Source: a virus | Strand: one strand, 5' to 3' | Length of the DNA: 64,000 nt | IMG/VR virus record: IMGVR_UViG_3300027730_000007 | Span: 1-64,000 of that record | Part shown: one piece after another, positions 1 through 64,000 of the stretch | Layout of the letters: the number at the start of each line of letters is the position of its first letter | Position numbering within the stretch: the stretch's first letter is position 1 | The notes under the pieces: generated by a model | Told to the model about the DNA's origin: nothing | The model's input: only the letters and a program-made list of their open reading frames with translations | Databases searched by the model: none | Program-made: the position numbers and the translations under genes

Positions 1-1098
1 TACTTGAAATTTACCTGATTCTTTATTAAAATGTACCGATGATTCAGCTGCCTTACCAAGTTCTTTAGTTAATCCTTCCATATCATTACGAGCCAAATAC
101 ATTAAACGAAACGGGTCAGCCATTTGCGCCCAAGCACCACCCATAACTTGCAATTGAGCTGACATATCAACGGCACCTTCAATATCAAATAACTTGTCAG
201 CCATACCAGTAATTGAATTCATTTCAATACCCAATTTAGTAGTCGTTTCAGCCATCTTAATCAGGCCCTTAACACCACCCTTAAAGCTATACTTATTTAA
301 TAGCTTAAAGTTTTGTTGCATGTTCTTAATAATCTCAGATGCATTTAAACCTAATTTAGAACTGGTATTGACTGATTCTTCAATCAAGTCTCTAGTCCTT
401 TCAGCTGATATACCCTGCATTTCAAAATCAGCTGCCATCTTTGCAGCACCTTCAGCACCTAAGCCAGTACCCTTAGCCATCTCACTAATAGCTTCAAGAC
501 CCTTACGGCCCAATAGTACTGAACGCCCTAATTCATCACTATAATCAGATTGGTACTTAGCTAATTCTTCGATACCATCACCAATCTCTAAGGTACTATT
601 TGCAGCCTCTGTTATATCAAAACGTAACATCTTAGATTGATTGGTCATCAATCCCATGTTAAGACTAGATTGCTTGATGGCTTTATCCATCTTAAACAAT
701 CCATATGAAGATATTTTATCTAGAGTTTTATTAACGGTATTTGGTATATCAAGTATACCCTTAGCAACCATACCAAGACCCTTAGCGGATATTAATAAAC
801 CTTTATTGGTCTCTTTACTTGCTTCTTGATACCTCTTTATGTTAGCCTTAATTGATTCACCCTCTTTCTTTAGTAATTTAATTTTTGCTTCAATTAAATC
901 TATTTCATCTTGAGTTGCTCCAATTTTGTCTTTTTCAAGTTGAAGGATTATTTCATCTTGACGAACCAATTCTTTTTGTAATGCGGTCATGGTTTTTAAA
1001 CCAGATAAATAACCCTCTAAGCTATTACCCATTTCAGCCCTAATCCTAGCACTTTCCTTTAATAAATTAATTTGTTTTTGTAATTCATCATTATCCAT
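1..1098 (-). CDS. tail tape-measure-like protein, C-terminus beyond the window
   Basis: The first 366 residues of an open frame read leftward from ATG at 1098 and leave the window at base 1 without a stop. Residues about 5-100 are charged and heptad-like (repeated K/E/L/I with few prolines), suggesting a long coiled coil; the rest is helical with Ala/Gly/Met-rich stretches, as in tape-measure proteins. Its position downstream of a gp26/gp51-like chaperone pair and close to tube and sheath genes matches where phages keep the tape-measure gene (T4 gene 29 follows 26-51). A tape measure sets tail length inside the tube. The family is inferred from context and composition, not from a diagnostic motif; a large baseplate or fibre protein is the alternative. 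Confidence 0.5.
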   Translation of the reverse strand, partial: MDNDELQKQINLLKESARIRAEMGNSLEGYLSGLKTMTALQKELVRQDEIILQLEKDKIGATQDEIDLIEAKIKLLKKEGESIKANIKRYQEASKETNKGLLISAKGLGMVAKGILDIPNTVNKTLDKISSYGLFKMDKAIKQSSLNMGLMTNQSKMLRFDITEAANSTLEIGDGIEELAKYQSDYSDELGRSVLLGRKGLEAISEMAKGTGLGAEGAAKMAADFEMQGISAERTRDLIEESVNTSSKLGLNASEIIKNMQQNFKLLNKYSFKGGVKGLIKMAETTTKLGIEMNSITGMADKLFDIEGAVDMSAQLQVMGGAWAQMADPFRLMYLARNDMEGLTKELGKAAESSVHFNKESGKFQV

Positions 1099-1104
1099 AA
1101 TATA

Positions 1105-2229
1105 TTAGTTTGTAGATGTTGTTGTATTAGTTGTTGTTGTACCAGATGTGGTATCAGATTTGGTAATAGCAATTGGTTTATAACCTGGAGAAGCTACACC
1201 TCTAATTATTTCAATCCTTATTCTATTTTTTTCTCTGTAAGGTTTATCGTTATTTTTAATTACTAATATACAACTAAAACCATCTTTTTTCCCCTTTATT
1301 GGGTCTTTAATTTCTAATTCAAAAGTTAGACCACTATTTTTACTAACAAGAATAGGGTAATAACCCAGTCTATTATCAACCGTTGATTTATATTCTGTTT
1401 TTTGTTGTTCGTCAACGTTAAAAATTGTTTTGTTATCTGATACAATGTTTTTAGAGTCTAAAAACATAAAAGTAATTTCTTTACCCTCTATGAATTCAGC
1501 CTTTAAATAATCAGTATATTTTTTATTATTATATGTACGGAGTAAATTTAAAACGCTATAAATACCCTTACCAACAGCTCTCTTACCCGTTAATTCAGCA
1601 ACAAATAGATTTAAAAAACTTGGTTGTGAATAAAATGCTTTTTTTAATAATGGGTCTTTTGATATCATATCATACGCTATCTTAGCATCATCTAAAATAC
1701 CCTCCGTACTACCAGTAGTAGTAGTACCAGTAGTAGTATCTGGTGGTGTAACTAAATCTTCCGAGTCATCACCACCTCCAACGTATGGATGGAAATTAAT
1801 TATATTATTAAGTTTAATATATTTATTTTTTAGTGTCTTATTACTACCAATAAATTGTAGTGTAAAACTAGAACCGTCAGTTGTTATAATATTTTTATTT
1901 TTAAGGTATATATCAATAGCTTCTTCGTCACCATCAAATTCACCATTACCTAAATTAATATTTATAGCTAAATTAGTAAATTTTTTTACTAATTTTGCGT
2001 TATCTTTTTTAACACTAAAGACATATGTACTATCATCATTTGATACATAACTTAAAACTAATTCGTTGTTACTTTTTGTGGTTAATACGATATCATCATA
2101 ATGGTCGACCATCTTAGTTAAATCCAATAATACTTTACCTAACTTAACCATTGTAGTCTTATCATACTTAGACTCATTGATATGGTCCTCAATAAGTTTT
2201 AATTGTCGTTCATTAATTATTAATTTCAT
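1105..2229 (-). CDS. unknown protein with candidate prohead-protease leader
   Basis: 374 residues. I start it at ATG 2229 rather than an upstream in-frame ATG because the late-type promoter motif at 2235-2250 lies just before it. The N-terminus MKLIINERQLKLIEDHINE is amphipathic and ends in I-N-E followed by S, resembling the (I/L)-x-E cleavage rule of T4-type prohead proteases. The body is lysine/asparagine rich and mixed alpha/beta, with a Thr/Gly/Ser-rich linker near residues 160-175 and a Thr-rich C-terminal tail. It lies 6 bases before the tape-measure-like gene and has its own promoter and an upstream terminator, so it is probably transcribed late. I do not recognise the family; a virion or internal head protein is a guess from the leader. 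Confidence 0.6.
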   Translation of the reverse strand: MKLIINERQLKLIEDHINESKYDKTTMVKLGKVLLDLTKMVDHYDDIVLTTKSNNELVLSYVSNDDSTYVFSVKKDNAKLVKKFTNLAININLGNGEFDGDEEAIDIYLKNKNIITTDGSSFTLQFIGSNKTLKNKYIKLNNIINFHPYVGGGDDSEDLVTPPDTTTGTTTTGSTEGILDDAKIAYDMISKDPLLKKAFYSQPSFLNLFVAELTGKRAVGKGIYSVLNLLRTYNNKKYTDYLKAEFIEGKEITFMFLDSKNIVSDNKTIFNVDEQQKTEYKSTVDNRLGYYPILVSKNSGLTFELEIKDPIKGKKDGFSCILVIKNNDKPYREKNRIRIEIIRGVASPGYKPIAITKSDTTSGTTTTNTTTSTN

Positions 2230-2234
2230 GATTC

Positions 2235-2250
2235 TTTTATTATAAATATT
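2235..2250 (-). promoter_or_regulatory. candidate phage late promoter
   Basis: On the minus strand this reads AATATTTATAATAAAA, ending about 6 bases before ATG 2229. It matches the ATATTTAT-centred motif found before many virion operons here, with 13 bases between the TATTTAT core and the ATG. Confidence 0.55.
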
Positions 2251-2261
2251 AGTTAAAATAA

Positions 2262-2284
2262 AAATACCCACAATGTGGGTATTT
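2262..2284 (-). terminator. rho-independent terminator after the gp51-like frame
   Basis: A perfect stem AAATACCCACA / TGTGGGTATTT with a minimal loop, followed on the minus strand by a T-rich stretch. It closes the gp26/gp51-like unit and separates it from the 374-residue gene, which has its own promoter. Confidence 0.7.
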
Positions 2285-2286
2285 AA

Positions 2287-2598
2287 TTAACTTAATGGTA
2301 TATCACCGTTTTTAAGTCTTTGCTTCAGTGCGGAACCAGAAACCCTGCTTGTTCTAGAACCCTTACCACTTTTAGTCGATTGTTGTTCTCTCATTTTTTC
2401 TTGATGTTCTTCACGTTCTCTATAATCTTTGGTTAACAACCCTAAAAAGAATCGTCTCTCATATGTTGGCATCATTAATACATCTGAATAAGTAACACCC
2501 TTTAAGTGTTGAAGACAAAGATAAATCTCTTCTAATAATGGTACCTTATAATTAGCGGTTAGGCCAAAAAAAGTTTCGGTTAAGGGGAAGAAATGTTG
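2287..2598 (-). CDS. gp51-like hub chaperone segment, probably made by frameshift
   Basis: This frame is open from 2598 to the stop at 2287-2289, but its first ATG codons (2470-2475) fall in the middle of what looks like one coding segment. Upstream of them the translation is protein-like and includes ETFFGLTANYKVPLLEE, IYLCLQHLKG and VTYSDVLMMPTYERRFFLGL. From memory, the pattern of a hydrophobic helix, then SDV, MP and YER resembles T4-type hub assembly proteins (gp51/gp26 family). No ATG, GTG or TTG lies in frame upstream of 2475, so the segment is most simply reached from the upstream gp26-like frame by a +1 (or -2) shift at 2566-2572, giving a product of about 509 residues. Alternatives are internal initiation at ATG 2475 (62 residues) or a sequencing error in the T7 run. 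Confidence 0.55.
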   Translation of the reverse strand, partial: QHFFPLTETFFGLTANYKVPLLEEIYLCLQHLKGVTYSDVLMMPTYERRFFLGLLTKDYREREEHQEKMREQQSTKSGKGSRTSRVSGSALKQRLKNGDIPLS

Positions 2599-3817
2599 TT
2601 ATGGACCCACCTCTTGGAGTCCCAATAGTAATATCCAAATCAATACCACTTTCAATCTTATCAATATATTGAGTTAATGCCTTAGCATCTTTTATTGTAA
2701 TGTTGCTAGCAAATTCAGTAATTAAGTTTTTATCCCTTATGCCATCAATTTCAACAAAGGTTTTTTGAAGAATATATGTGCTACTATTATTAACTGGTAA
2801 ATTATTAGCCTTATCCTTAGCTAACATAACCTCAATGTCATCAACATCACCACAAGTTAATAGTTTAAACTTGATTTGTCTTTTAGATAATGGTAATACA
2901 AAATGAAATAATCCTTCTTCATCTGGCTCAGCACCCAACTTTTTATACTTTAAATCATTTAAGTTAATTTCAGTATCAAATGGTTGACCATCTTCATCCA
3001 ATAATGTAACTGGATACATCTCACCATACGCTGTGGCCCTTAAATAAATCATAAGAGCATTCCTGTCACCAATGTGTAAATCTCTGTACCTTAAATCTGG
3101 TTCTAACATTTTTCTATTAAATAGAATAGATAAAAATTGTCCACTTTCAATTAAGTTAGGACTGGTAAGAATATTTTCATCAGCAGTAGTCATAAATGAT
3201 ACTCTAATGCTAGGTTTCTTATTTCTATATAACTTACCTTCAGATGGTAACGGTACCGTATCTTGTGCTGTATTATAGTTTGGTTGATTCAATTCAATTA
3301 AATATGAATCAATATTCGGTACTTGTTGTGGTATATTCATAGATTCTTTAGTTGGTTGTTGTGCCGATGGGTTATATTGTGGTTGATATGTTGTAGGTTC
3401 ATATGTTTTAGGTTCGTATGTTTGATTAATTAAACCTTCAGATGCTCTATGGTAATTATCGGTTTGTGTTTGATTATTCGATAATGCTGCATCTCTAAGC
3501 TTCATTTGTTCTTCAGCTTTTGTTCTTATCGCTAAGACTTCTTGGTCATATCTAGATAATACTGGCCTTGGATTTTCAGATAGGTTTGGTTCAACAACCG
3601 TACCATTGGTCTTAAGCATATTTAATTGTGCTTCGGTTCTAAGTCGCATAGCCTCTACAGCATCTATATGTGTGACTGGTGTATCTGTTGGTTGAGCCGC
3701 ATTAGCATATATTTCATTGGTTGCATTAGCCTTTTCAGCCTCAAACTTTGCTATTCTCGCCCTTTCGTCAGCCTCATTTTTTTGAGCTTGGTTTGGTATT
3801 ACATTTGGTTTTTCCAT
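2552..3817 (-). CDS. gp26-like baseplate hub / tape-measure chaperone
   Basis: 421 residues. Residues 1-200 are low complexity: a charged Ala/Glu/Lys helix, then Gln/Pro/Thr/Tyr-rich linkers with short TYEP/TYQP repeats. The conserved part begins near residue 208 with LPSEGKLY and continues through SIRVSFMTTADENILTS, a DRNALMIYLRATAYGEMYPV segment and a FHFVLPLSKRQIKFKLL segment. This is the layout of T4-type baseplate hub proteins of the gp26 group (glycine-rich start, MT..DE.ILTSP, then R.ASYG.Y). Such proteins help assemble the hub on the tape measure. The frame ends NFFWPNR immediately after the slippery run that leads into the gp51-like segment. The extended N-terminus is longer than in T4 (208 residues). 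Confidence 0.6.
   Translation of the reverse strand: MEKPNVIPNQAQKNEADERARIAKFEAEKANATNEIYANAAQPTDTPVTHIDAVEAMRLRTEAQLNMLKTNGTVVEPNLSENPRPVLSRYDQEVLAIRTKAEEQMKLRDAALSNNQTQTDNYHRASEGLINQTYEPKTYEPTTYQPQYNPSAQQPTKESMNIPQQVPNIDSYLIELNQPNYNTAQDTVPLPSEGKLYRNKKPSIRVSFMTTADENILTSPNLIESGQFLSILFNRKMLEPDLRYRDLHIGDRNALMIYLRATAYGEMYPVTLLDEDGQPFDTEINLNDLKYKKLGAEPDEEGLFHFVLPLSKRQIKFKLLTCGDVDDIEVMLAKDKANNLPVNNSSTYILQKTFVEIDGIRDKNLITEFASNITIKDAKALTQYIDKIESGIDLDITIGTPRGGSITTFLPLNRNFFWPNR
2566..2572 (-). other. candidate programmed frameshift site (T7 run)
   Basis: In the gp26-like frame the codons are AAC TTT TTT TGG. The downstream coding frame continues with GGC CTA ACC, so a +1 slip (or -2) on the seven T residues joins the two. 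A second possible slip point in the overlap is CTT CCC CTT near 2584-2591. The window in which a shift must occur is bounded by in-frame stops at 2599-2601 and 2552-2554. Confidence 0.5.
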
Positions 3818-3827
3818 AATTTATTCT

Positions 3828-3842
3828 TATTCATAAATATAT
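3828..3842 (-). promoter_or_regulatory. candidate phage late promoter
   Basis: Minus-strand ATATATTTATGAATA, about 11 bases upstream of the ATG at 3817. It is an ATATTTAT-type motif shared with other virion operons. Confidence 0.5.
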
Positions 3843-3892
3843 GTCATTAAACTTTTTTTGTAAAGATTATAGCGTTAATTATAATAATAAAA

Positions 3893-3919
3893 AATGACCA
3901 CTAAAATTTAGTGGTCATT
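3893..3919 (-). terminator. rho-independent terminator downstream of homing endonuclease
   Basis: Stem AATGACCACT / AGTGGTCATT with a 7-base loop; the minus strand continues into a run of T. It lies between the homing endonuclease gene and the gp26-like gene. Confidence 0.75.
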
Positions 3920-3922
3920 CTT

Positions 3923-3960
3923 AAAGAATTCTTATAAGTCAATGTTTTGATAGAGTAAAA
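3923..3960. repeat. left copy of 38-bp direct repeat flanking homing endonuclease
   Basis: Identical over 38 bases to 4959-4996. It starts AAAGAATTCTTATAAGTCAA and ends GATAGAGTAAAA. Weaker similarity continues to the right: TTGATAATCA occurs 22 bases past the end of both copies. The two copies bracket the endonuclease gene. Confidence 0.95.
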
Positions 3961-4041
3961 CAATAAAATTATTATAATCTCTTGATAATCAGATAAATAA
4001 AATTAATTAAATATTTTTTATTTTTAAAAACTTTAAAATAC

Positions 4042-4929
4042 TTAAATATTTAATTTTAATTGTTTAATAACCCATTCTGGTCTCTCATTAATATCCTTCT
4101 CCCAAAATCTAATTAACATATAATTATTATTAATACACCATTCTTCTTTTCTTTCATCTTGTTTTAAATTACTTATCTGTGCTGCATATTTTGGTATTTT
4201 AAAGTTAGAATCTGGGTTACAATGCCAATAATCACCGTCAACCTCAATTAATATTTTCTTACCAGAAATTTTAAAATCAAACAATGCTTTTAATTCCCTA
4301 ACGTAGTATTGCGAATAAAAATCAACCTCTTCTATTAAATTTAATTCATTAATAAGAAATTTCTTAAAAGTTTCCTCAAGTTTTGATTTAACTTGAAACC
4401 CATTACTCATAATATACAACATTCTTCTATGAGATTGTTTTTCACGTTCATCTAGATTGGACCACCTAATACTAGCGGTTTCGCTCAATTTAAGTTTATG
4501 TTCATCACTTTTTGGTATACCGCTTAAAGCTTGTGAAATATTATTACCACGCTCTGGGTTACTCATCGTTTTTCTGGTGTTTTCAGCAACCCTAGGGTCC
4601 TCTTTGGTTAAACCATCATTCCATACCTTTAACGTTCCAGCATCGTGCATCTTCTTTTGCGTTTCATGTGATTTTTTTAGAGCTTCTGGATTATGCCCCC
4701 AGTTATTGTTGACTCTAGCAGCATGACCACGAATAAAGTCTCTAAAACCAGCGTCAATACCCAAGTATTTAGGTTTCTCACCACAACCACATTTACAGAT
4801 AGGCTCAACACCCTCCAAAACATATTCAATATAAGTTTTTTCAGCATCAACACCATGTTTCTGTTTATTATGTCTCCTAAGAGAATCCAATGTTTCAAAC
4901 TCTCTTTCACATTTTTTACATTTTACCAT
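4042..4929 (-). CDS. free-standing homing endonuclease, zinc finger plus Vsr-like nuclease
   Basis: 295 residues from ATG 4929. The N-terminus is a C2H2-type zinc finger (Cys4, Cys7, His20, His25), followed by a CKCGCGEKPKYL cysteine cluster. A basic central region with HxxxKKSHETQKKMH and a KSDEHKLKLSETASIRWSNL segment resembles NUMOD-type DNA-binding modules. The C-terminal 100 residues carry LFDFKISGKKILIEVDGDYWH and a later LIRFWEKDI, the fold pattern of very-short-patch-repair-like (EDxHD/Vsr) nucleases used by some phage homing endonucleases. It sits alone between the tail tube and gp26-like genes, flanked by a 38-bp direct repeat, with its own host-type promoter and terminator. It probably mobilises itself rather than serving virion assembly. 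Confidence 0.78.
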   Translation of the reverse strand: MVKCKKCEREFETLDSLRRHNKQKHGVDAEKTYIEYVLEGVEPICKCGCGEKPKYLGIDAGFRDFIRGHAARVNNNWGHNPEALKKSHETQKKMHDAGTLKVWNDGLTKEDPRVAENTRKTMSNPERGNNISQALSGIPKSDEHKLKLSETASIRWSNLDEREKQSHRRMLYIMSNGFQVKSKLEETFKKFLINELNLIEEVDFYSQYYVRELKALFDFKISGKKILIEVDGDYWHCNPDSNFKIPKYAAQISNLKQDERKEEWCINNNYMLIRFWEKDINERPEWVIKQLKLNI

Positions 4930-4936
4930 AAATAAA

Positions 4937-4966
4937 AATTCTTTCAGCAAATATACTGAAAGAATT
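4937..4966 (-). terminator. hairpin between tail tube and homing endonuclease
   Basis: An 11-bp stem AATTCTTTCAG / CTGAAAGAATT with an 8-base loop, followed on the minus strand by T5. It could end tail-tube transcripts. It overlaps the -7 element of the endonuclease promoter, which sits in the loop. Confidence 0.55.
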
Positions 4967-4978
4967 CTTATAAGTCAA
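4948..4978 (-). promoter_or_regulatory. host-type promoter for homing endonuclease
   Basis: On the minus strand TTG (4978-4976), a 20-base spacer, then TATATTTG (4955-4948), an exact match to the Bacteroidetes TTG-N20-TAnnTTTG pattern. The -33 part lies within the right 38-bp repeat; the left repeat keeps the TTG but lacks the -7 element. Confidence 0.65.
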
Positions 4979-4996
4979 TGTTTTGATAGAGTAAAA
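4959..4996. repeat. right copy of 38-bp direct repeat flanking homing endonuclease
   Basis: Perfect copy of 3923-3960. This copy supplies one arm of the hairpin at 4937-4966 and the -33 element of the endonuclease promoter. Confidence 0.95.
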
Positions 4997-5032
4997 TTGA
5001 AAAATAAACGTAACTAGTTGATAATCAACCAA

Positions 5033-5521
5033 CTAAAAAAGAAGTATTGCCCTATCGAATCTAAGCGTTGCTGTAATATCAGCGATGGCATCATCATCCA
5101 TTGATAAATCACCAAAACCAACATTTGTAAGCATAGTACCGTCAAGTAACCATTTCTCCACAACAACACCTGTTGGGTCAAGCATTTCAAGCTCTACAGG
5201 TCTCTTATAACCAGCAGCGTAACCTTGACGACCTGTTATAGATTCAGAGTGCAAACGCACCCATTCCATAATAGCTTGTGTCGCAGATGGGCCAATTGGG
5301 TCACGGAATGTAACATCAATTGCTTCCCAAGTAAAACGACCTATAACCCACGTAGATGTATTAAGGAACGGCATTTCAACTTCATTTTGAGTAATTGAAG
5401 GTCTAGAGGCAGATGCTAACCACCATTGTTGTATACCTAAGTCAGCTGGAAAAGTAATTAACCATCGGTTTTTCCTTTTAGGCTCGTAAGGCAAGGGCAT
5501 TTTCATTAATAAATCAGCCAT
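5033..5521 (-). CDS. gp19: tail tube protein (gp19-like)
   Basis: 162 residues, essentially the length of T4 gp19 (163). It opens MADLLMKMPLPYEPKRKNRW, then FPADLGIQQWWLASASRPS, a typical tube-protein beginning. Further on are WEAIDVTFRDPIGPSATQAI and LEMLDPTGVVVEKWLLDG, the conserved beta-strand and loop signatures of contractile-tail tube subunits, and it ends in a hydrophobic strand DRAILLF. It polymerises into the inner tail tube through which DNA passes. The sheath gene lies upstream with only the 141-residue gene between. A late-type motif at 5575-5587 lies about 54 bases before the ATG. Confidence 0.92.
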   Translation of the reverse strand: MADLLMKMPLPYEPKRKNRWLITFPADLGIQQWWLASASRPSITQNEVEMPFLNTSTWVIGRFTWEAIDVTFRDPIGPSATQAIMEWVRLHSESITGRQGYAAGYKRPVELEMLDPTGVVVEKWLLDGTMLTNVGFGDLSMDDDAIADITATLRFDRAILLF

Positions 5522-5574
5522 TTTTTTGTTTTTAAAATATTTGTTAGTACCTTTGTGATACTAGTGTTATTGTT

Positions 5575-5587
5575 TAATATAAATATC
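5575..5587 (-). promoter_or_regulatory. candidate phage late promoter upstream of tail tube
   Basis: Minus-strand GATATTTATATTA. It is further from the ATG than most copies (about 54 bases), leaving room for a real 5-prime leader. Confidence 0.45.
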
Positions 5588-5692
5588 TAACATTACAAAA
5601 TAAATCAGAAATAAATTAAATATTTTAAACACAAGGTTATTATAATAATACTTAACATAAAAAAGTGTTATAAAATTTTAATAGGTGCTAGT

Positions 5693-6118
5693 TTAAGCCT
5701 CAAGATTTAGGTTTTTATCTAAAGCCTCTAAGTTATTAATTGCCTTGGTGCTAATTCTATAACTTGCATTATTTGCTTTAGCTATTTCATTAAACTTATT
5801 AACGATATTCTTTGCATTTTTAGCAAACTTAGTATCTGGATTAACCATACCTTTTTCGGTAAATGATTTAACCAACTCCTTAACTTTAGAATCATCTTCT
5901 AGTGTTTGTTTTATTTGGTTCATAATATTATCATCACTAATAGCATTTTGACCAATAATTTTATTTTGACCGCTTAAATTAATACCCAATAATACAGCAA
6001 CACCTAATACAACATCACCATAACTCTCAGTAATAATGGGTTGATTAGATAAAGCTTCAATTTGTCTATTTAACAAAATCTTTTTATATTGTGATTCTGT
6101 TATTTTAATTTTGGTCAT
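5693..6118 (-). CDS. small protein with candidate prohead-protease leader
   Basis: 141 residues. The N-terminus MTKIKITESQYKKILL resembles the leader of the 374-residue protein, and a short Asn/Gln segment then ends in I-I-T-E followed by S at residues 28-32. After that site comes a hydrophobic stretch (VVLGVAVLLGINL, residues about 35-48), long enough for a buried helix or membrane-interacting segment. The rest is a Lys/Asn/Glu-rich helical domain. It lies between sheath and tube genes with its own late-type promoter. I do not recognise the family. If the leader is cut as proposed, the mature protein would be about 110 residues and could be packaged in the head; that is inference. Confidence 0.55.
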   Translation of the reverse strand: MTKIKITESQYKKILLNRQIEALSNQPIITESYGDVVLGVAVLLGINLSGQNKIIGQNAISDDNIMNQIKQTLEDDSKVKELVKSFTEKGMVNPDTKFAKNAKNIVNKFNEIAKANNASYRISTKAINNLEALDKNLNLEA

Positions 6119-6127
6119 AAAATTACT

Positions 6128-6142
6128 TTATAATAAATATGG
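6128..6142 (-). promoter_or_regulatory. candidate phage late promoter
   Basis: Minus-strand CATATTTATTATAAA, ending about 10 bases before ATG 6118, within the ATATTTAT family. Confidence 0.5.
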
Positions 6143-6148
6143 TTATAA

Positions 6149-6177
6149 ACTAAAAAGGCCCCGTAGGGCCTTTTAGT
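6149..6177 (-). terminator. rho-independent terminator after tail sheath gene
   Basis: GC-rich stem AAAAGGCCCTACGGGGCCTTTTT read on the minus strand, directly after the sheath stop codon and followed by T-rich sequence. The loop is small. It is the strongest GC hairpin in this part of the window. Confidence 0.85.
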
Positions 6178-6178
6178 T

Positions 6179-9037
6179 TTAGATGTTATCGAATGAAGCA
6201 CCTGTATTTGTAACCACGAATTCTATTTGTATGTATTCTAGACTTCTTGTTGGTTTTAGGAATATTTGACCAGTTAATTGGTTTCTATCGATATCCTCTG
6301 GGTCACTAGATAATGTAACCCTAAAGTCGGTTAAACCTCTTTCAGTCCTTATATTTGATAATATTGGATTAACTAAAGCTAAGAACTGATTTCTAACTAT
6401 TGTGTCATTTTGTTCGAATAGAAGTCTAATAGCCACAGCTGAAATAAGTTTTCTAGCTTGTAATAGAAGTCTTCTAACTTGAATTCTATTTAAAGCTGAT
6501 TCCTTAACTTGTAGTGTTTTATTACCCCAAATCTTAATACCATCAGAATTGAACGTAGCGATTGGGTTAATTCGGTTTTCATAAAGGGTATCTCTCTCAG
6601 CTAAGGTAAGAGATTTTCTAGCTTGTATTGCATCAACATCACCACGTTGAATACCAGCAACAGCGAACCAAGGGAATGCAATGTTATCGGTCAAGGCAAT
6701 GTTTCTAACTACGTCTCTAGTAGGTGGGACGTATATCAATACATTGTTCTCAGCATCGTTGATTTGAACCCATGGCCAGTAAGTACAAGTGTAGTTACTA
6801 TCGTATTGGTCAGCAATAATATCAACAGCCTCATCAGCAGTTAATATAGTACCAGATGCAACGTCAGGAGTTGTAACAACATAAAGCGAATCGGCTCTAT
6901 CGTTTTCAACCATATCGATTGTTGCTTCAACCAAGTTTGTGTTATTAGAGGTATCAATACCTGGAGTTGCAAAAACGTTAATACTAACAGCTTCTGGGTT
7001 TTTAAATGTCCAAATAGCTTCAAGGTAAGCGTAGTAATCTGAATTTATACCTAAATCACCCGAAGTTAATGTTCTATTTGCAAACGCACCACTTGTAAGA
7101 CCAGCTTGACCAGCAGTACCATTGATAATATAGCTGTCTGCGTTGCTTCTAATAGTACGGTACACGTCCCAACCATCAAAACCACCATATGGTGCAAATG
7201 TAAATTTACGTGCATACAAAAATTCATATGGACCACCAACTAAGCCAGCATCAGTTCTAAACTGAGCGTCACCAGTGTCAAATAAGAATATTGGACTATA
7301 AGTACCACCACTTGCGTTAATAACCTCAAATACGTTATCTATTGTAACACCAGTTGCATCAACATCCATGTGGAAACCATTTGTCATACCTGTCCAGATA
7401 TCTGGGCTAGAGGTTAATGGAACACCCTTATAGTCAAAGAAGTCAGAATCGATACCAACAGTTTCAGATAAACCTAAGTAATACTTACGTTTATTTTCAA
7501 ATGTTGAATAGCTAGTCTTATATAATAATGCTGGGTTAACAACACTTGTATTACTGTTGGTTTGGTAGTCACGGATTGGGTAACCAATAAAACCAGCTGG
7601 GAATGCATCACTAGTGTTGCTAGTGTCATCAACTTCAACAAGAACATAGGCTGATTTAGAAACATACTCACCATCAAGTGTACCTATTCTTCTACCAATG
7701 AAGTTAGCTGAAGTTGGGTCCATAGTACAACGTGAAAAACTTTCAAGTATAACTGGTTGTGCATCAGTGTCATAAAAACCTCTAATTCTAATATCAAATT
7801 CTAAGGTATCTGGCTTAATGTTAACTATTGAAATCTTAAATTGTTCGTTAGCTGCATTACCATCAGAAATAGTCCATAATCTAAACAAACGCAATACTTT
7901 ATTACCACGCAATTCTGAAACAACATATGGTGTAACAGCTGGTTGATATTCTTTTAAATAATCAGAATAATCGGTATCATACTGAATAAGACTTTGGTTG
8001 ATACCTCTAATCTTACCATCAACATTTGCTGTGTTAAATAAATTACCATAAAGTTCTTCTACAAATAATGCAGTATTACCATCTTGTGCCGTTCTTCCCA
8101 ATACCTTAGGAAGATAATTACGTTGCGTTCTATCAAGTGATACTTGGTAGTTAAATAAACCCTGTGTGTTTGAGTTACCACTTAGAGCAAATACACCAAC
8201 AGGATTTGTTGTTGCAGCACTAAATGCTGGATTAAATATAACACCAGTTGCAGCACTTAATTCAAAGTTAGGTAATTGTGTAGATACATCTATAGCCCCT
8301 CTTGAACGTAACAATGCTACCAATTGGTCTTCAACATCACTATATCCAGTACCAGTATAGGTAACGGTTACACCAGAAGTAATACCAGTTATATTAACCA
8401 ACGATGTACCACCAGTATAGTTTGTTTGAGTAACGTAGTTGTTAAATGACACACCACTAAAAGTATTACCAAACTTACTAAATATTGGACCAATATTAAC
8501 TGTTGAACCACTAGTCGCTGAACCTAAGTAAGCTAGACTAGAACCTAGTGTTCCATCATTTATTAACGCTTGAACCAAGACATCATTAGAAGTTAATGAT
8601 AAAATACTACCAGTTGGTGACGCTGAATATGATATTAAATAATTAGTACCACCACTATAAGAAATAGTAGATACCGTACCAGATGTAGATGGGTCAAGGG
8701 CCGCATCAATAGTGATACCCCAAGCTTGACCAGCATCATAACCAGAGAAACCTAATACCCTAGTTACAAATAATTGGTTAGATTGTGATAAATAAGACTT
8801 AGCTATGTATGGTAATTCATACTTAGGTGCTCCAGTATCTTTTACCTTGGTTGCGTTTAAGCCACCAAAGAAAGATTGGAATTCGCCATAATTACTTATA
8901 AATATTGGTTGAAATGCTGGTCCAATTGTGGTTTCACCAACTAAGCCAAGTGTTGTTACACCTACTTGACGAGTAATAAATGTTATATCTCTTTCTGATG
9001 TATAAACACCTGGACTAACGAAAACTTTTGTTGCCAT
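6179..9037 (-). CDS. gp18: tail sheath protein (gp18-like)
   Basis: 952 residues. The N-terminus MATKVFVSPGVYTSERDITF and a following VGLVGETTIGPAFQPIFI-type segment (GLVGET at about residue 33) are the hallmark start of contractile sheath proteins. The C-terminal part has WGNKTLQVKESALNRIQVRR, a RLLFEQNDTIVRNQF segment and TDFRVTLSSDPEDIDRNQL, the conserved sheath core that contacts the tube. Sheath contraction drives injection. At 952 residues it is about 300 longer than T4 gp18 (659); the extra lies in Gly/Ser/Thr-rich insertions between about residues 120 and 280 and 480-640, which probably form surface domains. Tube and sheath share a neighbourhood as expected. Confidence 0.94.
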   Translation of the reverse strand: MATKVFVSPGVYTSERDITFITRQVGVTTLGLVGETTIGPAFQPIFISNYGEFQSFFGGLNATKVKDTGAPKYELPYIAKSYLSQSNQLFVTRVLGFSGYDAGQAWGITIDAALDPSTSGTVSTISYSGGTNYLISYSASPTGSILSLTSNDVLVQALINDGTLGSSLAYLGSATSGSTVNIGPIFSKFGNTFSGVSFNNYVTQTNYTGGTSLVNITGITSGVTVTYTGTGYSDVEDQLVALLRSRGAIDVSTQLPNFELSAATGVIFNPAFSAATTNPVGVFALSGNSNTQGLFNYQVSLDRTQRNYLPKVLGRTAQDGNTALFVEELYGNLFNTANVDGKIRGINQSLIQYDTDYSDYLKEYQPAVTPYVVSELRGNKVLRLFRLWTISDGNAANEQFKISIVNIKPDTLEFDIRIRGFYDTDAQPVILESFSRCTMDPTSANFIGRRIGTLDGEYVSKSAYVLVEVDDTSNTSDAFPAGFIGYPIRDYQTNSNTSVVNPALLYKTSYSTFENKRKYYLGLSETVGIDSDFFDYKGVPLTSSPDIWTGMTNGFHMDVDATGVTIDNVFEVINASGGTYSPIFLFDTGDAQFRTDAGLVGGPYEFLYARKFTFAPYGGFDGWDVYRTIRSNADSYIINGTAGQAGLTSGAFANRTLTSGDLGINSDYYAYLEAIWTFKNPEAVSINVFATPGIDTSNNTNLVEATIDMVENDRADSLYVVTTPDVASGTILTADEAVDIIADQYDSNYTCTYWPWVQINDAENNVLIYVPPTRDVVRNIALTDNIAFPWFAVAGIQRGDVDAIQARKSLTLAERDTLYENRINPIATFNSDGIKIWGNKTLQVKESALNRIQVRRLLLQARKLISAVAIRLLFEQNDTIVRNQFLALVNPILSNIRTERGLTDFRVTLSSDPEDIDRNQLTGQIFLKPTRSLEYIQIEFVVTNTGASFDNI

Positions 9038-9068
9038 ATTAGTTGTTTTAGTTTACTTTATTGTTTTG

Positions 9069-9083
9069 TTTATTATAAATATT
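9069..9083 (-). promoter_or_regulatory. candidate phage late promoter for tail sheath
   Basis: Minus-strand AATATTTATAATAAA, about 31 bases upstream of ATG 9037. Same core as 2235-2250. Confidence 0.55.
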
Positions 9084-9129
9084 AGGTTTTACCCAAAAAG
9101 AGAATTAGGATAAAATATATATTTGTTTT

Positions 9130-9160
9130 AGTATGTTTTTTGTCATACTTTCATCATACT
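9130..9160. promoter_or_regulatory. possible operator: repeated GTATG/CATAC half-sites
   Basis: Within the divergent gap between sheath and the small ribbon-helix-helix gene are GTATG, then CATAC 8 bases on, then another CATAC 6 bases on. Short repeated half-sites near an Arc-like gene suggest an operator, perhaps autoregulatory. This is pattern reading only. Confidence 0.3.
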
Positions 9161-9173
9161 TATATTAAAAGAT

Positions 9174-9329
9174 ATGCTTAAGAGAGATAAAAACATTAAA
9201 ATTACAACAAAAACTCATGAGTTACTAAAAAAACATTGCGAACAGAATGGTCTTAAAATGTTTTCTTTTGTTGAAAAATTAATACGTGAAGCTTGTATTA
9301 CCAAGAAAGATTTATACGGTGAAAATTAA
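9174..9329 (+). CDS. small ribbon-helix-helix (Arc/CopG-like) protein
   Basis: 51 residues, ATG at 9174. Residues 8-42, KNIKITTKTHELLKKHCEQN followed by GLKMFSFVEKLIREAC, fit the ribbon-helix-helix pattern: a short beta strand (IKITT), helix A, a turn containing G, then helix B starting at SF and ending LIREA. Such proteins dimerise and bind DNA through the strand. It is the only plus-strand gene in this minus-strand tail region and its last 4 bases overlap the stop of the convergent 58-residue gene. Possible targets are the repeated half-sites just upstream. The family call is reasonable but the protein is short. Confidence 0.6.
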   Translation: MLKRDKNIKITTKTHELLKKHCEQNGLKMFSFVEKLIREACITKKDLYGEN

Positions 9330-9502
9330 CCATTATTAGAAGTATAGTTAATACCATCAGCAATTGCAGTAGTCTTAGTTGTTGCAAATATGCTTGGTAA
9401 TTGTGCACCTATTAATGATTGATATATTTCCAAAAAAGCATTATGCTCTGCTAGAGTTGGGAAGGTGAGTGTTTCGTTTCCAAATGTAAATGTATATTCC
9501 AT
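9326..9502 (-). CDS. small conserved-style virion-associated protein
   Basis: 58 residues starting MEYTFTFGNETLTFPTLAEH and ending TSNNG. The coding look is good: alternating hydrophobic strands, then a helix NAFLEIYQSLIG, then a Thr/Ala-rich tail. It starts 12 bases after the stop of the 1098-residue fibre gene, so it is probably the last gene of the fibre transcript. Its stop overlaps that of the convergent ribbon-helix-helix gene. I do not recognise a family; it may be a fibre-associated or assembly protein given its position. Confidence 0.55.
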   Translation of the reverse strand: MEYTFTFGNETLTFPTLAEHNAFLEIYQSLIGAQLPSIFATTKTTAIADGINYTSNNG

Positions 9503-9514
9503 ATTATTTATTTT

Positions 9515-12500
9515 TTATTTTTTTGATATTATAAAGCTTCTTAATGTTGCAGAGGCACCAATGAGAGCTCTCATTGTTGGGTATATATAGTTATCAACGG
9601 TAGTATCAAATGTAGGCGTTCCCATAGCTGTTGTTGTTATGATACCTATGTCAGTATAAGCTGCATCGGCACGAACTCTAAGTGTTGTTGAATTACTAAA
9701 GTATAAATTCTTTCTTTCTACTTGAATGTATTTTGTCGCAGCACCAGATGTAGCAACAAGCGCCAATAATTGACCAGTTGCTGGTGATGGTGGTGTATTT
9801 GTTGTATAACTCCTAAACCAACAATTTATTAAAGAACCAACTGTGAAGTCAGTTGGGTCCCAAGTGCAGTCAATTTCAATTATATCACCTGTTGTGAATG
9901 TATTTGCTGGTATTAAATAATAACCAAAGGCTGTTTCAGTAGCCGCAGCAAATGCTACTGTAACAGCTCCCCTAAAGTTAACGATTGGAAGACCAATACC
10001 AGTTAGGTTAGAACCATTACCGTAATAAGTAGTCGCACTTATTGTATTTGCAGATAAACCACCTGTAAACGTGGTTAAACCAGCTACCGTTCCACCTGTA
10101 AAGGTGGAACCACCACCAGTACTAAATCCACTAACACTAAATGTTCCACCAGTATTATTTGTAAACTGAGCCGTTCCAGCTGAATATGTACCACCAGTTA
10201 CGAATACATCATCTGTCTTAAATCCAGTTACGCTAAATGTTCCACCTGTATTATTCGTAAATACGGACGAACCATTTGAATACGTACCACCAGTTACAAA
10301 TACATCATCTGTCTTAAATCCACTAACGCTAAATGTTCCACCTGTGTTATTCGTAAATTCAGCTGTTCCAGCTGAATAGGTACCACCAGTAACCCTAATA
10401 TCTATTGGTAAATTATTATAAGTTGTTGCTGAAACTGTTGTAGCTGTTAGGCCATTACTGTTTGCTATAAAACCATTTGATTGGAATGTAGTACCAGATA
10501 TATAGCCATCGGCTCTAATTAAAGCGGTGGTCGCATTAGCTGTGTTAACAGACTCAAATACGTTAGTTACATTATCAGCATTACCAGTACCGTTTTTAAC
10601 ACTTAGTCCATCTAGGATTGCGTTAATAACAATTTCTGGTGTTGTTGAATTATCGTATGCCTGTTGAAGCGTAGTTGTTGATAAACCACCAGTACCACCA
10701 AAACTTTCACCAAATTTAGAAACCAGTGTAAATTTAGCATAATCTGTATTAGTTAATGGTTCTCCATCAGTACCAATATCATTTCTAACAGAAAGAATAC
10801 CAATTAATATACCAGTACTCTCAGCATTAGGGTAAGGTATAAATGTCTCTGAGTTTATAGCGGCAACAGCGGCAGTTAAGTTTGCGTATATTGTTTGACC
10901 ATATAATACATTAATAACACCAGTCGGATACATATATATCCTTTGATTGGTCGCATCATCAATACCAGAATTACCAATACTAGTAATAACACCACCTAAG
11001 TCATAATTTCTAGGGTCGATAACAGTAACAGACCCGCTAGTACCACCAGTTTGTGTTCTATAAAAAAATGATGCTGGTATCTTTGCTGGAATGCTGGCAT
11101 TATTAGGGCTTAATTGATTATTATGCCAATTAATACCATTACCCCAAAGAGTACCAGCTGAAGTATTAAAACTTAAATTAGCTCCATTTGGTGAGGGTAT
11201 GATACCTTGATTTATCAATTTTATTGGCGACCACAAATCACGCAAAGATGACATCGGTGATACATCATAATCAACGGTATTATTTATGTTTAATATACTC
11301 GTTCTATTTGGGTGATTAACCTTACCCAAAAATATGTTTTCTCTTCGTTGTTGTGGTGTTGGAAATGTTGTTTGTTGGTATAATGTAGCACCACTGTTTA
11401 TTAATAAATAAGTAGAGTCTGCTGTTAAAATATTAGTTAATGATATGTTTGTACCACCACTATAATAAAGGTTTTTTACATCTGGATTTGTTGCGTTTGA
11501 ATATGTATTATTAACCGACCAACCTCTCATAGGTGCAACATTAATTGTTGTTGATGAAGCGGTAGTAGCACCAGTATATTCATACACACCAGTTGATATT
11601 GCATTACCTAATAAAATATTAACTTCTTGTTGTGTTAAACTTTGTAATTGGTTTTCATTTTCAATGTTAACATATATTTTACCATTTATTGCATCCGAAG
11701 TCAAACACCAACCTAATACAGATATTCTAGACGTATAAGCTATTGAGTCTGGGTCATCTGTAATACCACCATCAATTGTATCAGATAAAAATAATTCTCG
11801 ACCTACTATAAGTGTTGAAGTATCTAAATCTCTAACTATACCAAAACTAGTAATAAAACCATATTCATTATTTGGTATATTATGTGTTGCCACACCAGAA
11901 GATTGAGCTAAACTATCAACAAATGTTGTTCCTAACTTAGACGCATTAGCTAAAGCAACAGTTGGTGTCCCACTACTTGAACCAGTAATATGAACTACTT
12001 GACCATTATTAATTTGAGCACCACTATTATTATAAATTCTAACTAAATTTTCTTGACCTAAATTAATAGTTACATCATTTTGATTTGTTAAAGGTTTATA
12101 TGATAAAGCATTTTCACTTGAATCATAATACAATGTTCCACCAGTTGGATTTGGAACTGATGGTGATGTTTTAAAGTTAATATAATCAGTATTAGAGATT
12201 GTATTTGCAGTTAAACCACTTATAAAATTAGTTGAACCACTTACCGTACCACCACTTAATGGTAAATAAGCACCAGAAAAAGCTGGTAGGTTAATATACG
12301 TAGTTGCAGATATTGTATTTGCTGATATTCCACCATTAACAGTTAAACCTGAAAAACTATTAACTAAAGTAGTTATATTTGCTTGGTTATTAGTTTGTTG
12401 AAGAGTTAATACATTATTACTAAACGTTAATCCAGTAACATATGTATCAGTCTGACCAGTTAAGAATCCACTAACGCTAAATGTTCCACCTGTGTTATTC

Positions 12501-12811
12501 GTAAATTCAGCTGTTCCAGCTGAATATGTACCACCAGTAACCCTAATATCTGTTGGCAAGCCAAGATATGTTGTTGCACTAAAGGTGTTTGCCGTTAAAC
12601 CACTTATAAAGTTAGTTGACCCAGATACCGTACCACCTGTGAATGGTGTTGTTAATCCACTAACGCTAAATGTACCACCAGAATTATTGGTAAAAATAGC
12701 TGTTCCAGATGAATAGGTACCACCAGTTACAAAAATATCTTGTCCATCAACAACATTTGTTTCTATAATAAATGTTTGATTTATATCATAACCTCTTCCA
12801 ACTTGTCCCAT
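9515..12811 (-). CDS. large repetitive fibre / adhesin-type structural protein
   Basis: 1098 residues, rich in Gly, Thr, Ser and Asn. Five copies of a unit beginning VTGGTYS, then an FTNN core, then GGTFSV occur: two near residues 30-115 and three in tandem near residues 800-895. Shorter modules such as GGTVSGSTNFISGLTANT and LSATTYYGN recur between them. This is a beta-structured fibre architecture seen in Bacteroidetes phages. The C-terminal 180 residues (from about 915) are non-repetitive and aromatic, a likely receptor- or partner-binding head. The start codon overlaps the stop of the gp15-like gene (TAATG). No enzymatic motif is visible. It may form tail fibres, whiskers or a collar; I cannot tell which. 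Confidence 0.7.
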   Translation of the reverse strand: MGQVGRGYDINQTFIIETNVVDGQDIFVTGGTYSSGTAIFTNNSGGTFSVSGLTTPFTGGTVSGSTNFISGLTANTFSATTYLGLPTDIRVTGGTYSAGTAEFTNNTGGTFSVSGFLTGQTDTYVTGLTFSNNVLTLQQTNNQANITTLVNSFSGLTVNGGISANTISATTYINLPAFSGAYLPLSGGTVSGSTNFISGLTANTISNTDYINFKTSPSVPNPTGGTLYYDSSENALSYKPLTNQNDVTINLGQENLVRIYNNSGAQINNGQVVHITGSSSGTPTVALANASKLGTTFVDSLAQSSGVATHNIPNNEYGFITSFGIVRDLDTSTLIVGRELFLSDTIDGGITDDPDSIAYTSRISVLGWCLTSDAINGKIYVNIENENQLQSLTQQEVNILLGNAISTGVYEYTGATTASSTTINVAPMRGWSVNNTYSNATNPDVKNLYYSGGTNISLTNILTADSTYLLINSGATLYQQTTFPTPQQRRENIFLGKVNHPNRTSILNINNTVDYDVSPMSSLRDLWSPIKLINQGIIPSPNGANLSFNTSAGTLWGNGINWHNNQLSPNNASIPAKIPASFFYRTQTGGTSGSVTVIDPRNYDLGGVITSIGNSGIDDATNQRIYMYPTGVINVLYGQTIYANLTAAVAAINSETFIPYPNAESTGILIGILSVRNDIGTDGEPLTNTDYAKFTLVSKFGESFGGTGGLSTTTLQQAYDNSTTPEIVINAILDGLSVKNGTGNADNVTNVFESVNTANATTALIRADGYISGTTFQSNGFIANSNGLTATTVSATTYNNLPIDIRVTGGTYSAGTAEFTNNTGGTFSVSGFKTDDVFVTGGTYSNGSSVFTNNTGGTFSVTGFKTDDVFVTGGTYSAGTAQFTNNTGGTFSVSGFSTGGGSTFTGGTVAGLTTFTGGLSANTISATTYYGNGSNLTGIGLPIVNFRGAVTVAFAAATETAFGYYLIPANTFTTGDIIEIDCTWDPTDFTVGSLINCWFRSYTTNTPPSPATGQLLALVATSGAATKYIQVERKNLYFSNSTTLRVRADAAYTDIGIITTTAMGTPTFDTTVDNYIYPTMRALIGASATLRSFIISKK
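10130..10410. repeat. tandem coding repeat inside fibre gene
   Basis: Three consecutive copies of a roughly 87-95-base unit encoding the VTGGTYS...GGTFSV module. The copy at about 10318-10410 is nearly identical to the distant copy at about 12467-12558, with only a few base differences over 90 bases, so recombination between them could delete or duplicate 2 kb of the fibre. Confidence 0.8.
12465..12740. repeat. dispersed copies of the fibre repeat
   Basis: Two further copies of the same coding module, near 12467-12558 and 12655-12740, at the N-terminal end of the fibre protein. Confidence 0.75.
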
Positions 12812-13869
12812 TATAATGTACTTCCAATTAAGGTTAGTTTACCTAGTGTTGCGGCACCCTTATAAACTTTTATTTTAATAATATCATTAGCATAAAAAAT
12901 AATTGCTGTGTTCAATATAGTACCGTCAAAGACAATTGTATTATTTTGAGTAATTATGATTCTACTAATATTTTCTATATTTGTTAGTTGTGTAAACTTT
13001 AAATCATATAATGCGTTAAAGATAAATTCAGTATTAGACCTTGGTTCCCATATAAAATTATAAACTATTTGGTTACCTTTTCTGATTGGTGTTAATATTG
13101 CATCGTTAGCTATCAATTTTTCTTCAATTTCGGTAGTCATTAACGTTCTATTGATTGTAGGTATAACTCTAAAATCATTTTCATCCAAGATATAACCCAT
13201 CATTTTAATATCAAATAATTGAACATAAAAACGTCTATTTTCAAAGTCATCAATATTGCTCTCATCACCAATTGAATCCAAATGCAATGGCATAGGGTGA
13301 CCATTAACGTTGATATATGATTGTCTAGAATGAAAAGCTTTTTGTATATTAATATTAAATCGATTTAAATCCTTCATGCGATTGGTAAACAATCTAACTT
13401 CATATAATATATCTATAGATGTTGGTTGTGGAATTTGATATAAGGTAATACCATGTCTAACACCATCCCAAGTTGGTATTTTCATATAGGTATAGGTTCG
13501 ATTTCCTGGTATGTTCCATAACCCAGCTTGGTTTTCACCAACTTGAATATCTGGCTTTCTAACTATGGTTATAAATGGCATCTTAATGTTTTTATATTCA
13601 TCAGTAAATTCCCAAGTCTTGGTGAATTCGGTCCATCGTTGAATTGTTAAGAATATAACAGGTACTTTTTCACCATCAATAGTCAAGCCCAACCCAGTAT
13701 CTGATTTAAAATACTCTAAGAAGGTCTGGTCCATATCCTCAACCAAGACACCTCTAGGTAAAAAGGTTCCGTTATCAGCAATACCATCTAGAATCTCCTG
13801 TCTTCTTGGAGGCCCAATCTTGCTATTAACTATATTAATGTTTGTTCTATATCCTTTTTGCATTCCCAT
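12811..13869 (-). CDS. gp15-like tail sheath stabiliser / tail terminator
   Basis: 352 residues. The middle section, with PTSIDILYEVRLFTNRMKDL, then GHPMPLHLDSIGDESNIDDF and RRFYVQLFDIKMMGYIL, has the same order of elements as T4 gp15: a P-x-I-h-YEh-hFT strand, a helix, a D..I(D) acidic loop, an ENRR-like motif and an F.h.GYh strand. T4 gp15 caps the tail tube and sheath and joins the tail to the neck. The C-terminal 90 residues form an added beta domain not needed for the match. The gp14-like gene lies immediately upstream, the T4 order 14-15. The call rests on remembered family pattern, not an alignment. Confidence 0.5.
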   Translation of the reverse strand: MGMQKGYRTNINIVNSKIGPPRRQEILDGIADNGTFLPRGVLVEDMDQTFLEYFKSDTGLGLTIDGEKVPVIFLTIQRWTEFTKTWEFTDEYKNIKMPFITIVRKPDIQVGENQAGLWNIPGNRTYTYMKIPTWDGVRHGITLYQIPQPTSIDILYEVRLFTNRMKDLNRFNINIQKAFHSRQSYINVNGHPMPLHLDSIGDESNIDDFENRRFYVQLFDIKMMGYILDENDFRVIPTINRTLMTTEIEEKLIANDAILTPIRKGNQIVYNFIWEPRSNTEFIFNALYDLKFTQLTNIENISRIIITQNNTIVFDGTILNTAIIFYANDIIKIKVYKGAATLGKLTLIGSTL

Positions 13870-13880
13870 GTCTAATCCTT

Positions 13881-13896
13881 TATTTTAATAAATATT
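13881..13896 (-). promoter_or_regulatory. candidate phage late promoter
   Basis: Minus-strand AATATTTATTAAAATA, about 12 bases before ATG 13869; it overlaps the end of the gp14-like gene. Confidence 0.45.
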
Positions 13897-14416
13897 ACAT
13901 ACCACGAAACTCAGTCTCATCAATTGGTGCACAAGTAATTGTCCTAAATGCGCCCTTATACCCCATGATAGTATGCTTATTATCAAAGTTTTTTAATCCA
14001 TCATTAGCCACGCTATAGTATCTAATACTATTTTCAGTAACCGCATACCCTATATAATCACCAAAGCTAAGTTGAACATCCATCTCAGATAGCTGTGCCA
14101 CATATATACCAAAGGTTAAATTACCATCTTGTAAGTGTCTTGCAGTACCATTTTTATTATATACTTTATTTTCTGGTTCAGCAAGTATTGGTATAACCTT
14201 TAATTCTATTGGTGGTAAAAATCTAATACCGTCTTTGGTTGCCTCACCATAAATATCATCATATTCTGTTTGTTGTCTATCAACACGGTATAATATTACG
14301 GTAAAGTTACCATCACCTTCAATAGCCTCTCTCCCCATATTAACCTCTAAGTCAAAATCGGCACTAGAAAAAAATTTATTAACCCTAGTTATTGGTATAT
14401 AACGCTTATTGTCCAT
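13895..14416 (-). CDS. gp14-like neck protein
   Basis: 173 residues. Features in order are a YDDIYGEATKDGIRFLPPIE segment (compare D.LFGE...f...Pie in gp14), a KVIPILAEPENKVYN strand, a GNLTFGIYVAQLSEMDVQLS segment, then GDYIGY and a C-terminal YYSVAND strand. T4 gp14 is 256 residues, so this is a compact version. Together with gp13 it forms the neck that seals the portal and accepts the tail. It lies directly upstream of the gp15-like gene on the same strand and its own late-type promoter (14419-14436) precedes it. The likely partner gp13 is encoded about 2 kb away on the other strand. Confidence 0.5.
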   Translation of the reverse strand: MDNKRYIPITRVNKFFSSADFDLEVNMGREAIEGDGNFTVILYRVDRQQTEYDDIYGEATKDGIRFLPPIELKVIPILAEPENKVYNKNGTARHLQDGNLTFGIYVAQLSEMDVQLSFGDYIGYAVTENSIRYYSVANDGLKNFDNKHTIMGYKGAFRTITCAPIDETEFRGM

Positions 14417-14418
14417 GG

Positions 14419-14436
14419 TTTTATATATAAATATTT
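14419..14436 (-). promoter_or_regulatory. candidate phage late promoter
   Basis: Minus-strand AAATATTTATATATAAAA, three bases before ATG 14416. It sits in a divergent gap shared with the SNF2 helicase gene. Confidence 0.5.
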
Positions 14437-14513
14437 ATCTTTTACGTAATCTAATGATAAGGCTTGATTTTTTAAAAAAATAAAGTATATTCATAACAAT
14501 TAAATTATTAACA

Positions 14514-16355
14514 TTGATTAATTTAAATGACTTAAAAGGCCGTTCAGCAATTGATTTGTTGGAAAAATACGAAGGTATTAATCCTTACATATTAAAACTT
14601 AAGAATGAATATATTAAAAATAAAAAAATATCTTTAACAGATAATCAGTCAGCCTATATAATAAAGAATAATAGTAGAGAACCAGAATATCTTAATCGAG
14701 TTATTGGCATAACCAAATACCTAGGTGAGGAACTTCAACGCCAACATGGTATATCATTTATACCAGAAAAGATTTTAATAGAATTTATTCTAGGTGAAAA
14801 TGACAAATCTTTTCACATATATGGTAAATTAAGTAAAAATCAAAAAGAATCTAAGATGTATTGGATTCCAAAGACACAATTGGTTGATGACCCATACTTT
14901 GAGGATATAAAGGTAGATGTAGATTTTACCAAATATAATGAGATTCTAGGCAAGTATGGTAAAAAGCTATATCAACACCAAGAAGATGGTGTTAAATTTT
15001 TATTATCAAGAAAAAACTGTATATTAGCTGACGATATGGGTTTGGGAAAAACAAACCAAGCAATAATCGGGGCCTTAGAAAGTGGGGCTAAAAAAATATT
15101 AATAGTCTCACCATCTTCAGCCAAGATTAATTGGGAACGAGAAATAAATGTTTTTTGTGATGATACAACTATAATAGAAGGTAAAAAATGGTCTAAAGCT
15201 AAATTTACGATAATAAATTATGATATCCTTAAGAATTTTCATACACTAGATGATGGTAAGAAACCAAAGGATGGTGAAGAACCAAAGAAATTAAATAGAG
15301 AATTAGCAAATGCTGGATTTGATTTGATAATAGTTGACGAAGCACATTATCTAAAAAATAATGATAGTATTAGAGGTAAGATAATGGTTGAATTAGTTGA
15401 AAAACATGGTATTCCAAATGTTTGGCTATTAACTGGTACACCAGTAGCTAATAGACCTATGGATTTCTTTAACCTACTTAAGCTTATCAAGTCTAAGTTG
15501 GCAGAAAATTGGAAACATTATGCCGTTAGGTATTGTGATGCTAAAAAGATGTATAGAACACTTAAGAATGGTCAGAAAAAACAAATTTGGATAACAGATG
15601 GTGCTTCTAACTTGGATGAGCTATCTACCAAGACCAAAAACATAATTCTTAGGCGATATAAAACCGAAGTATTAGATATGCCAGATAAGGTAGTGACACC
15701 ATCATATTATCGTCTAGACTCTAAGGCTAGAAAAGAATATGATGCCTTATGGGAAGAATATTTAGAAAAACGTATTCTTGACGGTAAAAAGAATGGTAAC
15801 ATACAAAAAGACCTAGTTGAATTAATACTATTGCGACAATTTATTGCGGCTGCTGCAATACCCTATACTATTGAAATGGTTGAAAATGCAATAGAAATGG
15901 GTCGTAAGGTAATTATATTTACAAGCTTTACTGAAGAATTAGAAATACTATCACAGCACTTTGGTAAACTATCGGTAAAGCACAACGGCCCAATGTCCAC
16001 CACTCAGAAACAAAAATCAGTAGATGAGTTTCAAAATAATCCAAAGGTCAAGGTATTTATTGGTAACATAGATTCAGCTGGTGTGGCTATAACTCTAACT
16101 GAAGCAACTGTTGTGATATTTAATTCATTTTCTTGGGTGACTGGAAATAATGAACAAGCTGAAGACCGTGCATTCCGTATTGGACAAAAGAATAATGTTA
16201 ACGTTTATTATCAATTATTTGAAGGAACGATTTCAACTAGAATGTGGGAGACACTTAAGAATAAACAATTAGTTATTAGTACAATCTTAGGTGAAAGGAA
16301 GGATAAAAATGAAACTGAACTAATAATGGATAACATACTTAATACAGAAGAATAA
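14514..16355 (+). CDS. SNF2-family DNA helicase/translocase
   Basis: 613 residues starting at a TTG (no ATG is in frame nearby). The helicase core is clear: YQHQEDGVKFLL (Q-like motif), ADDMGLGKT Walker A near residue 172, VSPSSAKINWERE (motif Ia), VDEAH near residue 274, LLTGTPVANRP (motif III), then in lobe two VIIFTSF, GNIDSAGVAITLT (motif V) and QAEDRAFRIGQ near residue 548 (motif VI). These are SNF2 rather than UvsW hallmarks, closest in style to the SMARCAL1/annealing-helicase branch. Residues 1-140 form an unrecognised N-terminal domain. It probably remodels DNA-protein complexes or anneals strands during replication or recombination. It leads a plus-strand operon with glutaredoxin and gp13-like genes. 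Confidence 0.9.
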   Translation: MINLNDLKGRSAIDLLEKYEGINPYILKLKNEYIKNKKISLTDNQSAYIIKNNSREPEYLNRVIGITKYLGEELQRQHGISFIPEKILIEFILGENDKSFHIYGKLSKNQKESKMYWIPKTQLVDDPYFEDIKVDVDFTKYNEILGKYGKKLYQHQEDGVKFLLSRKNCILADDMGLGKTNQAIIGALESGAKKILIVSPSSAKINWEREINVFCDDTTIIEGKKWSKAKFTIINYDILKNFHTLDDGKKPKDGEEPKKLNRELANAGFDLIIVDEAHYLKNNDSIRGKIMVELVEKHGIPNVWLLTGTPVANRPMDFFNLLKLIKSKLAENWKHYAVRYCDAKKMYRTLKNGQKKQIWITDGASNLDELSTKTKNIILRRYKTEVLDMPDKVVTPSYYRLDSKARKEYDALWEEYLEKRILDGKKNGNIQKDLVELILLRQFIAAAAIPYTIEMVENAIEMGRKVIIFTSFTEELEILSQHFGKLSVKHNGPMSTTQKQKSVDEFQNNPKVKVFIGNIDSAGVAITLTEATVVIFNSFSWVTGNNEQAEDRAFRIGQKNNVNVYYQLFEGTISTRMWETLKNKQLVISTILGERKDKNETELIMDNILNTEE

Positions 16356-16366
16356 AATTAATTAAA

Positions 16367-16621
16367 ATGGTTACAATATACACGATATCTGAATGCCCGT
16401 ACTGTACAGAATTAAAAGATATTTTAACGTCTAATGGTATTGAATACATTGATGTTAATGTTGAATTGCCAGAGAATGAGGCTACGTATAATAAGATTCA
16501 TGACTTAACTAAGTCAGACCAAGTTCCGATTATAAGGGTTGGTAATCAATTATTGGTACCAAATGTATCCTTCAATACAATTAAAGATGCTGGCAATATA
16601 ATTAAAAAATTATTAGGTTAA
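16367..16621 (+). CDS. glutaredoxin
   Basis: 84 residues with the active-site CPYC at residues 10-13 in an ISECPYCTELKDIL context, then a VPIIRVG cis-proline loop and a helix at the C-terminus, all at the expected spacing. T4 encodes a similar redox protein (NrdC) that reduces ribonucleotide reductase; no reductase is in this window, so the partner is unknown. It begins 11 bases after the SNF2 stop and is probably co-transcribed with it. Length is normal for a phage glutaredoxin. Confidence 0.88.
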   Translation: MVTIYTISECPYCTELKDILTSNGIEYIDVNVELPENEATYNKIHDLTKSDQVPIIRVGNQLLVPNVSFNTIKDAGNIIKKLLG

Positions 16622-16633
16622 TACTATTTTATT

Positions 16634-16650
16634 GATATTTATAAATAAAT
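16634..16650 (+). promoter_or_regulatory. candidate phage late promoter
   Basis: GATATTTATAAATAAAT, seven bases before ATG 16658. The TATTTAT core ends 15 bases from the ATG. It also contains TATAAATA, the T4 late -10 sequence. Confidence 0.6.
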
Positions 16651-16657
16651 AGAAATT

Positions 16658-17797
16658 ATGCCAGTAAGTACAGATGAAAGAGAAAAACTATTTACGCAAT
16701 TTAGGCACTCACTTGGTGCACCAACACGTGCCGTTGAATTAACTGATGAACAACTTTGTACACTACTTGAGATATCAATAGAAGATTACGCTCAATATGT
16801 ACAAGAATGGTTGATTGAACACCAATGGCAATCATTGTTAGGACAAAGTATTTCAACAACAGATATGTCTTTTGCTCTTAGTGTTCGAACACTTGATTAT
16901 GTACAACAATCAACATATGCTTATTCTAAGCAAGTTGGATTACAAACAAATGGTCCATGGGAGTTAAAAAAAGACTATGTTGAATTAGAAGCTGGTAGAC
17001 AAGTTTATCAAATACCAGCTGGTCGTGAGGTTAATGAGGTATTATGGATAACTCCACCACCAACTAGTCAAGCCTTATTAGCAAATTTTGGTGGTATTGA
17101 CTATGGGTTCGGTGGTGGCTTTGCACAAACAGGTGCTGGCGTAAATGGTGGTTCTGGTCTTGGTGCTAGGGGTTATTATATAGCTCCAGCATTTGATATA
17201 TTATTAACCGCTTCTGATATGAACTTAAAAAATAGGATTGTTAGAAGTGAATTGGTGTATAAGATAACTGCTGGACCAAATGGTACAAAATTGTTACATT
17301 TGTTATCCGTTCCAGGTTCTAAGTTTTCTTTTGGACAAGGTATTGGTGGTCTAGGTAATAACGTAAACATGACAGGTTCTCATGTTTGGTATTTTTATTA
17401 TGATACGGTACCTGAAAATATTGACGATTGTTTGAGAGACAATCCAGATATCATCAAGATGCCAAACCAAGTTCCATTATCAAAGTTAGATTATTCAGAT
17501 TTTAATGAACCAACAAAAACACTAATAAGACAATTATTCATTGCTGAAGGTAAAAGAACCCTAGGTAGAGTACGTGGTAAATTTGGTGGGATTGTAGGGC
17601 CACCAGAGGCCGAAAGGACTATGGACTATGATACACTACTAAGTGAGGGTAATGAAGAGCGTAGAGCCGTCTTAGAACGCTTAGACACTAGGTTATTAAG
17701 ATTATCTACAACCAGTCAATTAGAACGAGCAGCTAACGAAGCTGAATATCTAAATAGAGCTTTAAAATTCCAACCAATGGGATTCTGGGTATTCTAA
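16658..17797 (+). CDS. gp13-like neck protein
   Basis: 379 residues. The start has an ELTDEQLCTLLEISIEDYAQ helix, matching the remembered gp13 pattern (v.isDEQl...i..aie.y..yh), and there is a WELKKDYVELEAGRQVYQIP strand followed by NEVLWI. The central segment (about residues 150-190) is Gly-rich and probably a flexible insertion. The C-terminal half contains KTLIRQLFIAEGKRTLGRVR, an arginine-rich helix with GKFGG, like the gp13 region that contacts the portal ring. The neck complex of gp13 and gp14 seals the filled head. Its own late-type promoter lies at 16634-16650. It is longer than T4 gp13 (309). Confidence 0.55.
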   Translation: MPVSTDEREKLFTQFRHSLGAPTRAVELTDEQLCTLLEISIEDYAQYVQEWLIEHQWQSLLGQSISTTDMSFALSVRTLDYVQQSTYAYSKQVGLQTNGPWELKKDYVELEAGRQVYQIPAGREVNEVLWITPPPTSQALLANFGGIDYGFGGGFAQTGAGVNGGSGLGARGYYIAPAFDILLTASDMNLKNRIVRSELVYKITAGPNGTKLLHLLSVPGSKFSFGQGIGGLGNNVNMTGSHVWYFYYDTVPENIDDCLRDNPDIIKMPNQVPLSKLDYSDFNEPTKTLIRQLFIAEGKRTLGRVRGKFGGIVGPPEAERTMDYDTLLSEGNEERRAVLERLDTRLLRLSTTSQLERAANEAEYLNRALKFQPMGFWVF

Positions 17798-17800
17798 AAA

Positions 17801-17830
17801 TTAAAAGAGGGGAAATTTCCCCTCTTTTAA
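17801..17830. terminator. bidirectional terminator between convergent genes
   Basis: A perfect 30-base palindrome with arms of TTAAAAGAGGGGAAA and its complement. T-runs follow on both strands, so it can stop both the gp13-like gene (plus) and the DNA polymerase gene (minus). Confidence 0.9.
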
Positions 17831-17831
17831 T

Positions 17832-20800
17832 TTAAAATGGCCAACCATCGTCAATAACTTCTATTGTTGGTATTACAATAGGTTCGTAGTCATCAGGTCT
17901 TTCAGCATATGTATCATCAAACTCATCTTCTAAGATAATTGATTCATCATTTTCAGCATCATTTTCAGCATCATCTTCAACATCATTTTCAGCATCATCC
18001 TCAGCATCATTTTCAGCATCATCCTCAGCAACCTTTTTTATTTTATTTGTGTTGATACCTTGATTAGCTTTTTCACTTAGCAATTTAGCAACAACAGTTG
18101 CATCTACCAATGTTATCTCATCGGTATCTATGTTTATGGTTTCGCCAGACATAACCAATTGCTGATTAGTGTAATCAAGCCAAGCATCATACCTATCAAC
18201 GCTTTCATTATTGGTTAGATTATAATAATGATTACGTCTTATAGCATCTTCTTCATATTTAAAGATATCATTTACATGTGCTAAAACTTCACCCCATTTT
18301 CTAGAAACTAAATTACCTAAGCCATCGGTAGATATATCGGCAATGATAAAGATATCGATAGTTAATAAACCCTTATTTGTAACATCGCTAAGTTCTTTAA
18401 CTTCCAATCTTTTAAATAAATAATCTAATTTATTTTTTTCTTCTTCGATACTTTCAGCTCTAAACTTAGCCATTCTATTATGATAATCGGACCTTATAGT
18501 GTCCCATTCATCTTGTGTCATATAGTTAGGCAACTTATCAACCTTATCCCAGAACTTAATCTCTTTATCTTCCATACGCATAAGGTCAGCGTATGAATCT
18601 TGGTCACCAACATTAAACGGCATACCTGAAACCAATTCACATTCTTGCTTTGTGTAAACAGTACGCTCTTTTAATTTTTCAGTAACAATCTTTGTTTGTT
18701 TGTCTTTAGTTTTTATTATAGATAGAAGTATATTTTTTCTTACTTCTGGGTTAAAGCACACCAATAACGGCTTAACCTTATTATTAAAGGTCTCTAGGTA
18801 TTTAGGAACGTTATACTCATCAGTATGCAATTCGGTTTCAATTTCTGCAATCCTATTTTCGATAGCTACCTTATCATCATCAGAATCCCCATCAATAGCA
18901 AGCAAGGCTTTTTTAAGAAGTTCAAGTTCTTTAATTATTTCGAAGTCATGTTCAACAACAGCTGGGTCAATTAATTTACAATTTAATTCAGTAACCTTAT
19001 CCACTGGTGGATAAAAACCATTAGCTGCAAAAAATGCATCCCTTGCTTTCTTGGTCATTTTATTTTTATCAATTGTTTTCAAATCACCTTGACCTTTTGA
19101 ATTACCAGTATTAATATAATATAAGGTATCACCTAGTGTTATATTAAGACCACCTAGGATTGCTAATTCCATATGTGCTTGTTTAGGCATAGGGTTACCA
19201 GCCTTATTCTTCATTGAAGCTTTCTTACGATAATCAGATAATGTAGTCTTAACCCTAGATTTATTGGCCATCTTAACCAATGGTATTTGATAATTATATA
19301 TCTTATCAACATATCCATAATAATAGTTAATAAATGACTGTCCATCACCATCTAATAACATACGTATAGCCTTAGCTAGAAAATCTTCGATAAACACAGG
19401 CATCTTCTTAGACTTAATGGAGTTACCGACTAGCTTAATTTTACCATTTATGTCATTTGCATAGTTCTTACGAGCAAAATTAATGGTTGAACGACAAATG
19501 TCGTCAATATCTAATCCCATACGACCTTCCATATAGTTTTCATTAAACTCAGCTAATACAGCATCCAATCCAATTAATTCTTTGCCAGCATCCTTGGTTG
19601 TTTTCCAATGACTACCTCTAGCGACATATTTAATATCATCGATATTTGATGGGAAAGCAAAGTTAAAGCCATCAGTATCACCAACCAAAGGTTTAAAGCC
19701 ATGCTTTTCAGTAAAATGTCTAACCATAAGTCTTAAGGCTTGTCTACCACGACAAGTTGTTTCTTCAGCTGAATCAGTATCACCCCAATTAAAGATATAT
19801 GGTGCACCATATGAACCAAACCATGAGTTGGCTAGGATTTTAAGTGGTAATTGCTTTTTATCGTATAGATTCGATAGACTTTTATACTCAGCAATCTTAG
19901 CTTCCACCTCAGAAATTTCTGAAGGGGTCATATTACTTCTATTTTTCTTTAATTCATCCGATAATTTATTGGCTTTTTTCTTTTCGCTACCAGTTAAATT
20001 TTTAAAGTGGTCCCTAGTATCAACAACATAAGTTAATATACCACGCATTACACCAGATATATCTAAGTCAGGGAATATTCCCCACGTTAATTGAATCTTA
20101 GGGTACAATGCAGCATAATCTAACTTAGCTACATCCTTAGCATAACCAATCTCTAATAGCCTTGATAAACCACCAGTAAATTCACGTTTTTGTTGTGTTT
20201 CTGGTATAGCTAACCCATTTTGGTACGACCAAGCAGACATTATTAATTTCCATTGACCAGCAGTACCCATTGTTGATGAACGCATGAATGTTGTTGGTAA
20301 TATCTTAGATATTAAGAATGAAGCTTGGTTAAATAGGTTATCAATTTGCTCTGTTTCCCATAAGTCATCGCATAGATAACGTTGGACAATATAAGCACCA
20401 GTAGTTATAACATAGTTTGGCTTCAGATTAGCTTTTTCAGTTATCTTATACCAATCACCGTTGGTATTATTAAAGGCATACTGGTTAACCTTATCGGCCC
20501 AAATCAGACTAATCTTATCACCAGCAACATAAACACGGTTTGGCTTTGCTATTTCGGAATACTGAGTGATATATTTCAATCCCCAACTCTTAATCTCAGA
20601 GTTAATAGCCATGGCTCTTCTTACAGCGTGGGATATATCCAAGATATTATAACCATACATATGTGTTTGGTTATAATGCTCTATTTCAGAACCCAACTTA
20701 AGCGTTGCTGATTTACGTTTAATCTTAGATATTCGATTAAGTGTAATTGCTAGCTCTGTTATATCCATACCAAGCCTTTCAGCACGGTCAAATAGATAAG

Positions 20801-21539
20801 GCCAGTCAAAGTTTTCTGAATTATAACCAGCTATTATATCTGGCTTTATCATATCGATAATTCTAAAGAATTTTGCGATATTTTCACGCTCACTATCTCG
20901 CTTATCCGATAATGTATTACCAATGCTCTCCAAGATATGTTCAATACCTCTATTATCCCTAACACCAATTTGTGTGATAGCGTGTTTAGAAGCAAATAAT
21001 CCTTCAGTTTCTAAGTCAAATTGAAAACGATGTAAGTCAGAGTAATCATCAATACCCTTAAATAATCTCTTACCAGATTGTATTAAAAATTGCTCAGTTG
21101 GGCTAAACAATATAAACATCTTGTAGTTCTCTTTATCGAAGACATCAATACCGCCATCCTTAAAAAAGCTAATTAGTCTGTTATATGATTGGCTACACTT
21201 AGCAATGAATTTGTAACCATTTTCCATACGTGGCGGTACATACCCCTCATCATTATGGGTTCTTAATTTTTTAATTGTAACACCGTACTTATCACGAGCT
21301 TCAATTATTTTCATTCGATTCCCACCATACATAATCTTAGTTACATCTTCTTTAAACCAAATAAATGGTTCGTAATGAGCAACTCGTTGGTATTTAGGTC
21401 TTGCTGGGTCATTGATGACCAAGGTAACATTATTCGTATGGTATTCGGATTCAACAGCTACGATATATTTTTCTGGGTCTGAACCCTGTAAAAATTGTTC
21501 AATTTGCTCGTTGGATAGGGTAGTTTTAGTTTGCGCCAT
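17832..21539 (-). CDS. gp43: family B DNA polymerase
   Basis: 1235 residues. The exonuclease has Exo I FDLETEG (D175/E177), Exo II in GYNSENFDWPYL and Exo III in YNILDISHA. The polymerase has motif A DYAALYP (near residue 471), motif B KILANSWFGSYG (near 565) and motif C GDTDGF (near 619). It should replicate the phage genome with proofreading, as T4 gp43 does. It is about 340 residues longer than T4 gp43 (898). Part of the excess is a C-terminal acidic tract near residues 1170-1200 made of repeated D/E-A-E-N-D units, followed by a tail ending DDGWPF where a sliding-clamp peptide would sit. Two tandem host-type promoters upstream suggest early or middle expression. Confidence 0.97.
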   Translation of the reverse strand: MAQTKTTLSNEQIEQFLQGSDPEKYIVAVESEYHTNNVTLVINDPARPKYQRVAHYEPFIWFKEDVTKIMYGGNRMKIIEARDKYGVTIKKLRTHNDEGYVPPRMENGYKFIAKCSQSYNRLISFFKDGGIDVFDKENYKMFILFSPTEQFLIQSGKRLFKGIDDYSDLHRFQFDLETEGLFASKHAITQIGVRDNRGIEHILESIGNTLSDKRDSERENIAKFFRIIDMIKPDIIAGYNSENFDWPYLFDRAERLGMDITELAITLNRISKIKRKSATLKLGSEIEHYNQTHMYGYNILDISHAVRRAMAINSEIKSWGLKYITQYSEIAKPNRVYVAGDKISLIWADKVNQYAFNNTNGDWYKITEKANLKPNYVITTGAYIVQRYLCDDLWETEQIDNLFNQASFLISKILPTTFMRSSTMGTAGQWKLIMSAWSYQNGLAIPETQQKREFTGGLSRLLEIGYAKDVAKLDYAALYPKIQLTWGIFPDLDISGVMRGILTYVVDTRDHFKNLTGSEKKKANKLSDELKKNRSNMTPSEISEVEAKIAEYKSLSNLYDKKQLPLKILANSWFGSYGAPYIFNWGDTDSAEETTCRGRQALRLMVRHFTEKHGFKPLVGDTDGFNFAFPSNIDDIKYVARGSHWKTTKDAGKELIGLDAVLAEFNENYMEGRMGLDIDDICRSTINFARKNYANDINGKIKLVGNSIKSKKMPVFIEDFLAKAIRMLLDGDGQSFINYYYGYVDKIYNYQIPLVKMANKSRVKTTLSDYRKKASMKNKAGNPMPKQAHMELAILGGLNITLGDTLYYINTGNSKGQGDLKTIDKNKMTKKARDAFFAANGFYPPVDKVTELNCKLIDPAVVEHDFEIIKELELLKKALLAIDGDSDDDKVAIENRIAEIETELHTDEYNVPKYLETFNNKVKPLLVCFNPEVRKNILLSIIKTKDKQTKIVTEKLKERTVYTKQECELVSGMPFNVGDQDSYADLMRMEDKEIKFWDKVDKLPNYMTQDEWDTIRSDYHNRMAKFRAESIEEEKNKLDYLFKRLEVKELSDVTNKGLLTIDIFIIADISTDGLGNLVSRKWGEVLAHVNDIFKYEEDAIRRNHYYNLTNNESVDRYDAWLDYTNQQLVMSGETINIDTDEITLVDATVVAKLLSEKANQGINTNKIKKVAEDDAENDAEDDAENDVEDDAENDAENDESIILEDEFDDTYAERPDDYEPIVIPTIEVIDDGWPF
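17938..18033. repeat. acidic coding repeat at the end of the polymerase gene
   Basis: Short near-identical units related to TCATTTTCAGCA and TCATCTTCAACA repeat across about 95 bases. In the protein they encode alternating DDAEN and DDVED blocks. Confidence 0.8.
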
Positions 21540-21552
21540 ATTATTTTTTTTA

Positions 21553-21583
21553 CAAAACTACGTATATTTTTACTATTAAACAA
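21553..21583 (-). promoter_or_regulatory. proximal host-type promoter of DNA polymerase
   Basis: On the minus strand TTG (21583-21581), 20 bases, then TAGTTTTG (21560-21553), an exact TTG-N20-TAnnTTTG match, about 14 bases before the polymerase ATG at 21539. Confidence 0.7.
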
Positions 21584-21619
21584 GTAGAATGGCTAAATAT
21601 TTTTTAACTTTGTACGTTA

Positions 21620-21650
21620 CAAAGTTACGAAAAGTTATTGAGATAAACAA
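21620..21650 (-). promoter_or_regulatory. distal host-type promoter of DNA polymerase
   Basis: TTG (21650-21648), 20 bases, then TAACTTTG (21627-21620). Both tandem promoters share the same CTACTTGTTTA context around the -33 element, spaced 67 bases apart. Confidence 0.7.
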
Positions 21651-21660
21651 GTAGGATTAA

Positions 21661-22032
21661 TTATTTTTTTATACCATGGTCAAGTACCGTAACGTACAAT
21701 GATTCACGTATAGGTACAATCAAGGTACCTGAACCGTCAAGAAACTCAATATCGAACTGTGCTACATATCTACCAGCCACAGATGTTTCTTTCTCAGTAA
21801 ACTTATAAATCAAGTAGTATTCCTCACCAACACAACTCGCTGGTGTTACCAGTTGAACACCAGTAGATTTCTTGGCAATTCTTTTAACACCAGTAACCAC
21901 ATCACTCATGGTAAAATATATATCGGCATTCTGAATCAGCTCAAAAAACTTTTGAAAGTCATTTCGGCCATCACGAATAAGTTCCAGTTTTAAAACTGGT
22001 AATGTTGAATTTTTGTTTATGAAGAATTCCAT
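21661..22032 (-). CDS. small tail-fibre-associated structural protein
   Basis: 123 residues. The sequence opens MEFFINKNSTLPVLKLELIR, then contains FFELIQNADIYFTMSDVVTG, and a C-terminal RESLYVTVLD strand. The beta-rich layout with a DIYFTM strand is like the small domain that often precedes baseplate or receptor-binding proteins (BppU N-terminal type). It stands in a row of adhesin/fibre genes on the same strand, which supports a virion role. It has its own late-type motif just upstream (22037-22048). Exact function not recognised. Confidence 0.5.
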   Translation of the reverse strand: MEFFINKNSTLPVLKLELIRDGRNDFQKFFELIQNADIYFTMSDVVTGVKRIAKKSTGVQLVTPASCVGEEYYLIYKFTEKETSVAGRYVAQFDIEFLDGSGTLIVPIRESLYVTVLDHGIKK

Positions 22033-22036
22033 ATTG

Positions 22037-22048
22037 TTTATAAATATC
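22037..22048 (-). promoter_or_regulatory. candidate phage late promoter
   Basis: Minus-strand GATATTTATAAA, four bases before ATG 22032. Confidence 0.45.
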
Positions 22049-22057
22049 TTTAAATAA

Positions 22058-22204
22058 TTATTTAGACAGATAAAGCTCTAAAAATCTTGCTTGTACATCA
22101 GAATCAGTCCATTAATTTATTGTTTCATTGCCATTGATTGTTAAATCATCTGTAAAGGTAGGGTTTGTGTTAACATTTAATTGTGAAATTTTTTTATTTG
22201 GCAT
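22058..22204 (-). pseudogene. small tail-type gene interrupted by an in-frame TAA
   Basis: From ATG 22204 the frame reads MPNKKISQLNVNTNPTFTDD and on to a TAA at 22112-22114 after 30 residues. Past it the same frame continues WTDSDVQARFLELYLSK to a second TAA (22058-22060). The N-terminus (PNKKISQL) is typical of small phage tail proteins that are normally longer. A late-type motif (22217-22230) precedes it. Either the gene is decaying, the first TAA is read through, or this is a sequencing error. It is next to a second in-frame TAA extension. Confidence 0.5.
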
Positions 22205-22216
22205 ACTTTAATTTAG

Positions 22217-22230
22217 TTTATAATAAATAT
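22217..22230 (-). promoter_or_regulatory. candidate phage late promoter
   Basis: Minus-strand ATATTTATTATAAA, about 12 bases before ATG 22204. Confidence 0.45.
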
Positions 22231-22275
22231 ATTAAACTAATATAAAACCTAAGAAATAAAAACGTTATTTAAAAT

Positions 22276-22350
22276 TTATACCCAAACCATTCCATAACCA
22301 CTTTGCTGCAACAATAAATAAGCGTCTTCTGTCAATATAAAATTGGTGTC
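22276..22350 (-). other. in-frame 24-codon extension after the LamG-like gene stop
   Basis: Directly after the TAA (22351-22353) that ends the 601-residue gene, the same frame continues for 24 codons, beginning DTNFILTEDAYLLLQQSGYG and then MVWV, before the next TAA. The extension looks like coding sequence: short alternating hydrophobic strands with ILTED, common at the end of phage adhesins. It has no start codon of its own at its beginning. Confidence 0.45.
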
Positions 22351-24156
22351 TTAAATGCCATATCTAGGTGCACCATTAACATAATTGTATTGAATATTAG
22401 CATAATTTAAATCACAAATATTAAATTTAAATTGTGATATACCACCAATAAAGGTACCACCAAAGTTTTCTTCTATTGGTAAACCAGCATCTTTAGCATC
22501 TGGTCCATCAAAGGTTTGAGTTTCAATTAACCCCTGACTACCACCACCAATGCTTAAATTAAACGGCACACCAACTTGTTTTGATTTATATTCATTTAGA
22601 CGTTTAGCCATATGTTCTGGGAAATCATTTACAACATATTTGAGCTTTGAATTAACATAAAACATTAACTTACCTACCCGTTGACCTTTTGTTTCTAGTT
22701 CGCAATCAGTTAAATAATTTGTTACGTATCTAATAACAACATAAGACCACTCATTTGATGATACAATCCCTGCTTCAGAATAACCCTCTTGAATTGTAAC
22801 GCCACTGGTATATATTCTTTCACCACTAGCATTTGTTGAACAATCACCAGTAACGGTTAACATTCTATAACCAATTTTTCCATCACTAGTTATCCTAAAA
22901 CCTAAGGCATTGTCAATAATATCTAATCTGTAATCAACTTCAGTTTGAGGCTTGGTATTACCACTATAAGTCTCGATGGTTTTATTACCAAAACCATCGT
23001 TAGGATTATCACAACAAGTACTAGCTGAATAAGTTGTACCTCGACCATATATTAAAAACGGATTAGTGTAATCTGATATAACTTCAGCACTCTTGGCAAC
23101 CGAAATACCCTTGCCATCGTAAGTATAAACTGTTTTGGTACCTAACCCATCAATACTGCCATGATAATATGAAGAATAATGAGTATCAGTAGTTGTTGTT
23201 GTTGTTGTTCCTGTTGTGAATATAAAGCTATCTGTCGCACCAGTAAGTCTACTAGGACTAGCGTCATATGCTCTACCATAAATCAAGAATTGATTTGTAA
23301 TTAACTCTATTTCGATTTGTGGTGGGTCTAGAGGTATTGCGAAGCCATAATCACCAACAATCGAGACATCAGGTTCTTTTAATACCGTACAAAATGTGGT
23401 TACGGTACCAGTACATGCGGTTGTTGTTGCTGAACAAGCACTTAAACAACCAGTATTATTACCCTCAAATTGATTCCAAAACTTATTTTCGGCACGAGTA
23501 CCCATATAGAAGAAGAAGCCAGCATTATTTGGATATGTATCATTTAATGTTGTACCAGTACTATCACAAATATCTTGAGGGTTTAACCAAAATTCGGCTG
23601 ACCAAGCTTGGTTAACCCTAGTTGGCAATACTTCATAAGTACTTCCATCTATTTTATAATAACCTTGATAAAAACCACCACAAAATTGAGTATAGTCACC
23701 TTCAGTACCACCAATAACTCGTTCTGTTGGATAAACATATGTATCAGTTGTGCCAGTAACTAAATGCATCATAAATCTAGTCTCGCCAGATGGTATAATT
23801 AACGTGCTACCAGTCAATGCATCAACCAATGCATCATTTTTATAATCCAATGGGTCTTTTTCAAAGGTAACAAGACCATTATCAATACCAGTCAAACCAA
23901 TAGTATTAAAGGTATAACCAGTATTTACAGCATTATCCCAAGATACCAAGCTATAAATCGTTGAAGCCGTTGTAGCACTATTTGGGTATATACTAACATT
24001 ATCAAAGTCATACCAAACAACGAAACAATCACCAGAAGTTAAACCACCACTGGCTTGTATTGGGGTACTATCATTAGCTAAAAAGAAATCCCAATAATCG
24101 GAATTACTTAGTTTTAAATCTAACTTATTAAAATTAAAATTTTTTATGTTTACCAT
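22351..24156 (-). CDS. adhesin/fibre with lectin-like (LamG-type) domain
   Basis: 601 residues, rich in Thr, Gly, Tyr and Asn. It contains a beta-sandwich region (about residues 170-200 and 400-560) with WSAEFWLNP, then FFFYMGTRAENKFWNQFEG, then WSYVVIRYVTN and GKLMFYVNSKLKYVV. That order (an aligned W-x-V-hh-R-h strand, then hxFYVNxKL) is how LamG/concanavalin-type domains are recognised. A Cys-rich insertion lies near residues 240-265. It likely binds glycans on the host surface. The gene follows the S74 fibre gene by 10 bases and probably shares its promoter. An in-frame extension follows its stop codon. Confidence 0.6.
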   Translation of the reverse strand: MVNIKNFNFNKLDLKLSNSDYWDFFLANDSTPIQASGGLTSGDCFVVWYDFDNVSIYPNSATTASTIYSLVSWDNAVNTGYTFNTIGLTGIDNGLVTFEKDPLDYKNDALVDALTGSTLIIPSGETRFMMHLVTGTTDTYVYPTERVIGGTEGDYTQFCGGFYQGYYKIDGSTYEVLPTRVNQAWSAEFWLNPQDICDSTGTTLNDTYPNNAGFFFYMGTRAENKFWNQFEGNNTGCLSACSATTTACTGTVTTFCTVLKEPDVSIVGDYGFAIPLDPPQIEIELITNQFLIYGRAYDASPSRLTGATDSFIFTTGTTTTTTTDTHYSSYYHGSIDGLGTKTVYTYDGKGISVAKSAEVISDYTNPFLIYGRGTTYSASTCCDNPNDGFGNKTIETYSGNTKPQTEVDYRLDIIDNALGFRITSDGKIGYRMLTVTGDCSTNASGERIYTSGVTIQEGYSEAGIVSSNEWSYVVIRYVTNYLTDCELETKGQRVGKLMFYVNSKLKYVVNDFPEHMAKRLNEYKSKQVGVPFNLSIGGGSQGLIETQTFDGPDAKDAGLPIEENFGGTFIGGISQFKFNICDLNYANIQYNYVNGAPRYGI

Positions 24157-24166
24157 GACTTTTTTG

Positions 24167-25732
24167 TTAAAAACTTTCTAAGCTACTTCGTTTCCAACCA
24201 TTAGTAGTCTTAATATATATGTGGTTATCATCCATAGTGATATTACCTACATTACCATATGTATCGTTAGATGATGTAGGTGTATATGCTGGTATTGATA
24301 ATGAATTTGGTTTAAAATCATTATTTGTTGTCCAATTACCATCATTATCTATTACTAGGGTTGCTGGTGTATCATTGTTAATACCATGTAAGACACTAAT
24401 ACCGCCACCAATGGCTGTTTCTTTAGTTCCACCATAGTTTAAATCGATATTATTGTCTTCAGCAATGATACTTTGTGTTTGTAGGTATGTATTTGTAACA
24501 TTTGACCCACCACTGTACATTTCTTTTACGGCCTCAACCAATAAAGCGGTTATATCCTTGTACTGAACACCTAAATAATTGTCGGAACCACTAGTAAATG
24601 TCAATTCTGGTACGATATTATTAACTTCTTGTGCAATAAAACCATATCTAACACCATCACCACCAGCATTTCTATCTTTCCAGTTATATGTTACGCCTCT
24701 AAGGTTAAGAACCTTATCTAAAGCGTTAGTTATAACCATTACATTTTCCTTAAGACGTATATCTGAAGCTTGATTTACTACGTTACCGTTAGCATCGACA
24801 CCAATATCAGTTGCACCTGGTCCAGCACCGATTGTTTTTATGTTTAAGCTATTAACATACGTAAAATTGTTGCTCGTACCAGTTATATTATCACCCAAAA
24901 CAATTGAACCATCACCACCAGCTATACTATTTTGACCATGTACGAAGCTAGTTAAGCCACTTGCAATTGATGAATAACCACCAGCATGTGAATAACCACC
25001 AATTGCATTATTTTGATGACCTTCAGTTAATGAATATTCACCAAGAGCCACTGATTCCCGATTAATTATTGATATACCAGTATTAATTGAGCCAGTAGTT
25101 GCCGACCAATAACCACTACCAGCTCCAGTAACAGACCATTGACCCTTACCTTCAGTGTTGGCACAAGTCCAAACATACCCCACTTGCGGTGACTTCGTTA
25201 TTATCAAATCTTCGGTTCTAGTAATACCCACGGTATCAACCCATATTGTACGACCAGAATAATCCAGTCCATTAGCGCTAATAAATTGTAAAGCATTGGT
25301 AAATATCGTTCCACTATATGCCCCAGCACCTAAGTTAGTCATAGATGTTACGAATACATCATAACTAACACCACTATAATTGACATAATAATTATAACCG
25401 TCAACAGTTGTAGCTGATGTAACACCAACAAAGTACCCATCAACATTTTGTGTTGTAGCACTGTTTGTTGGTGTAATAGCGGATAGCGTTGATTGAGCAA
25501 TACTCATGCTTGGATTAGCCCAAGTAAATACCGTTGTACCAGAATTACCTGAAAATGAACTAACTAAACTTAATTGGGTTTGAGTAATCGCTGTAGTCGT
25601 TAAATCTGGGCCAGTTGTTAGTGCACTATAAGCTACACCAAATATAGTACCACCAGATAATATCGTGAAACTCTCTGGTGATTGTTTGACTTGTCTATTG
25701 TTGGAAAAATCTAATTTTGTTCTAAACGACAT
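24167..25732 (-). CDS. tail fibre with internal S74 chaperone peptidase domain
   Basis: 521 residues from ATG 25732; an ATG at 25945 in the same frame is implausible because it would span the promoter. The central part has beta-helix-like head repeats, including GGYSHAGGYSSIASGLTSF and SIAGGDGSIVLGDN, as in YadA-type adhesins. Near residue 322 comes SDIRLKENV, then VLNLRGVTYNWKDRNAG, YGFIAQEV and PEL: the S74 intramolecular chaperone, whose serine/lysine dyad cuts after trimer folding. About 125 further residues follow, ending in a WKRSSLESF tail, so the domain is not terminal. A late-type promoter stands upstream. Confidence 0.75.
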   Translation of the reverse strand: MSFRTKLDFSNNRQVKQSPESFTILSGGTIFGVAYSALTTGPDLTTTAITQTQLSLVSSFSGNSGTTVFTWANPSMSIAQSTLSAITPTNSATTQNVDGYFVGVTSATTVDGYNYYVNYSGVSYDVFVTSMTNLGAGAYSGTIFTNALQFISANGLDYSGRTIWVDTVGITRTEDLIITKSPQVGYVWTCANTEGKGQWSVTGAGSGYWSATTGSINTGISIINRESVALGEYSLTEGHQNNAIGGYSHAGGYSSIASGLTSFVHGQNSIAGGDGSIVLGDNITGTSNNFTYVNSLNIKTIGAGPGATDIGVDANGNVVNQASDIRLKENVMVITNALDKVLNLRGVTYNWKDRNAGGDGVRYGFIAQEVNNIVPELTFTSGSDNYLGVQYKDITALLVEAVKEMYSGGSNVTNTYLQTQSIIAEDNNIDLNYGGTKETAIGGGISVLHGINNDTPATLVIDNDGNWTTNNDFKPNSLSIPAYTPTSSNDTYGNVGNITMDDNHIYIKTTNGWKRSSLESF

Positions 25733-25743
25733 TTTGTGTGTTT

Positions 25744-25759
25744 TCTTATAAATATTCTG
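25744..25759 (-). promoter_or_regulatory. candidate phage late promoter (leftward arm of divergent pair)
   Basis: Minus-strand ACAGAATATTTATAAG, 12 bases before ATG 25732. A rightward copy lies 10 bases away. Confidence 0.5.
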
Positions 25760-25768
25760 TCTTTTGAT

Positions 25769-25784
25769 TATATTTATAATAAAA
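25769..25784 (+). promoter_or_regulatory. candidate phage late promoter (rightward arm of divergent pair)
   Basis: TATATTTATAATAAAA; TATTTAT ends 15 bases before ATG 25793. Confidence 0.55.
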
Positions 25785-25792
25785 GACAAATT

Positions 25793-26269
25793 ATGGCTAC
25801 ATTTAAAAAGAAAGACATAATGGAATTGGTTGGTGGTGATATTTATTCTAACGGTGGTGATAAGAATACCAACGGTGACAGCGAAATTGAAACTGGTCCA
25901 GTACAGAAATCTTATACTGATAATTCTGATTATGAAAAAGGCCAATCAACGACAACGGATAAAGTTACTAGTCGCTATCGACAAGATATACCTTGGTTCG
26001 CAACATACTCGTATGGTGGTAGGCGAAGCCTTGGTGGGTTACAAGTATATGAATCCAACACAAGGGTTTTAACTAAAAATTCAGTTGAAGAAAAGATAGA
26101 GGACTTGGTTAAAAAAAGCAAAGCAACAGATATAAACCCAAAAGATTATAATCCTAAATTGGCTAATATCTTAGATGAAATAAATGATACCGATTTAACT
26201 GAGAAACAACTAGAAGAATTAAAAAAAGCTATAGAAGATAAGGTAATGAAAAAACTTAAAAATCTATAA
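25793..26269 (+). CDS. unknown small acidic/charged protein
   Basis: 158 residues from ATG 25793, chosen because the late-type promoter lies just upstream. The first 60 residues are Asn/Asp/Gly/Ser-rich and probably disordered (YSNGGDKNTNGDSEIETGP). A central segment RQDIPWFATYSYGGRRSLGG may form a beta element. The last 60 residues are a Lys/Glu/Leu-rich helix ending KAIEDKVMKKLKNL. It leads a plus-strand set of five tightly packed small genes (25793-28168) ending in a strong terminator. No family recognised; a minor virion protein is plausible from the late promoter. Confidence 0.55.
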   Translation: MATFKKKDIMELVGGDIYSNGGDKNTNGDSEIETGPVQKSYTDNSDYEKGQSTTTDKVTSRYRQDIPWFATYSYGGRRSLGGLQVYESNTRVLTKNSVEEKIEDLVKKSKATDINPKDYNPKLANILDEINDTDLTEKQLEELKKAIEDKVMKKLKNL

Positions 26270-26270
26270 T

Positions 26271-26723
26271 ATGGCAAATCAGAATCTAAAGAATAAAACC
26301 TATAATTTAGATGGTGATGAATTTAACTATCAAGCATTGGCTATGCAACAGTCTAGATTAAAAAAAGCACAAGAAAATTGTCAAAATGATAATGATTGTG
26401 GTGAATTTAATAAATTGGGTGGTGTTTCCAAACTTAATCGTTTAGATACAATAATTGGCAAAGAACAAGATGTTGATTATCAAAAGAAAAAAGTTGGAAT
26501 GGATGCTGGTAGAGAAAACCAATTCATAAAAACCCACGAAAAAGATAAGGATAACGCCAATCCAACAGGCATTGGTGGTATACCTAAAATAAATAAAGGT
26601 TCCATTAATAGAAAAATAATGTCTAATAAGGAAGTATATAATGAAAATTTAGATAAAGAAATATATAACATTAGATATTTAATAGAATATATGAATAATA
26701 ACAATAAAAAACAAAAACTATAA
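26271..26723 (+). CDS. unknown small charged protein
   Basis: 150 residues, starting one base after the previous stop. Rich in Asn, Lys, Gln and Asp with few hydrophobic runs, so mostly disordered or extended. A CQNDNDCG pair of cysteines lies near residues 37-43, and a GIGGIPKINKGSINRKIMSN stretch in the last third. The C-terminus is a helix IRYLIEYMNNNNKK. No family recognised. Being in a late-promoter operon points to a virion or assembly role, weakly. Confidence 0.5.
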   Translation: MANQNLKNKTYNLDGDEFNYQALAMQQSRLKKAQENCQNDNDCGEFNKLGGVSKLNRLDTIIGKEQDVDYQKKKVGMDAGRENQFIKTHEKDKDNANPTGIGGIPKINKGSINRKIMSNKEVYNENLDKEIYNIRYLIEYMNNNNKKQKL

Positions 26724-26726
26724 GCT

Positions 26727-27110
26727 ATGCCAGTAGGAAGTCCGTATAATGGTGGGCAGTCACCTTTAGAAGCTGCTGCTATTGCTCAAAGAGCATTTTT
26801 AATACCAGCAAACACATATAATAATGCTGCCGCAGCAAATGAATATAGCGCAACGCACACAAGAGCGCTATCAGATACACTTACGCCAATTTATGGTAAG
26901 GGTTCTGGACAATTCTTGGATATCGAAAACTATGCTGGTGTTGGTGGTGAATGGGACGTAAACGGTAACCAATCAAACTCTGTTGGTTCAGGTAGAAACC
27001 CATTATTAACACTAAATAGTGCTACTTGGGGTTATGGGCCAGCTGGCTTGGGTTACAGTGTTTACGTAAGTCCTAATACATCATTAAACATAGGTCAAGT
27101 AATTATCTAA
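26727..27110 (+). CDS. unknown small structural-type protein
   Basis: 127 residues. Gly, Ala, Ser, Tyr and Asn rich, with few charges. It begins MPVGSPYNGGQSPLEAAAIA and runs through GSGQFLDIENYAGVGGEWDV to a beta-looking C-terminus LGYSVYVSPNTSLNIGQVII. This composition suits an extracellular-type beta protein such as a capsid decoration or fibre-tip subunit. No enzymatic motif is seen. Third gene in the five-gene operon; starts 3 bases after the previous stop. Confidence 0.5.
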   Translation: MPVGSPYNGGQSPLEAAAIAQRAFLIPANTYNNAAAANEYSATHTRALSDTLTPIYGKGSGQFLDIENYAGVGGEWDVNGNQSNSVGSGRNPLLTLNSATWGYGPAGLGYSVYVSPNTSLNIGQVII

Positions 27111-27111
27111 T

Positions 27112-27573
27112 ATGAAGCTTTACAATTTATACGAAACAGTTATATTAGAAGAAATTGCTAAAAATCGAAGGATTTTAAGCGAAGGCGCTAGTATTGATGA
27201 TGTTAACTCAGCTATTGAGGGTAAGTATAATGTAAATATTCTATACCGTGATAATGTAGATACACCACCAAGCAAGCGTTATATTCAAGTTTATAACTTA
27301 AGTAAAACAAAAGCTGGTAATGATGCGATAAGAGCTTATCAAATTTTTGGTGGTTCTAAGACAACACCAAAAACTGGTGCGTGGAAGATTTTTAGACTTG
27401 ACAGAATCGAAGGTTGGTACCCAACAAATATGAAGTGGCAAAAACCAGTATCGGATTTAGATTCTAGTATACCTAAGTATAATCAAAACGGTGATAGAAC
27501 TATGTCAACGGTTATAAATAAAGTAAACGTAGCTCAAAAACCAGAATTACAACAACAACAACAAGCATTTTAA
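27112..27573 (+). CDS. small protein with candidate prohead-protease leader
   Basis: 153 residues. The leader MKLYNLYETVILEEIAKNRR continues ILSE then G, placing an (I/L)-x-E junction at residue 24. T4 internal head proteins begin comparably with MKTYQEFI-type leaders. The mature part would be beta-rich: an RYIQVYNLSK strand, a GAWKIFRLDRIEGWYP strand and a poly-Gln end (residues 146-151). It is fourth in the operon starting at 25793. I infer an internal or head-associated protein; no family recognised. Confidence 0.55.
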   Translation: MKLYNLYETVILEEIAKNRRILSEGASIDDVNSAIEGKYNVNILYRDNVDTPPSKRYIQVYNLSKTKAGNDAIRAYQIFGGSKTTPKTGAWKIFRLDRIEGWYPTNMKWQKPVSDLDSSIPKYNQNGDRTMSTVINKVNVAQKPELQQQQQAF

Positions 27574-27574
27574 T

Positions 27575-28168
27575 ATGGAACAAACACCACCACCAGTAGA
27601 TATAAACAAATTAAGGGGTATATTAGGTAAGGCTAAACAAGTCATGCATAAAGTAGAAGACACGAAGCCAATAAAATCTTCTCCAAACGGCAATAGTTAT
27701 GTTACTGAAAACTATGAACAAACAAGCCCTATTTATAGTCCTAATGATGAGCGTGAACCAGTTTATGCAACACCTACGCTAGCAGATTACAGACCAACAA
27801 ATACACAACCAGCTAGCTACTCCAAAGAACAAATAATGGCTTCTAACTTACCTCAAGCTATTAAGGAAGCGATGATTAATAAACCAATACCACAACTAAG
27901 TGGACCTAATCATACATTCTCATTACACGATATTGGCTCATTAGACCCAGAACCAGTACGACAAAAACCAAGAGTGAATGAGGGTATTGGTCAGAAGCCT
28001 AGTAATATGATTACAATTTCTGAAGGTAGATTGAATGAAATGATAGAAGAAAAAGTTAATGAAGTTCTACAGAGAATATTACTTAAAAATATAACAGAAC
28101 AAACAATTAAGAAGACGGTTACTACGCTCATGAGGGAAGGTAAATTAGTAACCAAAAAGAAAATATAA
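27575..28168 (+). CDS. unknown protein with C-terminal helical segment
   Basis: 197 residues. Residues 1-140 are Pro/Thr/Asn/Gln-rich and probably disordered, with a repeated TNTQPAS-like low-complexity character. The C-terminal 60 residues are helical: MITISEGRLNEMIEEKVNEV, then a KTVTTLMREGKLV end. That helix resembles the ITES/EGRL leaders of the other small proteins, but here it is internal. Last gene of its operon, followed by a strong terminator at 28171-28197. Confidence 0.5.
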   Translation: MEQTPPPVDINKLRGILGKAKQVMHKVEDTKPIKSSPNGNSYVTENYEQTSPIYSPNDEREPVYATPTLADYRPTNTQPASYSKEQIMASNLPQAIKEAMINKPIPQLSGPNHTFSLHDIGSLDPEPVRQKPRVNEGIGQKPSNMITISEGRLNEMIEEKVNEVLQRILLKNITEQTIKKTVTTLMREGKLVTKKKI

Positions 28169-28170
28169 TT

Positions 28171-28197
28171 AAAAAGGCCAAATTTGGCCTTTTTTTA
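28171..28197 (+). terminator. rho-independent terminator
   Basis: Stem AAAAAGGCCAAA / TTTGGCCTTTTT with a run of seven T, three bases after the stop at 28168. Confidence 0.9.
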
Positions 28198-28244
28198 TTT
28201 ACTAATGTTTTGGATTAATTATATTAGGGTATTAAACTAATATA

Positions 28245-29510
28245 ATGAAAAAATTAAGAGTCTTAGTAGTCCCTAGTGACAGAACTGGCGTTAGCCATTT
28301 TCGCAGTACAAACCCACATTTAGCGTTGGAAAATAACTATCCAGATGAGTTTCATGTGGATATTGATTATGAACCAGAATTAGATAATGATGCTTGGTTA
28401 AAACAATATGATATAATTCATTATCATAGAACACTAGGACCATATCAAAATATGAAGGCCCTATTGGCTAGGCTAAAGGCTTTAAATATAGTTACGATAA
28501 TGGATATTGATGATTATTGGGAGCCTGGAAAACATCACCCAGCATATGAACTAATTAAATCAAGTGGACTAGACGCTATGATTAAAGCTAATATAGTATT
28601 AGCTGAGAACGTAACAACTACCACACCAATATTTGCTGATGAAATAAAGCCACTGAATAAGAATGTTTTTGTTCTACCAAATGCAATTAATCCAAAGGAA
28701 GAACAATTTACACCTAAGTTGGAACCTTCAGATAAAATACGTATTGGATGGTTAGGTGGTTCCAGTCATAGATATGATTTAGAAATTCTAAACGGCTTGG
28801 TATCTAAATTACAAACAGCTGGTCTACTCGATAAGATACAATTTGTATTATGTGGCTTCGATACTAGAGGTTCACATACAACCATCGACCCAGTTACGAA
28901 ACAACAAACCGTTAGACCCATAACACCAAAAGAAAGTGTTTGGTATACATATGAGCGTATCTTCACTGATGACTATAGAATAGTTAGTCCAGAGTATAAG
29001 GAATATCTAATGAAGTTTACTCAAGAGGAATATCCAAATGTTCATAATGAACCATATCGTAGAGTTTGGACCAAACACATATCAACATATGCGACTAATT
29101 ATAATCTATTTGATATATCACTAGCACCAATCGAAGAACATATTTTTAATAAATGTAAGAGTCAATTAAAGGTAATTGAAGCTGGTTTTCATAATAAAGC
29201 AATCATTGCCCAAAACTATGGCCCATATCAAATTGATTTAACCAATGCTATCGAATATGGTGGTGTTTTTAATGATGAGGCTACTGGTATCTTGATTGAT
29301 ACGAGCAAGAATCATAGTGATTGGTTTAATGCCATTAAGAAGCTTGTTAAGAACCCAGAAATGATTGGAATTCTACAAAATAACCTTTCTACTAAGATTA
29401 AGGATATTTATTCAATAGATAACGTTACTAAACAGAGAAAAGAACTGTATCAAAGCTTGGTTAGTGAGATGCAAAGTAAAAAAGAATTAGAGTATGCAAA
29501 AGAAAACTAA
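28245..29510 (+). CDS. GT-B glycosyltransferase
   Basis: 421 residues. The N-terminal half (MKKLRVLVVPSDRTGVSHFR, then YDIIHYHRTLGPYQNMKALL and IVTIMDIDDYW) and the second half (IRIGWLGGSSHRYDLEIL, then PIEEHIFNKCKSQLKVIEAG) are the two Rossmann-like lobes of a GT4-type retaining glycosyltransferase. The E-x7-E region is represented by the KVIEAGF segment. It would transfer a sugar from a nucleotide donor. First gene of the long sugar-related plus-strand region; starts about 50 bases after the preceding terminator. Acceptor unknown. Confidence 0.72.
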   Translation: MKKLRVLVVPSDRTGVSHFRSTNPHLALENNYPDEFHVDIDYEPELDNDAWLKQYDIIHYHRTLGPYQNMKALLARLKALNIVTIMDIDDYWEPGKHHPAYELIKSSGLDAMIKANIVLAENVTTTTPIFADEIKPLNKNVFVLPNAINPKEEQFTPKLEPSDKIRIGWLGGSSHRYDLEILNGLVSKLQTAGLLDKIQFVLCGFDTRGSHTTIDPVTKQQTVRPITPKESVWYTYERIFTDDYRIVSPEYKEYLMKFTQEEYPNVHNEPYRRVWTKHISTYATNYNLFDISLAPIEEHIFNKCKSQLKVIEAGFHNKAIIAQNYGPYQIDLTNAIEYGGVFNDEATGILIDTSKNHSDWFNAIKKLVKNPEMIGILQNNLSTKIKDIYSIDNVTKQRKELYQSLVSEMQSKKELEYAKEN

Positions 29511-30171
29511 AAATAATAATTTTTGGGTAAAGCTATATGTATTTTATCTAAGTATTAAAAGTAGATTTTTTATTGAACCTTATCTTAGGTACAAAGAAAA
29601 TACATCTAAAGCCAAAAAACAAAAGGAATATATACGTGGTTTTAATTCTCTTACTGGTGTAGATTACACTAGAGTATTATCTATAATGGATAAAGATAAA
29701 AATAGACCAGATAATTATTATGAACATATAAATGAAGAATTAACAAAGCATCGTAAATTGATGCAATCTCAAAAATTTAGCTATACACCAAAATTTTATG
29801 AGCCAGAGATTATTGACATACATAATGAAAACTTAAATCCAAATGCGCCAAGTCTTTTGGAATTGATATACAAGGAAGAACTAAATGGTTTAAAACAATT
29901 GTATAAACAGGAACGGGACCTTGGGTATCATCCACGAAGTTGTTATGCACCTTCATCTAAAACTGAAGACGTAGCAATAAAAGCTGCTAAGGTTGAAAGC
30001 TTCAATGATTTAGAAACCAAAATAAATAACATTCTTAAATTGGAACATGAATTATCATATATGTCTAAATTTATACCTATAATTGGGGTTGCTGGTACCA
30101 AAAATGAGATTAAACCAATTAAAAAAAGTTGGTATAAACCTATGGGTAATTTATTTAAAAATAAATCTTAA
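29494..30171 (+). CDS. unknown protein
   Basis: 225 residues, starting 17 bases inside the previous gene. The N-terminus has an aromatic-rich, Lys-flanked segment VKLYVFYLSIKSRFFIEPYL that could bind a membrane or protein partner. The rest is a helical, Lys/Glu/Leu-rich protein with LLELIYKEELNGLKQLYKQE and VESFNDLETKINNILKLEHE segments. No family recognised. Translation is probably coupled to the glycosyltransferase before it, so a supporting role in glycan assembly is possible but unsupported. Confidence 0.5.
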   Translation: MQKKTKNNNFWVKLYVFYLSIKSRFFIEPYLRYKENTSKAKKQKEYIRGFNSLTGVDYTRVLSIMDKDKNRPDNYYEHINEELTKHRKLMQSQKFSYTPKFYEPEIIDIHNENLNPNAPSLLELIYKEELNGLKQLYKQERDLGYHPRSCYAPSSKTEDVAIKAAKVESFNDLETKINNILKLEHELSYMSKFIPIIGVAGTKNEIKPIKKSWYKPMGNLFKNKS

Positions 30172-30178
30172 ATCTGAC

Positions 30179-30209
30179 TTGTTAGTTTGAAAAATTTGTA
30201 GTAGCTTTG
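30179..30209 (+). promoter_or_regulatory. host-type promoter of HD-like / dUTPase cassette
   Basis: TTG at 30179-30181, 20 bases, TAGCTTTG at 30202-30209: an exact TTG-N20-TAnnTTTG match. The ATG is at 30244. Confidence 0.7.
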
Positions 30210-30243
30210 TAACTATATAACGAGTTATAATAAAAAAATACAA

Positions 30244-30807
30244 ATGGCATTAGACCAAACTAAGATTGTCGCTAACACAAAGAAATATTTTGATACAGCG
30301 ATAAAGAACGGGTTCATGAACGATGAACTAATGACCTTCCTAGGTGAAGATTTTATAAAGGCACCAGCCTCATCAATGACAGAATATCATAATGCTTTTG
30401 AAGGTGGTCTAGTTGACCACCTTTTAAGGGTTGCATCGTATGCTGTTAAAATAAACAATGCCTTACCAGAAGAAGATAGAGTTGACCAAACATCTTTATT
30501 AAAGGTATGTTTATTACACGGCATTGGTAAAGCAAAGCTATATGTACCATGCAAATCTGAATGGCATCGTAAAAACTTAGGTAAGATGTATGAGTTTAAT
30601 GAGGATATCACATCTATGCGTGTTAGTGAACGTAGTGCTTATTATGTATTATCACATGGTATTACACTAACCGATGAAGAATATGCCGCTATTTTATTCT
30701 TCGATAAGACTGACGACAAGATGTCAGAATACCATAACTCAATGGTTGGCGAATTACTTAAGATGGGTAATGTATTAGCAATCAAAAACGCTCAAAAAAA
30801 TAATTAA
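30244..30807 (+). CDS. HD-domain-like protein with altered HD motif
   Basis: 187 residues. The layout is that of an HD phosphohydrolase: YHNAFEGGLVDHLLRVASYA (His49 and His59), then LLKVCLLHGIGK where the family normally has LLHDxGK, then LSHGI (His138) and FFDKTDD. The metal-binding Asp is Gly93, so the signature HD is HG; the codon pair is CAC GGC, one base from CAC GAC. Active homologues hydrolyse nucleotides or nucleic-acid phosphates. This copy may be inactive, use another ligand, or carry a mutation. A host-type promoter precedes it and it overlaps dUTPase by one base. Confidence 0.65.
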   Translation: MALDQTKIVANTKKYFDTAIKNGFMNDELMTFLGEDFIKAPASSMTEYHNAFEGGLVDHLLRVASYAVKINNALPEEDRVDQTSLLKVCLLHGIGKAKLYVPCKSEWHRKNLGKMYEFNEDITSMRVSERSAYYVLSHGITLTDEEYAAILFFDKTDDKMSEYHNSMVGELLKMGNVLAIKNAQKNN

Positions 30808-31382
30808 TGGATACCATCGAAAAAATGAGGTTAAGAATCCAAGAGATTGCTGACCCAAATAATCCATATTCTCAAGAAGATTTTGACGTTGAGTTTTCAA
30901 GCAAAAATTTTACACATGATACCTCTACTTACAAGATAAGTGTTGGTTTTAAGAATGAATCAGATAACCAAGACCCAGAATACGCAACCTCTGGGTCTTC
31001 TGGTTTTGATTTAAGGGCCAATACCCAAACACCAATCATCCTCAAGGCTGGTAATCGAGCCATTATACCAACAGGTTTGTATTTTGAACTACCAGATAAC
31101 TTTGAGTTACAAATACGACCACGCAGCGGTCTAGCCGCTAAGAATGGTGTAACAGTGTTAAACACACCAGGTACCGTTGACGCTGATTATCGTGGTGAAG
31201 TTAAGGTGATTTTAATTAATCTATCCACTGAAGATTTCGTTATAAATCATGGCGATAGAATCGCACAAGGTGTACTAGCAACCGTAACTAGTAAGAATGT
31301 TATTAATTTACTAAAACGAGATAATATCTCATCAAACACTGAACGTGGTTCAGGTGGCTTTGGTTCAACAGGTATATCATAA
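30807..31382 (+). CDS. dut: dUTPase
   Basis: 191 residues with all five motifs of trimeric dUTPases: SGFDLRAN (1), RPRSGLA (2), GTVDADYRGEVKV (3), GDRIAQGVL (4) and RGSGGFGSTG (5). It converts dUTP to dUMP, keeping uracil out of phage DNA and feeding dTMP synthesis. Residues 1-50 are a non-conserved charged extension. It overlaps the HD-like gene by one base and precedes the IMPDH-like gene by 16 bases, forming a nucleotide-metabolism cassette under the host-type promoter at 30179-30209. Confidence 0.96.
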   Translation: MDTIEKMRLRIQEIADPNNPYSQEDFDVEFSSKNFTHDTSTYKISVGFKNESDNQDPEYATSGSSGFDLRANTQTPIILKAGNRAIIPTGLYFELPDNFELQIRPRSGLAAKNGVTVLNTPGTVDADYRGEVKVILINLSTEDFVINHGDRIAQGVLATVTSKNVINLLKRDNISSNTERGSGGFGSTGIS

Positions 31383-31398
31383 TAAAAACAAATAATAT

Positions 31399-32394
31399 AT
31401 GGAAAAATTAGATTTTGATGACTTATTAATTGAGCCAGCTAGTGCAACATCTATAGAGAGTCGTAAAGCTTGTTGGTTATACCAAGACGCTGGGTATTTA
31501 CCCTTGATTACAGCACCAATGGATACTGTAATTGATAATGAAAATATGGGGGTATTTGATGATTTGGATATAATCACTTGCTTACCTAGAGGTCTTAAAA
31601 ACCCAAATGGTTTTGAGTCTTATTCATTAAAGGAATTTAATGATGAATTTCTTAATTCTAATCTTAGAACGAATGGTAAATACCTAATCGATATAGCTAA
31701 TGGACATATGACCAGTCTATGTGAAACCATCCAAGTGATTAAAAAACATCACCCTACGATGACTATAATGGCTGGAAATATTGCTAATCCATCAACGTAT
31801 ATTGCATTATCAAATGCTGGTGCTGATTATGTTAGATGTGGTATTGGAAATGGTGCTGGTTGTTCGACCACATTACAAACTGGTGTTGGTTACCCAATGG
31901 CCTCGCTTATATCTGAATGTTATGAAGCATCATTGAGCTTAGATAAACCAGCATTAATAGTAGCTGACGGTGGTATGCAAAAATACGCTGATATTATTAA
32001 AGCCTTAGCGTTAGGTGCTGATTATGTTATGGTTGGTAGTCTTTTTAATAAGGCTATTGAATCTTGTGGTGATAACTACTTATGGGGTAAGATTAAGGTG
32101 TCACAACATATAGCTGAGTTAGCTTACGCTTCAAAGATACCCGTATATAAAAAATTCCGTGGTATGTCAACCAAAGAAGTCCAAAAAAAATGGGGCAAGG
32201 AAACCTTGACAACTTCAGAAGGTGTTATTAGATTTAGAAAGGTTGAATATACCTTAGCTGGATGGACAAGAAACTTCAAAGATTATCTAAGTTCTGCTAT
32301 GAGCTATACCAACTCAGATAATTTATCTTACTTTATTGGTCAAGTAAAATTAAATAGAATAACAAATAACGCATATAATAGATTTAAGAAATAA
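31399..32394 (+). CDS. IMP dehydrogenase / GMP reductase family protein
   Basis: 331 residues, a single TIM barrel without CBS domains. Landmarks are DFDDLLIEPA at the start, ITAPMDTVID, YVRCGIGNGAGCSTTLQTG near residues 145-162 (the substrate-binding loop with the catalytic cysteine in GxxxxCST), IVADGGMQKYADIIKALALG and VMVGSLF (phosphate-binding), and KFRGMSTKEVQ (compare YRGM in the family). IMPDH and GMP reductase share this scaffold; the absence of CBS domains and the 331-residue length are closer to GMP reductase, but I would not choose. It acts on purine nucleotides. Confidence 0.85.
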   Translation: MEKLDFDDLLIEPASATSIESRKACWLYQDAGYLPLITAPMDTVIDNENMGVFDDLDIITCLPRGLKNPNGFESYSLKEFNDEFLNSNLRTNGKYLIDIANGHMTSLCETIQVIKKHHPTMTIMAGNIANPSTYIALSNAGADYVRCGIGNGAGCSTTLQTGVGYPMASLISECYEASLSLDKPALIVADGGMQKYADIIKALALGADYVMVGSLFNKAIESCGDNYLWGKIKVSQHIAELAYASKIPVYKKFRGMSTKEVQKKWGKETLTTSEGVIRFRKVEYTLAGWTRNFKDYLSSAMSYTNSDNLSYFIGQVKLNRITNNAYNRFKK

Positions 32395-34037
32395 TGATAT
32401 CAATAATATACTGCACAAGAGAAACCAATCCAGAACACAAGGCTCATTTAGCTAAGACATGTGGTCTAGATAAACATCTTGAAATCATTGAGATAGTTAA
32501 TAATGGTGAGAGCCTAACAAGTGCGTATAATCGTGGCTTAAAACAAGCCAAGAATGATATCGTTGTTTTTTGTCACGATGATTTAAGTATTGAAACTAAG
32601 CAATGGGGTACCAAGCTTATTAAGCTATTTAAAAACAATCCAGAATACGGTATAATTGGGGTTGCTGGAACCAAGCAAGTACCATCAAGTGGAATTTGGT
32701 GGGAAAACCCTAGAAAGATGTACGGGCGTGTTTCACACACACATGAGGGTAAGACTTGGTTATCATCTTATTCTGATGACTTGGGTCATGAAATTGAAGA
32801 AACGGTAATCGTTGATGGTGTATTTTTTGCTATTGATAAATCCAGAATCAAAAAAACCTTTAACGAGGACGTACAAGGCTTCCATTTTTATGACCTTACC
32901 TTTTGTTATGAAAACCATTTGGAGGGCGTTAAGGTGGGTGTTACGACCTTAATACGGATAAATCACAGGTCTATTGGTGCGACAAATGAAGAATGGGAAA
33001 AAAATAGAGCACAATTTAGTGAATCTTTTAAAGAAACCCTACCAAAAGAAATTAAGAGAGTATTACGTAAGGGTGAAAAATTAAGGGTATTAATTGGTTG
33101 TTTAAATTTTACCAATCTAACTGGTTCTGAACTATATGTTTACGAATTGGCTAAGCAATTGGTTAAAGAGGGTTGTGAGGTAACTATATGTTCAAACATA
33201 GGTAAGCCGATGTTAGATATGGTAAAGCCACTTGGTATAAAGCTATATTCACTACAAGAACCACCTAACTATAAGCTAGGTGATGGTAAATGGTTATTAA
33301 AGACACAAAATGGTGATGTTGTATCGCAAGAGAATACATTATATCGTATTGGTAATACCACGTTTGATGTAATGCATTTAAATCATAAACCAATAACCGA
33401 GCATCTATTAAGGTTATTTCCAGAGGTTCCAGCTATTTGTACAATACATTCTGAGGTTATCGCTTTGGAGGAACCCGTAGTATCCCCACAAATAAAGAAA
33501 TACCTAGCAATTAGACCTGAGATTAAGGACCATATAGTTAAGCGATATGGTATAACTGAGGATATTGTTAGCGTTATTTACAATCCAATAGATAACACTA
33601 AGTTTAAATCAGTACCATCGGTAAAAAAACGAGATAAAAAACGTGTATTATTTGTTGGTACGATTGACTATTTGCGTAAGAATTCAATCAATAATTTGAT
33701 ACAAAAAACTGCTGATAATAATCAAGAACTCTGGTTGGTTGGTCAATATAACGGTGTTACGGAATCTGAATTAAATATGGGGCCACACGTAAGTTATTTT
33801 CCACCAACATCTAGTATTGAAAAATATATACAAGAATGTGATGAAACTGCTGGTATACTATTAGGTAGAACAACCATTGAAGGTTGGATGTGTGGTAAGA
33901 AAGGGTGGATATATGATGTTGACTCATCTGGTACAATACTTAGCAGTTCATTACATGATGTTCCGACAGATATAGATAAATTTTATGCCAATAATGTAGT
34001 CAAAGAAATAATAGAAGAATATAAATCAATATTGTAA
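32394..34037 (+). CDS. two-domain glycosyltransferase (GT2 plus GT-B)
   Basis: 547 residues. The first 215 form a GT-A/GT2 domain: MISIIYCTRETNPEHK, NNGESLTSAYNRGLKQA, then IVVFCHDDLSI as the DxD-like metal site, and VDGVFFAIDKSRI. From about residue 228 (KLRVLIGCLNFTNLTGSELY) a second, GT4-like GT-B domain starts and continues through VLFVGTIDYLRKNS to EGWMCGKKGWIYDVDSSG. Two catalytic domains on one chain could add two sugars in sequence. It overlaps neighbours by one base on both sides, so translation is coupled. Acceptor and donors unknown. Confidence 0.72.
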   Translation: MISIIYCTRETNPEHKAHLAKTCGLDKHLEIIEIVNNGESLTSAYNRGLKQAKNDIVVFCHDDLSIETKQWGTKLIKLFKNNPEYGIIGVAGTKQVPSSGIWWENPRKMYGRVSHTHEGKTWLSSYSDDLGHEIEETVIVDGVFFAIDKSRIKKTFNEDVQGFHFYDLTFCYENHLEGVKVGVTTLIRINHRSIGATNEEWEKNRAQFSESFKETLPKEIKRVLRKGEKLRVLIGCLNFTNLTGSELYVYELAKQLVKEGCEVTICSNIGKPMLDMVKPLGIKLYSLQEPPNYKLGDGKWLLKTQNGDVVSQENTLYRIGNTTFDVMHLNHKPITEHLLRLFPEVPAICTIHSEVIALEEPVVSPQIKKYLAIRPEIKDHIVKRYGITEDIVSVIYNPIDNTKFKSVPSVKKRDKKRVLFVGTIDYLRKNSINNLIQKTADNNQELWLVGQYNGVTESELNMGPHVSYFPPTSSIEKYIQECDETAGILLGRTTIEGWMCGKKGWIYDVDSSGTILSSSLHDVPTDIDKFYANNVVKEIIEEYKSIL

Positions 34038-35023
34038 TGAGTAGCATTAAGGAATGGTTACGGAGTAAAGTGGCTTCAGTATTTATATCATTATCTAACG
34101 TAGAGAAGAATACTATAACGCAAGGTTCTGACCAAGTAAGTAATGATACACACTACACTAGAAGGAATACGCAGGGTACCTTAGCTGATTCGTTAATCAA
34201 TGGTGAGGTTACCCAAGAAGTACAAAACTTGCGTTGGAGAACCTATAATATATTGAATCAAGTTTCTGGGTATAAGTCCAAAGTAGTTGGTTATGATGAA
34301 GATGGCCTACCAGTAACTGAAATGGTTAAATTAGATGTGAGCAAAGAACTAGATAATATTAAATTAGATACTGCTGATTCTTATGTATTAGAGATGGTTG
34401 TCGATAATTCTGAAATTACCAACAATACTAATGATATAATGTTTGGTAAACATTTATTGGTATATGATACCCCTAAGATTATGTTTGGTGAGCTTAACAC
34501 TAGTGACGATAAAATACCAGAGGCTGTTGAAAAATTTGCGTCACATGGTACAATTAATGACACCGAATACCATGCAATTAATAAAACAGAAAAACCATTA
34601 TTTGTTGGTCGTGACTTTTTTCCTAAGTTTAATATTGAAGATTACACAACCAAATTAAATATTAGAAGAATTGATGAAGAACATAGACTACTAGAATTTT
34701 ATGTTAGTAAGTACCCAGATACCCATAGGAAGAACTCTGGGTTATTCATTAAAGAAGTAACAAAGGCAATAGCTAATCCAACCCACATTAACTTTTTAGA
34801 GATAAAAAATGTATCATTTGTTACTGATAATACGATTGGTGCTAGTAACTACTTAAGATTTACTTATGATATACTTAAGTTTGACAAGATAGTTGAATTT
34901 AATGGCTCTTACGTTATTAAATTTATCGGCAAGGTAAGCATTAATGGGGTAAATATCTTTGAAGAATTTAGGGTTACTGAGCTGGATGATAAATATAAAA
35001 ATAAAGAAACCAAGAATCGATGA
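34037..35023 (+). CDS. unknown protein in the glycosyltransferase operon
   Basis: 328 residues. The start overlaps the stop of the two-domain glycosyltransferase (TAATG). Residues 1-100 are charged and helical, with YTRRNTQGTLADSLINGEVT. From about residue 140 it is beta-rich with repeated hydrophobic strands (NYLRFTYDILKFDKIVEFNG, then YVIKFIGKVSINGVNIFEEF), like a virion or carbohydrate-binding beta domain. No family recognised. It may be an acceptor protein for the neighbouring transferases; that is only a guess from position. Confidence 0.5.
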   Translation: MSSIKEWLRSKVASVFISLSNVEKNTITQGSDQVSNDTHYTRRNTQGTLADSLINGEVTQEVQNLRWRTYNILNQVSGYKSKVVGYDEDGLPVTEMVKLDVSKELDNIKLDTADSYVLEMVVDNSEITNNTNDIMFGKHLLVYDTPKIMFGELNTSDDKIPEAVEKFASHGTINDTEYHAINKTEKPLFVGRDFFPKFNIEDYTTKLNIRRIDEEHRLLEFYVSKYPDTHRKNSGLFIKEVTKAIANPTHINFLEIKNVSFVTDNTIGASNYLRFTYDILKFDKIVEFNGSYVIKFIGKVSINGVNIFEEFRVTELDDKYKNKETKNR

Positions 35024-35679
35024 AACTACTAATAAAATTTCCAACTAGAAATAGACCACATAAATTCTTAAAGACTTTGCACACTTACATGCGTCATCTT
35101 TATGATAAAGATACTGAAATAATTGTAAGCTGTGACCTAGATGATACATCAATGTCTGAGTCTTATATAATAGATTTCGTCAGTCAATACCCAAATGTTA
35201 AGTTACATTATAGTAACAATAAATCAAAGATTGAAGCGGTAAATGCTGATTTAACAGATGTTGATTTTGATATTTTATTATTGGCTTCTGATGATATGAT
35301 TCCAATAATACAAGATTTTGATGTAATAATTAAAAATAAAATGATTGAACACTACCCAGATACCGATGGTGTTTTATGGTTTAACGATGGTTACCAAGGC
35401 AATCGACTAAATACACTCTGTATCTTAGGTAAAAAATACTATGATAGATTTAATTATATTTATAACCCAGAATATATTAGTGTATGGTCTGATAATGAAT
35501 TTATGGATGTTGCCAATATATTAGGTAAACAAACTTACTTTGATGATGTAATTATACAACACCAACATCCAGATTGGGGTCATGGTACGCACGATGTCAT
35601 ACATACATTAAATAATAAGTATGGAGTACACGATAAAAAAATTTATGAAAATAGGCGAAATAATAATTTTTATTTATGA
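35020..35679 (+). CDS. GT-A glycosyltransferase
   Basis: 219 residues. MKLLIKFPTRNRPHKFLKTL, then EIIVSCDLDDTSM and VDFDILLLASDDMIPI give the GT-A strand-helix pattern with an ASDDM acidic metal site. The C-terminal DVIIQHQHPDWGHGTHDVIH is His-rich and probably contacts donor or metal. Short for a GT2 enzyme but complete in outline. It overlaps the preceding gene by four bases (ATGA) and the next by four bases. Confidence 0.65.
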   Translation: MKLLIKFPTRNRPHKFLKTLHTYMRHLYDKDTEIIVSCDLDDTSMSESYIIDFVSQYPNVKLHYSNNKSKIEAVNADLTDVDFDILLLASDDMIPIIQDFDVIIKNKMIEHYPDTDGVLWFNDGYQGNRLNTLCILGKKYYDRFNYIYNPEYISVWSDNEFMDVANILGKQTYFDDVIIQHQHPDWGHGTHDVIHTLNNKYGVHDKKIYENRRNNNFYL

Positions 35680-36506
35680 AGACGGCATTCAATACAATGT
35701 TAAAAAATGAAGCTAATATACTACCTGTTATATTAGAAATATGGAAAAAATATCCAATAGATTTATTTATATTTTATGACGATAATTCAACTGATGAATC
35801 GGTTAAATTAATACGTGAAATTTTAGGTGAGGGTAGATATATAGTAATAAATGATAAATTAACCTTTTTTAACGAATCACATAATCGACAACGAATGATT
35901 GATATCTCTAGAGACAATAACGTTGATATTGTTTTTTCTATTGATTGTGACGAATTGTTGTCAACAACAATTGTGGATAACTTTACTAATTTTTTAAAAA
36001 TCTACAATACACATGATATGTTTTTATTTTGGTATAATAGTGTTAACAATACAATAACTGAATATCGAACAGACCCACAATATATAAATAATTATCGAAG
36101 TTTTATATTACCGCTGAATAAAACGGGTAACTTAGACACTAGTCAATTTAAATACCACACACCAAGAACACCAAATGTTAATTTGCCCAAGATGTACAAC
36201 AATGATTTTGGTATAATACATTTACAAGCACTTAACACTAAATATTACGCTATAAAACAGTTATGGTATAAACATCATGAATTTGTCAATTATGGACATA
36301 GTGTTGAATTTATTAATTCAAGATATGATTCGGTTGTTAATAACTTGAATTTTAATGCAAAAAAAATTGACAATAGATTAATAGAGGGTATTAATATTGA
36401 CGTAAATATTTTTGAAGGATTGGAAAATGAAAAAGGTTACCTAAAATTTATTCAGGATAACTACAATGAAAAATTAATAACATTTGGTAAAGAATTTTTA
36501 ATATGA
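35676..36506 (+). CDS. GT2-type glycosyltransferase
   Basis: 276 residues. MKTAFNTMLKNEANILPVIL, FIFYDDNSTDESVKLIREIL and DIVFSIDCDELL are the landmarks of the family (DDNSTDxS donor loop and DxDE metal site), closest to GT2/GT92-like enzymes acting from a cytoplasmic face. A NESHNRQRMIDIS segment follows the donor loop as in that group. It sits in a chain of four-base overlaps. Acceptor unknown. Confidence 0.75.
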   Translation: MKTAFNTMLKNEANILPVILEIWKKYPIDLFIFYDDNSTDESVKLIREILGEGRYIVINDKLTFFNESHNRQRMIDISRDNNVDIVFSIDCDELLSTTIVDNFTNFLKIYNTHDMFLFWYNSVNNTITEYRTDPQYINNYRSFILPLNKTGNLDTSQFKYHTPRTPNVNLPKMYNNDFGIIHLQALNTKYYAIKQLWYKHHEFVNYGHSVEFINSRYDSVVNNLNFNAKKIDNRLIEGINIDVNIFEGLENEKGYLKFIQDNYNEKLITFGKEFLI

Positions 36507-37246
36507 ATGATTACACGATTGCTATAACTACGTTTTCTAAAAGATATGATTATGTTGTTAAACTTATAAAACAAATTAGGTCTCACACTAATAAAACTAT
36601 TGTCTTATCAATTAATGGTGAGAAAGATGGTATATTTAATGATGATTATCGTAAAAAAATACTTGAGTTATGCTCTAGTTATGAGAATGTATATCCATCA
36701 TTTTTTATTGAGACTAGGGGGTTGTCAAAAATGTGGAATTCGTTATTGATTATGTCATATTATGATAATATACTAATGTTAAATGATGATATTGAAATAT
36801 TAGAATCAAACATATTTCAAACCGTTGAAAATCATATTAATTCAGACGCTTATCTTGGATTAACCAAAATTAATAATTCATTTTCTCATTTTATCGTTAA
36901 TAAAACTTTAATGGACCGAATTGGCTATTTTGATGAGCGATTATTAGGGTTTGGTGAGGAAGATGGTGATATAACGTATCGACTATTAAAAATTGGAATA
37001 CCTATCATTAATATATCAGTAACTGGGGTTATTAATATTGTGACAAATATTAGACACGACCATATTACGGCTGGTATTGGTAAATACTCAAAATTTAATA
37101 GGGATTTTATTTATAACTTTAAATATAGTCCAAATATGTCAAGTAATTATCGTGGTATGTTTGACACACCAATGGACCAAAAGTTGCCAGATTTACATCA
37201 ATACCCAACCGAACAATTTTTTCTAGAGAATAAATCTAAACTATAG
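36503..37246 (+). CDS. GT2-type glycosyltransferase
   Basis: 247 residues. MNDYTIAITTFSKRYDYVVK, then KTIVLSINGEKDG and NILMLNDDIEILESNIF (NDDIE metal site) define a GT-A fold. YFDERLLGFGEEDGDITYRL corresponds to the ED catalytic-base region of GT2 enzymes. It ends in an RGMFDTPMDQKLPDLHQYP stretch. It overlaps the previous gene by four bases and its last base is shared with the GTG start of the next. Confidence 0.75.
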   Translation: MNDYTIAITTFSKRYDYVVKLIKQIRSHTNKTIVLSINGEKDGIFNDDYRKKILELCSSYENVYPSFFIETRGLSKMWNSLLIMSYYDNILMLNDDIEILESNIFQTVENHINSDAYLGLTKINNSFSHFIVNKTLMDRIGYFDERLLGFGEEDGDITYRLLKIGIPIINISVTGVINIVTNIRHDHITAGIGKYSKFNRDFIYNFKYSPNMSSNYRGMFDTPMDQKLPDLHQYPTEQFFLENKSKL

Positions 37247-38460
37247 TGAAAATAATAAATCTAGTTGATATCGATATTTATATTAAATTATTAGAACCTG
37301 ATAATAATAATAGAGATATTAACATATACAAATTATCAAAGGTAATCCCAACTGGGGAATCACTTATATACCCGAACCCTTTATTCTATTCAAAACATAC
37401 CAATAATATATATAACCCTATTAATGAAAATATAATGTCATTAAAAGGTGTTGGTAAATCTAACACATTTAATATTAATAATTTAGAGTATAAAAAAATA
37501 ATTGATATACCAGTATTTTTTTTTATTTATAATACTGATAACTATTTTCATTTTATTTATGACACATTACCGTATTTAATATCATATTTTAAACTTAAAG
37601 AAACAATACCAAACTTAAAGTTATTGGTTAATTATCCAAATTCCTCCATGCGACAATTCTATCGATTTGTGAGTGACACATTAAATATTTTAGGTATTAG
37701 TGAAACGGATTTTATTTTTGTTAATAATAATATTTTATATGATACTGTTTATATTTCTTCATCATACACTCACGGAATCGATTCAAATCTTCCACCTAGA
37801 AAAGAAATATATGATTTATATAATTTAATGGTTTCTAAAGTTAATTTAGATTATAACACACCAAAAAAAATATACGTTTCTAGACGAAGCTGGATACATG
37901 GCGATACATCTAACATGGGTACTAATTACACTAACAGACGTAAGCTTGATATAGAAAATGAATTAGTCGACCTATTAGTTAAAAATGATTATACTGAAGT
38001 ATTTCCAGAGTCACTAACAATGTTAGAAAAAATACATCTATTCTCAAATGCTGAGAAAATAATAGGCCCAATTGGTGGTGGTCTATGTAATGTTTTATTT
38101 TCAAAGAAACAATGTGAATTAATCGCTATAATTTCACCAGAATTTTTTAATGTAAATGAACGATTTACATTTTCATTAAATAATGTAAATTTATTTTTAT
38201 TTGACGATGTTAAACATACTGAGACGACTGACTTCAAATCATTTATGCGAGTTAAATACGGTTCAATAATTGGGGAAATAATTAATGTTTATGATGATTC
38301 AGTTAAATTAGCTTATAATAATGTTTCGATTGCTGGATGGAATAGTGAAACTGAGTATCAAACTATTATAGTCAAAACAAAAGATTGTATTAAGTTAGAT
38401 AATGGGTTAAATTCCCCATGGACATTTGATATAGGTAAATTTAAAGAAAAATTTTTATGA
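37246..38460 (+). CDS. GT61-like (DUF563) glycosyltransferase
   Basis: 404 residues with a GTG start that overlaps the previous stop. In the middle, FFFIYNTDNYFHFIYDTLPY contains the HF.YD signature of the GT61/DUF563 group; a KKIYVSRRSW strand and a KIIGPIGGGLCNVLF glycine loop (about residues 267-282) follow in the usual order. The family transfers pentoses and other sugars in plants and bacteria. A C-terminal region from about residue 340 lacks a recognised domain. The GIGPxGGGL motif supports the call; donor unknown. Confidence 0.65.
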   Translation: MKIINLVDIDIYIKLLEPDNNNRDINIYKLSKVIPTGESLIYPNPLFYSKHTNNIYNPINENIMSLKGVGKSNTFNINNLEYKKIIDIPVFFFIYNTDNYFHFIYDTLPYLISYFKLKETIPNLKLLVNYPNSSMRQFYRFVSDTLNILGISETDFIFVNNNILYDTVYISSSYTHGIDSNLPPRKEIYDLYNLMVSKVNLDYNTPKKIYVSRRSWIHGDTSNMGTNYTNRRKLDIENELVDLLVKNDYTEVFPESLTMLEKIHLFSNAEKIIGPIGGGLCNVLFSKKQCELIAIISPEFFNVNERFTFSLNNVNLFLFDDVKHTETTDFKSFMRVKYGSIIGEIINVYDDSVKLAYNNVSIAGWNSETEYQTIIVKTKDCIKLDNGLNSPWTFDIGKFKEKFL

Positions 38461-39269
38461 CAAATATTAATTATATAGTTTATAGTCACACATCTTATTT
38501 GGATATTTTAAATATTCAAACCGATTATTTAAGTGGTCATGGTAATTTGACCCTTTTTATTAATTCTAATAATTTATCATTAGATAATTTATATAATAAA
38601 TATAATAGGGTTATTTTCTATGACGATAGTTTTCAATACGCTAAACGATTATTAGATTGTTTAACCCAAATAGATGACGAATATTTTTTATTAATTCACG
38701 ATATTGATATTGTATTAAATGTGGATGGTGAAATATTAAAAAGTTTTTATGAATTTATGAAATCAAAAAACGTTGATAGAGTCGATTTAAAGCAATCGCA
38801 CAATCTAAACGTATCAAACGTCATAGAAGTGTCTAAAGATGTCTCACCAGCCTTATGGTGCGTTATTAACACTAATGAAATTGGTGAGGGTATTTACCTT
38901 GTTAAACAAGAAGACCCAAAAGACTTTATATATAACGTCAATCCATCAATCTGGAAGCGTAAATCATTACTACAATTATTAAACACATATTCAGAAAAAA
39001 CGTATAGAACAATTGAGGGTATAGATGTACAAAATTATTGTAAATGTTTTGATGTTTATAAATTATATTCTAAAAACGCAATAGAGTGCGGTTATTTTAT
39101 TTGTTTGGATATTTTTAAATTTTTACATATAAGTCATAGTGGTAAGTTACTAAGACTAACTAACACATTTACAACGGAGTATAACCAGTCATACGTACCT
39201 ATTAGTGAAGATTACATTAACATCGTAAATAATTATAATTTAAAAGATTCAAATAAATGGATACATTAG
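38457..39269 (+). CDS. probable GT-A glycosyltransferase
   Basis: 270 residues. INYIVYSHTSYLDILNIQTD begins a Rossmann-like strand and DEYFLLIHDIDIVLNVDGEI carries a HDIDIV acidic site that can serve as DxD. Other features (SPALWCVINTNEIGEGIYLV, and NPSIWKRKSLLQLL) resemble GT-A enzymes that read sugars through aromatic residues. It overlaps the preceding gene by four bases. Family assignment is weaker than for its neighbours. Confidence 0.5.
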   Translation: MTNINYIVYSHTSYLDILNIQTDYLSGHGNLTLFINSNNLSLDNLYNKYNRVIFYDDSFQYAKRLLDCLTQIDDEYFLLIHDIDIVLNVDGEILKSFYEFMKSKNVDRVDLKQSHNLNVSNVIEVSKDVSPALWCVINTNEIGEGIYLVKQEDPKDFIYNVNPSIWKRKSLLQLLNTYSEKTYRTIEGIDVQNYCKCFDVYKLYSKNAIECGYFICLDIFKFLHISHSGKLLRLTNTFTTEYNQSYVPISEDYINIVNNYNLKDSNKWIH

Positions 39270-40015
39270 AGAATTATAGGGTTTCATTTATAATAGCGCA
39301 CAAATATTTTAGGGGTTATGAATCACATTTAAAATATTATATAGAACAAATTTTTAATTTGTATAATAACGCCTTTATTGTTGTTGTTGACAACAATTCA
39401 ACGTTTAAAAGTGAGATATTTGATACCTTACCAAATAATAACAACATCGTATTATTAGATAATAATATTGATTGTAAGTTTGAATTAGGTGCGTATCAGG
39501 TAGGTATAAAATATATGATTGATAATAATTTAATACATTTATTCGATTATTATGTATTCACACAAGATAATTTTATATTAAAAAATAAATACAATTTTAA
39601 TAATTTATTTGACCATAACATAAATGCATGTCAAATAAATAGTTGGAAAAATGATTGGGCCAAAATGGACGTTTGTGAACCAATTTTAAAAAATATTGGA
39701 TTGTTTAATAAATTAGACGAGAGTAAACTTTGTTGGTGTAATAGTTTCATCACAAGTAAAAAAGTTGTTAATAAATTATATGAATATTTAACCAAAATAG
39801 TAATAACTACCAGACATCAAAGTGAGGGTTCTGAACGTTATCTAGGCAGAATTTTATTAGAATTAAATGATGGTCACCCAACAATTGATATTGATGGTGA
39901 TATCGGTGAATTAATTAAAAAATACGATTGTTGGAATGTCACACCAAGGAATGAAATTAATTCATACTTTATTAAAGTTGTACAACAAAAAAATGAACGA
40001 ACTATAGATAAATGA
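39257..40015 (+). CDS. GT2-like glycosyltransferase
   Basis: 252 residues. YRVSFIIAHKYFRGYESHLK, FIVVVDNNSTFKSEIFDTLP (VDNNST donor loop) and DYYVFTQDNFIL (TQDNF in place of DDD) fit a GT-A fold. A NSWKNDWAKMDVCEPILKNI segment and SFITSKKVVNKLYEYL follow. The metal site is less acidic than normal, so activity is uncertain. It begins 13 bases inside the previous gene. Confidence 0.55.
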   Translation: MDTLENYRVSFIIAHKYFRGYESHLKYYIEQIFNLYNNAFIVVVDNNSTFKSEIFDTLPNNNNIVLLDNNIDCKFELGAYQVGIKYMIDNNLIHLFDYYVFTQDNFILKNKYNFNNLFDHNINACQINSWKNDWAKMDVCEPILKNIGLFNKLDESKLCWCNSFITSKKVVNKLYEYLTKIVITTRHQSEGSERYLGRILLELNDGHPTIDIDGDIGELIKKYDCWNVTPRNEINSYFIKVVQQKNERTIDK

Positions 40016-40908
40016 TTATTGAAAATATAAATATAGGTAAAATAGGTTATAATATTAATCATGATATACATATAAACGAGTATTATATGTATATTGTTAA
40101 TCTATTTAAGGGATGGTTACACTCACAAGATAAAGCTTTAAATTTAGTAATAGGTAATTATAACTTTAATTTTGGAAATAATAATAAAATAATAAAAATA
40201 GATGTTCAATGTGAACATACATTAGTTAAAGATGGTGGTCGCTCTATAGGTGAACGAATATACGGTCAGGTAAAACATAAAGACGGTAATTATTTAGTTA
40301 GAATTGATAAATATGATTATTTAAATTCGTTAGATATTGTAATAGAATATAGTTTACCTAATATGTTTAATATTTTATCTAATAAAAAATTTAATGATTA
40401 CTACACCAAAAATATTTATATTGCCCCTATACTTTATGATATTAATTTTTCTAACTTAAATAAAACTGATATTGTAACACTTTTTTCTAAAAACGGTAGT
40501 CAACGTAGAGGTAATATTTTAGCTGATATGGTTAAATTAAATATTCCAAATAAAACAATCGAGTCTTGCTTTAGTAGTCAATGTATATTGGATTTATATG
40601 ATAGTTGTAGAATTCTGGTAAATGTCCACCAAACAGACCATCATCATACCTTTGAAGAACTTAGGGTATTACCAGCATTATTAAATGGTGTTATCATTAT
40701 TAGTGAAGACGTACCATTAAAAGAAACTATCAAATACAGTGATTATATCATTTGGGTTAATTATGATGAAATTGCCAATAAAACACTAGAAGTTATGAAT
40801 AATTATGATTATTATTATAATAAAATTTTTGGTGATGGTGTTTTAAGTTTAATTTTAACTAATTTAAAAGATAATAATATAAAAACAATTAATAATATAA
40901 AAATATGA
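40012..40908 (+). CDS. probable GT-B-type glycosyltransferase
   Basis: 298 residues. The C-terminal half has ILVNVHQTDHHHTFEELRVL followed by PALLNGVIIISEDVPLKETI, the E-x7-E-like donor-binding region of GT4/GT-B enzymes with an AxxxGxxxIS loop. The N-terminal half (GKIGYNINHDIHINEYYMYI and NLVIGNYNFNFG) is beta-rich but without a clear match. It is very AT-rich and Asn-rich like its neighbours, and overlaps both by four bases. Confidence 0.5.
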   Translation: MIIENINIGKIGYNINHDIHINEYYMYIVNLFKGWLHSQDKALNLVIGNYNFNFGNNNKIIKIDVQCEHTLVKDGGRSIGERIYGQVKHKDGNYLVRIDKYDYLNSLDIVIEYSLPNMFNILSNKKFNDYYTKNIYIAPILYDINFSNLNKTDIVTLFSKNGSQRRGNILADMVKLNIPNKTIESCFSSQCILDLYDSCRILVNVHQTDHHHTFEELRVLPALLNGVIIISEDVPLKETIKYSDYIIWVNYDEIANKTLEVMNNYDYYYNKIFGDGVLSLILTNLKDNNIKTINNIKI

Positions 40909-42362
40909 AAGTTGCATTACTTATAGCTGGATATTTAAGAAGTTATAGTGAGAATATAAACTTCATTAAAAAAGAAATTATTGACAAATACAAAGATGTC
41001 GATGTGTATTTACATATAACAAACAGTGAAAACTCAGAGGATAAATATTTTAATCAAATAGATGATTCAGATATTAAACGTATTACTTCAGATTTAAATC
41101 CTATATCTACAATTATTGAAAAAAATATACACTACACTGATGATAAATTAATGAACAATTTAATAAATCATTGGAGTAAGTTATATAAATTGAATAGCTT
41201 AAAGAAGCTTACTGAAGAGTATAAAGATGAAAAATATGACTTGGTTATTAGATACAGGCCAGACCTTTCAATAAAAACTGAAAATATTTTTTATGAGTTT
41301 GCTAAAGGTGTTGTTTTTATACCTAAAGATAGTAAGATTGACAAGATACGCTTAACCAAACCAACTGATAAATATCTTTGCGATGCATTGGCTTTTGGTG
41401 ATTCAGTTAGTATGGATAACTATTTTAATATATATAAAAATTTAAGTAAATTAATGGCTAACCATGGGGTGGTTTCTGAGACATTATTATACAAATATCT
41501 TAATCTATTTAATATTAACTATAAATTAATCGATATTGAATATAGTTTTTTACTCTCTAAATGTAATGTTTTTGCTATTTGTGGTGATTCTGGTTCTGGA
41601 AAATCAACACTAAGCAATTTATTAAAAGATACATTTACCGATTCATTCAAATTAGAATGTGATAGATACCATAAATGGGAACGAACAAATAGGAATTGGG
41701 ATACTATAACGCATTTAAACCCAAGAGCTAACTACATAACTAAGATGAATGAGGATATTTTTAACCTTAAAGTTGGAAATGAAATATTCCAAGTGGATTA
41801 TAATCATAATAATGGTAAATTTACAGATAAACAATTAATAAACCCAGCTAATAATTTAATTGTTTGTGGCCTACATAGTTTATACGGTAAGCATGAATTA
41901 TTTGATTTGAAAATCTATATGGATACCGATGATAATTTGAAAAAAAAATGGAAAATAATCCGTGATGTTAAAGAACGTGGATATACAGTTGAAAAAGTAT
42001 TAGAAAGTATTGAAAAAAGGTCAGCTGATTTTATCCAATATATAGAGCCACAAAAAGATGCCTCTGATTTAATAATAAGATTTTTTACGGTGGAAGAAGT
42101 TAACTTTAATGACCTCGATGCTAATCCAAAAATAAGTTTAGAAATCTCAATTAGTAATGTTTTTAATACTGAGAAAATACAAGAAATTCTTAAAACTAAA
42201 AGTATCTTATTTACTACTAGTTTTAATGACAAATTTACTAAATTTATTTTTTTAGATTATGAAAATATTAATTTTTTTAGTAGTGTAGAAATACCTATCA
42301 CTGGTACCTTTTATGATTATATATTATTTTTTATTTTTCAATTAGGGTTTACTAATCAATAA
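40905..42362 (+). CDS. glycosyltransferase-like domain fused to a P-loop kinase
   Basis: 485 residues. Residues 1-210, starting MKVALLIAGYLRSYSENINF and holding DLVIRYRPDLSI, match the short GT-like domain found beside polysaccharide genes. From about residue 218, NVFAICGDSGSGKSTLSNLL is a textbook Walker A, followed by KLECDRYHKWER (substrate and metal site), NPANNLIVCGLHSLYG and DLKIYMDTDDNL as in uridine kinase / phosphoribulokinase enzymes. Such kinases phosphorylate a nucleoside or sugar. The fusion suggests coupled production and use of an activated compound; the substrate is unknown. The C-terminal 90 residues are unassigned. Confidence 0.7.
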   Translation: MKVALLIAGYLRSYSENINFIKKEIIDKYKDVDVYLHITNSENSEDKYFNQIDDSDIKRITSDLNPISTIIEKNIHYTDDKLMNNLINHWSKLYKLNSLKKLTEEYKDEKYDLVIRYRPDLSIKTENIFYEFAKGVVFIPKDSKIDKIRLTKPTDKYLCDALAFGDSVSMDNYFNIYKNLSKLMANHGVVSETLLYKYLNLFNINYKLIDIEYSFLLSKCNVFAICGDSGSGKSTLSNLLKDTFTDSFKLECDRYHKWERTNRNWDTITHLNPRANYITKMNEDIFNLKVGNEIFQVDYNHNNGKFTDKQLINPANNLIVCGLHSLYGKHELFDLKIYMDTDDNLKKKWKIIRDVKERGYTVEKVLESIEKRSADFIQYIEPQKDASDLIIRFFTVEEVNFNDLDANPKISLEISISNVFNTEKIQEILKTKSILFTTSFNDKFTKFIFLDYENINFFSSVEIPITGTFYDYILFFIFQLGFTNQ

Positions 42363-42389
42363 AAAAATATTATTTTTTTAATAAAAATT

Positions 42390-43115
42390 ATGGATAAACT
42401 TAAACAAATAAGCAACGAAAATAAATTAAACGAAATTAGTCAAAATACTTATGACAAGTTTAATAACTTTATTTTTTCGGAGGATATAAAATTAACTGGT
42501 AAACTTTTACATAGATTTGAATACTTTTTAAAAATAAAAGATTTACCAGGTGATATAGTAGAAATTGGTGTATTTAAGGGTTCTGGGGTGGCTAGTTTTA
42601 TGAAATTTATTGAGATTTACTGCCCAAATTCGAATAAAAAGGTTGTTGGTTTTGATATTTTCGATACGTTTGAGGCTAAGGAAATTCTTAATAAAGATGG
42701 TGATTTAGATAAAGACAATATGACTATTGTTTATGATAGAGTTGACTCAAAAGACTTAACGCTAGAAGCTGTTACTAACCAAATAATTAAAACCAAAATT
42801 ACTACCGATAAATTTAAATTAATTAAAGGAGATGTTCAAGATACGATACCTAAATTTTTAGAGGAAAACTTAGGCTTTAGAATATCTTTATTATATATTG
42901 ACGTTGATTTAGATAGGCCCACATATTATTCATTAAAATACCTTTGGGATAGAATACTTCCTGGTGGTTATATACTTTTTGATGAGTATGAATACCATAA
43001 ATTTAGCGAAAGTGCTGGTGTTGAGCGTTTCTTAAAAGAAATGGGTATTGAATACAACCTTAAATCAACTAACTGGGTCGCCCCAACAGCCTTTATGCTT
43101 AAGAAAGGATTCTAA
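42390..43115 (+). CDS. TylF/macrocin O-methyltransferase-like protein
   Basis: 241 residues. GDIVEIGVFKGSGVASFMKF (residues about 55-74) is the S-adenosylmethionine loop, KVVGFDIFDTF the ribose-contact acidic strand, LLYIDVDLDRPTYYSLKYLW the D-x-D-x-D metal/catalytic region and ILPGGYILFDEYEY the closing strand, all in the order seen in the macrocin O-methyltransferase (TylF) family. It probably methylates a sugar hydroxyl, here perhaps a glycan cap. It overlaps the aldolase gene by one base. Confidence 0.78.
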   Translation: MDKLKQISNENKLNEISQNTYDKFNNFIFSEDIKLTGKLLHRFEYFLKIKDLPGDIVEIGVFKGSGVASFMKFIEIYCPNSNKKVVGFDIFDTFEAKEILNKDGDLDKDNMTIVYDRVDSKDLTLEAVTNQIIKTKITTDKFKLIKGDVQDTIPKFLEENLGFRISLLYIDVDLDRPTYYSLKYLWDRILPGGYILFDEYEYHKFSESAGVERFLKEMGIEYNLKSTNWVAPTAFMLKKGF

Positions 43116-43774
43116 TGGAGCAATTATTAATTTTAGCCAAACAAGTGTCAAAATACTGTGTTGGTATGGAAGGCAATATTTCAATGAAAACTGAAGATGG
43201 TTTAATAATTAAAGCCAGTGGTTCTAAGTTAGCTAATTTAAGTTTAAACGACTTAGTTCATTATAATTTAAATGGTGTTCAAATCTCCAACTTAAGAAAG
43301 AAAGGTAGTATGGAGTTAAATTTTCACAAATATTTATTGAGTTTTAATGATATTAATTTTGTATCACATACACACCCAACAAACACTGTTAAAATTTTAT
43401 CAACTGAGGTTTGTAACCTTTTCTCGTCAAATAGATTATTCCCAGACCAAGTAATTTTCAATGGTGCCAAATCATGTTTAGTACCGTATGCAAATCCAGG
43501 AAAAAACTTAACTAATTTGATTATGAAAGAAGTTGATTTATACATTAATACTGAAAATTGTTTCCCCAAACTCATTTTACTTAAAAACCATGGTATTATT
43601 ACTTGTGGTAAAACAATAGATGAATGTGTAATGTCAACCGATATTTGCGATAAAGCCGCTGAGATATTTATTGGAGCTAAGACACTAGGGGAGGTTAACT
43701 ATTTAAGTAGTGATGCGATTAAAGAATTATTAGAAGATAATAATGAAAAATATAGACAAGATTTATTAAAATGA
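43115..43774 (+). CDS. class II aldolase / L-fuculose-phosphate aldolase-like
   Basis: 219 residues. GNISMKTEDG, IIKASGSKLANLSLNDLVHY, a SHTHPTNTVKIL zinc site (residues about 84-95, two His) and LILLKNHGIITCGKT (third His) are the family landmarks in order. Members split sugar phosphates such as fuculose-1-phosphate or epimerise ribulose-5-phosphate, using zinc. Here it probably supplies or interconverts a sugar precursor for the neighbouring transferases. It overlaps neighbours by one and four bases. Confidence 0.82.
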   Translation: MEQLLILAKQVSKYCVGMEGNISMKTEDGLIIKASGSKLANLSLNDLVHYNLNGVQISNLRKKGSMELNFHKYLLSFNDINFVSHTHPTNTVKILSTEVCNLFSSNRLFPDQVIFNGAKSCLVPYANPGKNLTNLIMKEVDLYINTENCFPKLILLKNHGIITCGKTIDECVMSTDICDKAAEIFIGAKTLGEVNYLSSDAIKELLEDNNEKYRQDLLK

Positions 43775-44064
43775 GGATAATATACGTTGATATAGATGAA
43801 ACAATCTGTGAAACACCAGAACCAAGAAATTATAATAATGCAAAACCAATACAAGTTAATATTGATAAAATAAATAAATTATATGATGAAGGTCATACTA
43901 TTGTTTATTGGACTGCTCGTGGTAGCCGAACACAAATTAACTGGTATGATTTAACTAAGAAACAATTAAATGAATGGGGTGCTAAGCATCATGAATTAAA
44001 TGTTACTAAACCTTATTATGATTTATTTATTGATGATAAAACACTTAGAATAGAAGAAATATGA
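43771..44064 (+). CDS. small HAD-superfamily phosphatase
   Basis: 97 residues. IIYVDIDETICETPEPRNYN has the DxDET nucleophile motif (residues 7-11), IVYWTARGSR the motif II threonine, and YYDLFIDDKTL the motif IV acidic pair. It is compact, like the small HAD proteins found in capsule and lipopolysaccharide gene clusters. It likely dephosphorylates a sugar phosphate made nearby. It overlaps the aldolase gene and the GDPD-like gene by four bases each. Confidence 0.75.
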   Translation: MRIIYVDIDETICETPEPRNYNNAKPIQVNIDKINKLYDEGHTIVYWTARGSRTQINWYDLTKKQLNEWGAKHHELNVTKPYYDLFIDDKTLRIEEI

Positions 44065-44522
44065 AATTAATATCACATAGAGGTAATATTATCGGCCCTA
44101 ATCCGATTAGAGAAAATTCACCGTCATATATTGATACTGCAATATCTGCTGGATATGAGGTTGAAGTGGATATAAATTTTACAAACGGTAAATTTTATCT
44201 AGGTCATGACACACCAGATTATGAAATTAGTGAAAGGTGGATTGCATCTCGTAAAGATAAATTATGGTTTCATTGTAAAAATCTAGAAGCAGCCACTAAA
44301 ATTAGTGTCTTAGGGGATGGCTATAAATTCTTTTGTCATACTTCAGACCCATTTGTTTTAACTAGTAATAAATATGTTTGGGTCCATGATTTAAATATGA
44401 ATTTATGTGATAGGTGTATAATACCTCTTCTTAATGCCAACGATATTAAAAACTATAATGGTAAAATAATTTATGCTGTATGTACTGATTACATAACACT
44501 ATTAAAATACAAATTAAAATAA
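44061..44522 (+). CDS. glycerophosphodiester phosphodiesterase-like, truncated form
   Basis: 153 residues. ISHRGNIIGPNPIRENSPSY followed by GYEVEVDINFTNGKFYLGHD carries the HRG, E-N and E-x-D residues of the GDPD active site. Standard GDPDs are about 250 residues, so the last third of the barrel is missing or very reduced; the catalytic half is intact. Homologues in surface-polysaccharide clusters act on glycerol-phosphate linkages or have unknown roles. Nine bases separate it from the FkbM-like gene. Confidence 0.6.
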   Translation: MKLISHRGNIIGPNPIRENSPSYIDTAISAGYEVEVDINFTNGKFYLGHDTPDYEISERWIASRKDKLWFHCKNLEAATKISVLGDGYKFFCHTSDPFVLTSNKYVWVHDLNMNLCDRCIIPLLNANDIKNYNGKIIYAVCTDYITLLKYKLK

Positions 44523-44531
44523 AAAATAAAT

Positions 44532-45176
44532 ATGTTTAATAATACAAACCCAGAAACAAATGGAGAAAGAAGATTCTTCAACTCAATTAAACAAAATTGT
44601 ACATTGATATTCGATGTTGGTGCTAGTGATGATTCAATATTTCTTAATGATAAAATAGAGATTCATTATTTTGAACCTTTAAAACGTAATTTAGATAATT
44701 TAAAATTAAAAGAAAATAAAAATATAAACCCAAAATTTAATTATTTTGGGTTAAGTGATATAGAAGAAACTCTTAAATATTATGATAATCATGGTTCATT
44801 AATAAATAGGAGTGAAAAGTTTAGTAGAACACCTAGTTATTATTCTGGTATTGATGTCTTAGTGAAAAGAGCTGATGAATATGTGAATAATAATAACATT
44901 ACTAAAATAAGTTTTCTTAAATTAGATGTTGAAGGATATGAATTAAAAGTATTAAAAGGTTTTGGTGATAAATTAAAAATAGTAGACTATATTCAATTTG
45001 AATATGGTTCTGGAACAGCTGATGCTGATTGTACAATGCTTGAGTTAATTAATTATTTAAAAGGGTTTGGTTTTACTGATTTTTCGTATTTAAGTGACGA
45101 TGGGTTAGTACCGATAAATGATTTTTCAGACCATTGGTCTTTTTGTAATATAATGTGTGTTAATTCAAAAAAATAA
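44532..45176 (+). CDS. FkbM-family methyltransferase
   Basis: 214 residues. CTLIFDVGASDDSIFLNDKI contains the SAM-binding DVGAS, IHYFEPLKRNLDNLK the acidic ribose contact (FEP), and ISFLKLDVEGYELKVLKGFG the conserved KxDVEGxE motif. FkbM enzymes methylate sugar or polyketide hydroxyl groups, and they are common beside glycosyltransferases. The short C-terminus is aromatic-rich. It overlaps the next gene by one base. Confidence 0.8.
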   Translation: MFNNTNPETNGERRFFNSIKQNCTLIFDVGASDDSIFLNDKIEIHYFEPLKRNLDNLKLKENKNINPKFNYFGLSDIEETLKYYDNHGSLINRSEKFSRTPSYYSGIDVLVKRADEYVNNNNITKISFLKLDVEGYELKVLKGFGDKLKIVDYIQFEYGSGTADADCTMLELINYLKGFGFTDFSYLSDDGLVPINDFSDHWSFCNIMCVNSKK

Positions 45177-46261
45177 TGATAATAGATAATATTATATTTA
45201 AAAGTCGATTAGATAAATATTTTAATGGTGAATTTAATTTACACTCAGAACCAATGTTGACATTGGTTCCAAATATAACAATATATGATGACTATAAATC
45301 TAAAAGTGAGGTTAAGTCATTTAATGATGTTAAATTTAGAATTGAACCAGAAGGACCACAATCTTTTACAGTTCATCAAATAGGTGTTTGTGGTAATCAA
45401 ATAATAAATATAACACATAAAATGTTGTCTTATTTCACATTAGTAAATAATAATTGGACATATGGGCATAATGAAATAAATAAAATTTACAATAATATAC
45501 AAAATTCATCTATATTTGAGATGGTTGATGAAGAAGTTTTTCAGTTTTTTGATTGTTTTCCATACGCACCAGTACATAATCTAGACGATACATACAACTT
45601 ATTATATTCTTATGTAAAAAGTGGGTTGACATGTAAATTATTAGTCTTGAAAACAGATAATTATTATTATAATCAAACTATTAATTCACTTAAAGAATAT
45701 TTTAATCTTGAATATTTTTATTTAGAACCACATAAAAATTATAAATTTAAAAAATTTAACTGCGTTAGACAATATCATTGGATTCAAAATGACGCATTAA
45801 GTTTTATACATGATAATTACATAAAAAAAATATGTAATAAAATAATAGATAAACCAACATATGATAATATATGTTTAATAAAAACTGTTCACCCAACTAA
45901 CACATCAACTGTTGATACCTTTAATATCACAAATAATTTTTCTAATATTTTAAAAGAAAAAAATATTTTTAATTTAGATAATATTAGAGATGATTTAGAA
46001 TATAAAATATATCTTGTAAATAATGCTAAAAATATTATAATATCGTATTTATCCCCATTCAATGTTAATATTCATAAACATTGTGTTAAAACAGATGATA
46101 AGAATTTTATAATATTAAACGGTGGTTACGGTGGTTCAATAATACCACATTTTACTAAATTATTAGATAACAAATATAATTTTTACGGTAGAGAAATTAA
46201 CGGTGTTTTAATAGATAACAAAATATCCTTGGATGATTTGAATTCCTTTATAAATTTTTAA
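45176..46261 (+). CDS. unknown protein, possible glycosyltransferase
   Basis: 361 residues, very AT-rich and Asn/Tyr/Ile-rich. It has a beta-alpha look with AKNIIISYLSPFNVNIHKHC and a glycine patch NGGYGGSIIPHFTKLL near the C-terminus, somewhat like the late GT61 glycine loop of its neighbour at 37246, but I see no HF.YD motif. No confident family. It sits between FkbM and the nucleotidyltransferase gene, so a sugar-related role is possible from context. Confidence 0.4.
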   Translation: MIIDNIIFKSRLDKYFNGEFNLHSEPMLTLVPNITIYDDYKSKSEVKSFNDVKFRIEPEGPQSFTVHQIGVCGNQIINITHKMLSYFTLVNNNWTYGHNEINKIYNNIQNSSIFEMVDEEVFQFFDCFPYAPVHNLDDTYNLLYSYVKSGLTCKLLVLKTDNYYYNQTINSLKEYFNLEYFYLEPHKNYKFKKFNCVRQYHWIQNDALSFIHDNYIKKICNKIIDKPTYDNICLIKTVHPTNTSTVDTFNITNNFSNILKEKNIFNLDNIRDDLEYKIYLVNNAKNIIISYLSPFNVNIHKHCVKTDDKNFIILNGGYGGSIIPHFTKLLDNKYNFYGREINGVLIDNKISLDDLNSFINF

Positions 46262-46263
46262 TA

Positions 46264-47829
46264 ATGAAAAAACCACAATTAATAATTCCAATGTCTGGAA
46301 TTGGTAAACGTTTTATAGATGCTGGGTACGATGTACCAAAGCCCTTAATTGAAGTTGATGGTATACCAATAATAGAGCACGTTGTTAATCTATTCGATAG
46401 ACCAGACGATGTAATTTTCATATGTAACGAAGTACACTTAATAGATACCAACATGATTGAGATACTTAAACGTATTTCACCTAATTGTAAAATATATCCA
46501 GTCCCAAATGCAAATAGACGTGGGCCAGTGGATGCTGTTACCCAGATTTTTGATAAAATAGATGATGATAAAGAAATTATTTTTAGCTATTGTGATTATG
46601 GTACCGAATGGGATTATAAAAAATTCCTAAAGGAAACTAGAGAAAATAATTCAGATGGCGCAATACCATGTTACACTGGATTTCATCCGCATATGTTAGG
46701 TAATGATAATTATGCTTTTGTTAAGTGTGATGGTAATCGAGCGTTGGATATTCAAGAAAAGAAACCATTTACAAACGATAAAATGAGTGAACGTGCGTCA
46801 AATGGTACTTACTACTTTAAAAATGGTAAAATTGTTAAAAAATACTTTAAAGAATTAATTGATAAAAATATTAATATTAATGGAGAATATTATATTAGTT
46901 TAGTTTATAAATTATTAATAAACGATAATAAACTAGTTACAACATTTTTAATAGATAAGATGTTACAATGGGGTACACCATATGATTTGGAAAACTATAA
47001 TACATGGTTAGATTATTTCATAAGTGTTAAAAATGAACAACCAAAAATAGAAAATCCAGCAAATACAACACTTATACTACCAATGGCTGGTAAGGGTAGT
47101 AGGTTTAATGAAGATGGTTACGAACTACCTAAACCAATGTTAGATGTCATGGGTAAACCAATGATTATTCAAGCGGTTAATTGTTTGCCGAAGTCAGAAA
47201 AAAGTATTTTTATTTGTTTAGATGAACACATAAAAAAATTTAGTATTGATACCATACTAATCGATACCTACAAAAACACTAATATTGTCTCAATAAAAGA
47301 GACAACTGAAGGTCAAGCTTGTACATGTGATATAGGTATAAAAACACATAATGTTAACCTAGAAAATCCAATAATGATTTCAGCCTGTGATAATGGTGTA
47401 TATTATGATACTAAAGAATATTTAAAACTAATTGAAGATGACAGCATTGATGTAATTGTTTGGTCATTTAGAAATAATCAAGCTAGTAAAGTAAATCCAA
47501 ATGCGTATGCTTGGTTAGATGTTGATGACGAAGGAATTATAAAACATGTATCGTGTAAGAATTTTATATATGATAACCCATTAACTACCCACGCAATAAT
47601 TGGTACTATGTTTTTTAGAAAGGGTAAATATTTTATTGATGGTTTTAACGCTAATCTAATGGAAAATGTTAGAACAAACGGTGAATTTTATGTTGATGAT
47701 GTTTTAAACCAAAATATAAAAGCTGGTTTAAAAGTTAAAGTTTTTGAGGTAAAACACTACATTTGTTGGGGTACACCTAATGACTATAAAACGTATAACT
47801 ATTGGAATGAGCACTTTAATTTATTTTAA
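46264..47829 (+). CDS. tandem sugar nucleotidyltransferase
   Basis: 521 residues made of two homologous nucleotidyltransferase domains. Domain 1 begins QLIIPMSGIGKRFIDAGYDV then PKPLIEVDG; domain 2 (about residue 268) begins TLILPMAGKGSRFNEDGYEL then PKPMLDVMGKP. Each has the G-x-G-x-R nucleotide loop and a downstream metal site (FSYCDYGTEW and ISACDNGVYY), and each ends with a WGTP motif. Such enzymes make NDP-sugars from sugar-1-phosphates. The duplication on one chain could give two specificities or a built-in dimer. It ends the long sugar operon. Confidence 0.82.
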   Translation: MKKPQLIIPMSGIGKRFIDAGYDVPKPLIEVDGIPIIEHVVNLFDRPDDVIFICNEVHLIDTNMIEILKRISPNCKIYPVPNANRRGPVDAVTQIFDKIDDDKEIIFSYCDYGTEWDYKKFLKETRENNSDGAIPCYTGFHPHMLGNDNYAFVKCDGNRALDIQEKKPFTNDKMSERASNGTYYFKNGKIVKKYFKELIDKNININGEYYISLVYKLLINDNKLVTTFLIDKMLQWGTPYDLENYNTWLDYFISVKNEQPKIENPANTTLILPMAGKGSRFNEDGYELPKPMLDVMGKPMIIQAVNCLPKSEKSIFICLDEHIKKFSIDTILIDTYKNTNIVSIKETTEGQACTCDIGIKTHNVNLENPIMISACDNGVYYDTKEYLKLIEDDSIDVIVWSFRNNQASKVNPNAYAWLDVDDEGIIKHVSCKNFIYDNPLTTHAIIGTMFFRKGKYFIDGFNANLMENVRTNGEFYVDDVLNQNIKAGLKVKVFEVKHYICWGTPNDYKTYNYWNEHFNLF

Positions 47830-47879
47830 AATTAAAAAACTATTAACAAACTAGACTCATGACTATTATAAAATAATGC

Positions 47880-47895
47880 GATATTTATTATTAAA
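47880..47895 (+). promoter_or_regulatory. candidate phage late promoter upstream of phoH-like gene
   Basis: GATATTTATTATTAAA; TATTTAT ends 14 bases before ATG 47902. Confidence 0.5.
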
Positions 47896-47901
47896 CAATT
47901 T

Positions 47902-48747
47902 ATGCAAAAAAAACCAGTCGCTAGGCGTACTACATCAACCACTGAAACACCTAAAAGAACTAGGACCAAAGTAAGTACTGATAAAAATGTGGATATTATA
48001 TCATTGATAAAGTTAGATATCAAGCATAAAAACGAAACACAAAAAAAGCTCTCCTTATCGATTAAAGAAAATGATGTTACCGTATGTACAGGTTCCGCTG
48101 GTACTGGTAAGACATACATCAGCGTTTTTGAAGCATTATTATTATTAAAAAACAACTCAGACACGTATCGTGAAATAAAGTTGGTCAAATCAATAACACA
48201 ATTAAAGAATGAAGACATCGGTACACTACCAGGTGATGCGGTAGAAAAAATGAAATTCCATATGATGTCTTACCTTGATGCATTTTATAAGCTAATAGGT
48301 GAAGAATTAACCACCAAGCTTATCGATGCTGGGTACATTAAATTTGAGGTATTTGGGGCCATTAGAGGTAGGTCATTTAGCAATGCGATAATTCTAGTAG
48401 ATGAGTTCCAAAACATAAGCCATGATAACGCTAAGACGTTCCTAACTAGGTTTGGTGATAATACCAAGATTATCATATTAGGTGATAGCGGTCAAATAGA
48501 TATTCGAAATAAGAACGAAAGCTCATTAGAGCGATTATCTAAAAGGGTTCAACTTAAACCCATTGATGGTGTTGGTGTTGTAGAATTTAGCGATGCCGAT
48601 ATAGTTAGACATAGATTAACTAGTTATTTTATTGATATATTTGATGAGTCGGATAACGTTAAACCAATCAACAAGCCAAAGGTAGAAAATACCCCAAAAT
48701 CAAATAAAGATTCTTTTTTTGTTCGTGGCTTAGATTTTTTTAGATAA
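47902..48747 (+). CDS. phoH: PhoH-like P-loop ATPase
   Basis: 281 residues. After a basic, Thr/Lys-rich N-terminus of about 45 residues comes VTVCTGSAGTGKTYISVFEA (Walker A), IKLVKSITQLKNEDIGTLPG, then AIILVDEFQNISHDNAKTFL (Walker B) and TKIIILGDSGQID, the order of the PhoH family. Phage PhoH proteins are widespread ATPases whose role, possibly in RNA metabolism under phosphate stress, is unsettled. Late-type promoter upstream. Residues past about 235 are disordered. Confidence 0.9.
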   Translation: MQKKPVARRTTSTTETPKRTRTKVSTDKNVDIISLIKLDIKHKNETQKKLSLSIKENDVTVCTGSAGTGKTYISVFEALLLLKNNSDTYREIKLVKSITQLKNEDIGTLPGDAVEKMKFHMMSYLDAFYKLIGEELTTKLIDAGYIKFEVFGAIRGRSFSNAIILVDEFQNISHDNAKTFLTRFGDNTKIIILGDSGQIDIRNKNESSLERLSKRVQLKPIDGVGVVEFSDADIVRHRLTSYFIDIFDESDNVKPINKPKVENTPKSNKDSFFVRGLDFFR

Positions 48748-48796
48748 AATACAATCTTTTACTTTACTTATCATATTCCTTTATTAAGTTTGGAAT

Positions 48797-49405
48797 ATGA
48801 AAATAAATATATCACTAAATGAGGTATTAAGGGACTTTATCAGTCAATTTATTTATACCTATGATAAGTATATAAGTCAAATTGATATTAAAGCAAACGA
48901 TGTAACTAGTTTTGACTTATTAGATACTTTTAAATTTGAGTCTATTGATAGACTAAATAGCTTCCTATATCTAGAGGCACCATTAGAAATTTTTGGTCAT
49001 GCTGACCAAACATATAATGGATTAATGAATGAGTTCAATCAATTTTTAATGGATATAGAAGACGATGGTGACCATCAAATATCATTGGTCAGTCGTGAAG
49101 TTAATAAAGCCATTCCAGCAACATTATTTTTCTTGTCTAAGACTGGTTGCCGTGCATCAAATATTTCATTTGTTAAAAAACATGAAGATGAATGGAATTA
49201 TACTGATGTATTAATTACGGCCAACCCAAAAAGCCTAGCAGCTAAGCCAGATGGTAAGATAAGTGTTAAGGTTAAAACACCGTATAACACTGATGCTAAT
49301 GCTGACTACGAGATAGAATCAATCTTAGATTTTATCAATGATGAAGAACTTAGGGATAAAATCCTAACAAAAATAATAACAACAACTTACGAAGAAATTA
49401 ACTAA
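48797..49405 (+). CDS. unknown conserved-style phage protein
   Basis: 202 residues. MKINISLNEVLRDFISQFIY opens a helical N-terminal half. A REVNKAIPATLFFLSKTGCR segment followed by DVLITANP and a GKISVKVKTPYN strand gives a Rossmann-like alternation that recalls HAD-type nucleotidases, but no DxD nucleophile is visible. It begins 49 bases after PhoH and is two bases from the next gene. No firm family; I would leave it uncharacterised. Confidence 0.5.
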   Translation: MKINISLNEVLRDFISQFIYTYDKYISQIDIKANDVTSFDLLDTFKFESIDRLNSFLYLEAPLEIFGHADQTYNGLMNEFNQFLMDIEDDGDHQISLVSREVNKAIPATLFFLSKTGCRASNISFVKKHEDEWNYTDVLITANPKSLAAKPDGKISVKVKTPYNTDANADYEIESILDFINDEELRDKILTKIITTTYEEIN

Positions 49406-49406
49406 T

Positions 49407-49766
49407 ATGATAGATTTCGGTGGAATTATCTACTATCTTGATTTAGATGAATTATCTAAATTTACAACGATTAACCCAAACGGTGAAGAATACCGTGTTA
49501 CAACTAAGACCAAAACAAAACACTATAATGGTGGTGATGTTCATTATTATGATGTAATTGAAACCAAAACCCCAAAGGTTACAGAAGTAGATATAACAAA
49601 ATATGAGTTTATACGGATGATGATTGAGACCTTATTAGATGGGATTTATGAAGAAGAAGAAACTGACCTAGGTGCAGATAGGGCTTTATCAAAAAAACCA
49701 CTAGCTTATCAATTAGCATTTAATACCCTATACCATTATAATATTTTAAAAGAAAAAGAACTTTAA
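49407..49766 (+). CDS. unknown small protein
   Basis: 119 residues. MIDFGGIIYYLDLDELSKFT, then a Lys/Thr-rich basic strand, then EFIRMMIETLLDGIYEEEET and a helix AYQLAFNTLYHYNILKEKEL. Mixed alpha/beta, no motif recognised. It sits between the 202-residue protein and a GT-B glycosyltransferase in one dense unit, spaced one to four bases from each, so translation is probably coupled. Confidence 0.5.
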   Translation: MIDFGGIIYYLDLDELSKFTTINPNGEEYRVTTKTKTKHYNGGDVHYYDVIETKTPKVTEVDITKYEFIRMMIETLLDGIYEEEETDLGADRALSKKPLAYQLAFNTLYHYNILKEKEL

Positions 49767-49770
49767 TACA

Positions 49771-50934
49771 ATGCAATCAAACAAAAAACAATTTGAAGAC
49801 CAATTACAACAAGGTAAAAATGTAATTGAAAAACTAGGTAATAAGGATTTTACAATCTATTACTTTACCTTAGATACAAAGGGTAATCCAACAGCTGGTA
49901 TTGCTAATATTTATGAACATGTAAAAATGTTAAACGAATTAGGTTATAAGGCTGTGATTTTGCATGAGAAAAATGACTACAAGTTAGTCGGTGACGAAAA
50001 TAGTTATGGTATTAAAGAATGGTTGGGTGAGGAATACGCTATGCTACCTCACGCATCAATCGAAAAACAAGAACTTAATATTGGCCCAGCTGATATTATT
50101 GTTATACCAGAAATCTTTGCTAATATCATGGACCAGATTAAAGCCTTCCCATGTAAGAAAGTGGTTTTATCACAAAGCTACAATTATTTGTTGGAATTAT
50201 TACCACTGGGTAAAAGATGGAATGTGGACTACGGTTTCTATGACGTTATTACAACAAGTGTAAAGCAAGCTAGATACCTAACTACACTATTCCCATCAAT
50301 TAGGACACATATCGTACCTGTGTCGATTGCAGACTACTTTAAACCTAATGTCAAGCCTAAGCAACCTATCGTATCAATTCTATCTAGAAACCAAAATGAT
50401 GCGGCTAAGATTGTTAAGGCATTTTACTTAGAATATCCAATTTACAAATGGGTTACATTTAAAGAACTTAGAGGCTTACCTAAAAAACAATTTGCTGAGC
50501 AATTAAGCAAATCTTGTCTAGCGGTATGGGTTGATGACGAAGCTGGCTTCGGCACATTCCCATTGGAAGCAATGGAATCAAATACACCAGTAATCGGTAA
50601 GATACCTAATATGGTTCCAGAATGGATGGAAGGAACTGACGGTGATGGTCAACCAGTTATCAAAAATAATGGCGTTTGGACCAACACAACAATTAATCTT
50701 CCAGAATTAATTGCAACTTATATGAAGCTATGGTTTGAGGATTCAATTCCTAGTGACCTACTTAATAGTATAGAAAGCTCTAAGGGTCAATACACTACTG
50801 AGATGCAAAAAGAAAAGCTTGCGTTGGTTTACCAAACACTAGTTGATAATAGAGTATCAGAAATGACTCAAATTGTGGATAGCTTAGCATCACAATTGGT
50901 AGAAATTGCTGAAGAAACAACAAAAAATGCATAA
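49771..50934 (+). CDS. GT-B glycosyltransferase
   Basis: 387 residues. Landmarks are NPTAGIANIYEHVKMLNELG and YKAVILHEKNDY in lobe one, then IVSILSRNQNDAAKIV and KSCLAVWVDDEAGFGTFPLE with AMESNTPVIGKIPNMVPEWM in lobe two; the latter is the EAGFGTFPLEAMESNTPVIG donor-binding signature of GT4-like enzymes. Donor and acceptor unknown. Placed between small unknown genes and a GT2-type gene, within the late-region operon. Confidence 0.78.
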   Translation: MQSNKKQFEDQLQQGKNVIEKLGNKDFTIYYFTLDTKGNPTAGIANIYEHVKMLNELGYKAVILHEKNDYKLVGDENSYGIKEWLGEEYAMLPHASIEKQELNIGPADIIVIPEIFANIMDQIKAFPCKKVVLSQSYNYLLELLPLGKRWNVDYGFYDVITTSVKQARYLTTLFPSIRTHIVPVSIADYFKPNVKPKQPIVSILSRNQNDAAKIVKAFYLEYPIYKWVTFKELRGLPKKQFAEQLSKSCLAVWVDDEAGFGTFPLEAMESNTPVIGKIPNMVPEWMEGTDGDGQPVIKNNGVWTNTTINLPELIATYMKLWFEDSIPSDLLNSIESSKGQYTTEMQKEKLALVYQTLVDNRVSEMTQIVDSLASQLVEIAEETTKNA

Positions 50935-50958
50935 AAATAATACAATAAAATATACAAA

Positions 50959-51750
50959 ATGTCTAATATATCAATAATAATTCCAGTTCACGAATTGGAT
51001 GAAACAACAAAGGTAACATTAACAAATGCAATTACTAGCGTTAAAGAGCAAGTAGTAAGACCATCAGAACTAATTATTGTAGTTCCGAAGGGAAGTGATG
51101 CAGCATCATATATTAAAGATTATGACTTTGGCGATTTAGCTACATCAGTAGTAATTGCTGAAAATGAAGGTGCTACAGATTTTGCAACACAATTTAATTA
51201 TGGTGTTAAGGTAGCTAAATCAGAATGGGTTAGTCTATTGGAATATGATGATGAATTAGCTAAGATATGGCTTAAGAATGTTGTGGAATATCGTACAGCA
51301 TATCCAGATGTTGCCATCTTTATGCCAATCGTTGTAGACGTGGACCAAAACAATCAATTTAACGGCTTTACAAACGAAGCTGTATGGGCGCAAAACTTTT
51401 CAGATGAGTTAGGTATCTTAGATAATAACGCTTTGTTAATGTACCAAAACTTTAACGTTGATGGATTTGTAATGAAAAAATCAACATATGAAGAATTTGG
51501 CGGTTTCAAAAGCAATATACCGCTAACATTCATTTATGAATTCTTGCTTCGTATGACGTTCTTATCTCTTAAGACAATGGTTATACCTAAATTTGGTTAC
51601 AAACATGTTAACTTAAGACCTAATTCATTATTTTCTAATTATAAAAATACTCTATCTCCATTAGATGCAAAATGGTGGTTGGCTCAAGCTAAAAAAGAAT
51701 ATTTCTTTGTTAAAGATAGAGTGATAACAAAAGTACAAGAAACTGTATAA
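50959..51750 (+). CDS. GT2 glycosyltransferase
   Basis: 263 residues. SIIIPVHELDETTKVTLTNA opens the GT-A fold; SLLEYDDELAKIWLKNVVEY has a YDDE metal site, and FKSNIPLTFIYEFLLRMTFL is the helix region that holds the catalytic base in GT2. NVDGFVMKKSTYEEFGGF is the conserved strand before it. It overlaps the gp55-like sigma factor gene by one base, an unusual pairing that may be a genome-packing choice. Acceptor unknown. Confidence 0.8.
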   Translation: MSNISIIIPVHELDETTKVTLTNAITSVKEQVVRPSELIIVVPKGSDAASYIKDYDFGDLATSVVIAENEGATDFATQFNYGVKVAKSEWVSLLEYDDELAKIWLKNVVEYRTAYPDVAIFMPIVVDVDQNNQFNGFTNEAVWAQNFSDELGILDNNALLMYQNFNVDGFVMKKSTYEEFGGFKSNIPLTFIYEFLLRMTFLSLKTMVIPKFGYKHVNLRPNSLFSNYKNTLSPLDAKWWLAQAKKEYFFVKDRVITKVQETV

Positions 51751-52475
51751 TGATTAAAAGAGGACGCAAAAGAAAAAATGACATGTATTTTGGTCCAGAA
51801 GAAGAAGAAGCAGTTATTAGATTTTTAGAATCAACAAACGAAACAGAAAGGAATCAGATTTTTAATAAATGGCTTAAAGGGCCATTTGATAAAATGGTCG
51901 AATCAATAATTAGAAAGTACAAGTTATATAGAAAGGATATTAGTTTTGAGGAATTACATAGTGATACCGTTTCTTTTCTAGCAACAAAGGTACATAAGTT
52001 CGAAAGTGGTCGGGGTAAAAAAGCTTATTCGTATTTTGGTACAATTTGTAAGCGTTATATTATAGGTTTATTAATCAAGGATGATAAATACCTAAAACAT
52101 ACCGCATCGTATGATGATATTTCAGAAGATTTAGCAGAACGTAGTGAACTAACCTATGTTATTGATACTGACCATTTTTTAATGGATGAATTCATTAAAA
52201 AAGTTGTCGTTGGCATTCAAGAAGAACTTGAGAATGAAAATTTACCAGCTAAGAAAAGACTTAATGAAAATGAACGTAAGGTTGGTCATGCATTAATTGA
52301 AATATTAGAACATTGGGAAATAATATTTGATGGTGAAGATAGCGGTTCTAAATATAATAAGAACTCAGTATTGGAAACGATGCGTAACTATACCAACCTA
52401 TCAACAAAGGATATTAGGATAGCTATGAAGCGATATAAACAACTCTATGACCTGTTAAAGAATCATATTTTATAG
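51750..52475 (+). CDS. gp55-like late sigma factor
   Basis: 241 residues. After an Arg/Lys N-terminus comes FNKWLKGPFDKMVESIIRKY, then ELHSDTVSFLATKVHKFESG and RGKKAYSYFGTICKRYIIGL, a sigma-70 region-2 layout with the YSYFGTICKRYI helix that recognises the -10 element. T4 gp55 (185 residues) has the same core and directs late transcription. The C-terminal 80 residues, including STKDIRIAMKRYKQLYDLL, could form an extra DNA-binding helix-turn-helix. This is the prime candidate for reading the ATATTTAT motif found before virion operons. The assignment is from pattern, not alignment. Confidence 0.68.
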   Translation: MIKRGRKRKNDMYFGPEEEEAVIRFLESTNETERNQIFNKWLKGPFDKMVESIIRKYKLYRKDISFEELHSDTVSFLATKVHKFESGRGKKAYSYFGTICKRYIIGLLIKDDKYLKHTASYDDISEDLAERSELTYVIDTDHFLMDEFIKKVVVGIQEELENENLPAKKRLNENERKVGHALIEILEHWEIIFDGEDSGSKYNKNSVLETMRNYTNLSTKDIRIAMKRYKQLYDLLKNHIL

Positions 52476-52499
52476 ATTCCAAATAAAACGTAGGTTTAA

Positions 52500-52515
52500 G
52501 ATATTTATAATAAAG
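52500..52515 (+). promoter_or_regulatory. candidate phage late promoter
   Basis: GATATTTATAATAAAG; TATTTAT ends 16 bases before ATG 52524. It starts the baseplate-type operon. Confidence 0.6.
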
Positions 52516-52523
52516 ACAAATCG

Positions 52524-52916
52524 ATGCCACGTAAACAAAAACAAGATATAAAAATCAATAGTGATGATTCACTATCTGGTTTAATGCAAGAAACATACAA
52601 TGATGCTTGCTTGCAAATAAACGATGCTCAACGCACGATAAATGAATTAACGGTAAGCGCAATAGCTACAGATATTGATGACCTGACAAAGGTTGCCAAA
52701 GAAAAGGCTGGCCTATTAAAGGTTAAGGATTCTGCGATACGAATAAAATTAGAAATCGCAAAATTACAAAGCGATATAATTAAAAATCGTGGTGATGTGG
52801 ATTCAGTTATATCTGAACGAAATCAAGGTGCACCTTCACTTTCTGACTTTAATTCCTTAAGGGAAATGTTAAAGAAGGGTAAAGAAAATAATGACGATTC
52901 TTTTGATATGGATTAA
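52524..52916 (+). CDS. unknown helical protein, possible small terminase subunit
   Basis: 130 residues. A Lys/Gln N-terminus is followed by a long helix with QETYNDACLQINDAQRTINE, then KVAKEKAGLLKVKDSAIRIK and LEIAKLQSDIIKNR. T4 gp16 and relatives consist largely of two long central helices, and the size (130 against 164) is compatible; the evidence stops there. It starts the operon just after a late-type promoter and is followed two bases later by a 478-residue unknown. Confidence 0.4.
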   Translation: MPRKQKQDIKINSDDSLSGLMQETYNDACLQINDAQRTINELTVSAIATDIDDLTKVAKEKAGLLKVKDSAIRIKLEIAKLQSDIIKNRGDVDSVISERNQGAPSLSDFNSLREMLKKGKENNDDSFDMD

Positions 52917-52918
52917 TA

Positions 52919-54355
52919 ATGAGCATAGTTGAGAAAAAGAAAAAAGTATTTGGTAATATCGCTGCGATAAAAACGCTAACCCAAGGTATGCCAAAGCTTA
53001 ATTTAAGCTCATCGTTTTCATCCATTAATAATAGTGGTGATGCCATTACATTCTTAACGGATTTAATCAAATCGTTGATTGGTTTTGAAGCCTTGGTAGA
53101 GGCTGTTGTTGATATTATAACCCATTCTTTACCAAAGGTTGAGCGTGAGGTTAAAAAAGCACTAAAGTTAGAACTTAAGACCATTGTTAGTTGTGGTGTT
53201 GACCCAAGCTTACCATCATGGGTCAAATCAACAGCTATGTCATCAACTACAAATAACCTAGTTATTGAATTAAAAAAGGTAGACTTTGCAAATATATTAC
53301 GTACTGACCCAAATTCGGTAGCTGGTAAGTTGATATATAATGACATTACAACACCATTAACCGCTAGCACCGATTTTAATACATTCTTATACGGTGTCAT
53401 TCAAGATGAGGGTCGTGTATATACTTGGAAAGATATCCTAAGCATACGATTTGATGCGGTTGGAACCATTAATAGACCTAATAATTCCCTAACTATTAGT
53501 GCAGCACTACCATATGATACTAAGACTCTAACGGACCTTAACAATGACTTTATAGATAGCCTAGTATTATTTAATAGTGAAAATATTATAAATAAGATAA
53601 TGGATATCATATACGGTTCAGTATCTAGCTTTATTGGTAAATCATTGAAACAACTTGAGAATGAAGTTAAGATAAACGATATCGTTGATAAGATGGTTAA
53701 TAACGTTAATGTTGGTTCTTTACCAGATTCAGCATTTTCATTTACCAAAGAGGAAACATATAAGCAACAAAATACAGCGGCAGACCTTAAAAAGGGTGTG
53801 ACGGAACTAAAGAACTCAACAACAATCCCATCTAGTGTACCAATTGGTGACCTAACTAATTTTACACAAAATATTCTTGCGGTTCAAACAACGATAGAAA
53901 AGAAGGATGTCATTAAAACTGGCCTTAATAATATGGCTACGTCTAGTGTAGGTAATGTTTCAGATGAAACTGACAAGAATTCTGGTAAATTAAATTTTAT
54001 TCAAAGAATAATAGAAACCCTAATCAAATCAGTTGTGAATATTGTTCTATCACCAAAGGTAATTATGGTATTTATACTTAACTATAAGATAGTATATGGG
54101 CCAAGTGCAACGTTTACAGATGGTGTTGATTTTATCAAGAAAAATAAAAATTTAATGACCCGAATTATGAAGGTTATTGGTGGGGAAATAATCAAGGTAT
54201 TATTGGCAATTGCTCTAAAAGAAATTAGCGTATTAGTGGCTAAAGCAATGGCTAGAAAACAAAAAGAAAAAGCTGTACTTAAATTGGCTCAATTACAGAG
54301 TCTTGTTGGTATACCAGCAGATACAATAAAAAACTTAATTGATAACTTATTATAA
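52919..54355 (+). CDS. unknown large virion-type protein
   Basis: 478 residues. N-terminal Lys-rich strand, then a Ser/Thr/Asn/Val-rich middle with alternating helices (FLTDLIKSLIGFEALVEAVV and INKIMDIIYGSVSSFIGKSL), and a C-terminal hydrophobic helix pair: FIQRIIETLIKSVVNIVLSP and GEIIKVLLAIALKEISVLVA. Such long amphipathic helices suit a baseplate hub or tail-tip component. No family recognised. It lies in the operon with the OB-fold hub protein, overlapping the next gene by one base. Confidence 0.5.
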   Translation: MSIVEKKKKVFGNIAAIKTLTQGMPKLNLSSSFSSINNSGDAITFLTDLIKSLIGFEALVEAVVDIITHSLPKVEREVKKALKLELKTIVSCGVDPSLPSWVKSTAMSSTTNNLVIELKKVDFANILRTDPNSVAGKLIYNDITTPLTASTDFNTFLYGVIQDEGRVYTWKDILSIRFDAVGTINRPNNSLTISAALPYDTKTLTDLNNDFIDSLVLFNSENIINKIMDIIYGSVSSFIGKSLKQLENEVKINDIVDKMVNNVNVGSLPDSAFSFTKEETYKQQNTAADLKKGVTELKNSTTIPSSVPIGDLTNFTQNILAVQTTIEKKDVIKTGLNNMATSSVGNVSDETDKNSGKLNFIQRIIETLIKSVVNIVLSPKVIMVFILNYKIVYGPSATFTDGVDFIKKNKNLMTRIMKVIGGEIIKVLLAIALKEISVLVAKAMARKQKEKAVLKLAQLQSLVGIPADTIKNLIDNLL

Positions 54356-54786
54356 TGGCAGAAGAAAAACCAATACCAAGTTCAGGATTTAACATTTCAT
54401 CGGTTAACGGATTGCTAAATGTAATATTAAGTGCGTTTAAGATACCAGACACACCAGTAGAACCACTACCACCACCATTAGTCATGGTAGGTGCTAAATT
54501 GAGAACTGGACTCTCACCACAGACAATAGCGGCCAATATAATTAGCAAGCAATCTAATTCTGGTAGAGTTGTTGGTGATGTGTTTGCAGATGGGCCAAAT
54601 GTAGAAGAAGCTATGGAGTTAATCAGGGTACAAGAAATTATCAACGCAATACTTAACGATGCTAAGGTAGATGTAGTTATACCGCCTGGGATTGCTGTAA
54701 CTACCGTTGGTGCTAGTCCATTAGGACCAGTAGTATCACAAGGCGTAACAATAACAATGGGTATCGGTGACGGTATTATACGTTAA
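54355..54786 (+). CDS. unknown small virion-type protein
   Basis: 143 residues. Pro/Val/Gly/Ala-rich with few charges; VEPLPPPLVMVGAKLRTGLS near residues 40-60 and VTTVGASPLGPVVSQGVTIT near the end. A MAEEKPIPSSGFNISSVNGL start. This beta-type, low-charge composition fits a head or baseplate decoration. It overlaps the 478-residue gene by one base (TAATGG context). No family recognised. Confidence 0.5.
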   Translation: MAEEKPIPSSGFNISSVNGLLNVILSAFKIPDTPVEPLPPPLVMVGAKLRTGLSPQTIAANIISKQSNSGRVVGDVFADGPNVEEAMELIRVQEIINAILNDAKVDVVIPPGIAVTTVGASPLGPVVSQGVTITMGIGDGIIR

Positions 54787-54797
54787 ATTTATAAACA

Positions 54798-54980
54798 ATG
54801 AATGATTTAGAATCAAAATCAAATAATGACATTTTATTAGAAATAAAACAAATCGAGGCTGACCATGAGGCATTAAAGCTAACTATGTTGAAAGACTTAG
54901 ATAGGCTTTTTGAATTGGAAGCTAGATTCGAACGTGCAAATCAAATAATATTAAATAGATTAAAAGGTACTAATGCTTAA
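54798..54980 (+). CDS. small coiled-coil protein
   Basis: 60 residues, nearly all helix: LLEIKQIEADHEALKLTMLK and DLDRLFELEARFERANQIIL show heptad-like hydrophobic spacing, so a short dimeric or trimeric coiled coil is likely. It overlaps the OB-fold gene by eight bases, suggesting translational coupling and perhaps an assembly role for that protein. No family recognised. Confidence 0.55.
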   Translation: MNDLESKSNNDILLEIKQIEADHEALKLTMLKDLDRLFELEARFERANQIILNRLKGTNA

Positions 54981-55974
54981 TAGTTCATCAAAATCATATA
55001 GAGAAAATGGTAACCTATACGCTAATACAAGTATAACACAAAATATAAAGTATGGTGTTGTAAAAGCATTAGAAAATGAAGGTGGCCCATTGGTTAACAA
55101 AGGCTTAGGACGCATCAAGGTGTTCCTAAAGGGTTCTATCGTTACTGGTGGTGATGATGGTACCGCAGAAGCGGATTTGCCATGGTGTTTTCCATTGTTA
55201 CCCAAGCACCTATCGGTTCAACCTAAGATTGGTGAGGTTGTGCTTGTTATGGTATTTAACAATAATCGTCAACATGCTGATAGATTGTATATAGGTCCAA
55301 TCATTTCACAACTACCATTATTAAATAAAGACCCGTATGAGTTCTCAGCACTGGCTGGATTTACCTTTGGTCCAGCTGAACCTAACGTAAACCCAAGTCA
55401 AATAACTGAGTTAAATGGTGTATTCCCAAATCCTTCAGATGTATCGATACAAGGCAGATACAATACCGATATTACACAAAAGGATAACGAAATTATTATA
55501 AGAGCTGGTAAATTTGAAACAGTAACGCCAACGCCTAATAATCCTTATCAAATTAGATTTAATAGCGCAACTCAAGGATATATTCAAATAAAAAATGATG
55601 TTATAACCGTACAGAGTTCTGATAAAACACAACAAAAGAAAGGTACAATAACAAATATTGTATCAAATAAGATTAACTTATTGACTCATGTTGATGGTAG
55701 TCCACGGTTTAATTTAACTAATCAAGATAATTTAATTAGTGATGAAGAACAAGACCTAATCAATCAAACGGCCCATCAACTACCATTTGGTGATGTTCTA
55801 TTAGAATATTTATTATTGTTAAAAGATGCTTTGTTTCTACACGTACATAATGGTAATGGTAATCCAGCAACGGATTTAACCGTATCAGGTAATAAACAAG
55901 CGCTAGCTGTATTCAAATCTAAAGCAAACCAATTAGAACAATCGATGCTATCAAAAAATATTAGAATAAACTAA
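54973..55974 (+). CDS. OB-fold baseplate hub protein (gp5-like N-terminal region)
   Basis: 333 residues. Residues 20-120 include KYGVVKALENEGGPLVNKGL, GRIKVFLKGS, then LPWCFPLLPKHLSVQPKIGE and VVLVMVFNNNRQHADRLYIG, with the strand order of the OB-fold that starts T4 gp5 and other central-spike proteins (a W-x-P-hh-P..G-x-x-V-hVhF). T4 gp5 also has a lysozyme domain, which I do not see here. The C-terminal third (LIDQTAHQLPF-like helices) is unassigned. It would sit at the tail tip, beneath the hub. It ends in a MLSKNIRIN tail. Confidence 0.55.
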   Translation: MLNSSSKSYRENGNLYANTSITQNIKYGVVKALENEGGPLVNKGLGRIKVFLKGSIVTGGDDGTAEADLPWCFPLLPKHLSVQPKIGEVVLVMVFNNNRQHADRLYIGPIISQLPLLNKDPYEFSALAGFTFGPAEPNVNPSQITELNGVFPNPSDVSIQGRYNTDITQKDNEIIIRAGKFETVTPTPNNPYQIRFNSATQGYIQIKNDVITVQSSDKTQQKKGTITNIVSNKINLLTHVDGSPRFNLTNQDNLISDEEQDLINQTAHQLPFGDVLLEYLLLLKDALFLHVHNGNGNPATDLTVSGNKQALAVFKSKANQLEQSMLSKNIRIN

Positions 55975-55981
55975 TTTTTTT

Positions 55982-55998
55982 GATATTTATATATAAAA
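55982..55998 (+). promoter_or_regulatory. candidate phage late promoter
   Basis: GATATTTATATATAAAA; TATTTAT ends 15 bases before ATG 56005. Confidence 0.6.
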
Positions 55999-56004
55999 GA
56001 AATT

Positions 56005-57411
56005 ATGGTTATTAGAACCTTTTTTGATAAGAATAATACTATCGTTAGTAATAGAAATGTTAATACTGGTCTAAACCCAGTAACTGAATTATTTTATGGT
56101 GGTTCTATAGGTGAACAAACATATAGCCGATTTTTGTTTCATTTTGATGAAACAAGATTAAAAGCATTATATACTGGTGGCACTTATACTGACTTAACTA
56201 AGCTAAGACATACGCTTAGAATGACCAATACTGGTTCGTTTGATACTGAATTGCTTAATACATCAGTTGCTGGTAAACGTAGAACATCATCATTTGACCT
56301 TATCTTATTTAAGATACAACAACCTTGGGATAATGGTGTTGGTTATGATTATGAAATACCATTATTAGTAAATGGTGAATCAGCATACTATAACGGCCCA
56401 TCAAATTGGGTAGAAGCACAAACAGGTATTTCTTGGTCTGGTGGTACTGGCGTATATTCTGGTAGTCCTTCTGGCATAACCGTAACAACCCAACACTTCG
56501 ATAAGGGTAATGAAAATATTGAAATGGACGTTACCGACTATGTAAATGGCCTATTAACAGGTAATACCAATAATGGTCTAGGTATTGCTTTCGATAGAGG
56601 TTACGAAGAATTAAATACTATAACCCCACAATATGTTGGTTTCTTTACCAATAACACTCAAACGTTCTATGAACCATTTATTGAAACAATATATGATAAC
56701 TATATAACTGATGATAGAAATAATTTCTTTTTAGATAAGCCAAATAAACTTTACCTATATGTAAATATAGCTGGTAACCCAACTAACCTAGATGCTAAAC
56801 CAAGCGTAAATATCTATAATTATAATAATGTATTGGTTAGCGCTTTTACCTCTTCAAATGTAAATCATGTAACGCTTGGTGTATATTCTATAGATTTAAC
56901 CATACCAACTAATTCAAGCAACGTAGAGACGATGTATTCAGACGTGTGGACTGGTATTACCATTAATGGTGTGAACAGGGCTAATATTAGCTTAAACTTC
57001 GTTGTAAAGGATTCTATGGGTTATTATAGTATAGGTGATAACTTCATGCTGCCACAAAAGGTAGCCGTTAACATTTCTGGTATACAAAATAAAGAACGCA
57101 TTAAGCGTGGTGATGTACGTAAGGTTATCGTATCAGCTAGAATACCCTATACCGTAGAACAAACACAAAATATTTCAGGTCTTAAGTATCGCTTATATGT
57201 TACCGAAGGTACCAGTCAATTAACCGTAATTGATTGGGAATCAATTGAAATGGCAAATAATTATTATTATTTCTTATTGGATACTGAAAGTCTAATCCCT
57301 AATACTTATTATATTGATGTTCAATCAACAACTGGACAAGAAGTTACAACACTTAAAAATGTACTTCAATTTGATATCATTAGTCAAGTAGAATTAAGAG
57401 GACGTTTATAA
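56005..57411 (+). CDS. beta-sandwich virion protein (DNRLRE-like domain)
   Basis: 468 residues. Residues about 40-230 look like a DNRLRE/carbohydrate-binding beta sandwich: SRFLFHFDETRLKAL, FDLILFKIQQPWDNGVGYDY, a W-rich NWVEAQTGISWSGGTG stretch and IEMDVTDYVNGLLTGNTNNG, i.e. the pattern of PWDxG, W, DVTdYV and NGLxIAFD. The second half consists of further beta domains (IYVN.., ISLNFVVKD). It begins with its own late-type promoter. This could be a tail adhesin or collar protein. The domain call is from pattern only. Confidence 0.55.
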   Translation: MVIRTFFDKNNTIVSNRNVNTGLNPVTELFYGGSIGEQTYSRFLFHFDETRLKALYTGGTYTDLTKLRHTLRMTNTGSFDTELLNTSVAGKRRTSSFDLILFKIQQPWDNGVGYDYEIPLLVNGESAYYNGPSNWVEAQTGISWSGGTGVYSGSPSGITVTTQHFDKGNENIEMDVTDYVNGLLTGNTNNGLGIAFDRGYEELNTITPQYVGFFTNNTQTFYEPFIETIYDNYITDDRNNFFLDKPNKLYLYVNIAGNPTNLDAKPSVNIYNYNNVLVSAFTSSNVNHVTLGVYSIDLTIPTNSSNVETMYSDVWTGITINGVNRANISLNFVVKDSMGYYSIGDNFMLPQKVAVNISGIQNKERIKRGDVRKVIVSARIPYTVEQTQNISGLKYRLYVTEGTSQLTVIDWESIEMANNYYYFLLDTESLIPNTYYIDVQSTTGQEVTTLKNVLQFDIISQVELRGRL

Positions 57412-57412
57412 T

Positions 57413-57718
57413 ATGAAAGAGCAAATAAAAAACCTATTAAGAGAAGGATTACTTCAAAATAAAGGATTAGAAACAGCTTGCAATACAATGAGCGTGGCAT
57501 CATATAAAGAAGGTATTGCTTTAATTATTAGTGCTATTGGTACACCAGAGCAAAATCCATCAATGTGGAAGCGTATCGAGCGACCAATTAAAAACTGGCG
57601 AGATGCGGATAAATTAATTAGTCATGAAATTAAAACCAAGCGTATGTCTGGTGATTCAATGGTTGATGAGTCTAATACTTGGTGGTCTGCTGTTCAATCA
57701 ACTATTTGTCCTAAATAA
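57413..57718 (+). CDS. small protein with candidate prohead-protease leader
   Basis: 101 residues. The leader MKEQIKNLLREGLLQ has L-R-E followed by G at residues 9-12, the same LLREGLL element as the genes at 58751 and 59233. The rest is a compact helical domain with IALIISAIGTPEQNPSMWKR and RRRP-like WKRIERPIKNWRDADKLI, ending in a WWSAVQSTICPK tail with one cysteine. It starts one base after the beta-sandwich gene. I infer an injected or head-internal protein from the leader; no family recognised. Confidence 0.55.
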   Translation: MKEQIKNLLREGLLQNKGLETACNTMSVASYKEGIALIISAIGTPEQNPSMWKRIERPIKNWRDADKLISHEIKTKRMSGDSMVDESNTWWSAVQSTICPK

Positions 57719-57732
57719 TTTTTTTGATTTAC

Positions 57733-57763
57733 TTGACAATTATTAATTTTATTAGTATATTTA
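57733..57763 (+). promoter_or_regulatory. hybrid promoter: host-type -33 with ATATTTAT core
   Basis: TTG at 57733-57735, 20 bases, TATATTTA at 57756-57763. It matches the host pattern except for the last base of TAnnTTTG, and also contains the ATATTTAT late core. About 105 bases of leader precede ATG 57869, with two weak hairpins. Confidence 0.5.
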
Positions 57764-57868
57764 TCATTACATTAGCTCAAGTATCAGTCCCGACCAATAA
57801 AATGGTTTAGAGTTGTTAACGCAACAAAGGTATTGGTACAATAACAATAAATTAAAAAGTTAATAAAC

Positions 57869-58699
57869 ATGACACAAAAAATGATGGCACCTAATGTGCC
57901 AACGGCAAATATTGCTGTAAACAAATCTCGTATTAAATTATACGACAAGAATGTAGAAGTACCAACTTACTACTTGAAAAAAGGCCAAGAATTTCAAATT
58001 GAATTGGCAAACATGACTACCGATGTAGTCTTAGCAAAAATAATACTTAATGGTAAATCTTTATCTCAAGGTGGTCTGGTATTAAACCCAGGTCAGAGAG
58101 TCTTCTTGGACAGATACTTAGACGTAGCCAAAAAGTTCTTATTTGATACGTATGATGTGTCAAATACACAAGAAGTTAAAGATGCTATTAGAGATAATGG
58201 TGATATTAAGGTAGAATTCTATCGAGAAAATATCAACACCTATCAATCACCAATCGTTATTAGACCACTTGATTACACTTATCATCCTGATATTATAAGA
58301 TATAATACTTATACATCAAATACTTATTGTGCCTCACAACCAGTGTTTGGTCGACCAAACACTAATGATAACACCACACTAACAAGTACCTTAGGGGGTT
58401 ATTCGTCTGGTCAGATTTTAACTTCGGCTTTATCAGCTAATAACTCACCACTTAGAGGGGTGTCAAAATCACTTGAAACTGGACGAGTTGAAAAGGGTTC
58501 TGACTCCAATCAAGAATTAACATCGGTTAATAAATCATTCTATTATCTACCATTCCATACGGTAACGTATAAACTATTACCAATATCGCAAAAGATTAAT
58601 ACCCTTGAGGATATTAATGTAAAAAGATATTGCACATCTTGCGGTGCTAAGGTCGGTAAAACTGATAGGTTTTGCAGTCAGTGTGGGGCCAAAGCGTAA
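57869..58699 (+). CDS. virion-type protein with C-terminal double zinc ribbon
   Basis: 276 residues. Residues 18-150 are beta-rich (VPTYYLKKGQEFQIELANMT, LNPGQRVFLDRYLDVAKKFL), a compact jelly-roll-like unit. A Ser/Thr/Asn-rich linker is followed by the end CTSCGAKVGKTDRFCSQCGA then KA, a four-cysteine zinc ribbon (CxxC...CxxC). This combination suggests an abundant virion or scaffold protein that binds zinc; I do not recognise the full family. It has its own promoter and a leader of about 105 bases, rare in this genome, which points to strong or regulated expression. Confidence 0.6.
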   Translation: MTQKMMAPNVPTANIAVNKSRIKLYDKNVEVPTYYLKKGQEFQIELANMTTDVVLAKIILNGKSLSQGGLVLNPGQRVFLDRYLDVAKKFLFDTYDVSNTQEVKDAIRDNGDIKVEFYRENINTYQSPIVIRPLDYTYHPDIIRYNTYTSNTYCASQPVFGRPNTNDNTTLTSTLGGYSSGQILTSALSANNSPLRGVSKSLETGRVEKGSDSNQELTSVNKSFYYLPFHTVTYKLLPISQKINTLEDINVKRYCTSCGAKVGKTDRFCSQCGAKA

Positions 58700-58728
58700 A
58701 TAAAATAACTTGAGTTAATGTATAAAAA

Positions 58729-58752
58729 AAAGGAGCATAATGCTCCTTTTTT
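58729..58752. terminator. bidirectional terminator between convergent genes
   Basis: Stem AAAAGGAGCAT / ATGCTCCTTTT with T-runs on both sides, serving the zinc-ribbon gene (plus) and the 161-residue gene (minus). Confidence 0.85.
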
Positions 58753-59236
58753 ATTTGCTTATAATTTGTTGTATGTCATCAAAACTAACTGAATCATTTA
58801 TATACCAGAATCTATCAGCATCTCTAAAAGTATCTTCACCATCAAAACCATTTCCTAAGATATAATTAGATGACCTAAATAAATACAAATCTTGACTATT
58901 ATTATCCTTATGGTGCCATGCTATGTCAGTAATCTCATCTAGGGCTTTATTAAATGTTTCTTCATTATTAAAACCGTAACCACTTAAACCCCACTCTGGG
59001 TCAGAATTCCACATTCCACTAACAGGGTCTTCTTTTGGTTCACTTTCTAAATACACACCTTTAGATTTTCTTTCTTCATAATCAGCCATTGCTTCCTCAT
59101 AGGTATCGTACCAAGCTTGCATATGTCCACTAAAATTACGTTCTATATCATTTTCTGGTGAATCAGTCCAACGTAAAAATAGCATCGTATCCTTATTTAA
59201 ACCCTCTCTTAATAGCTTTCTTATAAGAACTTTCAT
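58751..59236 (-). CDS. small protein with candidate prohead-protease leader
   Basis: 161 residues. Leader MKVLIRKLLREGLNKD with L-R-E then G at residues 9-12, closely like the two other LLREGL genes. The mature part would be acidic and aromatic: a TMLFLRWTDSPENDIERNFS strand, AMADYEERKSKGVYLESEPK and SSNYILGNGFDGEDTFRDAD, ending SFDDIQQIISK. It overlaps the upstream 64-residue gene by four bases (ATGA). Internal head protein is my inference; no family recognised. Confidence 0.55.
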   Translation of the reverse strand: MKVLIRKLLREGLNKDTMLFLRWTDSPENDIERNFSGHMQAWYDTYEEAMADYEERKSKGVYLESEPKEDPVSGMWNSDPEWGLSGYGFNNEETFNKALDEITDIAWHHKDNNSQDLYLFRSSNYILGNGFDGEDTFRDADRFWYINDSVSFDDIQQIISK

Positions 59237-59427
59237 TTTTTATACTTAATAATATTATCTTTATTTGAATTTTTATCAAATTCATCTTTATCTATAAATT
59301 CCCACATATTATTTTCAGCCTTTCTTTTATAGTATAAATTAGAACCATCAATATCTCTAATTTGATATTCAAATTTGGATTCAACTAATAAACCCTCTCT
59401 TAATAGCTTTTTTATATGTTCTTTCAT
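59233..59427 (-). CDS. small protein with candidate prohead-protease leader
   Basis: 64 residues. Leader MKEHIKKLLREGLLVESKFE has L-R-E then G at residues 9-12. The mature part is a short beta strand pair (YQIRDIDGSNLYYKRKAENN) with a Lys/Asp-rich end. A late-type motif (59429-59441) precedes the ATG. It overlaps the next gene by four bases. Likely a small packaged protein; no family recognised. Confidence 0.5.
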   Translation of the reverse strand: MKEHIKKLLREGLLVESKFEYQIRDIDGSNLYYKRKAENNMWEFIDKDEFDKNSNKDNIIKYKK

Positions 59428-59428
59428 A

Positions 59429-59441
59429 CTAATAAATATGT
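59429..59441 (-). promoter_or_regulatory. candidate phage late promoter
   Basis: Minus-strand ACATATTTATTAG immediately before ATG 59427. Confidence 0.45.
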
Positions 59442-59485
59442 TGAACCTTTAGATAAATTATCTTCAGCCCATAATTATTAAACGC

Positions 59486-61078
59486 TTACATTATCAATTC
59501 GTACTTAAATAAACCACAATCCCATATTCTATCATAACCTAATTCGCTAGTCAATTCTTTCTCCGTTTTATTAAAATCCATATTAGGGTATTTTTTCCTT
59601 ATAGCGTTTTTACCAAAACCAAATTTGTGAAATCGTTTATGTTTATCTACTTTTGAATTATAATAGCAATAATTGGGTTTAACCAAACCAACTAGTTTAA
59701 ACCCAATATTTGTGTAAAGGTTGTTATTTACATCAAGCGTCCAACGCCTATCAGCAAAACTAATTATATTTTTAGGTGAATAATCGTTTATAAATTGTTT
59801 TATGAATTTAGATGCCAACCCACTAATAATATAATTTTGCTTTGTTGCATATCTAGTTAATTCATATTCACCATCGTTAGTTTTTGTCATGTTACGCTTA
59901 TTTGAAAAAGTCATTACACCTACTAATTCATTATTATAATAAGCCCCATAATTTATTGTTGAGTTATCATTACCTTGGATATGGTTTTCTTTTAAAAATA
60001 ACCCTTTTTCTTTCCCGTTAATTATCTTGACCTTAACGTTTCTACCACCTATTTTAATACCATCATTTATTTTTAATATGTGCTTTAATTTATTTTTAAC
60101 TAATTCCTTATTAAGAACCCATTCATCCTCAAAAATATGTATTAATTTAATACCTATTTTCTCACAAGCCATTGTTTTATCTAAATGATAAGTAGAGTTT
60201 TTACCCATTTTTTCGGTGTGATAATATAATCCATTATATTCTATACCTAATTTAATTTTAGGTATTATTAAATCTATCTCTTTACCGTTCAATAGTTTTC
60301 TATTTTTGCTCTTCTCAACACTAAAACCTAATTCTTCAATAAACTTTTTTATTTCAATTTCACCCTTTGATGTCCAGCTTGGTTTCATATTAATATTAGT
60401 TATTTTTATATTGTTTCTAAAAATAACAGACGATGATTCAGATATTAATTTATTATTAGGAAATAATAATTTATAGTCATTACTACTAATATTGTGTTTA
60501 GTTTTTAAATGTGTATTTGATATAAGTTTCATTTTTTTTCCACATAAATTACAAACAACATAATTTTTTTCGTCAAGGAATAACTCTTCTCTTTCTTTAT
60601 TTTTTATTGTGGTTTTAAATATGTGTTCTATATTTATTTCTTTATCCTTTTCAACAATATCAAAATATACCTCAAACCATTTTTTATTATTAACTAATTC
60701 ATATTTTTTTCGTTGATAAGTGTTAGACGGAATTTTAATATCACCATAGGTATTTAAAATATGTCTAGTTAATGTCCCAGATAAATTATTTGGGTCATCA
60801 AACTCTATTTTTGTTTTTTTACAAATGGCAACTAATTTTTTATTGGAATTATTTATTGAATACAGTTTAGTGTTAGATTTTTCAATATCATGACTATTAC
60901 CAATTTTAACTTGCCCACCCTTTTTATTAATCGCTATAGAATGCTCAGTTAAAATTAATCTAATCCTATCATTACCAACTTTAAATAATTCACCAAGTTT
61001 ATGTATACTAACTTTATCTTCTTCATATAATAAAATAATTTTTTTTATATCTTCTTCTGTTAGATTTGTTTTTGCCAT
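59486..61078 (-). CDS. Hef-type homing endonuclease
   Basis: 530 residues from ATG 61078. The N-terminal 35 residues form a helix-turn-helix (KIILLYEEDKVSIHKLGELF, then KVGNDRIRLIL). A Cys/His segment VVCNLCGKKMKLISNTHLKT then KH (near residues 167-188) is a zinc finger. The nuclease fold follows: GEIEIKKFIEELGFSVEKSK, KEIDLIIPKIKLGIEYNGLY and IKLIHIFEDEW (E...D...ExN pattern of restriction-type folds). The C-terminus has IISFADRRWTLDVNNNLYTN and LVGLVKPNYCYYN, as in Hef proteins of T4-like phages. It probably spreads itself and its flanks among phages; its placement right after gp23 fits that habit. Confidence 0.88.
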   Translation of the reverse strand: MAKTNLTEEDIKKIILLYEEDKVSIHKLGELFKVGNDRIRLILTEHSIAINKKGGQVKIGNSHDIEKSNTKLYSINNSNKKLVAICKKTKIEFDDPNNLSGTLTRHILNTYGDIKIPSNTYQRKKYELVNNKKWFEVYFDIVEKDKEINIEHIFKTTIKNKEREELFLDEKNYVVCNLCGKKMKLISNTHLKTKHNISSNDYKLLFPNNKLISESSSVIFRNNIKITNINMKPSWTSKGEIEIKKFIEELGFSVEKSKNRKLLNGKEIDLIIPKIKLGIEYNGLYYHTEKMGKNSTYHLDKTMACEKIGIKLIHIFEDEWVLNKELVKNKLKHILKINDGIKIGGRNVKVKIINGKEKGLFLKENHIQGNDNSTINYGAYYNNELVGVMTFSNKRNMTKTNDGEYELTRYATKQNYIISGLASKFIKQFINDYSPKNIISFADRRWTLDVNNNLYTNIGFKLVGLVKPNYCYYNSKVDKHKRFHKFGFGKNAIRKKYPNMDFNKTEKELTSELGYDRIWDCGLFKYELIM

Positions 61079-61093
61079 ATTTTTTATTTTATA

Positions 61094-61124
61094 CAAAGAT
61101 ACCAAATTAAAACCATAACGTCAA
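61094..61124 (-). promoter_or_regulatory. host-type promoter of the Hef-like gene
   Basis: On the minus strand TTG (61124-61122), 20 bases, TATCTTTG (61101-61094): exact TTG-N20-TAnnTTTG match, about 16 bases before ATG 61078. Confidence 0.7.
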
Positions 61125-61177
61125 GTTTCAATCCGTTTAATTTTAATCCAAATATATTTTAAATATGCTTAAAAACA

Positions 61178-61206
61178 AAAAAGCCATACAAAAATGTATG
61201 GCTTTT
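61178..61206 (-). terminator. rho-independent terminator after major capsid gene
   Basis: Stem AAAAGCCATAC / GTATGGCTTTT with a 7-base loop, and on the minus strand a T-run follows. It ends the gp23 transcript upstream of the Hef-like gene. Confidence 0.85.
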
Positions 61207-61227
61207 AAGTTATTGATTTACAATAAA

Positions 61228-63120
61228 TTATCTCAATTCAGCAACGTTAAACGTTGGTACACCATCTACACGGATAGCTCCGTAAAAGCGGTTATTTACC
61301 ATTTTTTTAGCGTAACGTGTCATGATACCCTTAACTGGGGCAAAGTTAAACGGATTGTACATAGTTGGTGTAAGTTGCAAAGGCACGTATGGTGCGTAGA
61401 TGTAACCTGTATCCAACAATGATTTACCTTTGTGACCGATGATGATTGAGTATGCTGGTGCATAAGGGTCACGGTACACTTGGTAACGTCCGCTTAATGT
61501 ACCGATTCTCTCAATACCCATGTTGTATTGGTCTTGCTCAGGGTTAGCATCACTTACGTGGAAGTATTCCAAATCATCAAATATCGCTGAAATTTCAGAA
61601 GATACTACGATAATGTTAGCACCACCACGAAGAGTTGACTTGTGGATTTGAGCACTAGTTTGGTTTACTCTTGTGATAAGAGTTTGATTCCAGTCTTTTT
61701 GTGTGTAAGGACTTGCAGCAGAAGAAGCTCTTCTCCAACCGTTATAATCCCAACGTAATTGCCATGCAGAACCTGTACGCAAATCTCTAAGGATTTCACG
61801 GTCAATTTCAGCAGCAACTTGTTCTGACAACATAGCTGTCAATTCAGCTTCAGCATCAATGTTGTGGAATGCACTAACGTCTTGAGCCAATTCTGGTGAC
61901 CATGTTGCACGTAATTTACGTTCTTCAACACTTACTACTACTTCGTCAAGTCTAAATGAAACTTCACCAAGTTCTGTTTCCAATTCAAGAGAAGCGTATT
62001 CAGCCCATCCAAAAACAAGACCAGCAGTAGTTGTAATCGCTGATACAGTTGTTGCAGAAGCACCAACATAACCATCATAAGTTTCAGTACCAGCTACGGC
62101 AACACCGCTTGCAGTGGTACCAACTGGGTGACGTAAGTCAACCTCAACATACATTACATTACTAGAATTCGCTGCACCAGTTTTTGTACCTTGAACGATA
62201 GCCTTACCGTATTGTTGTGTAACTACACGGAATGGCACCTTACTACCACCAACAACAATTTTATTACCATCACTATCTAAGATAGCATTAGTAGTAACAC
62301 ATTGTAATGAAGCCAAGAATGACTCAGTATCCATGTTGTTACCGTCTGGGCCAGTCAATACTCCACGGCCATTAGTACCAGCACCACCACTGAAACCAGA
62401 CATTGTTAAAAGAACAGTTCTAACTGAACCATCAGTTGCTCTTGGGAAAGAAGCTGATGGGGTCAATACTGTAAAAGTACCGTCAGAATTTAAAATGTTA
62501 GCGTTTGCATTAGTAATCGCATAGGTTTTCATTGTAAGAGTACCTTTAGAGTTATCGAACAAACCATCATCATAGAATGCATCATACAAGTTTTTAGCTT
62601 GCATTTGAGTCAACTTAACACCGTTAGTAGAAACGATAGCTGGAACAGCAGCAGAAGTTGCAGAACCATCATGCTCACCGTTAAGACCAGTGTGTGCTGA
62701 GTATTGTGTTCCATAAGTGGCATCAGTTGATGATACACCATTGTAGTTGCTACCAGCAACAGCTGGGTTAGCACCGTTAACACGGCTAGATGTTTGTGGA
62801 ACGAAGTAGAACAATTTACCAATTGGCATGTTCATAGCTTGAACCGATACGATATCATTCGCTAATAATTTAGAGAAAACTCTACGTACAATTGGGAATA
62901 CAACTGTTTCGAAAGAACCAGATGATGTCGCTGTTGTGCTTTCGCTCAACAATTGAGAAGCTTGGTTCTCATACAATTGTGCAACGTTTTCTTTAACGTG
63001 GCCTTTTAGACCTTCTAGGAAGCCTAAGCTTTCCCATTTTGCTTGGGTTTCTTGACGGATAGCCTTCATGTGGTTCAATCCGATGTTACCAACTTGTCCA
63101 GATGTTAATAAATGTGACAT
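61228..63120 (-). CDS. gp23: major capsid protein (gp23-like)
   Basis: 630 residues. VFPIVRRVFSKLLANDIVSV then QAMNMPIGKLFYF is the strongly conserved gp23 start of the mature protein. The C-terminal half shows SFRLDEVVVSVEERKLRATW, then SPELAQDVSAFHNIDAEAEL, then VAAEIDREILRDL and a final FNFAPVKGIMTRYAKKMVNN RFYGAI-type end, the typical HK97-fold order. The N-terminal 60 residues end LLSE followed by S, close to the T4 maturation site after residue 65, so a prohead protease probably cuts there. It is about 110 residues longer than T4 gp23 (521), mainly in a middle insertion (about residues 120-350). It builds the hexamer lattice. Confidence 0.95.
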   Translation of the reverse strand: MSHLLTSGQVGNIGLNHMKAIRQETQAKWESLGFLEGLKGHVKENVAQLYENQASQLLSESTTATSSGSFETVVFPIVRRVFSKLLANDIVSVQAMNMPIGKLFYFVPQTSSRVNGANPAVAGSNYNGVSSTDATYGTQYSAHTGLNGEHDGSATSAAVPAIVSTNGVKLTQMQAKNLYDAFYDDGLFDNSKGTLTMKTYAITNANANILNSDGTFTVLTPSASFPRATDGSVRTVLLTMSGFSGGAGTNGRGVLTGPDGNNMDTESFLASLQCVTTNAILDSDGNKIVVGGSKVPFRVVTQQYGKAIVQGTKTGAANSSNVMYVEVDLRHPVGTTASGVAVAGTETYDGYVGASATTVSAITTTAGLVFGWAEYASLELETELGEVSFRLDEVVVSVEERKLRATWSPELAQDVSAFHNIDAEAELTAMLSEQVAAEIDREILRDLRTGSAWQLRWDYNGWRRASSAASPYTQKDWNQTLITRVNQTSAQIHKSTLRGGANIIVVSSEISAIFDDLEYFHVSDANPEQDQYNMGIERIGTLSGRYQVYRDPYAPAYSIIIGHKGKSLLDTGYIYAPYVPLQLTPTMYNPFNFAPVKGIMTRYAKKMVNNRFYGAIRVDGVPTFNVAELR

Positions 63121-63148
63121 ATTTGTTTAGTTTTATTTTTTGGTTATT

Positions 63149-64000
63149 TTATTTTTGTTCAACTCTACTAATTAAATCAAGGATTCTTTTAGTAGAAGGG
63201 TCAACATAAGCAGTCGATTCGTTTAGTTGTTTTGAATTACTTGTGCTGGCCTCTTTGATTATTTTATTTTCTACTACTTCACGAACGGTTTCTCTTTTTT
63301 CCAATTCACTAGCAATAGTTCTGTACAATCTTTTTGACTCTTTAAGGTTAGTAACACCAGTATCAAATCTCTTGATAATGTTTTGTTTCTCAGCCTTGGT
63401 AGTCGAATGCTCCATAAACAATCTTGTTACATATGTAAGATTGCTATTGAAGATAACTGTTTCTACAAGCTTGGTTCTAAATTCTTTTAAGCCATCTCTG
63501 AACATTTCGTTCTCAACCTTTAATTTTTTAGCTTCACTTAATAGGGTATTATATTTGTTTGCTGTTTCGGTAAGTAATTTCTTTGTAGCGATACTTTCGT
63601 CAATTTTTGACTTAGGGTTTTCAGGAGCACCGATTGATTTAGGTCCTTGGCCACGGTGAGTACCTACACTCATACCTACACCAACACCAATTTTTTCGTC
63701 AAGCGTTTCTTCTTCTTCCTCTTCATCACCCATTTCTTCATCACCCATTTCTTCATCACCCATTTCTTCATCATCACCTTCGATATCATCAACAGGTACG
63801 AAGTCACTTGATTCTTCTTCATCATCAAGTTCAATCTCGTATTCCATATCGTCATCGTCAGATGCTGGTAGACCAGATGCTGGCAAACCAATGTCAGATG
63901 TCTTAACAATATATTCACCTGGTTCTGAAATGTTTAAACGTATTTCATCACCAACGATATTGATTTCATCTTCACCGCTTAATTTTTTGTAAATTGCAAT
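63149..64000 (-). CDS. prohead core scaffold (gp22-like), 5-prime end beyond the window
   Basis: At least 283 residues; the frame is open to the right edge, where IAIYKKLSGEDEINIVGDEI continues into LNISEPGEYIVK, so a TTG inside the window is not the true start. A very acidic region follows (EMGDEEMGDEEMGDEEEEEE) and then a long helical half with NKYNTLLSEAKKLKVENEMF and LKEFRTKLVETVIFNSNLTY. Several LTE, LSE and LNE junctions lie in the helical half, as in T4 gp22 which is cut into peptides. The place directly upstream of gp23 matches T4 order (22-23). Confidence 0.65.
   Translation of the reverse strand: MAIYKKLSGEDEINIVGDEIRLNISEPGEYIVKTSDIGLPASGLPASDDDDMEYEIELDDEEESSDFVPVDDIEGDDEEMGDEEMGDEEMGDEEEEEETLDEKIGVGVGMSVGTHRGQGPKSIGAPENPKSKIDESIATKKLLTETANKYNTLLSEAKKLKVENEMFRDGLKEFRTKLVETVIFNSNLTYVTRLFMEHSTTKAEKQNIIKRFDTGVTNLKESKRLYRTIASELEKRETVREVVENKIIKEASTSNSKQLNESTAYVDPSTKRILDLISRVEQK
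63722..63778. repeat. 15-bp tandem repeat in the acidic part of the scaffold gene
   Basis: TCACCCATTTCTTCA-type units repeat about three times on the plus strand, encoding the GDEEM blocks. Slippage here could change the acid content without a frameshift because the unit is a multiple of three. Confidence 0.8.

Follow-up and report, generated by a model that had tools for sequence, protein, structure and literature searches.

A conserved +1 frame change predicted to give short and long tail assembly chaperones in a T4-related phage

In the locus described here, a T4-related phage with a contractile tail very likely encodes a pair of tail assembly chaperones, the short and long forms being produced from one gp26-like gene by +1 frameshifting. 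The sequence analysed (the window) is a stretch of 64,000 nucleotides, positions 1 to 64,000 of IMG/VR virus record IMGVR_UViG_3300027730_000007. Three findings together point to a chaperone pair: the frame change at the end of the gp26-like gene, the homology of the resulting extension to the C-terminus of T4 gp51, and the position of the gene between the tail tube and tape measure genes. Judged from sequence comparison, the frame change is almost certainly real and programmed, and we assign the product, with high confidence, to the tail assembly chaperones. The parts of the locus are as follows.

2552..3817, minus strand: gp26-like gene, short chaperone form (TAC-N), 421 aa (PF12322, E 7e-7; phrog_150 baseplate hub, E 1e-8)
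3269..3817, minus strand: N-terminal extension of the gp26-like protein, residues 1-183 (homologue alignment)
2555..3268, minus strand: conserved PF12322 domain, residues 184-421 (homologue alignment; AlphaFold2 mean pLDDT 92)
2593..2595, minus strand: in-frame stop TAA of the second frame, on its upstream side (frame analysis)
2566..2572, minus strand: candidate T7 slippery run (sequence; conserved among loci)
2559..2572, minus strand: putative shift motif TTTTTTTGGCCTAA, zero frame TTT TTT TGG CCT AA. (TTT-[T/C]TT plus TGG/CGK/TAY in 96/96 loci; CCN in 95/96)
2552..2554, minus strand: zero-frame stop TAA, four codons past the slip pair (3-8 codons in relatives)
2290..2565, minus strand: predicted frameshift-only extension, 92 codons, TAC-C, with the motif MPTYERR (dN/dS 0.09; hhalign to the T4 gp51 C-terminus)
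2287-2289, minus strand: stop of the extension (second-frame reading)

The zero frame of the gp26-like gene ends CGA AAC TTT TTT TGG CCT AAC CGC TAA, so the C-terminal NFFWPNR given in a preliminary description of this DNA is indeed that of the minus-strand ORF 2552-3817. In the +1 frame, 101 codons run without a stop from 2592 to 2290. The first ATG among them is residue 42, as had also been described, and in the window this frame holds no ATG, GTG or TTG until 30 codons past the T run. The stop at 2593..2595 closes this second frame, and reading from further upstream is therefore impossible. Joined, the two frames would give 417+92 = 509 residues, the length of about 509 that had been predicted. 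The window has a single copy of the string T7-GGCCTRA, and 0/100 shuffles contain it.

In IMG/VR at least 56 proteins related to the gp26-like one were found, and an alignment-based scan returned at least hundreds more, of which the best 80 were kept. Detailed inspection covered 96 loci (73 under 80% identical), including the phages Mel-JY01, immuto and RM378. The +1 relation at TTT-[TTT/CTT], with a long open +1 frame after it, is kept in all 96. The preliminary description had proposed that the frames join by a +1 or -2 shift on the T7 run (2566-2572) and had suggested comparing the overlap and T run across relatives; in the 96 loci examined both the run and the arrangement proved to be conserved. 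The slip pair is TTT-TTT in 92 loci and TTT-CTT in 4, the codon after it is TGG (82 loci), TAC/TAT (8) or CGT/CGG (6), and CCN comes next in 95/96. The zero-frame stop lies 3-8 codons 3' of the slip pair, and in 8 loci a second-frame stop lies just 3 codons ahead of the post-slip codon. These close flanking stops in both frames leave room for the shift only in the T run or directly next to it. A second possible site named earlier, CTT CCC CTT (CTTCCCCTT, 2582..2590, minus strand), was rejected as a slip site, the Pro codon being CCA, CCT or CCG in many relatives (CTTCCA, CTTCCT, CTTCCG).

The first Phe codon of the slip site is TTT in all loci, compared with 79% TTT for Phe elsewhere in the same genes (591 vs 153). 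In the 73 representatives every Phe codon of the slip site is TTT; by the genes' own codon usage this has P ~1e-20 if they are treated as independent, although the sequences are related. Double coding does not explain this conservation, since under the +1 model the second frame is untranslated before the slip.

Homopolymers are prone to error, and a sequencing or assembly indel in the T run could have created the apparent frame change. However, a contig from another sample (L002), whose gp26-like protein is 100% identical, shares this junction, and the frame relation also holds in about 95 loci that are more divergent, including those with interrupted runs and those from isolate genomes. As independent contigs, samples and isolates share the arrangement, a sequencing artefact is refuted for practical purposes. 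A homopolymer of seven T also invites the idea that RNA polymerase slips on the run, so that mixed mRNAs give the fusion. Runs of T this short are poor polymerase slip sites. Moreover, the run is interrupted (TTTCTTT) in immuto and in three contigs (L077, L078, L142), and the CGT/CGG loci have six T, with the frame relation kept in each case, which makes transcriptional slippage a very improbable source of the fusion.

Selection on the extension was assessed in 26 loci with identical spacing, over the 24 codons from the zero-frame stop to the MPxxER motif. In the second frame these codons have a dN/dS of 0.09, differences are distributed over the codon positions as 0.31/0.16/0.53, and stops are found in 0/26 loci, compared with 22/26 and 26/26 in the other two frames. 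Upstream of the site, in the same test, the zero frame is constrained (0.31) and the second frame is not (0.97). The constraint thus passes from the zero frame to the second frame across the site, meaning that the coding frame changes there. In 39/96 loci the first 26 codons of the extension include no ATG, GTG or TTG. As in genes of the G/GT type, the short gene changes frame close to its end, at a conserved place, and the extension that follows lacks a start of its own.

These results bear on the GenBank annotation, in which there is no frameshift and internal initiation yields the second segment as a small protein of its own. PTYERR is indeed preceded by an ATG in the window and many relatives, LR756511 shows the overlap start TAATG, and in P-SSM5 an ATG follows the stop closely. 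Against this, strong purifying selection acts in the same frame on the roughly 24 codons ahead of that ATG, immuto and contigs L027, L086, L101 and L113 have another residue in place of the Met, and 39/96 loci lack an early start codon. Internal initiation also leaves the conservation of the T run unexplained, and we consider it highly unlikely.

A frameshift at the site is likely to be +1 rather than -2. The open frame is the +1/-2 frame, and a lambda-type -1 heptamer (X XXY YYZ) with an open -1 frame is absent. Re-pairing in the P-site one base downstream is possible in 96/96 loci (TTT to TTT/TTC; CTT to TTT). The distant SP-15 site, TTT TTT CAC, fits +1, and the LIS04 site, TTT TTT AGT, does so at its first Phe codon only. 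A -2 shift on the T run would give the same fusion with one extra Phe (510 aa). TTT can re-pair two bases back on T7, and -2 frameshifting is known in phage Mu (PMC5009743). However, the LR756508 site, AAC TTT CTA, fits +1 and would need pairing with ACT at -2, and the GXN1 site, TTC TTT CGT, re-pairs well at +1 (TTC) and would need TCT at -2. GXN1 may instead shift at CCC C, which weakens it as an argument against -2. Taken together, a -2 shift is improbable.

In the +1 mechanism that we infer, including its efficiency, most ribosomes would read the gp26-like gene to its stop and produce the short form, TAC-N. In a fraction of ribosomes, the peptidyl-tRNA-Phe on the second TTT of TTT TTT TGG would slip one base forward and re-pair with TTT, or with TTC where CGT follows. 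Reading would then continue as GGC CTA and so on for 92 codons and end in a long form of 509 residues, TAC-NC. If lambda gpG/gpGT is a guide, the tape-measure protein might be coated by many short and few long copies, and the extension might recruit tail tube subunits.

Among the 96 loci no stop or obviously rare codon was found in the A-site, as UGG, CGK and UAY are all sense codons. The aligned flank showed no Shine-Dalgarno-like stimulator at a suitable spacing, and a search for a stimulatory RNA structure downstream found none (fold z of the window -0.12). The window contains no phage-encoded tRNAs. A 7-bp pairing across the site in one clade (TTTCTTC/GAAGAAA), proposed by RNAalifold, was rejected; it has no two-sided changes, and coding explains it.

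The match of the gp26-like protein to PF12322 scores 29.6 bits, above the gathering score of 24.5, and 62/69 sequences in the homologue alignment match this family (E 0.01). T4 gp26 (E 9e-64) and T4 gp51 (residues 1-201, E 4e-52) belong to the same family, and gp51 has about 48 further residues as a C-terminal tail. This tail is matched in hhalign by an alignment of 44 frameshift extensions (89%, E 2e-6), and adding the -1-frame extensions of other T4-like phages raises the match to 96% (E 1e-8); reversed controls gave 0.2-0.3%. The strong result came with family alignments on both sides; a nine-sequence profile run against T4 gp51 by itself matched weakly (E 0.067). Since the extension is homologous to the gp51 C-terminus and both T4 proteins are PF12322, gp26 would be the short form and gp51 the long form. 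The two segments had earlier been called gp26-like and gp51-like. The first label stands for the PF12322 part; T4 gp26 and gp51 are paralogues within PF12322, and the second segment therefore corresponds only to the C-terminal tail of gp51.

AlphaFold2 modelled the zero-frame domain confidently from the 69-sequence alignment (mean pLDDT 92), compared with a useless single-sequence model (pLDDT 29). The best viral matches of the confident model include the SP-15 baseplate hub protein (E 1e-18). A fold search of the PDB with this model gave no significant match, the HK97 chaperone (gp13, 2OB9_B) matching weakly (prob 0.25, TM 0.49 on target, E 2.7), and a sequence search of the PDB with the fused profile gave no match. 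The N-terminal extension of the gp26-like protein (about 183 residues) is rich in Ala, Gln and Glu; it is present in freshwater relatives and missing from marine ones.

The surrounding genes are those of a contractile tail.

6179..9037, minus strand: tail sheath gene, upstream (phrog_23, E 7e-57)
5033..5521, minus strand: tail tube gene, upstream (phrog_4542, E 3e-25)
1..1098, minus strand: tape-measure-like gene, N-terminal part, cut by the contig end (phrog_794 tail length tape measure, E 2e-8)

The gene order is sheath, tube, gp26-like gene and tape measure, and the gp26-like gene thus has the position between tail tube and tape measure that is typical of the G/GT type. The downstream tape-measure-like gene, already recognised in the preliminary description, is complete in a related contig (L071:12496-14913), where it encodes 805 aa. 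In the window contig a 374-aa gene and a probable homing endonuclease gene are interposed in the stretch from tube to tape measure, and in immuto and LIS04 the chaperone gene is directly upstream of the tape measure.

The lambda chaperones gpG and gpGT and their frameshift have been described by Xu, Hendrix and Duda (reviewed in PMC5009743). Lambda and the window share a short and a frameshift-extended form and a gene between tail tube and tape measure, but lambda shifts -1 at its own heptamer and the window gene would shift +1 at UUU UUU UGG. No significant sequence or fold match was found between the two short forms. T4, a distant relative, is listed in reviews as the exception to the near-universal frameshift of tail chaperones (PMC5009743), and its gp26 and gp51 are known as baseplate hub assembly chaperones. 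The window protein and T4 gp26/gp51 are alike in PF12322 and in the gp51-like extension; in T4, however, the short and long forms come from two separate genes on opposite strands, compared with one gene plus a shift in the window.

Tail assembly chaperone genes of T4-like phages were identified by Vladimirov, Gautam and Davidson (Virology 2022, doi 10.1016/j.virol.2021.11.003), as cited in PMC10885494 and PMC12846349; the title of that paper points to a mechanism other than frameshifting. According to PMC10885494, which cites it, some T4-like phages have a short gene plus a fused long gene. Poly-T -1 signals have been noted in the short-form chaperone genes of T4-like and Vandenendeviridae phages (PMC12846349), and the present comparison showed candidate -1 sites of this kind in Kyanoviridae, Cronobacter S13, Vibrio VmeM-32 and Rhizobium LG08. 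These phages and the window share a T-run shift at the end of the gp26-like gene and a short tail with P-x-E or P-x-x-E, but their phase is -1 (GT TTT TTY or AT TTT TTY) and that of the window is +1.

The +1 site of RF2 (prfB) is CUU UGA. It resembles immuto-type sites (TTT CTT TGG) in a CUU-U slip in the P-site, but RF2 has UGA in the A-site and the immuto-type site has the sense codon UGG and no Shine-Dalgarno stimulator at the right spacing.

In the literature searched we found no description of a +1 shift in the PF12322 family or of the TTT-[T/C]TT-NNN-CCN motif, the 2022 study being represented here by papers that cite it. The suggestion that this could be a new case holds for the +1 variant, which looks new; it does not hold for the identification of T4-like chaperones, which, going by PMC10885494 and PMC12846349, dates from a 2022 publication.

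A quick tree built from 57 PF12322 domains, 43 of them from +1 users, separates the +1 users from T4, Kyanoviridae and the remaining -1 or two-gene users, and the split is strongly supported (SH-aLRT 99). The exceptions on the +1 side are XacN1 (-1, long branch) and LR756511 (own ATG). The +1 clade would include the window, Flavobacterium immuto, Microcystis Mel-JY01, Bacillus SP-15 and Rhodothermus RM378, which like XacN1 sits on a long branch. The -1 users identified are P-SSM5, Melnitz, S13, VmeM-32, LG08 and XacN1. We somewhat favour the view that a deep clade of uncultured and little-studied T4-related myoviruses uses a previously undescribed kind of +1 site (UUU-UUU/UUU-CUU, a sense codon and CCN, with no stop, Shine-Dalgarno sequence or structure), and that the chaperone family switched among +1 shift, -1 shift and gene duplication during the evolution of T4-type phages. 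With +1 in one deep clade of PF12322 and -1 or two genes in the other, the origin of the two-gene arrangement of T4 becomes testable. The roughly 100 natural site variants form a series for studying +1 shifting at sense codons, and annotations can be corrected where they omit the long form or break it up into small 'hypothetical' ORFs.

In Xanthomonas phage XacN1 (L065, 2941-3780 and after) the gp26-like gene ends GCT TTT TTT ATT, with about 70 open codons following in the -1 frame. The annotated gp26 genes of Cronobacter phage S13, Vibrio phage VmeM-32, Rhizobium phage LG08 and Melnitz end GAT TTT TTY or AGT TTT TTT TAA, and all four have an open -1 extension that is unannotated as a fusion.

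Other features were observed in the tail region. The ORF at 4042-4950 (minus strand, 302 aa), between the tail tube and gp26-like genes, has weak matches to a C2H2-like zinc finger and a DUF559 (Vsr-like) domain and is probably a homing endonuclease. It is flanked by an 86-nt direct repeat at 3917-4002 and 4953-5038 (79% identical, 1036 nt apart), and a related ORF is present in contig L003. Two tail-region proteins on the minus strand, at 1105-2229 and 5693-6118, for which no family match was found, are otherwise unrelated and begin with a similar motif (MKLIINERQLKLI and MTKIKITESQYKKIL).
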